Source of the DNA: Bacteroidota bacterium
GTDB taxonomy: Bacteria; Bacteroidota; Bacteroidia; Chitinophagales; LD1
Assembly: GCA_947461105.1 (NCBI GenBank)
Contig: CANHIG010000004.1
Coordinates: 1 to 39,404, forward strand
Length of the DNA: 39,404 bases
Reading direction: 5' to 3'
The notes below the pieces were generated by a model. That model saw only the letters and a program-made list of their open reading frames with translations, did no database searches and was not told the DNA's origin. Below, piece by piece: positions 1 to 39,404 of this stretch (positions are counted from its first letter, which is position 1; every line of letters starts with the position of its first letter). Made by a program: the position numbers and the translations under genes.

Positions 1-1
1 C

Positions 2-322
2 ACTGTTGCTACTAATCAAACCTATCTTTCTTATCTGAAAGGCACAGACCTCATTCATAAAAGCACCAAGCTCACAAACAGCACCATTATTGAACCTTGC
101 TTTATAGACGAATCGGTAGTATTGGTAAATGCCGTTGTGGGTCCTTATGTATCCATCGGTAAAAACACTACAATCGAAAACAGCATAGTATCAAATTCAA
201 TAATCCAATCAAACACAACCATAAAAAATAAGTTAATTGCACAATCTATGGTTGGAAATAATGTTAGGTTAGTTGGCAAATTTGAAGACCTGAGTATAGG
301 TGATTTCACAACTACTGAATAA
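2..322 (+). CDS. Sugar nucleotidyltransferase, C-terminal part (partial at the left edge)
   Basis: The reading frame is open from the first bases, so only the last 106 residues are visible; the nominal start near position 122 is internal. The visible part shows imperfect hexapeptide periodicity of the left-handed beta-helix type (for example VVGPYVSIGKNTTIENSIV followed by SNSIIQSNTTIKNKLI). Such a helix follows the nucleotidyltransferase domain in bacterial NDP-sugar pyrophosphorylases of the GlmU / glucose-1-phosphate thymidylyltransferase type. The catalytic domain lies outside the window, so the sugar is unknown. The stop codon directly abuts the ATG of the TPR gene, suggesting co-transcription. 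In many Bacteroidota a nucleotidyltransferase precedes the TPR - DUF4292 - EnvC genes found here, which supports the call. An acetyltransferase with the same fold is the main alternative. Confidence 0.7.
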   Translation, partial: TVATNQTYLSYLKGTDLIHKSTKLTNSTIIEPCFIDESVVLVNAVVGPYVSIGKNTTIENSIVSNSIIQSNTTIKNKLIAQSMVGNNVRLVGKFEDLSIGDFTTTE

Positions 323-2059
323 ATGGTAAGACTTTCGAAACATATTTTAATACTGACGCTGACAGCATTTTTGTTTGCTCCGGCTTTCGCACGAAAACCG
401 AAGGACAAGAAAAAAAAATCGGGAGATAACCTCACTCAGGAGCAGATTGACAAAATAACTTCATTACAGCTGGATGCTGAAAAGGCTAAGCTGGTGGAAG
501 ACTTCGATGAAGCAGTTTCGAAATATCGGGAACTGATAAACATTGACAAGAAAAATGCAAACGCTTACTACCAAATCGCAGTTATTGATTTCCAGAAAAA
601 CAAAATAGAGGATGCGCTTTTCGAAGCAGAGGAAGCTGTGAAATATGATGAAAACAACAAATGGTATTTGGAACTTCTTTCTAAGTCACTGGTAAAATCG
701 GGCAAAACAAAAGAGGCAATAAAAGCTTATGAATCTTTGATTCAGAAAAATCCGATGGATGCTGACAACTACTTTGATTTGGCTTTCCTCTATTTGCAAT
801 CTAATCTTCCTTTAAATGCTGTAAAGACCTACGATCAGTTTGAAAAAAATTATGGCGTAGAAGAAAGTGTAATACTTCAAAAAGAAAAAATATACCTCAA
901 GCTCAACATGTTTGATAAAGCGGTAGATGAAATTCAAAAACTGATTGATGCCTATCCGGACGATGTGGAGTACATCAACATGATGGCCGAGCTATACACG
1001 CTGAATGGCAAGAAAGACAAGGCTATTCCTTATTACCAAAAGATTTTGACGATAGACCCCGAAAATGCACAGGCACTTTTATCGCTGGCGGATATCAATG
1101 GAGCAAAGGGCGATACTACTGCCCGAATAGAAGGTATGCGCAAAGTGTTTGCCAACCCAAACATGAATATTGATGCGAAAATCAGAATGCTGTTTCCATT
1201 CATTCAGTATTATGAAATCAGGAAAGAAAAAATAAAAGAAGCTCAGGAACTCAGCCAGATTTTAGTACAGACCCATCCCGATCAATCTAAGGCTTATGCA
1301 ATTAAAGGAGACGTTTTTTACATAGACCAAAAAGATGATACAGCATTGGTAGCCTATCTAAAAGCACTCGAATTACAAAAAGATATTTTCACCGTTTGGC
1401 AACAGGTTTTTGCTATATACAGCAACAAAAGAGAGTGGCAAAAGCTGGAAGCAATGAGCAGTGAAGCACTTGAATATTTCCCGAATCAGGCTATAGTATA
1501 TCTCTACAAAGGCAATGCAGAATATCAATTAAAGCTGTATGAAAAAGCCCTTAAATCATTTACCAAGGGCGAGAAAATGAGTGGTGACAATAATTTCCTG
1601 AGAGCACAGATTTGGGCGAGCATTGGCGATATTCACTATAATCTGAAACAGCATTTACAATCAGACAGTGCTTTTGAACAATCGCTGAAATACAATCCTG
1701 ACAATTCATACACACTGAATAATTACAGCTACTACCTTTCGCTGCGAAAAGCAAATCTGGAAAAGGCAAAACAGATGTCTGCCTACTCCAATAAAATAGA
1801 ACCAGGCAACAGCTCTTTTGAAGATACTTATGCATGGATTCTTTTTGAACTGGGCGATTTTAAAGAAGCAAAAATATGGCAGGAAAAAGCACTGAAAAAT
1901 GACACTGCCAACAGCACCTTACTGGAACACTATGGAGATATTCTCAGCAAACTCGGAGAATCTGAAAAGGCTTTAGAATATTGGAACAAAGCCAAAAAAG
2001 CCGGCTCTGACTCTACATCGCTGGATAAAAAGATAGCCGCAAAAAGCTATGTGGAATAA
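323..2059 (+). CDS. Exported tetratricopeptide-repeat (TPR) protein
   Basis: A 578-residue protein with a signal peptide (basic MVRLSK, a hydrophobic stretch to about residue 22, cleavage near AFA) and then a Lys-rich linker. From about residue 45 to the end it is built of TPR units, recognisable from recurring patterns such as ANAYYQIAVIDFQKNKIEDA, DADNYFDLAFLYLQSNLPL and SLLEHYGDILSKLGESEKA-like helices. TPR superhelices bind protein partners. With its export signal this one should act in the periplasm, possibly as a scaffold. The start codon touches the previous stop, and the 3' end overlaps the DUF4292 gene by 11 bases, so translation of the three is probably coupled. No enzymatic motif is visible and the specific partner is unknown. 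Confidence 0.85.
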   Translation: MVRLSKHILILTLTAFLFAPAFARKPKDKKKKSGDNLTQEQIDKITSLQLDAEKAKLVEDFDEAVSKYRELINIDKKNANAYYQIAVIDFQKNKIEDALFEAEEAVKYDENNKWYLELLSKSLVKSGKTKEAIKAYESLIQKNPMDADNYFDLAFLYLQSNLPLNAVKTYDQFEKNYGVEESVILQKEKIYLKLNMFDKAVDEIQKLIDAYPDDVEYINMMAELYTLNGKKDKAIPYYQKILTIDPENAQALLSLADINGAKGDTTARIEGMRKVFANPNMNIDAKIRMLFPFIQYYEIRKEKIKEAQELSQILVQTHPDQSKAYAIKGDVFYIDQKDDTALVAYLKALELQKDIFTVWQQVFAIYSNKREWQKLEAMSSEALEYFPNQAIVYLYKGNAEYQLKLYEKALKSFTKGEKMSGDNNFLRAQIWASIGDIHYNLKQHLQSDSAFEQSLKYNPDNSYTLNNYSYYLSLRKANLEKAKQMSAYSNKIEPGNSSFEDTYAWILFELGDFKEAKIWQEKALKNDTANSTLLEHYGDILSKLGESEKALEYWNKAKKAGSDSTSLDKKIAAKSYVE

Positions 2060-2798
2060 AACAATCATCTTTCCCGGATTACTGCTTTTGATGCTTTTTT
2101 CTTTCCAATCATGCAAGGAATCTTCATCGAAAAAGAAAATATCCTCTGCAAAAATTAAAAGAGCAGAACTGCCAGATAGCTCATGGAATAAACTATATAA
2201 ATACTATCCTTCTTTTTCTATGAAGGCAAAAGTGGAATATGAGGATAAAATGGCTAACTACTCTTTCATAGCAAATATCCGAATTGCGCATGATAGTTTG
2301 ATTTGGGTTTCATTCACTGGGCCGTTTGGAGTGGAAGTGGCGCGACTGCTCATAGACCGTGACTCAGTAAAAATATGGAATAAGATGAGCGGTGAAAAAT
2401 CTACTCGCCCTATTATGTATCTAAATAAATACCTCCCGTTTAATCCCGATTACTTTCTGCTGGAAGATTTCTTAATGGCCAATCCGCTAAATATTTCCCG
2501 CCAATTTCCATCAAAAGAATCGGACGCTTCATACACTACTTTCAGTCAGGATGACGTTACTGTTTTTATTAGCCACAAGGCTGATATGAAAAACTATACA
2601 CTCGCCAGCCTTTTGTTGAAAGATAAGATGATGAAGCAACAAATGGATATTACTTTTGAAAGCTATAGAAATATTCAGGAAAAACTATTCAGCTGCCAGC
2701 GAACTATCAATATCAAACGAGGTGAGGGAACCATCAACATATCTGCCGACATTTACAAGTATGGCACCGCCTCGTCTCTGGAGTTTCCTTTCTGGTAA
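2049..2798 (+). CDS. DUF4292 lipoprotein, LolB-like
   Basis: A 249-residue predicted lipoprotein. The N-terminus has a hydrophobic segment ending in the lipobox FQSC (Cys22), followed by a Ser/Lys-rich tether. The mature part has alternating beta-strand-like segments; NYSFIANIRIAHDSLIWVSF and GVEVARLLIDRDSVKIWNKM resemble the pattern of DUF4292 and of LolA/LolB-fold proteins, in which an incomplete beta-barrel carries a lipid. Position between an exported TPR protein and an EnvC-like protein is the usual Bacteroidota arrangement of DUF4292. The frame overlaps the TPR gene by 11 bases and the downstream gene by 38 bases. Membership of DUF4292 is judged from sequence pattern and context. A function in lipoprotein or lipid insertion at the outer membrane is inference. 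Confidence 0.75.
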   Translation: MWNKTIIFPGLLLLMLFSFQSCKESSSKKKISSAKIKRAELPDSSWNKLYKYYPSFSMKAKVEYEDKMANYSFIANIRIAHDSLIWVSFTGPFGVEVARLLIDRDSVKIWNKMSGEKSTRPIMYLNKYLPFNPDYFLLEDFLMANPLNISRQFPSKESDASYTTFSQDDVTVFISHKADMKNYTLASLLLKDKMMKQQMDITFESYRNIQEKLFSCQRTINIKRGEGTINISADIYKYGTASSLEFPFW

Positions 2799-4062
2799 AT
2801 TTCTTTTAACCGCATTGTTATGGGCTTCACTTTTTGCAGTGCCTTTCTCGCAGTCTTTTGCCCAAAGCGAAAATGAAATGGAACGCAAAAAAATAAAACT
2901 ACAATCACAGGTAGCCAACCTGAAAAAAGAAATTGCACAAATGGAACAGGCCATTCTTCAAACCTCTAAACAAAAGAAGCTCACCCAAAAACAGGTAGAG
3001 GCACTGAAGCAAAAAATAAAAAACAAAGAAGCTCAAATCGGGAATTATAAAAAGGAAATAACTAATCTGGAGAAAGACATCAAAGCCACCGAAGGCGAAA
3101 TAGTGGTAAAGGAAACACATGTCTCTGAACTCAAGGAAAAATATGCTTACATCATTAGGGAGATATACCAGAATCTCGTTTCAGAAAAAACATCAGAACT
3201 CTTTTTACTCACTGAGGACAAAGCATTCATCACTAATAATTACCTCAGAACCATTTCTAAATACCGTATCAGTCAGGCGAATGAAGTGAAGGGCAAAATT
3301 ATCGAATTAGAAAATAAAAAAAGTCTGTTGGAGGAATCAAAGAAGCAGACTTTAGGGCAGCTGATTGAAGAAAATAAACTAAAGACTAAACTTGCAAAAG
3401 AGAAAGTAAATAAGGATCAGGAAATTGCATCGCTATCAGACAAGGAGAAAAACATAAAAGCACAAATAGAGGCTAAAAACAGAGCATACCAAAAGCTGAA
3501 TGCCAGCATCCAAAAAATCATTGAAGAGCAAATCAAAATCCAACAGCAAAAGGCACTTCAAAACAAACCAAAAACAGCAAGTAAAGCACCGATAGTTACT
3601 TCAAAACCTGAAACCTATCTGAGTCCGCAAGATTTGGCACTTTCAAAAGATTTTGCCTCTAATCAGGGAAAACTTCCCTGGCCTGTGGTGCAAGGGAATG
3701 TGGTGAGCACATTTGGCAGACAGGAACATCCAACCATAAAAAATGTATTTATCGAAAATAACGGCATTGATTTCAAAACAAATTCAGGCGCATCTGCACG
3801 CTCGGTATTTTCAGGAACAGTAATCAGTATTTTTAATCTACCTACTACTCAAACATGCATTATTATCAAACATGGCGAGTATTTCACGGTGTATTCAAAC
3901 ATCCTGAACGCCTCAGTAAAAGTAGGCGATAAGGTAGCCACCAAGCAGGCCATAGGCTCTGTACATACCGATCAATCTGACAATGCCACCAAGCTTCACA
4001 TGGAGCTTTGGAAAGGCAAAGACAAAATAAATCCTTCGCTTTGGCTGGTAGGCGCAAACTAA
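2761..4062 (+). CDS. EnvC-like murein hydrolase activator (degenerate LytM/M23 domain)
   Basis: A 433-residue protein. The frame is open from 2656, but the ATG at 2761 is preferred because it places a good signal peptide first (MAPPRLWSFLSGKF, hydrophobic core, cleavage near SFAQ). It overlaps the DUF4292 gene by 38 bases. After the leader comes about 230 residues of Lys/Glu-rich coiled coil, then a C-terminal LytM (peptidase M23) domain over the last 120 or so residues. Key M23 residues are lost: the HxxxD site reads NNGIDF with no histidine, the HxH site reads KLHMEL with one histidine, and the YAHL segment reads YSNI. Coiled coil plus degenerate LytM is the architecture of EnvC, a non-catalytic activator of N-acetylmuramoyl-L-alanine amidases in daughter-cell separation. 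The call is strong at family level; the amidase partner is not in the window. Confidence 0.87.
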   Translation: MAPPRLWSFLSGKFLLTALLWASLFAVPFSQSFAQSENEMERKKIKLQSQVANLKKEIAQMEQAILQTSKQKKLTQKQVEALKQKIKNKEAQIGNYKKEITNLEKDIKATEGEIVVKETHVSELKEKYAYIIREIYQNLVSEKTSELFLLTEDKAFITNNYLRTISKYRISQANEVKGKIIELENKKSLLEESKKQTLGQLIEENKLKTKLAKEKVNKDQEIASLSDKEKNIKAQIEAKNRAYQKLNASIQKIIEEQIKIQQQKALQNKPKTASKAPIVTSKPETYLSPQDLALSKDFASNQGKLPWPVVQGNVVSTFGRQEHPTIKNVFIENNGIDFKTNSGASARSVFSGTVISIFNLPTTQTCIIIKHGEYFTVYSNILNASVKVGDKVATKQAIGSVHTDQSDNATKLHMELWKGKDKINPSLWLVGAN

Positions 4063-4098
4063 GAAGTGCAAGCTGTTTATAAAAAAAGATAAGTTTCA

Positions 4099-4129
4099 TT
4101 TGCATAGGCGAAGCATAGGACTATATTTG
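4099..4129 (+). promoter_or_regulatory. Bacteroidota-type promoter upstream of gcvH
   Basis: A TTTG element at 4099-4102 is followed after 19 bases by TATATTTG at 4122-4129, an exact match to the Bacteroidota -7 consensus TAnnTTTG with suitable spacing. The gcvH ATG lies 19 bases downstream. It separates gcvH from the envelope operon before it. Confidence 0.65.
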
Positions 4130-4147
4130 TTCAAATTTTAAAATATT

Positions 4148-4528
4148 ATGAATTTCCCTGCAAACCTTAAATACAGCAAAGAACACGAATGGGTACTGGT
4201 AGAAGGCAACACTGCCACAATTGGAATTACGGATTTTGCCCAAAAAGAATTAGGAGACATTGTTTATGTAGACATCAATACCATCGGTGATACAGTGGTA
4301 AAAGACGCAGTTTTCGGAACAGTAGAAGCAGTAAAAACTGTTTCGGATTTGTTTATGCCTGTTGCCGGAAAAGTATTGGAGTTCAACTCAGGACTTGAAG
4401 CCACTCCGGAAGCAGTAAACACCGACCCTTATGGCGCAGGATGGATGATTAAAGCAGAAATTACCAATACCTCTGAACTGGATTCATTGATGGATGCAGA
4501 AGCATATAAAAAACTTATCGGGGCATAA
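4148..4528 (+). CDS. gcvH: Glycine cleavage system H protein
   Basis: A 126-residue protein matching GcvH over its whole length. It carries the lipoyl arm that shuttles the aminomethyl group between the P, T and L proteins of the glycine cleavage complex in the cytoplasm. The lipoylation site is seen in [15 protein letters not shown], with Lys63 as the lipoyl lysine. The N-terminal KYSKEHEWV and the [17 protein letters not shown] segment are family signatures, and length is typical. No other gcv gene is nearby, which is usual in Bacteroidota. It has its own promoter and is followed after only 4 bases by the VanZ-like gene, so the two probably share a transcript. Confidence 0.96.
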
Positions 4529-4532
4529 TTTC

Positions 4533-4895
4533 ATGACCTTAAAAAAATCTTTTTTTTATTTTTTTCCGCCCACCCTGTGGGCGGTTTTTATTTTGGTAAT
4601 ATGCCTGATACCTGCTCGTGAAATACCCTCAGTAGGCTTGTTTCAGGCAGATAAAATAGTTCATATAGCCGTATATTTTATTTTAACATGGCTGTTTTAT
4701 AGTAGTTTTCAAAAAAACAAAATCAATCTATCGCCTTACCACTTTTTCCTGCTCATAACAACTATCATAGGTTATGGCTTCTTCATAGAAATTGCACAGG
4801 AATTATTTACTACAGACAGGCATTTCGACATGTGGGATGCAGTAGCCAATGGCTTAGGTACAGTTTTGTTTATTATTGCAAAACAATTCGTTTGA
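4533..4895 (+). CDS. VanZ-like small membrane protein
   Basis: A 120-residue membrane protein, counted from the ATG at 4533, four bases after the gcvH stop; a longer frame from 4494 would overlap gcvH by 35 bases and add no recognisable sequence. About four hydrophobic segments are visible: TLWAVFILVICLIP, IVHIAVYFILTWLFY, FFLLITTIIGYGFF and the C-terminal GLGTVLFIIA. The motifs DKIVHIAVYF, GFFIEIAQELF and FDMWDAVANGLG are characteristic of the VanZ family of small integral membrane proteins. VanZ is linked to teicoplanin resistance in enterococci, but most homologues have no known role, so no resistance should be inferred. Position downstream of gcvH suggests co-transcription only. Confidence 0.82.
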   Translation: MTLKKSFFYFFPPTLWAVFILVICLIPAREIPSVGLFQADKIVHIAVYFILTWLFYSSFQKNKINLSPYHFFLLITTIIGYGFFIEIAQELFTTDRHFDMWDAVANGLGTVLFIIAKQFV

Positions 4896-4932
4896 GTATC
4901 ACTTTTATAGTTTTTACGTTACATTTAATTCT

Positions 4933-6750
4933 GTGAAAAAAATCATTCTTTTCCTGCTTTCAATTATGATGCTGGGGTCAGCTCCAGTCTTTGCACAAGC
5001 TGGCAGAGATGAGGCTTTGGCAAAAAGCTATTTTGAAAATGCAGAATATGAAAAAGCGCTTGACCTCTACTATTTGCTATGGGAGAAAAATGCGCAACCC
5101 CACTCTTTCTATCAGCAACTTATCAAGTGCTACTTTGCGCTGAACAAAAATGATGATGCTCAAAAAGTCATCGAAAGACAAATTAAAAAGTACAAAGACA
5201 ATCCTATTTATGTGATTGATCTGGGCATTGTGCTGAAAAGAAAAAATGATTTAGAAGGTTCGAAAAGGCAATTTGAAAAAGCAATTAAAGAAACCCGAAC
5301 AACTGATAATGACATCAGGATTGTAGCAAAGTATTTGAAAGATAACAGAGAGCCTGACTATGAAATTGCCACCTTTGAAAAGGGAGCAAAAACAATGAGC
5401 GGAAGAATAGATTACACATCAGATTTGGCGGCTGCATACCTTTCTAAAGGAGATTATCAAAAGTCAGCTAATTACTATCTGAATTATATAGAACAAAATC
5501 CTTTTGAAGCGCAGCGGATTAAAAACACCATGCAGTCCATCACCAGTGGAGATAAACTGCAAAGCGAATTGGAAACACAGCTTTATTCCCGTATTCAGAA
5601 AAATCCCGATAACGAATTTTTCATTGATTTGCTCACCTGGATTTATGTACAAAATAAAGATTTTGAAGGGGCGATCTTGCAAATGAAAGCGCTGGACAAA
5701 AGAAAAAAGGAAGATGGCAACAGGGTGTTGAACATTGCGCGAATGGCGCAGATAGAAGGACACTACGATGATGCTATCGCGGGCTATGAATATGTGACCG
5801 CAAAACAGCCACGCAACTTTTTGTATTTCGAGGCACGCACCGAACAGCTGAAATGCAGAAAAGAAAAAATAGCCAAGACTATCAATTACACCAAGCAAGA
5901 TTTACTGGCACTGAAAAATGACTACCTCTCTTTCATTGATGAAAACGGCAAAAGTCCTCAAACAGCACAATCCATAAAAGAGCTGGCAGATTTGGAAGGT
6001 TTTTATCTGCATGATATTTCATCCGCCATCAGCAGAGCGGAGGAGCTGATAAAGCTGCCGGGAATCAATCAGCAACTTCGCAATCAGGAAAAGCTTTCAT
6101 TAGGCGATTTTTATTTGATTAACGGAGAAATATGGGAGGCAACTTTGCTTTATTCGCAGGTAGATAAACAGGAAAAAGATTCGCCACTAGGCGAAGAAGC
6201 CCGATACAAAAATGCAAAACTCTCTTACTACAAAGGCGATTTTGAATGGGCACAGGAACAGTTGAACATTCTGAAAGCAGCCACCTCCGAAATGATATCG
6301 AATGACGCTATCAACTTGTCTGTTTTCATCATTGATAATCTTGGCATGGACACGGTCTCCATTCCAATGGAATTATTTGCACAGGCAGATCTGCTGTCTT
6401 TTCAAAACAAAGACGATGAAGCCAATAAGCTTTTAGATAGTATCGTTTTTACCTATCCGGGACATGAGCTGTATGATGATATTTTATTTGCCAAATCGCA
6501 GATTCTGATGCGCAAAAAAGAATTTGCAAAAGCTATTACGCTGCTTGAAAATATCATTCAGAGCTACTGCAAAGATTTGAAAGGTGACGATGCCGTTTTC
6601 CTTTTAGCAGAAATCAATGAACGCGAACTGAACAACAAAGAAAAAGCAAAGGAACTTTATCAAAAGCTCATCACTGAATATCCAAACTCGCTGCTGGTAA
6701 TTGAAGCCAGAAAAAGATTCCGTGCCCTGAGAGGCGATAAAATAGACTAA
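4933..6750 (+). CDS. Exported TPR-repeat protein
   Basis: A 605-residue protein of tetratricopeptide-like repeats. I choose the GTG at 4933: it starts directly with a clean signal peptide (MKKIILFLLSIMMLGSAPVFAQ, cleavage after AQ), whereas the in-frame ATG at 4876 would prepend 19 odd residues and overlap the VanZ-like gene. Repeats are visible throughout, for example ARSYFENAEYEKALDLYYLL-type units near residue 30, a YQKSANYYLNYIEQNP unit, and C-terminal units like FAKAITLLENIIQSYCKD and AKELYQKLITEYPNSLLVIE, which resemble YbgF/BamD-type TPRs. It is probably periplasmic or outer-membrane associated and binds protein partners; no catalytic motif is seen. The DUF4286 gene follows after 10 bases, indicating an operon. 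Confidence 0.82.
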   Translation: MKKIILFLLSIMMLGSAPVFAQAGRDEALAKSYFENAEYEKALDLYYLLWEKNAQPHSFYQQLIKCYFALNKNDDAQKVIERQIKKYKDNPIYVIDLGIVLKRKNDLEGSKRQFEKAIKETRTTDNDIRIVAKYLKDNREPDYEIATFEKGAKTMSGRIDYTSDLAAAYLSKGDYQKSANYYLNYIEQNPFEAQRIKNTMQSITSGDKLQSELETQLYSRIQKNPDNEFFIDLLTWIYVQNKDFEGAILQMKALDKRKKEDGNRVLNIARMAQIEGHYDDAIAGYEYVTAKQPRNFLYFEARTEQLKCRKEKIAKTINYTKQDLLALKNDYLSFIDENGKSPQTAQSIKELADLEGFYLHDISSAISRAEELIKLPGINQQLRNQEKLSLGDFYLINGEIWEATLLYSQVDKQEKDSPLGEEARYKNAKLSYYKGDFEWAQEQLNILKAATSEMISNDAINLSVFIIDNLGMDTVSIPMELFAQADLLSFQNKDDEANKLLDSIVFTYPGHELYDDILFAKSQILMRKKEFAKAITLLENIIQSYCKDLKGDDAVFLLAEINERELNNKEKAKELYQKLITEYPNSLLVIEARKRFRALRGDKID

Positions 6751-6760
6751 AACAAAGTAT

Positions 6761-7063
6761 ATGATAATATATAACGTAACGGTAAAAATAGATTTGGATG
6801 TACACGATATTTGGGTGAGATGGATTAAAGAAGACCATATCCCGAGAGTGATGGAAACGGGCTGCTTTACCAATTTCAAAATGTACAGAATACTGGAAGA
6901 AGACCAGACGGACGGCATCAGCTATGCCACACAATACTTTGCTAAAACGCTGAATGACTATTTCGACTACAAAGAAAAATTCGCTCCTACATTGCAAAAA
7001 GAAGTACAGGAAATGTTTCCCGGTAAGTTTGTAGCGCACAGAACGCTTTTGAGAGAAGTATAG
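6761..7063 (+). CDS. DUF4286 family protein
   Basis: A 100-residue cytoplasmic protein with no signal peptide. The pattern MIIYNVTVKIDLDVHDIWVR, then EDHIPRVMETGCFTNFKMYR and SYATQYFAKTLNDYFDYKE, fits DUF4286, a small alpha/beta family common in Bacteroidota that resembles ferredoxin-like dimeric barrels. Function is unknown. It follows the exported TPR gene by 10 bases, a linkage I believe is common in the phylum. Length is normal for the family. No terminator is obvious after the stop. Confidence 0.75.
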   Translation: MIIYNVTVKIDLDVHDIWVRWIKEDHIPRVMETGCFTNFKMYRILEEDQTDGISYATQYFAKTLNDYFDYKEKFAPTLQKEVQEMFPGKFVAHRTLLREV

Positions 7064-7112
7064 ATTTCCTCTAATTTAATTTTGACCAAGTATTCAACTC
7101 TAATTATTGAGT

Positions 7113-7550
7113 TTATAATTTTGCTATATTGGAAATAAATTGCAAGCGAATCTCAAAAGGCATTTTCTCTGGGTTACTATAGCTAATATAATTAATGAAA
7201 ACCCCTTTCGATTCTTCTGTATTAACAGTTATGGGATACTTCCCTTTTTCAAGTGAAGAATACTTATCATTTTGTTTTATTAAATCCGCTATATGCTCAG
7301 GAGTTAAGATTGAAGTATTACTTAGAATTAGTATTTCTCCATTCTTCTTCACATTAATTTGAATTAATTCCTGTACTGAAATTATATCAAAATTGAATGT
7401 GTGTTCAAAGCATGACGCTAGATTGTAATCAATTTTAATTTTAGCAGACGTGTTTAGAGAAACTAAAGACCTTAATTTTTCAAACCAATATGAATCAAAC
7501 TCAATTTGCTTTGAAATATGTTTTCTCTCATTAGTAATCTCTGTTTGCAT
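7113..7550 (-). CDS. Hypothetical protein (orphan)
   Basis: A 145-residue frame starting at ATG 7550. I do not recognise it. It has no signal peptide or membrane segment; it looks soluble with mixed alpha/beta content (QEIIQINVKKNGEILILSN-like strands in the middle). The base composition is more AT-rich than the flanking genes and its strand is opposite to both neighbouring blocks, so it may be a recently acquired or fast-evolving gene. The 5' region (7551-7712) shows no clear promoter. It is long enough and has normal-looking composition, which favours a real gene over chance, but there is no family support. Confidence 0.45.
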   Translation of the reverse strand: MQTEITNERKHISKQIEFDSYWFEKLRSLVSLNTSAKIKIDYNLASCFEHTFNFDIISVQELIQINVKKNGEILILSNTSILTPEHIADLIKQNDKYSSLEKGKYPITVNTEESKGVFINYISYSNPEKMPFEIRLQFISNIAKL

Positions 7551-7712
7551 TTTGTTTATGACAACTGACTTATCAGAACAGATTTTGAAATCAAAGGTTG
7601 TATAATTATTGTTCTTTGAATATTGTTTATAGCGTTCTATTTAACTATCATAGATCCTCTATAACTATTTTAAGGTCATCTGAATTTGTTATTTTATCTG
7701 CTAAATGTATGT

Positions 7713-7937
7713 ATGGCAGTAATTGAGCCACGAAAAATTTCTGGAATTTTATCTTCAGGACAAATCATCATCAACTCTAACTTGGAGCAAACATTCTTGC
7801 TTGCAAGAGGAGAATCTGAAAATATAAATGTTGTAATTTTAGGTAGCGACTGGGCTCGCATTGCATGGAATGATGCGTTCAAATCAGCTAAGCTTGAGAA
7901 AATGGAAGACACAACATTCAATTTTGAAATGCAATAA
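7713..7937 (+). CDS. Hypothetical small protein, possibly a gene remnant
   Basis: A 74-residue frame from ATG 7713 (an in-frame TTG at 7686 would add 9 hydrophobic residues). The sequence begins MAVIEPRKISGILSSGQIII and contains a GSDWARIAWNDAF segment. I cannot assign a family. A strong intrinsic terminator begins 19 bases after its stop, which supports transcription from this side, though that terminator could serve asd instead. A competing antisense frame covers 7694-7942; the plus-strand version has the more protein-like composition. It may be the 3' remnant of a longer gene. Confidence 0.35.
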   Translation: MAVIEPRKISGILSSGQIIINSNLEQTFLLARGESENINVVILGSDWARIAWNDAFKSAKLEKMEDTTFNFEMQ

Positions 7938-7956
7938 TTCAAACAGGTTTCTTAAT

Positions 7957-7987
7957 AAAAAAGCAGCCGCAAAAGGCTGCTTTTTTT
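7957..7987. terminator. Bidirectional intrinsic terminator
   Basis: A perfect GC-rich stem GCAGCC / GGCTGC is extended by an A-run on the left (AAAAAA) and a T-run of seven on the right, with a 6-base loop GCAAAA. Because A and T runs flank both sides it can stop transcription from either strand, ending the small plus-strand gene and the minus-strand asd gene. Confidence 0.88.
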
Positions 7988-8062
7988 ATTATAAATACTG
8001 AAGCTTATAAGTAAGAAAGGAAACGAGAGTAACAACAACTACTCTGGTTTATTAAAGCCGAA

Positions 8063-9052
8063 TTACAAAATACCTTTCTCTACCAAATACTCCGCAATTT
8101 GAACAGCATTAGTTGCAGCGCCTTTGCGAAGATTATCGGAGACTATCCAACAGTTGAGCGTATTGGGCTGGCTTTCATCTCTGCGGATTCTGCCTACAAA
8201 AGTATCATCTTTATCATGAGCCATTAGAGGCATAGGATATTCCAGCTTGCTCACATTGTCTACCAATTTTACTCCGGGTGAATTTGCCAGCAAATCTCTG
8301 ACTTCTTGTATATCAAAATCGTTTTCAAACTCAATATTCACGCTCTCTGAATGACCGCCCATAACCGGAACACGAACTGTTGTAGCCGTGAGCCTGATAG
8401 AATCATTGCCCATGATTTTCTTAGTTTCATTCACCATTTTCATTTCCTCTTTGGTATAGCCATTTGCCAGAAAAACGTCTATATGCGGAATCAAATTCAG
8501 GTCAATAGGATAAGCGTATGCCTTTTCACCCTCAATACCATTTCTTTCATTCATCAGTTGGTCAACAGCCTTTTTCCCCGTGCCGGTTACGGACTGATAA
8601 GTAGAAACCACTACCCGCTTAATCTTATATTTTTGGTGTAAAGGTTGTAGCACCACCACCATCTGAATTGTAGAGCAATTAGGGTTGGCAATTATTTTAT
8701 CATCCTTGGTCAATACTGCTGCATTTACCTCTGGAACCACAAGTTTTTTAGTAGAATCCATCCTCCAAGCAGATGAATTGTCTATCACTGTAGTTCCTGC
8801 CTCTGCAAATTTCGGAGCCCATTGCAGCGAAGTTGCGCCTCCGGCAGAAAAAAGAGCAATATCAGGACGCATACTGATTGCCTCTTCCATTGCTACCACT
8901 TTATATTCTTTTCCCTTATACTTAACCAGTTGACCAATAGACCTTTCCGAAGCTACAGGTATGAGTTCTGTAACATCAAATCCTCTCTGCTCCAACACTT
9001 GAAGCATTTTTCCTCCTACGAGACCGGTAGCCCCTACAATAGCAACTTTCAT
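8063..9052 (-). CDS. asd: Aspartate-semialdehyde dehydrogenase
   Basis: A 329-residue cytoplasmic enzyme that reduces aspartyl-4-phosphate to aspartate semialdehyde with NADPH, the branch-point step to lysine/diaminopimelate, threonine and methionine. The start is placed at ATG 9052 (MKVAIVGATGLVGGKMLQ), since this puts the Rossmann GxxGxxG motif at the usual N-terminal position; the frame extends 14 codons further upstream without any homologous sequence. The catalytic cysteine is Cys126 in NPNCSTIQM, and the conserved histidine lies in GGHSESVNIEF. Length is typical. It stands alone between the orphan pocket and a divergent T9SS gene, with the bidirectional terminator downstream. Diaminopimelate made from its product feeds peptidoglycan synthesis. 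Confidence 0.96.
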   Translation of the reverse strand: MKVAIVGATGLVGGKMLQVLEQRGFDVTELIPVASERSIGQLVKYKGKEYKVVAMEEAISMRPDIALFSAGGATSLQWAPKFAEAGTTVIDNSSAWRMDSTKKLVVPEVNAAVLTKDDKIIANPNCSTIQMVVVLQPLHQKYKIKRVVVSTYQSVTGTGKKAVDQLMNERNGIEGEKAYAYPIDLNLIPHIDVFLANGYTKEEMKMVNETKKIMGNDSIRLTATTVRVPVMGGHSESVNIEFENDFDIQEVRDLLANSPGVKLVDNVSKLEYPMPLMAHDKDDTFVGRIRRDESQPNTLNCWIVSDNLRKGAATNAVQIAEYLVEKGIL

Positions 9053-9156
9053 ATATTTTGGAGTTTGATGCAGCGAAAATATTTTTTCTTGCATCGTAAA
9101 AGAAATTTTGGTACTTTGTTTTCACTTTTTTGGATTTTTGTTATCTTTAATGAGCT

Positions 9157-10650
9157 ATGAAAAAACTATACTTACTTACACTGACCTTTTTGACCTTCGG
9201 CTCTTCTTGGGGACAAGCATTGGTAAATAATCTCGGAGCAGATGTATACATCACTCAGGGTGCTTTTGTTATTGTAAAAACAAGCTCGGTTCGCAATTTG
9301 CAGGGAAGTATAGAAAATGCAGGTCAATTTGTGATTGAAGGCGATATTCAAAACGATGCAAATTTACTTGGAGGATCAAATACGGCTACTGGTTATTACA
9401 AAGTTCAGGGTGATTGGATTAATAATGCAAATGTTACTTCCTATCTTGACACAGTACATTTATATGGAAACAACCAACTGATTACAGGTAACACACCAAC
9501 TAATTTCTACAACCTGATTCTCACTGGCTCTCCAACTGCAATAAAAACTCAGACTTTAGATGCATATGTTAATGGTGTGCTCGAGCTAAATGATGTGGAA
9601 TTAGCGACCGACCAAAGCAAAATGATTGTGGTAAATCCAAGTCAGAGTGCAATTCTAAATTCAACTACACCTGGGGCTGAGGGCTTTGTAAGCAGCGTGG
9701 GTAATGGGCGACTGGTTCGTTATACCAATTCTGCCTTAGCTTACAACTTCCCTTTGGGTACACCATCCTCAACAGGGAATCCTTTTTATTTCAGACCATT
9801 AGATATAAAACCCCAATCGGGAAATACTGATTCATGGGAGGCAATGATTGCCAAGGATCCTACAGCAGATTCCTATGATGTAAATATTTTGGACAACCAG
9901 TTGTGCAGAGTTAATCCGCTTTACTATCACAGAATAGACGGAATCAGCCCTGCTGATATGAAATTTTATTACAACAGTTCTGTTGATGGCAGGTGGACAG
10001 ACGTAGGTCATTGGGTAACTAATCAGTGGAACTATACCAGTGTCGCAACATCCAATAACAGTGGAGGTTTTAGTTCTCTTGAAATTAAAGGTTGGAACAA
10101 CTATACTCCCGACCCATTTGCTTTGGCCTCAAAGAAATTTTTGGTTGACGCAGGACCGAATACGGCCATCTATCCCGGACAAAGCGTACCTTTTAATCCA
10201 ACTATAGGTACAAATAGTGTTTCATCCATTACATGGACACCAAGCACATATCTTGATTTCGACAACATCAGAAATCCTAATTCAACTCCTGACAAAACAG
10301 TAACATACGTTGTAAATGTTACCGATGCTACAGGATGTAAAGTAAGCGATACTGTTCAAATAACAGTTAAAGCAGACGACTTGCTTATTCCCTCAGCATT
10401 CTCTCCAAACAATGACGGTATGAATGATGTGTTCAGAACACTTAGTACCAATCTTGCGAAATACAGGATGTTTGTATTTAACCGATGGGGCGAGAAAGTA
10501 TATGAAACTGAAGATCCTGCTGAAGGATGGGACGGAACATACAAAGGGATACCGCAAGACATTGGTGTTTATGTATACACTATAGATTATCAGACTTTTT
10601 CTTCTACCATTCTGAAAACAATGTCAGGAAACGTGACATTAGTGAAATAA
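9157..10650 (+). CDS. Secreted protein with T9SS type B (gliding-motility CHU_C) sorting domain
   Basis: A 497-residue secreted protein. The signal peptide is MKKLYLLTLTFLTFGSSWGQ. Residues about 21-320 form a beta-rich region of unknown type (GSIENAGQFVIEGDIQNDAN, GYYKVQGDWINNANVT) that looks like a repetitive beta-helix or adhesin stalk. A PKD/Ig-like segment follows (DAGPNTAIYPGQSV to about residue 405). The last 90 residues are the gliding-motility C-terminal domain: LIPSAFSPNNDGMNDVFR, FNRWGEKVYE and GWDGTYKG are its hallmarks. That domain directs export through the type IX secretion system and attachment to the surface, with PorU/SprF-type partners. No catalytic site is seen, so an adhesin or surface-layer role is likeliest. 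It diverges from asd over 104 bases. Confidence 0.85.
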   Translation: MKKLYLLTLTFLTFGSSWGQALVNNLGADVYITQGAFVIVKTSSVRNLQGSIENAGQFVIEGDIQNDANLLGGSNTATGYYKVQGDWINNANVTSYLDTVHLYGNNQLITGNTPTNFYNLILTGSPTAIKTQTLDAYVNGVLELNDVELATDQSKMIVVNPSQSAILNSTTPGAEGFVSSVGNGRLVRYTNSALAYNFPLGTPSSTGNPFYFRPLDIKPQSGNTDSWEAMIAKDPTADSYDVNILDNQLCRVNPLYYHRIDGISPADMKFYYNSSVDGRWTDVGHWVTNQWNYTSVATSNNSGGFSSLEIKGWNNYTPDPFALASKKFLVDAGPNTAIYPGQSVPFNPTIGTNSVSSITWTPSTYLDFDNIRNPNSTPDKTVTYVVNVTDATGCKVSDTVQITVKADDLLIPSAFSPNNDGMNDVFRTLSTNLAKYRMFVFNRWGEKVYETEDPAEGWDGTYKGIPQDIGVYVYTIDYQTFSSTILKTMSGNVTLVK

Positions 10651-10758
10651 ATCTGTCTGCTAATTAAATCTCGTTCCCAACTTTATTAACCGCGATTTTA
10701 TCTTGTGCTACAATTAGTAGTAAAACATTAACTTCGCTGCCTAATCAAAAAAAGCATA

Positions 10759-11775
10759 ATGACGCCCATTAGTTCATTAGGAGAATTTGGCCTTATCAGT
10801 AAACTAACCGCAGGATTTCCAAAATTTCATTCTTCAACCATAAAAGGAGTAGGCGATGATTCAGCAGAACTGAACGCAGGAGGGAAACAAATACTGGTAA
10901 GCACAGATTTGCTCGTTGAGGGAATCCATTTCGACATGATGTATACCCCGCTAAAACATCTTGGATATAAAGCTGTGGTGGTAAACCTCTCAGATATTTA
11001 TGCCATGAATGCAATTCCAGAACAAATCACCGTATCAATAGCTCTTTCAAGTAAATATACTGTTGAAGCAGTTTCTGAAATATATGAAGGCATTCTTCAT
11101 GCCTGCAATGCATATAAAGTTGACTTAATTGGAGGAGATACCACATCATCCATAAATGGCTTGGTAATTTCTGTGACTGCAATTGGTTATGCTGAAAAAG
11201 AAAAAATAGTTTACCGCTCAGGGGCAAAAGAAGGTGACCTGATTTGCGTTTCAGGAAATTTAGGTGCTGCCTATTTAGGGTTGCAATTGCTGGAGCGAGA
11301 AAAAAGAATTTTTCTGGAAAACTCGGATGTGGAGCCTGATTTAGAAGATGAAGATTTCCTGATTCGCAGACACCTGAAACCGGAGGCAAGAAAGGATGTT
11401 ATTCAATTCTTTGATGAAATGAATATTGTTCCTACTGCAATGATTGATGTTTCAGATGGGCTTTCTTCTGATTTAATTCATATCTGCACGCAATCAAAAG
11501 TAGGCTGTGAAATTCAGGAAGCATATGTTCCACTGTCGGAAGAAATGTATCAAAGAGCCATTAAATTTAATCTTGACCCGATTACTTGCGCGCTGAGTGG
11601 CGGAGAAGACTACGAATTGCTTTTCACTATTGACAACGAAGATGAAACCAAAGTTGCTGACCATCCAGACATTCAAATTATAGGACAGGTAGTAAACATA
11701 AGCGAAGGCAAAACACTCATGACAAAAGGTGGAAATAAACATCAATTAACCGCTCAAGGCTGGAAACATTTTTAA
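10759..11775 (+). CDS. thiL: Thiamine-monophosphate kinase
   Basis: A 338-residue cytoplasmic enzyme that phosphorylates thiamine monophosphate to the active cofactor thiamine pyrophosphate. The N-terminal GEFGLISKL and the ATP-binding KGVGDDSAEL (GDDxA motif) identify ThiL of the PurM/AIR synthase-like superfamily; further conserved segments are VSTDLLVEGIHFD, GGDTTSS, AMIDVSDGLSSDL and LSGGEDYELLFT. Length and order are typical. The start is the ATG at 10759; no Shine-Dalgarno sequence is seen, as usual in this phylum. It is followed after 7 bases by anmK and then by an epimerase gene that overlaps anmK, so the three are probably one transcript, though they share no pathway. Confidence 0.96.
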   Translation: MTPISSLGEFGLISKLTAGFPKFHSSTIKGVGDDSAELNAGGKQILVSTDLLVEGIHFDMMYTPLKHLGYKAVVVNLSDIYAMNAIPEQITVSIALSSKYTVEAVSEIYEGILHACNAYKVDLIGGDTTSSINGLVISVTAIGYAEKEKIVYRSGAKEGDLICVSGNLGAAYLGLQLLEREKRIFLENSDVEPDLEDEDFLIRRHLKPEARKDVIQFFDEMNIVPTAMIDVSDGLSSDLIHICTQSKVGCEIQEAYVPLSEEMYQRAIKFNLDPITCALSGGEDYELLFTIDNEDETKVADHPDIQIIGQVVNISEGKTLMTKGGNKHQLTAQGWKHF

Positions 11776-11782
11776 AGATGCT

Positions 11783-12862
11783 ATGCAATCTTCATACTCA
11801 GTAATTGGTTTAATGTCGGGCAGTTCGCTTGATGGTATAGATTTAGCTCATGTTACTTTCGGATTCGAAAACGGAAAGTGGCTATTTGAATTAGGTGCAA
11901 CTGATTGCATTCCTTATGATAATGAAATGCTGATTCATCTGAAAAATGCAACTGCAACATCAGGCTTAGAACTCTGGCAACTCCATACTGATTTAGGTCA
12001 TTACTTCGGAAAAAAAATTGCAGATTTTATTACGGTGCATAATATTGCAAATGTAGATTTTGTTGCCTCTCATGGACATACTGTTTTTCATTTTCCAAAA
12101 TTAAAATTCACTACTCAGATTGGAGATGGTGCCACCATAGCAGCATCTTCAAAACAAAAAGTAATCTGTGATTTCAGATCGGCTGATATCGCCAATGGTG
12201 GCCAGGGTGCACCGATAGTACCCATAGGAGAAAAATATTTATTCCCTGATTATAAACTCTTTTTAAATATCGGAGGCATTGCAAATATTTCTATTCATTC
12301 AGAAAACAAAGTAATCGCTTACGACTGCTGTGTCGCTAATCAATTGCTTAATCATCTTGCTTCACAAAAAGGAATGGAGTATGACAAAGATGGCAATATA
12401 GCATCTTCGGGCAATATCAACGAAAAGTTACTTCATAAGCTTAACGCAATTCCATATCATCATCAACCTTTTCCTAAATCGCTGGATAATGGCTTTTCTA
12501 AAGAGGTTATCATCCCTATAGTAGAATCCTTTGCTATTTCCATTGAAGATAAAATGGCTACGGCAAATGAGTATATAGCCACTCAGATTTTCAACTCAAT
12601 ACCTACCGCTCAATCTGAACACCAAACGATTCTGATAACTGGTGGCGGAGCTTTCAATAAAGATTTAGTTAGCAGAATCAGCAAAAAAACAAATACCAAA
12701 GTATATATACCAGATGAAAAAGTGGTGCAATTTAAAGAAGCGTTGATTCTTGCTTTTATGGGAGTTTTAAGAGCACAAAAAAAGATAAATGTACTATGCA
12801 GTGTAACAGGTGCGACAATAGATACTATTAACGGGGCTATATACGAATCATCAACTTCATGA
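11783..12862 (+). CDS. anmK: Anhydro-N-acetylmuramic acid kinase
   Basis: A 359-residue cytoplasmic kinase of peptidoglycan recycling. It opens the 1,6-anhydro ring of anhydro-N-acetylmuramic acid and phosphorylates it to MurNAc-6-phosphate. The signature GLMSGSSLDGIDLAHV is at the N-terminus; other conserved segments are SHGHTVFHFP, GDGATIAASS, VICDFRSADIANGGQGAP, LNIGGIANIS and the sugar-kinase ITGGGAFNKDL. The usual threonine in MSGTSLDG is a serine here, a mild change. The gene lies 7 bases after thiL and overlaps the next gene by 4 bases (ATGA), implying translational coupling. The partner etherase MurQ is not in the window. Confidence 0.95.
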   Translation: MQSSYSVIGLMSGSSLDGIDLAHVTFGFENGKWLFELGATDCIPYDNEMLIHLKNATATSGLELWQLHTDLGHYFGKKIADFITVHNIANVDFVASHGHTVFHFPKLKFTTQIGDGATIAASSKQKVICDFRSADIANGGQGAPIVPIGEKYLFPDYKLFLNIGGIANISIHSENKVIAYDCCVANQLLNHLASQKGMEYDKDGNIASSGNINEKLLHKLNAIPYHHQPFPKSLDNGFSKEVIIPIVESFAISIEDKMATANEYIATQIFNSIPTAQSEHQTILITGGGAFNKDLVSRISKKTNTKVYIPDEKVVQFKEALILAFMGVLRAQKKINVLCSVTGATIDTINGAIYESSTS

Positions 12863-13875
12863 AAAAAATATTTGTTACAGGAGCAACAGGATTATTAGGT
12901 TCTGTAATATGCAGGAAACTTATTAAAGATGGTCATCAAATTATAGCCATTAAAAGACCCTCAAGTAAACTTGATTTACTCGGAGATGTTGCACAGCAGA
13001 TACAATGGGTTGATGGCGATGTGAGAGATATAGAATCATTAGATCAAGCTATGAAAGATGCCGACTATGTAATTCATTGTGCAGCTATGATTTCTTTCAT
13101 TCCTCAGGATGCAGCAGCTATGATGCAAATTAATGTGGAGGGAACAGCTAACGTAATGAACAGCGCTTTGGTAAATAACATAAAGCGTGTTTTACATGTA
13201 AGCAGTGTGGCAGCTTTCGGCAGACCAAAAGGAGTTAGTGTGATTGATGAGGAACTGGATATAAAAGATTCGAAAGATAATTTCAATTACTTCCGAAGTA
13301 AATTTTTAGGAGAACGTGAAGCTCTTCGAGCACATGCAGAAGGATTAGATGTTGCCATCATAAATCCATCTACAATTTTGGGTGGCGGATATTGGGATAT
13401 GGAACCCAACAAATTATTTGCGCAAATTCATAACGGATATTATTTCTACACCAACGGCTCGAATGGATTTGTTGATGTGCGCGATGTAGCAGAGGTAGCT
13501 ATCAGGGTTTTATTCAGTGAAATATCAGGAGAAAAATTCATCGTATCATCTGAGAATCTTTGCTTTAAAGACTTGATTTGGATGATAGCTGATGAGTTTA
13601 AAGTAAAAAGACCTTTCATTCCTGCAAATAGATTTCTAGGTAAAATTGCATGGCGACTCGATACCCTGAAAGCGAAACTTACCGGACAAAGACCTTTGGT
13701 GACAAAAGAAGTAATCGAAATGGCGCTTTGTGATTACAATTACAACAATAAGAAAATAAGAAAAATACTTGGTTATGATTTCCGAAAAGTAAACGATACT
13801 GTAAAAGAAGTTTGTCTGATGTACAAAAAAAGCGTAGCCGATAAAAAGAACTTTGCAGTAATTGAAACTATCTGA
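12859..13875 (+). CDS. NAD-dependent epimerase/dehydratase (extended SDR)
   Basis: A 338-residue extended short-chain dehydrogenase/reductase. The NAD(P)-binding motif GATGLLG is at residues 7-13, the acidic loop follows strand 2, and the active site is YFRSK (Tyr and Lys of YxxxK) near residue 146, with upstream HVSSVAAFG providing the serine. The family includes 3-beta-hydroxysteroid dehydrogenase-like and dihydroflavonol-4-reductase-like enzymes; in bacteria many act on sugars or hopanoid-like substrates, so the substrate cannot be stated. The ATG overlaps the anmK stop (ATGA). Its own 3' end overlaps the convergent T9SS gene by 8 bases, leaving no room for a terminator. Confidence 0.88.
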   Translation: MKKIFVTGATGLLGSVICRKLIKDGHQIIAIKRPSSKLDLLGDVAQQIQWVDGDVRDIESLDQAMKDADYVIHCAAMISFIPQDAAAMMQINVEGTANVMNSALVNNIKRVLHVSSVAAFGRPKGVSVIDEELDIKDSKDNFNYFRSKFLGEREALRAHAEGLDVAIINPSTILGGGYWDMEPNKLFAQIHNGYYFYTNGSNGFVDVRDVAEVAIRVLFSEISGEKFIVSSENLCFKDLIWMIADEFKVKRPFIPANRFLGKIAWRLDTLKAKLTGQRPLVTKEVIEMALCDYNYNNKKIRKILGYDFRKVNDTVKEVCLMYKKSVADKKNFAVIETI

Positions 13876-16800
13876 GTAAAGTAAGATTACCCATCAGATT
13901 TTTTTTGATACCTGAGGGGCCATAAGTATAGCCCACTGTCCAAACATAGGTTTCCATAGTTTGATCTACACCTTTGTATCTTCCATTCCAGCCAAAATCA
14001 ATATCGGTAGTCTCATAAACTTTCTCACCCCATCTGTTAAATATTCTCATTTCAAATGAAGTTGGAATACCAACATATACAGGCTTGTATGTTTCATTTG
14101 CTCCATCTCCATTCGGGCTAAATGCAGTAGGCATTACCAGCTTAAAATCACAATCATCTCTAAGCGAAATCTGAACAGTATCCATGGATTCGCAACCATT
14201 ATTATCTGTCACAGTTATGATGTAAATACCGGCAGATATTGCGCTATACACACTTGTTGTTGTGCCATCCTGCCATCTGTATAGCGTATAGCTATTGCCT
14301 GCATTCAGCTCCACAACATCGCCATTGCAAATTGTCTTATCTTCTCCTATAAATGGTTTAACAGCCTTAGGAGTGTATCCTAATGTTGTGCTTTTTGAAT
14401 TTTTACATCCGTTAATATCAGTAACAGTGGCATTATATTGCCCTCCTGATAAATTGACAATATCAATGGTGGTAGCTCCAGTATTCCATTCATACAAATA
14501 TGGACCATTGCCATTGATTATATTAATAGTTGTAGTTCCATTCGCATTACCACAGGTAGCTTGAGTATTGTTGATTGTAAAATCTATAGTAGGTTGCTCT
14601 GCTACATTCACAGACTGAGATGCGGTGCATCCGTTATTGTTGTCTGTTACGATTACGATGTATGCTCCTGCTATACTTACGTCCTGAGTCGATGTGTTTG
14701 ACCCGGCACTCCAATTATAATTCACACCAGAAGTAGTTGATGTAGCTGTTATAGTTACAATTGGATTTACGCAGGTGATATCAGCCGGAGTTTGTACGCT
14801 CAAATTTGGTGGTGTATTATCAAGCGTTACCACTACCTGATTGCTTGCAGAACACCCGTTTGTATTATCCGTTACTGTGAGTGTGTATGTTCCAGGAATA
14901 CTTGCTACTGCTGTTGCATTACTTCCCAATCCATTGCTCCAACTGTAGCTTATATTTGGTGTAATACTTGAGCCATCAAGAGTTACATTGGTTATAACGC
15001 ATGTCAATACTTTGGGCTGACCAGCATCAACATCAGGAGTCGCAGGCACTGCAAGTGTGAAGAATGTATCTTTTGAACAAAGGGTTATATCATCAGTCAC
15101 AGTAACATAGTATGTGCCTGCTGTAAGATTTAAAACATCTTCAGTAGTTGCTCCACCCTGACTCCACACAAAATTAAAATTGCCCAAACCTCCTGTCACC
15201 GAAACGTCTATGCTTCCATTTGCCAAACAAGTAGGCTGCGTAATTACAGCTGAAATACTATGCGAGCAACAAGATGAAAGTCCCGGAGCGATTGTAAACC
15301 ATGCTGTATCTGAACATCCATTGGCATCTGATACATACATGATATAAGTATCAGGCGAAACTCCATTTACAGGAAAAGCAGAAAAAGGGATAGTGGCAGA
15401 TGGCGTTGAAGATGATGCATAGCTGAATGAATATGGAGCTGTTCCATAAAAAGGTACCGCATTATTAATCACACCATTTGAAGCACCAATACAATTTTCA
15501 GGAGAAGCTTGGACAGGGTTAAGAAACAAATCAATTTTTGTAATTGAGAACCAACTTGTATCTGTACAATTATTAGCATCCGAAACAGTTAGCACATAAT
15601 TCCCAATAGCTATTCCGCTCAAAGGGAATGCTGCAATATTTACAGAAGCGGAAGGATTAGAGAGGGGTGCATAGCTATATAAATATGGTGATGTGCCCCC
15701 TGTTGCATTGACATTGCTTATGGTTCCGGTTGTTTCATAGCATGCAAGTTGCGCCACTCCAATACTATTTATTGTCAAAGGATTCGGCAGTGGATTAATA
15801 GTAAACCAAAAAGTATCTCTGCAGCTATTTACATCCTGTACTCCTAAAATATATGTGCCCGGTGTTATGTTTGATAGCGGAAAAGAAGCTATAGGTGTCA
15901 CAGCTGTAGGGTTTGAAGATGGCGCATATCCGTATTGCAATGTTCCCGTTCCGCCAGTTACAGTTACTGAACTAATTATACCACCTGAAGGTGCTGTGCA
16001 TGTAGGGCTCGAAAAATTTACAGCGCTAATATCAGGAGAGTTGGGCGCTGTCAATGTAATGCTCGTATCTTTTTGACAACCATCACCTGTACTGATAGTG
16101 ACCGTGTATATTCCAACTGCAAGGTTTGAAGCAGATGCAATATTTCCTGAAGCTGCATTAGCACTCCATGTGTACGAATACGGAGATGTCCCTCCAGAAG
16201 GATTAAGTGTTATTGACCCCGTTGATCCCAAACACGAAGGCTGAACAATACTTGCATTTGTCTTGGGCAATGTATTACTTAATGCCACGGTTGTTGATGC
16301 CGAGGCAGTGCAACCGTTTCCTGGGTCTGAAGCTGTAACAGAATAAGAACCGGCAACAGATACAGGCTTGGTATTTCCTGTTCCTCCTCCGCTCCATGCA
16401 AAGGTAGCCCCTGAAGTACTTGATGTGGCAGTAAGCGTAATATTCGGACTGGCACATGTAAGCGCGGCCGGTGGATTGATGCTCACATTTGGTAGTGTGA
16501 TATTTTTCGGAACAAACACTGATGTACTTGCTTTGCATCCATTAGACGGATCAGTAGCTGTGATAGTATAGTTAGCAGAAGTTGATACTGATTTTGTTGC
16601 GCCAGTGCCTCCACCGCTCCACGCAAAAGTTGCGCCTGATGTGGTAGACGAAGCGGTAAGTGTAACTGGCGTATTGATGCAGGTGAGCGTGGCCGGTGGA
16701 GCGATACTTACGTTGGGGGTAACTGTATTTTGAGAGACGGTAGCAGAAGCAGTTGCACTGCAACCTGCAGAAGAAGCTGTAACCGTATAGGTACCCGCAG

Positions 16801-17908
16801 CAGAAACAGATTTTGTAGCGCCTGTTCCTCCTCCGCTCCAAGTATAGGTCACCCCTGATGTGCTGGAAGAAGCTGTAAGAACAACACTGGAACTTGAACA
16901 AGTGAGTACCGAAGGTGTTGCAATAGAAACATTAGGTGGCGTTCCACTTGGAGTTAATGTATAAGTTGCCGTTCTGCTACATCCTCCGGGATTTACAGTG
17001 AGTGTATAAGTTCCTGCACCCGTAACTGTTGTACTTGACGATGAAGGAGAAGTAATTGATGTTCCCGCTGTTCCTGACCATGCATATGTTGGTGAACTTG
17101 CATTTGTTACAGCCGTAAGTGTTGTTGTATTGGAACCACAGGCCAATGGAGCTGCAGTGATAGAGGCTGTAGGAGCCGCTGATGCAACAATATTTGTAAT
17201 GATTATATACTGCGAAGATGGGTTTGAACTATATGTGGCTCCCCCATTTTTATAAGTAATAGTTATTGTTTTTATCTGAGAGCCACCTATTGAAACAGCA
17301 TGGGAACCACAAGTGCAACCTGTGCCAACTGCAGTGATAACTTTTGCATTACCTAAGGTTGCAACAGTATTTGTACCACAACTTCCAATCGTAATATTTG
17401 CCGATGGAATTGCTGTTGCTGTAGCGTCAGTAGCTGAAATTTCTACCACATCAGTAAAGTAAGAACTAGATCCGAAAAGCGCTTGATTAATATCCCAAAT
17501 ACTGAAAGTAACAGGAGCACAAACAGGATTAGTAAAAGTTAAAATTACTTGCTCATATCTTGACAAATTATTGTCTGGATAATTTGCCGCAAGAACTAAT
17601 CCACTTTGAGCTGCGCTATTTGAGCAGTAGCAAGAATTTGTAGAATAGTCCGCTATATACATTGTCACCTCATTGTAGTAAAAAGGAACAGATGGCAATG
17701 ATGTATTTGTTCCGAAACAATCAGTACTTCCTAGTGTTTGAGCTCTGCTATTTGCAAACTCTGTATACGCTGCGGTCATTGTATTACCTCCTGATGTGGT
17801 AGAGAAAGATGTACTTCCAGCTGACCATGATGCAAAACTAAATGTTTGAGCTATTGATGAGGAAACCAAAAGTAATAACGAAGCAAAAATTATCGAGCGC
17901 TTTTTCAT
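13868..17908 (-). CDS. Giant T9SS type B secreted protein with Ig-like and SprB-like repeats
   Basis: A 1346-residue surface protein. The signal peptide is MKKRSIIFASLLLLVSSSIAQ. Residues about 22-245 are a Cys- and Ser-rich domain I do not recognise. An Ig-like repeat region begins near residue 250; from about 320 to 548 come three close repeats of the form PNVSIxxPxxLTC ... WSGGGTGATK ... AGxYTVTA ... GCxA. Next are an SprB-like unit, three units of about 83 residues containing YAPxSNPxA and FPLSxI (about 623-880), another SprB-like unit (ITQPTCLANGSIDV), two more Ig-like units and a further SprB-like unit. The C-terminus is the CHU_C sorting domain (PTAFSPNGDG, FNRWGEKVYE, GWNGRYKG). It should be exported by the type IX system as an adhesin or gliding-related filament protein. 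No enzyme motif is seen. A hairpin terminator lies upstream, between it and its paralogue. Confidence 0.88.
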   Translation of the reverse strand: MKKRSIIFASLLLLVSSSIAQTFSFASWSAGSTSFSTTSGGNTMTAAYTEFANSRAQTLGSTDCFGTNTSLPSVPFYYNEVTMYIADYSTNSCYCSNSAAQSGLVLAANYPDNNLSRYEQVILTFTNPVCAPVTFSIWDINQALFGSSSYFTDVVEISATDATATAIPSANITIGSCGTNTVATLGNAKVITAVGTGCTCGSHAVSIGGSQIKTITITYKNGGATYSSNPSSQYIIITNIVASAAPTASITAAPLACGSNTTTLTAVTNASSPTYAWSGTAGTSITSPSSSSTTVTGAGTYTLTVNPGGCSRTATYTLTPSGTPPNVSIATPSVLTCSSSSVVLTASSSTSGVTYTWSGGGTGATKSVSAAGTYTVTASSAGCSATASATVSQNTVTPNVSIAPPATLTCINTPVTLTASSTTSGATFAWSGGGTGATKSVSTSANYTITATDPSNGCKASTSVFVPKNITLPNVSINPPAALTCASPNITLTATSSTSGATFAWSGGGTGNTKPVSVAGSYSVTASDPGNGCTASASTTVALSNTLPKTNASIVQPSCLGSTGSITLNPSGGTSPYSYTWSANAASGNIASASNLAVGIYTVTISTGDGCQKDTSITLTAPNSPDISAVNFSSPTCTAPSGGIISSVTVTGGTGTLQYGYAPSSNPTAVTPIASFPLSNITPGTYILGVQDVNSCRDTFWFTINPLPNPLTINSIGVAQLACYETTGTISNVNATGGTSPYLYSYAPLSNPSASVNIAAFPLSGIAIGNYVLTVSDANNCTDTSWFSITKIDLFLNPVQASPENCIGASNGVINNAVPFYGTAPYSFSYASSSTPSATIPFSAFPVNGVSPDTYIMYVSDANGCSDTAWFTIAPGLSSCCSHSISAVITQPTCLANGSIDVSVTGGLGNFNFVWSQGGATTEDVLNLTAGTYYVTVTDDITLCSKDTFFTLAVPATPDVDAGQPKVLTCVITNVTLDGSSITPNISYSWSNGLGSNATAVASIPGTYTLTVTDNTNGCSASNQVVVTLDNTPPNLSVQTPADITCVNPIVTITATSTTSGVNYNWSAGSNTSTQDVSIAGAYIVIVTDNNNGCTASQSVNVAEQPTIDFTINNTQATCGNANGTTTINIINGNGPYLYEWNTGATTIDIVNLSGGQYNATVTDINGCKNSKSTTLGYTPKAVKPFIGEDKTICNGDVVELNAGNSYTLYRWQDGTTTSVYSAISAGIYIITVTDNNGCESMDTVQISLRDDCDFKLVMPTAFSPNGDGANETYKPVYVGIPTSFEMRIFNRWGEKVYETTDIDFGWNGRYKGVDQTMETYVWTVGYTYGPSGIKKNLMGNLTLLR

Positions 17909-17991
17909 GAATGGAACTTGATTATATATTGGATTTTAAAGTTAAATAAATCTCACTATTACACTTCATAATCTCCACTTTGATTAAAAGA

Positions 17992-18019
17992 AAATGGAAG
18001 CGAATTATCACTTCCATTT
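17992..18019 (-). terminator. Intrinsic terminator between the two giant T9SS genes
   Basis: A perfect 9-base stem AAATGGAAG / CTTCCATTT with a 10-base loop. Read on the minus strand it is followed by TTTTCTTTT, giving the U-rich tail. It lies 29 bases after the stop of the 18049-21450 gene and indicates that the two large genes are transcribed separately. Confidence 0.65.
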
Positions 18020-18048
18020 ATCCCAAAATTTATAGTAACAACATAATC

Positions 18049-21000
18049 TTATCTCAACAAAGACATGTTGCCTATTAAGCTCTTTTTCGTTCCGGTTCCA
18101 TAAGTATATGTAGTAGTCCAAGAGTAGGTTTCCATTGGTGCATCAGCACCTTTGTATTTGCCATCCCACCCAGTGTTCACATCCTTGGTTTCAAATACCT
18201 TCTCTCCCCATCTGTTGAATACTCTCAACTCAAAGGATGTAGGAGTTCCGGTATATACGGCTTTGAATAAATCATTTTTCCCATCTCCATTCGGGCTGAA
18301 TGCCGTAGGCACTGCAATTTCAAAACTGCAATCATCTCTGATTTTCAGCTCCATCGTATCACTTGCCTTGCAGCCATTGTTGTCTGTGATGATTACGGTG
18401 TATAGTCCTGCATTTGTAGCATTATAGGTATTATCTGTTGTGCCATCCTGCCATCTATAAGTTGCATAGCCGTTTCCAGCGTTTAATACCACTACCTCTC
18501 CTTCACATATTGCTTTGTCTTCCCCAATATCAGGTTTTGTTGCTTGTGGTGTTTGACTCACAGTGGCAGTGCTAACATCTTTACATCCATTTACATCCGT
18601 TACAGTGGCAATGTATTGTCCTCCTGATATATTGCTGATGCTTATTGTGGCATCTCCTGTATTCCAATTATAACTGTAAGGACCACTTCCACTGGCGATA
18701 TTGATAGTTGCTGTTCCATTGCTGTTACCGCAGGTAGCTGGTATTGTTGCTATAGAATAAACAGTTGATTGCTGCGCAGATACATTTACAGTTTGTTCAG
18801 CTGTACATCCGTTGTTATTATCTGTTATTGTCAAAGAATATGGTCCAGCCAAAGTAACATCTTGGGTAGAAGTTGTGGCTCCTGCACTCCAGTTGAAACT
18901 AACACCAGAGGTGGTTGATGATGCCGAAAGAGTAACAACAGGATGAGCACAGTCAAGATCGATAGGGGTTTGTATGCTGAGATTTGGCGTTGCTCTGTCC
19001 ACTGTTATTGTTACAGATGCTTGAGATGCACAGCCATTTGAAATATTTGTAGTAGTCACTGTGTATATTGTAGTTGATTGCGGACTTGCTGTTGGGTCTG
19101 ATATGTTAGACTGTGATAAGCCCGTGCTTGGACTCCAAGTATAAGAGTAACCGCTTGTCGAGGCTGTACCAATTTGGACAGTACCTGATGTGTTTAGCAA
19201 ACACGTGATACTCGCATCTTGTCCAGCAATTGATACAGGAGCATTAGCATCCAATGAAACATCAACTTGGTCACTCGCAGAACAACCGTTCGAATTTCCA
19301 GTAACAACTAAAGTATAGGTATTTGCTGCAGTTGCAGTTGCAACTGGATTTGTTCCTAAACCATTGCTCCATGCAAAACTTACATTTGGAGTTGTACTTG
19401 CACCATCTAATGTTACAGAAGTAGTACCACAGAGGATTACTTTATCCTGACCTGCATACACATTAGGTTTTATGGTATCCACAGTAATCACTACCGCATC
19501 ACTCGATGTACATCCATTAGTTGGATTTGTAGTAGTGACTGAGTATGTTGTAGTAATCGCAGGAGCAGCAAAAGGATTAGAGGTATTAGTTGGAGTAAGC
19601 CCTGTTGTCGGACTCCATGTATAGATGTAACCCGATGTATTTGATGTACCTAATGTAACTATGTGAGAAGGATTTTGCAAACAAGTAATACTTGTATCTC
19701 TTCCTGCATCAGATACTGGCTGTGTTCTGTCAACTGTAATTAGAACAGTATCGTTGGACACACATCCATTTCCGCCATCTACAGTCAAAACATAAGTGGT
19801 GGTTGCAACAGGATTAGCAGTTGGATTTGAGGAGTTCGATGGAGTGAGACCTGTAGCAGGTGACCATGTGTAAGTAAATCCCGGAAATGAAGACGAGCCG
19901 ATTGATACTCCTGTTGGATTATTTACACATGAAATTGATTGATCCGGTCCGGCAATTGCAGAGACACAACAATAACTCTTTGTGGTGGGGAAAGTACAGA
20001 TAGCGGGAGTAAAGACCACATTAGTAAACACAAAATTAGTATTGCTGATATTTATTGCACCAAGTGTCCATTGTCCTCTTCCACCAGGAGTACCGGGAAC
20101 ATAAGTTGTATTTGTCGTTGGTGAACCCGAACAAGCATTTGTAGGATATCCATTGAAAGCATTTGGATATACATAAACTTCAATTATTGAATTGCTGGTG
20201 AAGTTAACTCCTTTTGATGCAATCAAAGCAAGAGTAACATTGATGGTAGGAGCCGCTGTTGCTGCAAACATGGAATCAAATACTGCAACACCATCTACAT
20301 AAATAGTCACCCAAAAATCTGCTGCCACTTGAGTACAGAACAACCCTCCGAAAGGTCTTTGCGGATAGGAATAACCTGATATTGAAACTTGAAATGAACC
20401 AGTTGTTGCAGCACCTCCCACACCTGCCGGACCAATAGTCACGTAAGCAGAATTATTTGTACCCCCAAATGGACTGTTCTTTGGTGTTGCATTACTTTTT
20501 GTAGCTGTCTGAGTAAATGTAGCCTGAGAGGAAGAGCCTCCTGTAGAGCAGCAATTAGGCCCTGCAGGAATACCATTATACGTGATAGAAAAATTTTGCG
20601 TTCCGGTAACATCATGAGTGTAAGACATGGTGTCGGGATTTGGAGAAATTGTAAATACAGAACCAAACGAGGCTGCTACACAGTCATTCTTTGGCACCAC
20701 ACTCCATTTACAACTATCAGTCCGCCATGTGATATCAACGAAATCGGTATATGCAGTTGGCACTCTCGGATACACGGTTACATTTACAGAACCTGATGAA
20801 AGAATGGTGTTGCCGGATAAACATTTTACACTCCATGTAATTGTTTCTGTTCGTGAAGTGCAGTAATTGCTATTTGAAAAAGTATAGTTCTTAGAAACAT
20901 CCGAACAAGACTTAAACGTATCTATAGTAGTTCCCGAAGATGTGGTAATTGTAGCCTCAACCGGAGGAACATTTATAGGTGCTGAAAACCCTTGATTAGT

Positions 21001-21450
21001 TTGAGCTCCTGTGAAATTTGTACTATTAAAGGGTGGAACAATCACATTTCCTGCATAATCCAAAACTTGCAGTGAACCACTTCCTGTAAAACCATTACCA
21101 ACTGAATCATAAATGTACAACATAAATGATGTGCCACTTGCTCTGTTTAAAGGACCAACACTTACGTTAATTGCATTATTGTTACCATAGCCACTTCCTT
21201 TGGCCACAGTATCTCCGGTTCCAGGATTTACAACTATCCAGCTAATTTGGGCACCTTGGCTTCCCGAGCTTCCCGACACTGTAAAAAAGATATTTGAGGG
21301 ACATGAGGTATTCGCTATTTTAAAATTGTAAATCTGATTACCACAAGCACTTGATGCAGTTGGCGTTGCTGCATACACAGGGCATTGGGCAGTTAATTTA
21401 CCCGCAAAACCTAATAAGATTAAAGAAAAAAGTAGAGCTGTCTTTTTCAT
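18049..21450 (-). CDS. Large T9SS type B secreted protein with PKD/Ig-like repeats (paralogue)
   Basis: A 1133-residue surface protein. The signal peptide is MKKTALLFSLILLGFAGKLTAQ. Residues about 22-490 are unrelated to the neighbouring paralogue and unrecognised; they are Cys-containing, with a CCSTGG segment and a beta-sandwich-like stretch (FWVTIYVDGVAVFDSMF). From about 495 to 900 come five or six Ig/PKD-like repeats of the form AGxDxSITC ... YTWSPxTGLTPxNxSNP ... TTTYxVTT ... NGCxS. An SprB-like unit (ATCGNSNGTATINIASG) and the CHU_C domain follow (PTAFSPNGDG, FNRWGEKVFE, GWDGKYKG). The last 330 or so residues match the 13868-17908 protein closely, so the two share a duplicated C-terminal module. 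Surface display by type IX secretion is expected; ligand unknown. A small secreted protein is encoded 52 bases upstream. Confidence 0.88.
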   Translation of the reverse strand: MKKTALLFSLILLGFAGKLTAQCPVYAATPTASSACGNQIYNFKIANTSCPSNIFFTVSGSSGSQGAQISWIVVNPGTGDTVAKGSGYGNNNAINVSVGPLNRASGTSFMLYIYDSVGNGFTGSGSLQVLDYAGNVIVPPFNSTNFTGAQTNQGFSAPINVPPVEATITTSSGTTIDTFKSCSDVSKNYTFSNSNYCTSRTETITWSVKCLSGNTILSSGSVNVTVYPRVPTAYTDFVDITWRTDSCKWSVVPKNDCVAASFGSVFTISPNPDTMSYTHDVTGTQNFSITYNGIPAGPNCCSTGGSSSQATFTQTATKSNATPKNSPFGGTNNSAYVTIGPAGVGGAATTGSFQVSISGYSYPQRPFGGLFCTQVAADFWVTIYVDGVAVFDSMFAATAAPTINVTLALIASKGVNFTSNSIIEVYVYPNAFNGYPTNACSGSPTTNTTYVPGTPGGRGQWTLGAINISNTNFVFTNVVFTPAICTFPTTKSYCCVSAIAGPDQSISCVNNPTGVSIGSSSFPGFTYTWSPATGLTPSNSSNPTANPVATTTYVLTVDGGNGCVSNDTVLITVDRTQPVSDAGRDTSITCLQNPSHIVTLGTSNTSGYIYTWSPTTGLTPTNTSNPFAAPAITTTYSVTTTNPTNGCTSSDAVVITVDTIKPNVYAGQDKVILCGTTSVTLDGASTTPNVSFAWSNGLGTNPVATATAANTYTLVVTGNSNGCSASDQVDVSLDANAPVSIAGQDASITCLLNTSGTVQIGTASTSGYSYTWSPSTGLSQSNISDPTASPQSTTIYTVTTTNISNGCASQASVTITVDRATPNLSIQTPIDLDCAHPVVTLSASSTTSGVSFNWSAGATTSTQDVTLAGPYSLTITDNNNGCTAEQTVNVSAQQSTVYSIATIPATCGNSNGTATINIASGSGPYSYNWNTGDATISISNISGGQYIATVTDVNGCKDVSTATVSQTPQATKPDIGEDKAICEGEVVVLNAGNGYATYRWQDGTTDNTYNATNAGLYTVIITDNNGCKASDTMELKIRDDCSFEIAVPTAFSPNGDGKNDLFKAVYTGTPTSFELRVFNRWGEKVFETKDVNTGWDGKYKGADAPMETYSWTTTYTYGTGTKKSLIGNMSLLR

Positions 21451-21502
21451 GTTATCGCTTTTGATTCTTTATAGATGAAATCATTACTAATTATGTTGCA
21501 TT

Positions 21503-21928
21503 CTATTTTACTAAACCCTTTCTCACTGCATCCGTCTGCATTTTTATGCCTTCTGCATTCTTAATACCTTTTCGCTTCAGATACTCGACTTTACTAGTAG
21601 CAGTATTTGTCCCGAAATCATCAATCCTCAATTTCGCTAATTGACTAAGTACAATATGCTTATCTTTTTCACTGAGCATATTATAGCTCACTGCTTCAAT
21701 AAGAAGACAAATTTCTTTGTATTGTACTGTCAATATTTTTGATAATTGAAGACTGGCATTTTGATATACCAAGGCATCTTCCTTATGATTGCTGCAAATC
21801 ACTAAATCCTCCTTCCCTATTGTTTCCTGCATTCTCTTCAAAGAGGATTCACTTGACTGCGAAAATGAAACTTTCTCAATAACAGATAAAAAAAACAGCA
21901 CAAAAGTGATTTTCTGAAATGCTTTCAT
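21503..21928 (-). CDS. Small secreted protein of unknown function
   Basis: A 141-residue protein with a signal peptide (MKAFQKITFVLFFLSVIEKV, cleavage near SFSQ). The mature part is about 118 residues, mostly helical and charged, with two cysteines (VICSNHKED and KEICLLIEA) that could pair. I do not recognise a family. It lacks a T9SS C-terminal domain and a lipobox, so it should be periplasmic or released. It sits 52 bases upstream of the 1133-residue T9SS gene on the same strand with no terminator between them, and a good promoter precedes it, so the two probably form one transcript and may act together. Confidence 0.65.
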   Translation of the reverse strand: MKAFQKITFVLFFLSVIEKVSFSQSSESSLKRMQETIGKEDLVICSNHKEDALVYQNASLQLSKILTVQYKEICLLIEAVSYNMLSEKDKHIVLSQLAKLRIDDFGTNTATSKVEYLKRKGIKNAEGIKMQTDAVRKGLVK

Positions 21929-21953
21929 AATTCGTATTTGATTTTTTTATTTA

Positions 21954-21983
21954 GAAACATAAGACTCTAACAAGTGTTTACAA
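21954..21983 (-). promoter_or_regulatory. Promoter for the small secreted protein / T9SS transcript
   Basis: On the minus strand a TTG element (21983-21981) is followed after 19 bases by TATGTTTC (21961-21954), one mismatch from TAnnTTTG. The ATG at 21928 is 25 bases downstream. The spacing matches the gcvH promoter. Confidence 0.5.
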
Positions 21984-22127
21984 TTATTTTACGATAGCGC
22001 AATTTAGTGATAAAATCAAAGCGCATTAACAGTTTTTTCTGAAAGTGTCAATTGTTTCGATAAACATCATATACGTTAGCCATTATCATAATGTCTAACT
22101 GCTATAATTACAGCTAGAAACGCAGAT

Positions 22128-22157
22128 AAAACAAAAATGCCACTTTTTCAAGTGACC
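22128..22157 (-). terminator. Intrinsic terminator of the alpha ribosomal operon
   Basis: On the minus strand GTCACTT-GAAA-AAGTGGC forms a 7-base stem (one U-G pair) with a tetraloop, followed by ATTTTTGTTTTA. It lies about 30 bases beyond the rplQ stop and is the natural end of the operon. Confidence 0.65.
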
Positions 22158-22184
22158 TTTCATTGGGATATTTTTAGAATAAAA

Positions 22185-22700
22185 TTATTCTGCTGTTTCT
22201 GTAGTTTCCTCTGTGGTTTCAGGAGCAGATGTTTGATCAACAACTGAAGTGTCTTCAGCCTTTTTCTTAGCACCTCCTGCTCTTCTTGTTCTTTTCTTAG
22301 GCTCAGTAGCTTTAGCAGTATTTTTGTTTTGAGAGTATATTTCATTGAAATCTACTAATTCAATCATAGCCATTTCAGCAGCATCACCTGGTCTGAAACC
22401 GGTTTTGATGATACGTGTGTATCCACCCGGTCTGTCACCCACTTTAGTAGAGATTACACCAAACAATTCCTTAATAGAATCTTTGCTTCTCAGGTCAGCA
22501 AACACCATACGTCTGTTATTGGTGGTATCGCCTTTTGATTTAGTAATCATCGGCTCTATGTATCCTCTCAAAGCTTTAGCCTTCGCCAATGTTGTGAAAA
22601 TACGCTTATGCTCAATCAGCGCGTTTGCCAGATTCATCATCAAAGCATCGCGGTGTGCCTTCTTTCTTCCTAAGTTGTTTACCTTATCTCCGTGTCTCAT
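22185..22700 (-). CDS. rplQ: 50S ribosomal protein L17
   Basis: A 171-residue ribosomal protein, clear from [20 protein letters not shown] and the [20 protein letters not shown] region. It lies near the polypeptide exit tunnel of the large subunit. It is longer than the E. coli protein (127 residues) because of a C-terminal tail of about 45 residues rich in Lys, Ala, Thr and Glu (from about residue 126), a feature common in Bacteroidota. It is the last gene of the alpha operon, 35 bases after rpoA, with a terminator downstream. Confidence 0.98.
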
Positions 22701-22735
22701 GACTTATATTTTTGAACAGTTACTTATTTTATTAA

Positions 22736-23728
22736 TTAGTCGTCAAGTTTCAATTTAGAAAGATCCATTCCAAATGAAAGTCCTTTCTCGTGTAACAATG
22801 CTTCGATTTCAACCAACGATTTTTTACCGAAGTTTCTGAATTTCAACAAATCGTTAGTGTTAAAGCTTACCAACTCTTCCAAAGAGTGGATTTTCGCAGC
22901 TTTCAAGCAGTTGAATGCACGAACTGAAAGATCCAAATCCTCTAATGGAGTCTTAAGCATTTTACGCAAGTGCAACAAGTTTTCATCTACTATTTCGTTT
23001 TCTACTGTAGTAGGAGTGTCGAAAGTAATATTCTCGTCAGTGATCAACATCAAATGCTGAATCAAAATTCTTGACGCTTCTTTTACCGCATCTTCAGGAT
23101 GAATTGTTCCATCAGTTACTATATCAAGAACTAATTTTTCAAAATCCACTCTTTGCTCTACACGGAAAGGCTCCAGAGAATATTTTACATTTCTGATAGG
23201 TGTGTATATAGCATCAATTGCTATAAAACCCGCAGGAAGATCTTTTGATTTATTTTCGTCAGCCGGCACATATCCGCGACCTTTGCTGATGGTAAGTTCT
23301 ATTTCAAGATTTACACTTGTGTTCATATTACAAATCACTAAGTCCGGATTCATGATTTGATACACATTTGTTTGCTTCTCGATGTGCTCAGCTTTAAATT
23401 GATCTACCCCTTTAAGCGTAAGATAAATTTTATCGCTGTTGTTGTTATCGTCTATTACTTTTTTCAAACGAACTTGTTTCAAGTTCAAAATGATTTCTGT
23501 AACATCTTCCAAAACTCCTTTGATAGTAGAGAACTCATGATCAACACCAGTAATTTTCACACTGCTGATAGCATATCCTTCAAGAGAAGAAAGTAACACT
23601 CTTCTCAATGCATTACCTATAGTAACTCCAAAACCCGGCTCCAAAGGTTTGAATTCGAAAGTTCCTTCGAAATCCGTAGATTTTTGCAAAACAATTTTAT
23701 CTGGTTTTTGGAAAGTTAATATTGCCAT
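22736..23728 (-). CDS. rpoA: DNA-directed RNA polymerase alpha subunit
   Basis: A 330-residue subunit that dimerises to start RNA polymerase assembly and contacts promoter UP elements and regulators. The N-terminal domain is marked by [20 protein letters not shown] and [18 protein letters not shown]; the C-terminal domain helix-hairpin-helix is [17 protein letters not shown] near residue 290. Length is typical. It lies between rpsD (37 bases) and rplQ (35 bases) in the alpha operon. Confidence 0.98.
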
Positions 23729-23765
23729 AGATATATGATTTATTTAAATTGAATTAATTGATTTA

Positions 23766-24371
23766 TTATTTAGAGTACAATTCCACAATCAACTGCTCAT
23801 TGATGTTCTCAGGAATTTGATCGCGCTCAGGAAAATCAACAAAAGTTCCCTCTACTGCTCTCTCATCTACTGCTAACCAACCAAACTTTTTAGGCTTATG
23901 GCTGATTGCGCTTTGTACCACTGTCAAAGACTTAGAACGCTCACGAAGCGCTACTTTATCACCCGGCTTCAATGTGTATGAAGGAATATTCACTACACTA
24001 CCGTTAACCGTTACGTGTTTGTGACCTACTAACTGACGCGCTTGTCTTCTTGATGCCGCGAAACCAAGACGATACAATGTATTGTCTAATCTTGCTTCCA
24101 ACATTTTCAATAAGTTCTCACCTGTTACCCCCTTTCTTCTTGAAGCTTTCTCGAAAAGATTTCTGAACTGACGCTCAAGCAAACCATAAGTATATTTTGC
24201 TTTTTGCTTTTCAGCCAACTGAATAGCGTACTCAGATGGTTGTTTTCTCTTCTTAGAGATACCATGTTGCCCGGGAGGAAAGCTTCTCTTATCGAAATAC
24301 TTATCCGGTCCGTAAATAGCTTCGCCAAACTTTCTTGCTATTTTGGTAGTAGGTCCTATATATCTTGCCAT
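23766..24371 (-). CDS. rpsD: 30S ribosomal protein S4
   Basis: A 201-residue primary 16S rRNA-binding protein that nucleates small-subunit assembly. [17 protein letters not shown] opens the protein and the S4 RNA-binding domain is at [20 protein letters not shown] to [10 protein letters not shown]. The N-terminal zinc-binding cysteines of some S4 proteins are absent, so this is the zinc-free form. In other bacteria S4 represses the alpha operon by binding its leader; no such site could be confirmed here. Spacing to neighbours is 35-37 bases. Confidence 0.98.
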
Positions 24372-24406
24372 AGCTTATTAATATTCTTTCTTGTTCTGTA
24401 AATTGA

Positions 24407-24817
24407 TTAAACTCTTCTCTTCTTAGGTGCACGACATCCGTTGTGAGGTACCGGTGTAGTATCATTAATCACTGTAACTTCAATACCACTTTGGAATATT
24501 GAACGAATAGCTGACTCACGTCCCGCACCTGGTCCTTTCACAAATACTTCAACTTTTCTTAAACCTGCTTCATAAGCCACTTTCGCTGCATCATTCGAAG
24601 CCATTTGCGCTGCATAAGGAGTGTTCTTTTTAGAACCTCTGAATCCTACCTTTCCAGCACTTGACCAAGAAATTGCCTGACCCGTAATGTTTGTAAAGGT
24701 GATAATCAGATTATTGAAAGATGCATTGATAAATGCTTTTCCTTCTGATTCTACTTTTACAACTCTTTTCTTTGCTTTTGCTTTGGCACTCGCCTGAGCT
24801 GATTGTTGTTTAGCCAT
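24407..24817 (-). CDS. rpsK: 30S ribosomal protein S11
   Basis: A 136-residue platform protein of the small subunit. A basic, Ala/Lys-rich N-terminus (about 18 residues) precedes the conserved [20 protein letters not shown] and [17 protein letters not shown]; the end is [12 protein letters not shown], as in nearly all S11 proteins. It lies 30 bases after rpsM. Confidence 0.98.
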
Positions 24818-24847
24818 TGTTTATCTTTAAATTTCTTGCTTCAATTA

Positions 24848-25225
24848 TTATTTAGTTACCATTTTCTTGTTGGCAACTGTCTTACGCTTACCTTTTCTTG
24901 TTCTTGCGTTAGTCTTAGAACTTTGACCACGAACAGGAAGCCCTTTTCTGTGACGGATGCCTCTGTAGCAACCGATATCCTGCAAACGCTTGATATTTTG
25001 CTGAGTTTCTCCGCGAAGTTCTCCTTCCAGTTTCAAATTATCTCCGATAAATCTTACGATACCGTTTACGTTCTCGTCAGACCAATCTTTTACTTTGGTG
25101 TTTACATCAATGCCATTAGCAGCTAATATTTTCTTAGCTGTTACTTTACCGATACCATAGATATAAGTAAGGGCTATTTCGCCTCTCTTATTCTTGTTTA
25201 AATCTACGCCTGAAATCCTTGCCAT
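24848..25225 (-). CDS. rpsM: 30S ribosomal protein S13
   Basis: A 125-residue head protein of the small subunit that contacts the P-site tRNA and bridges to the large subunit. [34 protein letters not shown] and the C-terminal [16 protein letters not shown] with the RTRKGKRKT tail are diagnostic. It follows rpmJ by 25 bases. Confidence 0.98.
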
Positions 25226-25250
25226 TCTTTATAGATGTTTTGAGTTTTAA

Positions 25251-25367
25251 TTAACCTTGTCTTTGCTTGAACTTAGGGTTCTTTTTGTTGATTACATAAA
25301 CCACGCCTTTTCTGCGAACGATTTTGCAGTCAACGCTTCTTTTCTTTACTGATGCTCTTACCTTCAT
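25251..25367 (-). CDS. rpmJ: 50S ribosomal protein L36
   Basis: A 38-residue large-subunit protein read directly from the minus strand: it begins [20 protein letters not shown] and ends NPKFKQRQG. The zinc ribbon of classical L36 (Cys11, Cys14, Cys27, His33) is mostly lost: Ser11, Asn27 and Phe33 replace three ligands and only Cys14 remains, so this is the zinc-independent form. It lies 9 bases after infA and 25 bases before rpsM, the standard order. Confidence 0.97.
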
Positions 25368-25376
25368 AGCCGTTTT

Positions 25377-25595
25377 TTATTTATATCTGAAAGTTATTCT
25401 TCCTTTATTCAGGTCGTATGGACTCATTTCCACCTGCACCTTGTCCCCAGGTAATATCTTGATATAGTGCATTCGCATTTTACCAGATATATGAGCAATC
25501 ATCTCGTGACCATTTTCTAACCTAACCCTGAACATCGCATTACTCAATGCTTCTGTTATAATCCCGTCTTGTACAATTAGGTCTTGTTTAGCCAT
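25377..25595 (-). CDS. infA: Translation initiation factor IF-1
   Basis: A 72-residue OB-fold factor that occupies the ribosomal A site during initiation. The start is ATG 25595 ([17 protein letters not shown]); an upstream in-frame extension to 25628 falls inside the leader and is not translated in any known IF-1. Conserved segments are [20 protein letters not shown] and RGRITFRYK-like [10 protein letters not shown] at the end. It is the first gene of this operon and has its own strong promoter; in many Bacteroidota secY (and sometimes map) precedes it, but here an MFS transporter does. Confidence 0.97.
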
Positions 25596-25606
25596 GCAGA
25601 TGAATA

Positions 25607-25621
25607 CCCTTTTTAAAAGGG
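25607..25621 (-). promoter_or_regulatory. Hairpin-forming inverted repeat in the infA leader
   Basis: CCCTTTT and AAAAGGG form an almost perfect 15-base inverted repeat within the short infA 5' leader, between the promoter and the start codon. It could be a small RNA hairpin or an operator for translational or transcriptional control. With so short a loop it may work as DNA rather than RNA. Confidence 0.35.
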
Positions 25622-25625
25622 AACG

Positions 25626-25656
25626 CAAATATACAACTTATCCACACACTCCAAAA
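25626..25656 (-). promoter_or_regulatory. Promoter of the infA-rplQ operon
   Basis: On the minus strand TTTTGG (25656-25651) and, after 18 bases, TATATTTG (25633-25626), a perfect TAnnTTTG. An A/T-tract region lies just upstream and could act as an UP element. The infA start is 30 bases downstream of the -7 box. Confidence 0.75.
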
Positions 25657-25664
25657 TTTTTTTA

Positions 25665-25678
25665 TACAATTAATTGTA
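25665..25678. repeat. 14-base perfect palindrome upstream of the infA promoter
   Basis: TACAATTAATTGTA is a perfect palindrome 8 bases upstream of the -33 element of the ribosomal operon promoter. It has no U-tract on the MFS-proximal side, so it is unlikely to be the MFS terminator. It could be a regulator site or simply part of an AT-rich UP element. Confidence 0.35.
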
Positions 25679-25719
25679 CGTCAGGTCAAAAGGGGGGCAT
25701 ACTTGCTTCAAAAGCATTT

Positions 25720-27021
25720 TTACTTATGTGAATTCTGCTGATTTTCAGCATTTTGATGATTTATCAGCCTTATCAAAGGCTGTCTGATTTTAAGAATCAC
25801 TATTGCCCCTAGCAGGCAGATGACACCAAAAACCGCCCCCGACCAGGCTATTTGGTCGCCCTCGTAAAAAAACGGCAATGCAAAAAGCAAAGAGAGCAAC
25901 ATCCGGAAAATCACATTTATCATAAAGAACACACTGCCTGTTCTGCCGATTACATGGTTCGGGATAGTTCGAAACATAAAAGTGACCCGCTGAATCCTGA
26001 CCCCGGCATTGCAAAAGCCGATTACAAGAAAGGTGGCAAAAAAGAGTAGCAGGTTTTTATTCCAGACCTGAATGAAAAACATGGCAGCTGCCAGAAACAT
26101 CAATATAATAATAGATGAAATGGATTTTTTATCGCCAAAAATCCTGATGGCTGAAATGCCAGCAAACAATGCTCCGGCTGAAAACACCATATCGCTCATG
26201 GCATATACATCTCCGCCCTGATGCAAAAAATGATCTACATATACCGGATTGATGAGCGTGCCCTGAATCAGGATGCAGAGGAAAACCAACAGTGAAGAAT
26301 TGCCGAAAATAAAAATGACCGGAAACTCCCTCAAATACTGAAAGCCTTTCTGAAGCCTGTCTTTCAATGCAGAAGTATCTATCACTTTTTCATGACTAGG
26401 GGCAATATTGATGTAGTAAATCATGATAAAAGCAAAAATATAGGTAACCGCATCAATCAAAAAAATCAGATGCACCGGCCAGGGGCGAAAGTGCATGCTA
26501 TCGGGCAAGTAGGCCGCAATAAAATTTCCCGCATGGCTTCCGCTGAGCAGTAGTGCAGCTATCGCCCCAGCAATAGTCCAGGTGAGCTGCCCCTGAATCT
26601 CGAGCTGCGAAGTCACCTTGGAATATTGATCTTTGTGCGTGATTTCCTGAGCGAAGGCATACAATGCCGGAAAATGGATGTTATATATAAAGACTGTTGT
26701 CGCATAAACCATAGCTGCCAAAATCCAGGGATAGCTATCGAGAAAAAAACCTGAAACTGCGGCAGTTGCCAGAACAATAAAGCCAATGGTATTAATCCAA
26801 AGGAAAATAGTTCTGCGGCTGTATCGATCCACCAGCGTACCCGCAAAAAGCCCCCAAAGCAGCGAGATAAAAGTAATCACCAGATAGATACGCTGAAAAA
26901 GAAGCGGCTCATGCACCACTCCAGTGAAATACCAAGGCACAGCAAGCATGGTGATGCCCTGCGATATGCCCGAGATAGAATTGGCAATGAGTAAATAAAG
27001 AATTGGACTGCGCTTTTTCAC
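25720..27021 (-). CDS. MFS transporter
   Basis: A 433-residue integral membrane protein with about 12 hydrophobic segments. The start is a GTG at 27021, giving MKKRSPILYLLIANSISGIS, which leads straight into the first membrane helix. The cytoplasmic loop between helices 2 and 3 has the MFS signature GLFAGTLVDRYSRRTIFL. The overall layout resembles the enterobactin-exporter-like / macrolide-efflux-like group of proton-driven exporters, but no substrate can be assigned. It lies upstream of infA on the same strand, 124 bases away, with the ribosomal promoter in between. The hairpin-rich region 27022-27466 is on its 5' side. Confidence 0.85.
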   Translation of the reverse strand: MKKRSPILYLLIANSISGISQGITMLAVPWYFTGVVHEPLLFQRIYLVITFISLLWGLFAGTLVDRYSRRTIFLWINTIGFIVLATAAVSGFFLDSYPWILAAMVYATTVFIYNIHFPALYAFAQEITHKDQYSKVTSQLEIQGQLTWTIAGAIAALLLSGSHAGNFIAAYLPDSMHFRPWPVHLIFLIDAVTYIFAFIMIYYINIAPSHEKVIDTSALKDRLQKGFQYLREFPVIFIFGNSSLLVFLCILIQGTLINPVYVDHFLHQGGDVYAMSDMVFSAGALFAGISAIRIFGDKKSISSIIILMFLAAAMFFIQVWNKNLLLFFATFLVIGFCNAGVRIQRVTFMFRTIPNHVIGRTGSVFFMINVIFRMLLSLLFALPFFYEGDQIAWSGAVFGVICLLGAIVILKIRQPLIRLINHQNAENQQNSHK

Positions 27022-27466
27022 GCAGCGATAATAGAGAAAATCTTTTGCTGACTGGTAAAAAAAATGTTTAGATAAGCTTACCGATAGTGAGTTTCGCCAA
27101 TCTGCCCAAAATGGGTGTATAGGCGTAGTTTTTTATCGCCTATATACTAGCTATATGCCATTTAAATGACCGACAAATTCAGGATTCGCAACAGGCGGTT
27201 TTTTAAGTGCGCTATCGCGTTAATACAGATTAATTAACGCAAAGATTTTCTCTCCGAAAAAAAAGGACATTGTACTTACATTTTATTTGTTCCAAGCGGA
27301 TGCTTGAAAAAGTAAGGATAAGCAAGTTTGAAACTTGTCCTTCATTGGTTATATCTTGTGAGTATATTCATATTTTGCTTTAGCCTTCTGCAAAAGGCAT
27401 ATTATAGATTAACTTTCGCAAGACAAGCAAAAGCAAGAAAGAAACAACCATAAAAATTTACACAAA
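27022..27466. other. Gene-free region with several inverted repeats
   Basis: No convincing gene is seen in these 445 bases. Four perfect or near-perfect inverted repeats are present: TATAGGCG / CGCCTATA at 27118-27144, GCGTTAA / TTAACGC at 27217-27240, CAAGC / GCTTG at 27293-27306, and a compound hairpin at 27314-27342 (AAGGA / TCCTT around CAAGTTT-G-AAACTTG). None has a clear U-tract. The region must also hold the 5' ends of the divergent MFS and VOC genes; a weak TAACTTTC element sits at 27410-27417. Confidence 0.5.
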
Positions 27467-27994
27467 ATGAAAAAGACAACACTAATGATTTTGGCCATTG
27501 CCACATCATTCTGTTTTGGTTTCGCATTCAACACTATCATTACAAAGCAGACGAAACACCAGATGCAAATGAAAAAAGTAACCGGTATTGGTGGTGTTTT
27601 TTTCAAATGTAAAGACACCAAGAAAATGAAAGAGTGGTATCAAATACATCTGGGTTTAAATACAAACCAATACGGGACAGTTTTTGAATGGTGGCAGGGT
27701 GCAGACAACACCAAAAAGGGATTTACTCAATGGAGTCCTTTCAAAGAAACCACTAAATACTTTGAGCCTTCTGCCAAAGACTTTATGATAAACTACCGAG
27801 TCGAAAATCTGCAAGCGCTTGTAGCCGAACTGAAAAAGCAAAATGTGACCATTACCGACACAATTGAAACCTATGAATACGGAAAGTTTGTACACATCAT
27901 GGATATAGAGGGAAATAAAATTGAACTGTGGGAGCCAAACGACATCGAGTACGAAAAACTAGGCATACAAATCGGCAGCAAGACAACAAAATAA
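27467..27994 (+). CDS. VOC (glyoxalase/bleomycin-resistance fold) protein with N-terminal export-like segment
   Basis: A 175-residue protein. Residues 1-25 look like a signal peptide or membrane anchor (MKKTTLMILAIATSFCFGFA). From about residue 35 (KKVTGIGGVFFKCKDTKKM) a vicinal-oxygen-chelate domain follows, with MKEWYQIHLGLNTNQYGTVF, FMINYRVENLQALVAELKKQ and the end HIMDIEGNKIELWEPND, whose last Glu is a usual metal ligand. Such domains carry out metal-dependent lyase, dioxygenase or drug-binding roles; the substrate here is unknown. Most VOC proteins are cytoplasmic, so the leader is notable. The alternative is an internal start near residue 33 (MQMKKV). The next gene is 77 bases downstream on the same strand. 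Confidence 0.8.
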   Translation: MKKTTLMILAIATSFCFGFAFNTIITKQTKHQMQMKKVTGIGGVFFKCKDTKKMKEWYQIHLGLNTNQYGTVFEWWQGADNTKKGFTQWSPFKETTKYFEPSAKDFMINYRVENLQALVAELKKQNVTITDTIETYEYGKFVHIMDIEGNKIELWEPNDIEYEKLGIQIGSKTTK

Positions 27995-28071
27995 AGGAAC
28001 TGCTGTTTGTATAATTATCCCGAAAAATATATCAGCAAACAGAACGAAATTATCACCCTTTGAAATAAATA

Positions 28072-28479
28072 ATGAAAATAAAACCTGCATATTATTGGTT
28101 CGCAATTTTTGCATTGACTTTCATAGCCTATCAACTGGTTCAAGATAGCATCAGACCAAACTACAACGGAGGCAATTTAATTATTAAGTATTTGTTAGGA
28201 GTTGCGCCTAATTTTTTCCCAAGCATAGGAATCCCGGCTCTGTTCGTCATTCTTATTCCGGAACTCCATAATAAAAACCCGACTAATGTATGGTTGAACA
28301 GTAAAAAGCACCTAACAGCAATCCTGATTTCACTAATTGGACTTCTATCGTGGGAGTTTATGCAATTGACAACCACAAAAGGGCGATTTGATTGGCACGA
28401 TGTTCTTTGGACGCTAATTGGGGCTTTGATTTTTTATTTAATATGGACTATAACCCCAACAAAATACAAGGGTGAATGA
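28072..28479 (+). CDS. Small integral membrane protein, VanZ-like
   Basis: A 135-residue membrane protein with about four hydrophobic segments (YYWFAIFALTFIAYQLV, IGIPALFVILIPEL, LTAILISLIGLLSWEFM, WTLIGALIFYLIW). The TTKGRFDWHDVLWTLIGALI segment resembles the conserved C-terminal part of VanZ-like proteins (compare FDMWDAVANGLG in the 4533-4895 gene), with a Glu in the preceding helix. No function is known. It follows the VOC gene by 77 bases. Confidence 0.6.
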   Translation: MKIKPAYYWFAIFALTFIAYQLVQDSIRPNYNGGNLIIKYLLGVAPNFFPSIGIPALFVILIPELHNKNPTNVWLNSKKHLTAILISLIGLLSWEFMQLTTTKGRFDWHDVLWTLIGALIFYLIWTITPTKYKGE

Positions 28480-28549
28480 GCGCGAAATAGAATCCGAAAA
28501 TGAAAGAGATTTTTGCTGACCTAAATCATTGACAGCAATCTAAAACCAT

Positions 28550-28577
28550 TAAAATTTCCAGTATACTGGAAATTTTA
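28550..28577. terminator. 28-base perfect palindrome, probable bidirectional terminator
   Basis: TAAAATTTCCAGTA is followed directly by its exact reverse complement. As RNA this makes a stem of ten pairs around a UAUA loop, with an A-rich base on one side and UUUUA on the other. It lies between convergent genes ending at 28479 (+) and 28691 (-), which favours a shared terminator, though the U-tract is short and an operator is possible. Confidence 0.5.
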
Positions 28578-28690
28578 GTACTACAGTGATTGATTTCGAT
28601 AAGCGCGCTTTAAAAAATACAAATTGAAAATCACCCTGAAGCAGCTACATCGGTAATAACTCCTAAAAACTTAATGGACTTTTGCCGGAT

Positions 28691-29830
28691 TTAAGACAGA
28701 ATAGAACGCGAAATCACGATACGCTGCACCTCTGATGTACCTTCATAAATCTGTGTAATCTTGGCATCGCGCATCAATCGCTCTACATGGTATTCTTTTA
28801 CAAAACCATATCCTCCATGCACTTGTACCGCTTCCACAGTAGTTTTCATAGCTACCTCCGAAGCAAATACTTTGGCCATAGATGAAGCAATATCGTAATT
28901 TTCATGAGCATCTTTCAGCGCAGCAGCTTTGTATACCAATAGGCGTGCGGCTTCTATTTCAGTGGCCATATCAGCCAGCTTAAAAGCAATTGCCTGATGA
29001 TTGATAATTTCCTTTTTGAATGCCTTGCGTTGTTTAGAATAGTCAGCTGCCATTTCATAAGCCCCTGCTGCAATACCCAATGCCTGAGCTGCAATTCCGA
29101 TTCTGCCACCTGCCAACGTTTTCATTGCAAATTTGAATCCAAATCCATCTTCACCTATTCTGTTTTCCTTAGGCACTTTCACATCGTTGAACAGCAAAGT
29201 GTGTGTGTCAGATGAACGAATACCCAGTTTATCTTCCTTCTTTCCTACTACAAAGCCCTCCATGCCTTTTTCTACAATCAGCACATTGATTCCCTTGTGT
29301 CCTTTGGCTACATCTGTTTGTGCAATCACGAGATAGATAGATGCGCAACCTCCGTTTGTAATCCAATTTTTGGTACCGTTCAATACATAGTGGTCGCCTT
29401 TGTCAATAGCAGTGGTGGACTGTGAAGTGGCATCTGATCCTGCCTCAGGTTCTGAAAGACAAAACGCACCTAATTTTTCTCCTTTCGCCAATGGCACCAA
29501 ATATTTTTGCTTTTGTTCTTCTGTACCAAACTCCTGCAAACCCCAGCAAACAAGCGAATTGTTTACAGACATCAATACAGAAGATGAGTTATCAATTTTT
29601 GAAATTTCTTCGAGCGCTATCACATAGCTAAGTGTATCCAATCCGCTCCCACCATATTTCGGGTCAACCATCATACCAAGAAAGCCCAAATCAGCCATTC
29701 CCTTCACTTGCTCCGCAGGCCAAATCTGGTCGCTGTCGCGCTCGATTACTCCCGGTTTGCAAACTTGTTGTGCGAAATCGCGAGCTGCCTTGCGAATCAT
29801 TAAATGCTCCTCTGTCAACGAAAAATTCAT
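28691..29830 (-). CDS. Acyl-CoA dehydrogenase
   Basis: A 379-residue FAD enzyme that makes the trans-2 double bond in acyl-CoA, the first step of beta-oxidation or of branched-chain amino-acid breakdown. The start at ATG 29830 (MNFSLTEEHLMIRKAARDFA) gives the family's normal length; an upstream extension of 20 codons is not homologous. Signatures are AFCLSEPEAGSDA (flavin binding), NGTKNWITNGG, and the C-terminal QIYEGTSEVQR with catalytic base Glu363. This pattern is the short-chain/butyryl-CoA type found in Bacteroidota. Electrons would go to ETF. It stands alone; its substrate chain length cannot be read from sequence. Confidence 0.95.
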   Translation of the reverse strand: MNFSLTEEHLMIRKAARDFAQQVCKPGVIERDSDQIWPAEQVKGMADLGFLGMMVDPKYGGSGLDTLSYVIALEEISKIDNSSSVLMSVNNSLVCWGLQEFGTEEQKQKYLVPLAKGEKLGAFCLSEPEAGSDATSQSTTAIDKGDHYVLNGTKNWITNGGCASIYLVIAQTDVAKGHKGINVLIVEKGMEGFVVGKKEDKLGIRSSDTHTLLFNDVKVPKENRIGEDGFGFKFAMKTLAGGRIGIAAQALGIAAGAYEMAADYSKQRKAFKKEIINHQAIAFKLADMATEIEAARLLVYKAAALKDAHENYDIASSMAKVFASEVAMKTTVEAVQVHGGYGFVKEYHVERLMRDAKITQIYEGTSEVQRIVISRSILS

Positions 29831-29960
29831 ATTGTTTGTTTTTGCCCTGCGAATATAGCATAAGCCGTCAAATATGATAGCGTAAAACAAGATTCTTCAT
29901 GCTATTAAACTACCCGGATGTACTCCGAAAAGCAATAATATTTTGCCAAATCCGTTTTCA

Positions 29961-30398
29961 ATGAAAAATTTAAACATGCAATTCAAAACAACAATAACAT
30001 ACTTAGCAATTCTGATGGCTATGGCTTCTTGTAAGAAAGAAGAAGCACGGTCAATTATTTATACCATTAATTCTGTAGATAGTTCCGGTATTTATGCCCG
30101 GGTTAAAGGAACGGAACATAATAATAAAACTACTATCAATATAAATCTAATTAATATAAAGGATTTTAGCAGTTTTGATGTTCACTTTCACGAAGGTCCT
30201 CCAGCAAGCTACAAAGGTTATGCACCATACACTTTCCATAATATTCGCGGCTCACAAAATATAGCAAGCCCGGGAATAGAACAAGATATAGAGATGAAGT
30301 ATGATAATTTCATTCAGTTTGACGGAACATGCGTTGTTCATCCTTCAGGTCAATCAAATGTAATTGCTAAAGGTGGAATAGGAAAAAATGCACAATAG
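29961..30398 (+). CDS. Small lipoprotein, possibly of Cu,Zn-SOD-like fold
   Basis: A 145-residue predicted lipoprotein, counted from ATG 29961 (29976 is an alternative). The lipobox is MASC (Cys at about residue 24), followed by a charged tether. The mature domain, about 120 residues, has weak but ordered resemblance to Cu,Zn superoxide dismutase or CHRD-type domains: ARVKGTEHNN and NININL strands, an HxH pair in SFDVHFHEG, a further His at YTFHNIRG, and CVVHPSGQSN with a His where SOD has its last copper ligand, then KGGIGKNAQ. The final strand after this is missing. If metal-binding, it would sit on the periplasmic or outer face. The family call is tentative. The stop is only 2 bases from the convergent rfaE2 stop. 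Confidence 0.6.
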   Translation: MKNLNMQFKTTITYLAILMAMASCKKEEARSIIYTINSVDSSGIYARVKGTEHNNKTTININLINIKDFSSFDVHFHEGPPASYKGYAPYTFHNIRGSQNIASPGIEQDIEMKYDNFIQFDGTCVVHPSGQSNVIAKGGIGKNAQ

Positions 30399-30400
30399 AA

Positions 30401-30877
30401 TTACTCTTTGATGTTGTTGATGAGGTTGGTAGTGCTGACTCCCGCTACTAGAGGCACTATTGCAATTTTTCCTCCATTGGCTTTTACTATATCTGCACCA
30501 ACAATATCGCTTTCTTTATAGTCTCCGCCCTTGACCAAGACATTTGGAAGTATATGCTTTATCAGCTCCAAAGGAGTTTCCTCATCAAAAACAATCACGG
30601 CATCTACATTTTTCAAGGAAGCTAAAATCAAAGCTCTTGAGTCCTGATTATTTATTGGACGCGAATCACCTTTGAGTTTTTTTACTGAATTATCTGAATT
30701 CAAACCCACCACAACTCTATCGCCAAGCTCAGCACAATGATTCAGTAAGCTCACGTGCCCCACATGAAGTATATCAAAACAACCATTGGCAAACACAATG
30801 CTATCGCCCACTCCGCGCCAATGTTGCATCAGCCTGTCCAGCTCTGTTAAACCAACAATTTTTTCTGCAACATCCAT
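30401..30877 (-). CDS. rfaE2: D-glycero-beta-D-manno-heptose 1-phosphate adenylyltransferase
   Basis: A 158-residue cytoplasmic nucleotidyltransferase that forms ADP-heptose for LPS inner core. The nucleotide-binding HxGH motif is ANGCFDILHVGHVSLLNH, with VVGLNSDNSVKKLKG, RPINNQDSRALILASL and LVKGGDYKESDIVGAD following; these are typical of the C-terminal domain of HldE. The kinase half is absent, so it is the stand-alone form, as in many non-enteric bacteria. The neighbouring flippase-like gene and panD lie upstream on the same strand (27 bases to the flippase). Confidence 0.93.
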   Translation of the reverse strand: MDVAEKIVGLTELDRLMQHWRGVGDSIVFANGCFDILHVGHVSLLNHCAELGDRVVVGLNSDNSVKKLKGDSRPINNQDSRALILASLKNVDAVIVFDEETPLELIKHILPNVLVKGGDYKESDIVGADIVKANGGKIAIVPLVAGVSTTNLINNIKE

Positions 30878-30904
30878 ATCAATCTTTCGATTATAAAATC
30901 CGTG

Positions 30905-31903
30905 CTATGCTTTTTTCTGCTGAAAAGCAAGATAAGCCATAGCCACCAGCCCTGAAAGTATTACCATGAGCGTTTGAGCTGTCCATGCTATCCAACCCCA
31001 GGCATAGCCGATGTTTGCGGATACGCCATAAAGCAATAAAATTTCTCTGGTAATGAGCGGATATGCTCCCACTCCGCCCTGAGTAGCAATGAATGCAAAC
31101 GTGCCAAAAAACAAAATCGCCATTGCTGCGCCAATGCCCAGATGAGCCGTTTCAGCAAAAGCCATAAAATTGCAATAACCCATTGCTAAATACATAGCCC
31201 AAACCAAAATAGAATAGAAAACAAATAGCCAGGGATTTTCTACGTTTCTTACAGCTGTAAGTCCACTGAGCATTCCCTTTAGTTTTTGAGTGACCACGCC
31301 TATTATAGGCAGCTTGCTGGCTTTCTTATAAATCAATATTGATGCAGCTGCCACAAAAAACACTACTCCTATTTTGATATAAATAGAAGACGCTCCAGCT
31401 GATTGCATTTTTAAATGAAGTGGAGCAATCAGATATTTTTCAAATACGGAAAAAAGCAAATCATGCTGCACAAAAAACAGTAAAACCCCAACACACAAAA
31501 GAGTAAGCACATCTACAATCCGCTCCAGCACCATAGTGCCGATAGACTTTTCGATAGGCACACCATCAGTTTTAAATACTATGCCGCATCTCGAAATCTC
31601 TCCCAATCTTGGAAATGCAACATTCCCAACATACATCACATAAACCGCTGCTGCAACATTTCCAAATTTGGCTTTGTAACCGAGCGAGCGCAAAAGCATA
31701 TTCCATCTTTCTGCCCTCACAAAATTACTTAGCATACCAATAGCTGTTCCCATAAATAACCAAAACCAACTCGCACGATCAAAAGCAGCTTTCATTTCGC
31801 TGATGTCATCAGCGGTTAGCTTCCTCACTGCCAGCCACACCAAAAGCGCCCCAAGTCCCAGAGACAAAGCAAACTTGAGTATACCTGACAATAATTTTTT
31901 CAC
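30905..31903 (-). CDS. Flippase-like membrane protein (lysylphosphatidylglycerol synthase TM family)
   Basis: A 332-residue integral membrane protein with about eight hydrophobic segments. Conserved elements of the UPF0104 / LPG-synthase transmembrane family are visible: FVRAERWNMLLRSLG after helix 2, FPRLGEISRCGIVFKTDG and MVLERIVDVLTLL in the middle, and FGTFAFIATQGGVGAYPLI near the end. Members without the synthase domain are thought to move lipids across the membrane or support polysaccharide export. The substrate is unknown. It lies 4 bases after panD and 27 before rfaE2, so the three probably form an operon; panD next to this gene is frequent in Bacteroidota. Confidence 0.87.
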   Translation of the reverse strand: MKKLLSGILKFALSLGLGALLVWLAVRKLTADDISEMKAAFDRASWFWLFMGTAIGMLSNFVRAERWNMLLRSLGYKAKFGNVAAAVYVMYVGNVAFPRLGEISRCGIVFKTDGVPIEKSIGTMVLERIVDVLTLLCVGVLLFFVQHDLLFSVFEKYLIAPLHLKMQSAGASSIYIKIGVVFFVAAASILIYKKASKLPIIGVVTQKLKGMLSGLTAVRNVENPWLFVFYSILVWAMYLAMGYCNFMAFAETAHLGIGAAMAILFFGTFAFIATQGGVGAYPLITREILLLYGVSANIGYAWGWIAWTAQTLMVILSGLVAMAYLAFQQKKA

Positions 31904-31907
31904 AAAT

Positions 31908-32258
31908 TTATGTTGTTAATTGATTTGCAGCATTCACGTGAACTGTAGTAGGTTTATGCGTTCTATGCTCCTCCATAGTAAGCTGACAATAGGATATAAT
32001 GATGATGATATCTCCCACGGCTACTTTGCGCGCAGCAGGACCATTCAGGCAAATAGTTCCGGAACCTCTCTCGCCTTTTATTACATAGGTTTCAATTCGC
32101 TCTCCGTTATTTACATTTACGATTTGCACTTTCTCATGCTCTACAATGTTAGAAGCCTCCATCAGATTTTCATCAATGGTGATTGAACCGATGTAGTTCA
32201 AATCAGCTTGTGTAACCGTGGCACGGTGAATTTTTGATTTATAAACGGTAATTGTCAT
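31908..32258 (-). CDS. panD: Aspartate 1-decarboxylase proenzyme
   Basis: A 116-residue pyruvoyl-dependent enzyme that makes beta-alanine from aspartate for pantothenate and coenzyme A. The self-cleavage site Gly24-Ser25 is in [13 protein letters not shown]; Lys9, Arg54 and Tyr58 are present at their E. coli positions, and [19 protein letters not shown] is conserved. panC is not beside it. The gene heads the panD - flippase - rfaE2 transcript and has a recognisable promoter. Confidence 0.97.
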
Positions 32259-32264
32259 AGGGTG

Positions 32265-32294
32265 TAAAAGTAAAAAAAGAATTTAGGGCACAAA
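32265..32294 (-). promoter_or_regulatory. Promoter of the panD transcript
   Basis: On the minus strand TTTG (32294-32291), 18 bases, then TACTTTTA (32272-32265), one mismatch from TAnnTTTG. The panD ATG is 6 bases beyond the -7 box, so the transcript would be nearly leaderless. Confidence 0.5.
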
Positions 32295-32387
32295 TGAATC
32301 AAAAAAAAGGAGCTTTTGCAAAGATATTGCATAGGCATATTGTTGGTATTATTTATGAGTAATCACAGCAATTTGGCTAATCCTTAT

Positions 32388-32395
32388 TATGTTTG
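32388..32395 (+). promoter_or_regulatory. -7 box upstream of the FAD oxidase gene
   Basis: TATGTTTG is an exact TAnnTTTG match 22 bases before the ATG at 32418. No TTG is found at the expected -33 distance, so only the -7 element is supported. It favours 32418 as the start over the TTG at 32316. Confidence 0.4.
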
Positions 32396-32417
32396 CGCCA
32401 ACCGAAAAATTACATAC

Positions 32418-33845
32418 ATGTTTCAGGAGGCGAAATCGCTCAAATTTGACTACAAAAAAATTGATAGCAATGACATACAATACTTTGTGTCAATTGTTGG
32501 AGCGCAATATGTACTAACCTCCGGAGAGCAATATGAAAAGTATGCAAAAGATGAAACTGAAAATCTCAGATTTTATCCTGAGGCAGTTGTAAAACCATTG
32601 ACAACAGAGGAAATCAGCAAGGTAGTAACCTACTGCAACGAAAATAAAATTCCTGTGTATCCCCGCGCAGCCGGAAGTGGTCTTTCTGCAAATAGTCTGG
32701 CAATTTATGGCGGGGTAATGCTGAGCATAGAAAGACTGAATAGGATTATTGAAATTGATGAAAAGAATCTTCAGGTAATTACTGAGCCAGGAGTAATTAC
32801 AGAAGTATTGCAAAATACTGTGAAAGAAAAAGGACTCTTTTATCCTCCAGACCCTTCGAGCCGAGGCACATGCTTTATAGGCGGAAATGTGGCTTGTAAC
32901 TCAGGCGGGCCAAGAGCGGTGAAATATGGTGTGGTGAAAGATTATGTGCTGAATCTCGAAGTGGTTTTGCCAACAGGTGAAATCATGTGGACCGGTGCAA
33001 ATGTGTTGAAAAACTCAACGGGCTATAATTTCACCCAACTTTTTGTAGGCAGTGAAGGCACACTGGGTATCGTTACCAAAATAGTTTTGAAACTCATCCC
33101 CTACCCGAAATTCAATGTGGCGATGCTGGCTCCATTCACTTCTATGGATCAGGCAAGTGCTGCTGTTTCGGCAATTTTCAGAGCAGGTATAGTACCATCA
33201 TGTTTAGAGTTTATGGAGCGGGAAGCTATTGACTGGGTATGTAAATTTCTGGGCGATGTAAATATCCCTATTGAAGAAAATGTAAAGGCCAATTTACTGA
33301 TTGAAATTGATGGAAACGACATGGAGCAAATTCATAAAGAGGCGGAAAAACTTTATGAGGTGTTGAGCGAATTTGAATGCGGAGAAATTTTATTTGCGGA
33401 CAGCGATGCACAAAAAGCTGACCTGTGGCGCATGAGAAGAAGTGTGGCAACGGCTGTAAAAACAACTTCAGTTACTATCGAAGAAGACACTGTAGTGCCC
33501 AGATATTATTTGCCGGAGCTTTTAAGACATATCAAGGAAGTAGGGACGAAATATAATTTTCGTTCCGTGTGCTATGGTCATGCCGGAGATGGGAATGTAC
33601 ATGTGAGAATAATCAAAGACAATCTTTCTGATGAATACTGGAGAGATGTAGTGCCTAATGGTGTTCGGGAAATATTTGAAAAAGTAGTGGCTTTAGGCGG
33701 CACTATCAGCGGAGAACATGGTATTGGATGGGTGCAAAGAAGATTCATGGACATCAAGTTTCCTGAATTTCAGATGGAATTGATGCGCGGAGTGAAAAAG
33801 GTTTTTGACCCAAACCATATTATGAATCCGGGGAAAGTTTTTTGA
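32418..33845 (+). CDS. FAD-binding oxidase, GlcD/D-lactate dehydrogenase type
   Basis: A 475-residue flavoprotein of the vanillyl-alcohol-oxidase fold. The start is ATG 32418 (MFQEAKSLKFDYKKIDSND); the frame stays open to a TTG at 32316 but that part is not homologous and holds the -7 box. The FAD-binding PCMH domain spans about residues 40-220 (PVYPRAAGSGLSANSLAIYG, GGNVACNSGGPRAVKYG, VGSEGTLGIVT). The C-terminal oxidase domain contains CYGHAGDGNVHVRI and GGTISGEHGIGWVQRR, the metal and substrate region of D-2-hydroxyacid dehydrogenases. It probably oxidises glycolate, D-lactate or a related acid and passes electrons to the quinone pool. Its exact substrate is not decided. It precedes mrdA by 56 bases. 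Confidence 0.92.
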   Translation: MFQEAKSLKFDYKKIDSNDIQYFVSIVGAQYVLTSGEQYEKYAKDETENLRFYPEAVVKPLTTEEISKVVTYCNENKIPVYPRAAGSGLSANSLAIYGGVMLSIERLNRIIEIDEKNLQVITEPGVITEVLQNTVKEKGLFYPPDPSSRGTCFIGGNVACNSGGPRAVKYGVVKDYVLNLEVVLPTGEIMWTGANVLKNSTGYNFTQLFVGSEGTLGIVTKIVLKLIPYPKFNVAMLAPFTSMDQASAAVSAIFRAGIVPSCLEFMEREAIDWVCKFLGDVNIPIEENVKANLLIEIDGNDMEQIHKEAEKLYEVLSEFECGEILFADSDAQKADLWRMRRSVATAVKTTSVTIEEDTVVPRYYLPELLRHIKEVGTKYNFRSVCYGHAGDGNVHVRIIKDNLSDEYWRDVVPNGVREIFEKVVALGGTISGEHGIGWVQRRFMDIKFPEFQMELMRGVKKVFDPNHIMNPGKVF

Positions 33846-33901
33846 CACAAAAAATAAATTCGCTTTTCTAAATTGAATAACAAACAGGTAGCTATAAAGC
33901 C

Positions 33902-35779
33902 TTGAAAGATTTTTATAAAAATAGACATACAGTCATTCAGGTAATCATCGCAGTGTTTGCGGTGATTTTTGTAATCAGATTAGCCTACCTGCAACTCATT
34001 GATAAAAAGTATGTATTGATGGCAAGGAACAATGCCATCAAAGAAATGGAAGTGTATCCTACCAGAGGAATGGTCTACGATAGGAATGGGAAACTTATCG
34101 TATACAACGAAGCTATCTATGATATCATGATAGTACCCCGACTCACAGCAAATGTAGATTCTGCGAGATTATGCGAATTGCTTGATATTACTTTGGCTGA
34201 TTATTCCGACAGAAAATATAAAGCAAAAAAATACTCGCCTTATAAGTCTTCATTTTTTATGAAACAGGTATCTATGGCTACCTACTCCAGGTTTCAGGAA
34301 TTTCTGTATTTATTTCCGGGTTTTTATGGTCAGGTTCGGACTATCAGAAAATATCCATACAAATGTGGCGCCTTGGTAATGGGAGATATAGGCGAGGTTG
34401 ATGACAGACAAATTCTGGCATCAAACGGTTATTACAAAGCGGGCGATTATGTAGGCAAAGGAGGTATTGAAAAGACCTATGAGAAAGAGCTTGGTGGCAA
34501 ACAAGGTAAGAAGTTCATATTTGTAGATGTGCACAACCGAGAGCAGGGAAGCTTTGCAGATGGGCAGTTTGATACTTTGGCTCAGGCCGGGGATAATCTT
34601 TTTACTTCCCTGGATATTGAAATGCAACAATATGGCGAAGATCTGATGCAAAACAAAAAAGGCAGTGTAGTAGCAATTGATCCGAAAACCGGTGAAATCC
34701 TTTGCCTGATTTCCTCTCCGGGCTATGACCCAAACTTGCTTTGCGGCTCAATAAGAGGCGAAAACTTTGCAAAATTGTTAGTGGATTCTTTGAAGCCTTT
34801 GTTTAACAGAGCAACAATGGCTACTTATCCTCCTGGCTCTACTTTCAAACCATTTGTTGGTTTGATTTCATTAAATGAAGAAGTACAGGGGGTAGAATAT
34901 ACCGTTCCCTGCAATGGATTTTATTATTTCGGAGGACTCACCCTTCGCTGCTCGCATCATCACCCATGGGCTACAAATATTCAATATGCATTGGCGCAAT
35001 CCTGCAATCCATATTTCTGGCAAACATTCAGAAACTCCATTGAAAATAAGAACTACAGCAGAATTCAGGATAGCTATGGGAAATGGGTGGAATACTGCAA
35101 TAGTTTTGGCTTTGGAACAAAACTGGGTATTGATATTCCTAGCGAAGTGAGAGGAAACATTCCTTCGGTAAATTATTTCAATAGAATGTATGGCGAGCGA
35201 GGATGGAAATCAGCCACAATTATATCGCTGGGAATTGGTCAGGGAGAAGTACTCGTTACTCCATTACAACTGTGCAACGCATTTGCTTCTATTGCCAATA
35301 AAGGATGGTATATCACTCCGCATTTAGTAAAGAAAATTGTAGATACCGACACACAAAAAGACATAAAGAAGAAAGACGAAAAACATTACACTAAAATAAG
35401 TCCTGAATGGTATGAACCTGTGATTGAGGGTTTGTATCAGGTGGTACAGGCGGGAACCGCATCCTCATCAAGAGTAGATGGAATAGCCATGTGTGGCAAA
35501 ACCGGAACTGTGCAAAATCCTCATGGAGATAATCACTCGCTTTTTGCGGGATTTGCTCCAAAGGATAATCCTAAAATAGTTATAGCAGTATGTGTAGAAA
35601 ATGCAGGATTTGGAGGAAGATTTGCAGGTCCGATAGCCAGTTTGATTATTGAGAAATATTTGAATGATACCATAAGCACCCGAAGACTGGATTTAGAAAA
35701 GAGAATGAAAGAAACTAACTTGCTGAACAAATATTTCGCTGCATCAAAACCTAAAACCGCAGAACCAACCGATGAATAG
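33902..35779 (+). CDS. mrdA: Penicillin-binding protein 2 (elongasome transpeptidase)
   Basis: A 625-residue inner-membrane D,D-transpeptidase of cell-wall elongation. The start is a TTG at 33902, giving MKDFYKNRHTVIQVIIAVFA, which fits the short cytoplasmic end and single membrane anchor of the family; no ATG lies nearby before the anchor. The dimerisation domain begins at EVYPTRGMVYDRNGKLIVYN. Transpeptidase motifs are in order: STFK (Ser313), SCN (Ser367) and KTG (Lys533). The C-terminus is charged. It is co-encoded with rodA, which overlaps its end by 8 bases; together they form the glycosyltransferase-transpeptidase core of the rod complex. mreBCD, often just upstream in this phylum, is not here. 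Confidence 0.96.
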   Translation: MKDFYKNRHTVIQVIIAVFAVIFVIRLAYLQLIDKKYVLMARNNAIKEMEVYPTRGMVYDRNGKLIVYNEAIYDIMIVPRLTANVDSARLCELLDITLADYSDRKYKAKKYSPYKSSFFMKQVSMATYSRFQEFLYLFPGFYGQVRTIRKYPYKCGALVMGDIGEVDDRQILASNGYYKAGDYVGKGGIEKTYEKELGGKQGKKFIFVDVHNREQGSFADGQFDTLAQAGDNLFTSLDIEMQQYGEDLMQNKKGSVVAIDPKTGEILCLISSPGYDPNLLCGSIRGENFAKLLVDSLKPLFNRATMATYPPGSTFKPFVGLISLNEEVQGVEYTVPCNGFYYFGGLTLRCSHHHPWATNIQYALAQSCNPYFWQTFRNSIENKNYSRIQDSYGKWVEYCNSFGFGTKLGIDIPSEVRGNIPSVNYFNRMYGERGWKSATIISLGIGQGEVLVTPLQLCNAFASIANKGWYITPHLVKKIVDTDTQKDIKKKDEKHYTKISPEWYEPVIEGLYQVVQAGTASSSRVDGIAMCGKTGTVQNPHGDNHSLFAGFAPKDNPKIVIAVCVENAGFGGRFAGPIASLIIEKYLNDTISTRRLDLEKRMKETNLLNKYFAASKPKTAEPTDE

Positions 35780-37028
35780 CTTTAAAAAAGAGGAACAAAT
35801 TACCGGTAGGATAGATTGGATGACTGTATTCATCTATTTGGGTCTAGTATTTTTCGGGTGGCTCACTATCTATTCGGCAGTCTATCAGGATGAGGAGCAA
35901 AATATATTTAGCACTGCGGTGAATAGCGGCAAACAATTTCAATGGATGGTTGTGAGTTTCATTATTGGCTTCATTCTTCTTATAGTAGACAGTAAGTTCT
36001 TCTCTACTTTTGCTTATGTGTTCTATGTGCTCATGATTATTGTTTTGGTTGGTGTGATATTTCTGGGAGTGGAAGTAAAAGGTCAAAGAAACTGGATTCG
36101 CTTTGGAGGCTTTCAGATGCAGCCTTCTGAAATGGCTAAATTTGCTACTTGTCTGGCTGTTGCCAAATACATTTCAACCCTGAATGTAGATATTAGGAAA
36201 TGGAAATTTAAGTGGCGTGTTTTTGCGCTGGCATTTTTCCCCATGCTCATTGTATTAATTCAGGGCGATACCGGATCTGCCATAGTTTTTGTTGCATTGA
36301 TTTTAGCATTGTTTCGCGAGGGATTGGAATCCTATTTTTTGGTAATCGGTACCGCAGTAGCTGTGTTGTCGGTGCTTGCGCTGCTCATTCCTAAGTTTAT
36401 TTTTTCAGGAATACTACTCCTCATAGCATTTGCAATTTCGTATTACAACTGGCGGAATAAAACAGCCGTAAAATGGATAATGGGGGTTTGGCTCATTTCA
36501 TCCTTATATATTTTCTCTGTTGACTTTGCCTTCAGCAAGCTCAAATCACATCAAAAAGACCGAATAAATGTATTGATAGGAAAAGGCGGAAACGACTGGA
36601 ACATAAGACAATCCATGATAGCAATCGGGTCGGGAGGATTTATAGGTAAAGGTTACTTGAATGGCACCCAGACAAAACTAAAATTCGTTCCCGAGCAAAG
36701 CACCGATTTTATTTTCAGTTCAATTGGTGAAGAGTTTGGCTTTGTTGGGAGTATCATTTTGGTGTTGGCATTTGTGGGATTATTTTATCGCCTGCTCTTT
36801 ATGGCAGAGCGGCAACGCTCGCGATTTAGCCGCGTGTATGGATACTGCGTAGTTTCTATTCTCTTTTTCCACTTTCTAATCAATATCGGAATGGCTATTG
36901 GAGTAGCGCCTGTAATCGGAATTCCTTTGCCATTTATCAGCTATGGTGGGTCTTCACTGCTTTCGTTCACTATTCTTCTGTTCCTTTTTATCAGAATGGA
37001 TTCGCAAAGATTAGAATCGTTTAGGTAA
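35772..37028 (+). CDS. rodA: Rod-shape-determining peptidoglycan glycosyltransferase
   Basis: A 418-residue polytopic SEDS protein with about ten membrane helices that polymerises lipid II into glycan strands, working with PBP2. Hallmarks are VKGQRNWIRFGGFQMQPSEM, LIVLIQGDTGSAIVF, FVPEQSTDFIFSSIGEEFGF and the C-terminal GIPLPFISYGGSSLL. The middle part has a slightly extended cytoplasmic/periplasmic segment (YNWRNKTAVKW to about residue 265). The ATG lies inside the mrdA end (8-base overlap), so translation is probably coupled. Its stop is 5 bases from the convergent aldehyde dehydrogenase stop. Confidence 0.96.
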   Translation: MNSFKKEEQITGRIDWMTVFIYLGLVFFGWLTIYSAVYQDEEQNIFSTAVNSGKQFQWMVVSFIIGFILLIVDSKFFSTFAYVFYVLMIIVLVGVIFLGVEVKGQRNWIRFGGFQMQPSEMAKFATCLAVAKYISTLNVDIRKWKFKWRVFALAFFPMLIVLIQGDTGSAIVFVALILALFREGLESYFLVIGTAVAVLSVLALLIPKFIFSGILLLIAFAISYYNWRNKTAVKWIMGVWLISSLYIFSVDFAFSKLKSHQKDRINVLIGKGGNDWNIRQSMIAIGSGGFIGKGYLNGTQTKLKFVPEQSTDFIFSSIGEEFGFVGSIILVLAFVGLFYRLLFMAERQRSRFSRVYGYCVVSILFFHFLINIGMAIGVAPVIGIPLPFISYGGSSLLSFTILLFLFIRMDSQRLESFR

Positions 37029-37033
37029 AACGC

Positions 37034-38410
37034 CTACTTCTCCCACTTCCCTCTCAGATGATATCCTTTAGGTTTAGTAAAGGCTCTTATTCCGATGTGT
37101 GAAAGTGTAGCACCAAAACCCGAATGTTTCCTACCGCTCCATGGCAACGCAGGCGAAACTCTGTCACAGCAATTCCAGTAGCCGGTGCCTGAGTTGATTT
37201 GGCTGAGTATTTTTTCTGCTCTTTCCTGAGTAGCTGTATATACCGCAGCAGTAAGGCCATATTCTGTATCATTCATCATTTTCACAGCTTCTACATCGTC
37301 TTTTACTTTTGTGATTCCGATGATTGGGCCGAAAGATTCATCGCGCATCACAGCCATATCGTTTGTGGTATCAACTAAAACTGTGGGCTCAAAATAATTT
37401 CCGGGTTTATCAATTCTCTTTCCGCCTGCAAAAAGTTTTGCTCCTTTATCCAGAGCATCTTTCACCTGATGCTCCAAAACTTTTATTTGTGCTTCACGAG
37501 TCAACGCACCGATGTATACACCCGCTTCTGTTGGTTCGCCAATTTTCCATGATTTCACTTCTTCCACAAAAGCTGCTATATACTCATCGTAATTTTTCTC
37601 ATGCACATAGATACGCTCCACTGCGCAACAACTTTGCCCATTATTATAAAATGCACCATCGGCAGTTCCAATGGCAGTATTCTTTACATCGGCCACATCG
37701 TCTGCCACATAAAGTGGATCTTTACCTCCAAGTTCTAATTGGCAAGGAACCATTTTGGGAGCTACTTTATTATAGATGTAATGCCCTGTGGCATAAGATC
37801 CGGTGAAATAGTAGCCATCAAAATTCATTTCCAGTAAAACTGCACCGACTTCACGCGCACCTATAGCCGCAATAAAGTTATCGGCAGGAACGCCACTTTC
37901 ATGAAGCAATGTTTCAATATTTAATCCTGTGAGTGTAGCAAATTCTGATGGCTTATACATTACTGCATTTCCTGCAATCAGAGCCGGAACAAAAACATTC
38001 ACCCCAACCAAGTACGGATAATTCCATGCGGAAATATTGCAAATCACTCCGAGTGGTTCGTAAGAAATTTTTTCTCCCATACCATCTTCTTCCACCATCC
38101 AGTCATCAGCAAGATATTTTTTTGCATTCGCGCAAATCCATTTTATTCTATTGCGCGCACCGTTCAATTCGTTGTACGCTTGCTGCAAAGGCTTGCCTGT
38201 TTCAGCGGTCAAATCCTTAGCCAGCTTATCTTTGCGCTCATCCAACAAATCATGAAACTTCATAAGGGACTCTATTCTTTTCTGAATGTCTTCTTGCTGC
38301 CACAATTTCTGCGCAACTTTCAGGCGATTAAATTTTTGCTCTAATGAGTTTGCTGAGTCTTCAGCTATTTCTTTGATTGTTGTTCCATTTGCTGGATTAG
38401 TAATTTTCAT
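37034..38410 (-). CDS. NAD(P)-dependent aldehyde dehydrogenase
   Basis: A 458-residue cytoplasmic enzyme. The cofactor region includes ISAWNYPYLVGVNVFVPAL and the YFTGSYATGHYIY turn; the catalytic pair is Glu226 in CQLELGGKDP and Cys261 in NNGQSCCAVER, 35 residues apart as usual. The C-terminal WSGRKHSGFGATLSHIG is typical. The sequence resembles succinate-semialdehyde or aminobutyraldehyde-type dehydrogenases of Bacteroidota, but the substrate is inferred only from context. It is 5 bases after a gamma-glutamyl-GABA hydrolase-type gene and shares its strand with an iron alcohol dehydrogenase, so it may oxidise a gamma-glutamylated amino aldehyde. Confidence 0.92.
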   Translation of the reverse strand: MKITNPANGTTIKEIAEDSANSLEQKFNRLKVAQKLWQQEDIQKRIESLMKFHDLLDERKDKLAKDLTAETGKPLQQAYNELNGARNRIKWICANAKKYLADDWMVEEDGMGEKISYEPLGVICNISAWNYPYLVGVNVFVPALIAGNAVMYKPSEFATLTGLNIETLLHESGVPADNFIAAIGAREVGAVLLEMNFDGYYFTGSYATGHYIYNKVAPKMVPCQLELGGKDPLYVADDVADVKNTAIGTADGAFYNNGQSCCAVERIYVHEKNYDEYIAAFVEEVKSWKIGEPTEAGVYIGALTREAQIKVLEHQVKDALDKGAKLFAGGKRIDKPGNYFEPTVLVDTTNDMAVMRDESFGPIIGITKVKDDVEAVKMMNDTEYGLTAAVYTATQERAEKILSQINSGTGYWNCCDRVSPALPWSGRKHSGFGATLSHIGIRAFTKPKGYHLRGKWEK

Positions 38411-38415
38411 GTTGG

Positions 38416-39102
38416 TTATGATTTATTACATGCGTTTAAAAATGCTTCCCGAATATTTTTGCTAAGTGGACTTTCTTTTTCTTTCATTCGCTCGGGGTGC
38501 CACTGCACAGCAAGAAAAAAAGGATAGGGCTCCTTTAATTCAATAGCCTCTGGTACTTCATCATCAGACTTAGCCACAACAATCAATGATTCCCCCAACT
38601 TGTCTATAGCCTGATGATGTGCACTGTTTACTTCTCCGGCAGATAAACCGCAGACTTGATGCAAAAAAGAATTTTCAATTACATGAATTCCATGCGCTTT
38701 ATCTTCATCAGTTTCTTTTTTGTGAATGACATTTTTCCCACCTAAATCTAGAATCAAAGTCCCTTTGTAAAAACAGTTGATTAACTGCAATCCCCTGCAT
38801 ATTCCAAGAACAGGAATTTCTAATTCTAACGCACGTTCCAGAACAGAAAACTCAAATTCATCTCTGCGCACATCAAATTCAGATGGTGCATTTTCGTAGT
38901 GCAGCGTATAATTGGTAAGATGGAAACCGGGATGAATATCTACTCCTCCTGTTAGCACTATACCATCGCAACTTGCTAATTCAGCGAGATTTTCTTTGGC
39001 ATATGATAGCTCAACTACTTCAATATTGTCATCGCCTTTTATCCATCTCGGATAGTTAGCAAAGTTAGTAGCTGAAAGTGTGATTCCGATTTTTAATGAC
39101 AT
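38416..39102 (-). CDS. Gamma-glutamyl-gamma-aminobutyrate hydrolase family protein (class I GATase-like)
   Basis: A 228-residue cytoplasmic amidohydrolase of the PuuD/peptidase C26 type, expected to cut a gamma-glutamyl amide and release glutamate plus an amino acid. The nucleophile elbow is LGICRGLQLIN with Cys102; the His-x-Glu pair is in VQWHPERMK (His202, Glu204). SCDGIVLTGGVDIHPG marks the oxyanion side, and NSAHHQAIDKLG is typical of the PuuD branch. The gene lies between an aldehyde dehydrogenase (5 bases) and an iron alcohol dehydrogenase (14 bases), matching the three last steps of a gamma-glutamylation pathway. The natural substrate is inferred. Confidence 0.9.
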   Translation of the reverse strand: MSLKIGITLSATNFANYPRWIKGDDNIEVVELSYAKENLAELASCDGIVLTGGVDIHPGFHLTNYTLHYENAPSEFDVRRDEFEFSVLERALELEIPVLGICRGLQLINCFYKGTLILDLGGKNVIHKKETDEDKAHGIHVIENSFLHQVCGLSAGEVNSAHHQAIDKLGESLIVVAKSDDEVPEAIELKEPYPFFLAVQWHPERMKEKESPLSKNIREAFLNACNKS

Positions 39103-39116
39103 GAATCTATATTGAA

Positions 39117-39404
39117 TTAAAGAGCCTCTAGATACAAATTTTTAAAATCTTCTCTGCTCACTGGCTTTGGATTGTTAGGATGTGCGAAATCTGCAAAAGC
39201 CAAATCAGCAAGCGTTTCAATGTACTCGCTTTTCACACCAACTTCGCTCAGTTTATGAGGAATACCAATTCTTGAATTCAAGTCAAACAAATACTTCACT
39301 ACCGCTTCGCCACTGTCTTCTTTCAATTCCAATGTTCTTGCCATTCTTTTGAATCTGTATTCAAATCCTTCAATGTTAAATTTCATTCCGTAAGGAATAT
39401 TCAC
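39117..39404 (-). CDS. Iron-containing alcohol dehydrogenase, C-terminal part (partial at the right edge)
   Basis: Only the last 95 residues are visible; the frame is open to the window edge, so the apparent GTG there is internal. The sequence PYGMKFNIEGFEYRFKRMAR followed by a helical region and the end FADFAHPNNPKPVSREDFK matches the all-helical C-terminal domain of iron-dependent (group III) alcohol dehydrogenases, including the conserved HPNNPKP ending. The NAD- and metal-binding parts lie outside. As first gene seen in this minus-strand operon it would make or use the aldehyde handled by the neighbouring dehydrogenase. Confidence 0.87.
   Translation of the reverse strand: MNIPYGMKFNIEGFEYRFKRMARTLELKEDSGEAVVKYLFDLNSRIGIPHKLSEVGVKSEYIETLADLAFADFAHPNNPKPVSREDFKNLYLEAL

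Follow-up and report, generated by a model that had tools for sequence, protein, structure and literature searches.

The window analysed here, the 39,404-nt contig C4 of the draft genome of an uncultured Bacteroidota bacterium (G000; 87.65% complete, 197 contigs), carries two giant genes, A and B, whose products end in the same module and begin with unrelated tips. The question raised by this locus is which part of such proteins has been exchanged. The preliminary description of the window favored the tip, proposing that surface proteins diversified by swapping an exposed domain on a common export and stalk module. When a sister species is compared, the tips seem to have stayed in place, whereas the tails, the predicted export address labels, seem to have been replaced.

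Two tandem genes with a common C-terminal module

A and B were confirmed as ORFs at the positions first described, arranged head to tail with both on the minus strand and a gap of 140 bp. By eye, the flanking genes are a ribosomal-protein cluster (rplQ, rpoA and others) on one side and an epimerase-like gene on the other. A 141-aa ORF (21503-21928, minus strand), with a signal-peptide-like start and no Pfam family over the cut-off, lies between B and rplQ. The parts of the two genes are as follows.

13868..17908 (-): gene A, ORF of 1346 aa; predicted T9SS type B substrate; mosaic with three origins by window painting
17174..17848 (-): A tip, residues ~21-245; predicted jelly-roll beta sandwich; orthologue 73% identical in G001, relatives 33-38% identical in G008 and G023
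16274..17173 (-): A stalk 1, Ig-like repeats, residues ~246-545; the G001 orthologue A' is still the top match in the painting
15029..16273 (-): A stalk 2, SprB-repeat cassette, residues ~546-960; top matches mostly C' (G001) and G002_C, with A' far lower throughout
14810..15028 (-): A Ig-like unit, residues ~961-1033; nearest to C and B of the same genome
13868..14809 (-): A shared C-terminal module (x-module), last 313 aa; Ig-like, SprB-like, pre-tail Ig-like and CHU_C
13868..14134 (-): A CHU_C / type B sorting tail, from family profiles and the tail tree
18049..21450 (-): gene B, ORF of 1133 aa; predicted T9SS type B substrate; tip without a match in G001
19966..21387 (-): B tip, residues ~22-495; a single good relative, 41% identical, from another family within the order; low-confidence all-beta model
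18988..19965 (-): B Ig-like array, residues ~496-821; matches C (65%) from ~554 onward
18049..18987 (-): B shared C-terminal x-module, last 312 aa; 82% identical to C and 62% to A
18049..18315 (-): B CHU_C / type B sorting tail, from family profiles and the tail tree

Both ORFs begin with MKK and a hydrophobic run that resembles a signal peptide. At the opposite end, both exceed the cut-offs for CHU_C (27; A 45.9 bits, B 58.2 bits) and for TIGR04131 (35; A 47.3 bits, B 54.6 bits), with the latter match reaching the last residue, and these profiles predict that A and B are T9SS type B CTD substrates. SprB repeats (PF13573, cut-off 28) score 59.6 bits for A, in three stretches, and 27.2 bits for B as a whole protein, just under the cut-off, in a single stretch.

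The common C-terminal module seen in the preliminary description holds up: A and B are ~61-62% identical over their last 312-313 aa, up to and including the CHU_C/T9SS type B end, and BLASTP aligns residues 909-1345 of A with 688-1132 of B (numbering without the first Met) at 53% identity over 446 columns (E 1e-133). That the tips are unrelated was likewise borne out by profile comparison (hhalign probability 0.3%), and neither tip has a Pfam hit over the cut-off. The identical runs of DNA that had been reported near the CHU_C start fared less well. A run of 17 nt is indeed found there, but the longest run is only 21 nt, falls outside CHU_C (it encodes RWQDGTT, ~48 codons before the domain) and is marginal, a length of 21 nt being reached in 46 of 1000 random synonymous recodings of the pair. 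Codon agreement at shared residues is what chance would give (91 of 193 identical, 86.9 ± 6.6 expected). Synonymous divergence along the module, a check that the description had itself called for, gave a pS of 0.74, near saturation, with 40-codon windows ranging from 0.53 to 0.94. Thus, nothing indicates recent exchange of DNA between A and B, and, with synonymous sites near saturation and codon agreement at chance, recent conversion between the two genes was rejected.

A third protein and the sister genome

A search of the same genome with B recovered a third protein, C (contig C29, 1616 aa), whose module is 81-82% identical to that of B and whose tip is of a third kind, unrelated to the A and B tips by profile comparison. 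Weaker relatives of the module are encoded on contigs C43 and C35. At residues shared by B and C, 156 of 257 codons are identical, compared with 111 ± 7.6 expected, a level that none of 1000 recodings reached. The tails of A, C and the C35 protein differ from each other by about 39-45%.

In G001, the sole genome labelled as the same genus in our searches, A and C have tip orthologues at 70-75% identity, with tails just 38-41% identical. For tip and tail, respectively, the values are 73% and 38% for A, 73% and 41% for C (75% for the C tip in a separate search), and 67% and 37% for C35. The two G001 proteins, A' (1309 aa) and C' (2088 aa), stand in tandem. No second copy of the A tip or the C tip was detected in G001 or in the incomplete G000. 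Nothing in G001 matches the B tip; across 119 genomes, six others do, one of them well (G079, from another family, 41%) and the rest weakly, at E values of 8e-8 or worse.

The possibility that A and A' occupy the same chromosomal site was considered and rejected, as the ~6.7 kb next to rplQ on that side of G001 contain no giant gene and the first one beyond (C59:131872-136317) encodes a different CHU_C protein. Given that A and A' stand at different sites, gene movement has happened as well.

Tip and tail were compared across 32 CHU_C proteins of G000 and 40 of G001, with the 21 and 36 that have complete 5´ ends used for tips; six CHU_C matches below the cut-off and two contig-end fragments were left out. 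Of the 17 pairs that are reciprocal best by tip, ten kept their tails. Where tips are at least 60% identical (ten pairs), mutually best tails were kept in seven, at 48-84% identity, and not in three, which are A, C and C35. The G000 members of all three mismatched pairs bear tails of B's set. The remaining four of the seven pairs with non-kept tails have tips only 36-46% alike and may not be orthologues. A within-window control is provided by a further protein with a type B tail (9157-10650, plus strand, 497 aa), which kept its tail with its G001 orthologue (tip 60%, tail 53%).

A second genus pair, G002 and G005, whose members are closer to each other, keeps reciprocal best tails in 23 of 23 pairs. 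This comparison used 36 of 41 and 32 of 42 proteins. Excluded were one protein below the cut-off, five short fragments, two whose frame length pointed to a truncated 5´ end, a counterpart pair whose frames are very long (7039 and 3867 aa) and, of what remained, the five weakest, among which one is beside a shuttle gene and one is 2 kb from a shuttle gene.

G001 also has two tandem CHU_C genes, C17:112155-113144 and C17:113364-114350 (L153 and L164), with a nearly identical stretch of at least 230 nt that covers the upstream region, the signal-peptide-like start and the first residues beyond it. Protein identity in later windows is 17-60%, a pattern of local homogenisation at the 5´ end.

Window painting of A and C

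Painting A with its top matches in 80-aa windows shows a mosaic of three parts. Residues 1 to ~540 are like A', residues ~540-980 are mostly like C' and its G002 orthologue, and the rest is like C and B of the same genome. Within ~540-980, A' scores 43-118 versus 155-318 for C', and one window is nearer to another G001 protein. This stalk cassette was seen in orthologues of C and not in A', the orthologue of A itself. C follows C', G002_C or G008_C to ~1040 of its 1616 residues and is then nearest mostly to B, with A nearest in one stretch. In the middle of C (~680-880), the top match is the orthologue from G002 or G008, yet C' itself scores below other proteins, indicating that both lineages changed.

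The contrast is sharpest at the C-terminus. In the last 300 aa, the G001 orthologue wins 0 of 6 windows for A, 0 of 7 for C and 2 of 6 for C35, all lost windows going to B or C, and B outscores the orthologue in 13 of 13 windows of A and C together. In the ten pairs with kept tails, the orthologue wins 6/6, 6/7 or 7/7 tail windows. It wins none in the four pairs with tips 36-46% alike, which again may not be orthologous. Over whole proteins, it wins 13 of 33 windows for A, 21 of 40 for C and 19 of 23 for C35. Eight of the 23 G002/G005 pairs were painted as controls, and the orthologue wins every tail window. Paralogues outscoring orthologues in one segment only, the pattern taken as the sign of concerted evolution or inter-gene conversion, was found for A, C and C35, with tree tests that are borderline for A and C35.

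Tail phylogeny and timing

The tail tree has 77 rows (five type A or other-tail proteins, one duplicate and one fragment were left out), and a second tree, with four more rows omitted, has 73. Although bootstraps are not fully settled, A, B, C, C35 and C43 come together (99/89 for 100 aa, 97/84 for 190 aa), and A' comes with the outgroup G008_A (98/85 and 100/88), which makes the tail of A' the likelier ancestral one. AU tests reject the pairing of the C and C' tails (4e-5 and 2e-49). They are borderline for A with A' (p 0.052 for 100 aa, 0.028 for 190 aa) and for the C35 pair (0.066 and 0.070), give 0.064 and 0.103 for A, A' and G008_A together, and do not reject a grouping of A with all seven rows of the A' clade (0.44, 100 residues). 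The tails of C, C', G002_C, G008_C and L219_C are only 37-47% alike. In the tail tree, G001 has a spread clade of its own (C3:53933-60199, C65, C34, C36, C59:148521 and C41:121446, plus one G000 member, C173) that mirrors the set of x-module tails in G000.

Synonymous differences allow some ordering of events. Values of pS are 0.77-0.83 for the A-A' tips, the C-C' tips and three control genes taken whole, and 0.74 for residues 410-640 of C-C'. The B-C tails, at 0.59, are below all six of these orthologous stretches between species (0.74-0.83); thus, if synonymous rates are alike, the B-C tail exchange came after the two species had separated. The module of A has a pS of 0.74 to B and 0.68 to C and, being near saturation against B, gives no date for the A exchange. 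No recent near-identical DNA tract was found between paralogues, A-B being near saturation and B-C at 0.59.

Tip families across genomes

The A-tip family has type B tails in A' and G008 and a type A tail in G023, where the tip domain belongs to a 759-aa protein (L070:3376-5655) with the type A sorting tail TIGR04183 (54.8 bits). The C-tip family has type B tails in L219 and others, a type A tail in L218, and a member in L228 without an NCBIfam tail hit. The presence of both families on both tail types implies that tips and export signals have been loosely joined over long times. A C-tip protein is also found in L227 (Glaciecola amylolytica CP034120.1, 3352236-3373369), with a tip 88% identical to that of a Flavobacteriales MAG protein. 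As this record is named for the gammaproteobacterium Glaciecola, it could be mislabelled or mixed, or could represent a striking transfer.

The A tip, modelled from a four-sequence alignment, is predicted to be a jelly roll (pLDDT 70.5), for which Foldseek returned nothing at E <= 0.001. Reading a function from this fold was rejected, since the best VIA-align Z of 9.4 is to proteins unlike each other (Elapor1, carbohydrate-binding modules, a Kgp adhesin domain) and the arrangement is a common one. The B tip, modelled from two sequences, is predicted to be all-beta (pLDDT 48.4). Sequence profiles of the A and B tips against the PDB gave one hit each (E 0.93 and 0.49).

Probable exchange of stalks and tails under stable tips

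We think it probable that stalks and sorting tails have been exchanged among paralogues under stable tips, with the exchange perhaps re-addressing adhesins, given that type B tails choose the PorP/SprF shuttle in Flavobacterium johnsoniae. In this model, A and B would be giant cell-surface adhesins exported by the T9SS, built from a start resembling a signal peptide, a tip particular to each, a stalk of Ig/SprB-like units and a type B (CHU_C) sorting tail. They would form a paralogous set with C and the proteins of contigs C35 and C43, and recombination or gene conversion would have traded stalks and tails between these genes at crossovers within the Ig/SprB repeats. Tips would then be the stable, vertically inherited part and the stalk cassettes and tail the mobile part, and the exchange itself would have been intragenomic recombination through the repeats.

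Modular recombination of surface proteins, as proposed in the preliminary description, is supported; the direction proposed there is not supported for A and C. Duplication of a common stalk-tail gene, the copies of which were given different tips, would explain three unrelated tips on one module within one genome. For A and C this is largely refuted, as the first ~540 residues of A and 1040 of the 1616 residues of C stay with their orthologues and it is the later part that departs; in addition, the C tip is old, being found in proteins of several genera. The B tip, with no match in G001 and its one good relative in another family, may have been acquired onto the x-module, so tip swapping could apply to B. 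As an account of the whole set, we regard it as unlikely. Hidden paralogy seems more improbable still. Ancestral duplicates of the A-tip and C-tip genes could have carried both tail types, different copies then being lost in each species, and the A-B tails, which are about as diverged as orthologues, and the borderline AU tests for A fit such a history. However, it requires parallel losses for three genes, no second tip copy was detected in G001 or in the incomplete G000, and the B-C tail match, at least, is younger than the split (pS 0.59 versus 0.74-0.83).

Two further explanations were considered. Ig repeats could have led the assembler to fuse the tip of one gene to the tail of another; G000 is a fragmented draft of 197 contigs, and PMC5266723 describes repeat-rich T9SS adhesin genes as breaking assemblies. 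At the second junction of A (14608-15388), however, the nearest other DNA in the assembled part of the genome (87.65% complete) shows 71% identity across 407 bp, with perfect matches no longer than 19 nt among those listed. The same kind of error would also have had to strike three genes, each on its own contig, and their tails (A, C and C35) nevertheless differ by ~39-45%; we consider a chimaera very unlikely. It is hardly credible, finally, that fast-diverging CHU_C tails merely came to look alike within one genome because selection fits them to a common export machinery. In favor of this are the shortness of the tails and the borderline outcome of several AU tests, but the likeness spans 312 aa that include Ig and SprB units, B and C agree in synonymous codons above chance (156/257 versus 111 ± 7.6; 0/1000), and tails stay with tips in 10 of 17 pairs and in 23 of 23 pairs of the second genus pair.

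Shuttles and possible re-addressing

According to PMC12618676, type B tails in F. johnsoniae decide the PorP/SprF shuttle and the destination: some send the adhesin to the gliding track, another fixes it on the surface, and one shuttle is common to three orphan substrates. PMC9143113 reports PorP-like proteins that are bound by type B proteins. The proteins described here resemble the SprB-type adhesins and type B substrates of F. johnsoniae in being adhesin candidates that end in a type B (CHU_C/TIGR04131) tail, in having PorP/SprF-like genes beside some and not others, and, for A, in carrying SprB repeats. The F. johnsoniae tail swaps were engineered, whereas natural exchange under orthologous tips is deduced here from sequence comparison.

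The 13 PorP/SprF matches in G000 all lie on contigs other than those that carry A, B and C. By analogy with F. johnsoniae, A, B and C may share an orphan shuttle, in which case tail replacement would have re-addressed A and C. The exchange could either direct conserved adhesins to a different PorP/SprF shuttle, one common to the five proteins, or keep shuttle-less adhesins on one shared address. A more general rule is conceivable but doubtful: type B tails would be exchangeable address labels, with shuttle-less adhesins trading tails inside a genome and converging on one shuttle per lineage, and shuttle-linked adhesins keeping theirs. With linkage defined as a shuttle gene within 1 kb, tails were kept in 6 of 6 linked versus 4 of 11 unlinked G000/G001 pairs (Fisher two-sided p 0.035), and in 4 of 4 versus 3 of 6 when tips are at least 60% alike. 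In G002/G005, no exchange is seen in linked (6/6) or unlinked (17/17) pairs, and the pooled p is 0.081. The contrast is suggestive, being nominally significant in one pair and not replicated in the second, which is without events.

Long RTX/Ig-like adhesins have a ligand-binding tip, a repeat stalk and a C-terminal secretion signal, and their tip is the variable part; here, in contrast, the tip is conserved between species and the stalk and tail vary. The gingipain and HagA proteins carry type A tails. These Porphyromonas gingivalis proteins, as described in PMC5266723, are T9SS substrates with adhesin modules common to several genes and rearranged domains, as here, but their repeats are identical between genes and vary between strains, whereas the modules of the present set are 61-82% alike, belong to type B proteins and were compared between species. 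Sharing and rearrangement of adhesin modules are thus known from the gingipain/HagA genes; no description of natural exchange of type B tails was found in the titles and abstract openings among the matches listed in the open-access literature.

For this family, our data carry the warning that the C-terminal domain is unsafe for naming orthologues. If tails are swapped in nature under conserved tips, adhesins could relocate on the cell without a change in what they bind. In that case, the shuttle of a type B protein that has no known partner could be predicted from a phylogeny of the tails.
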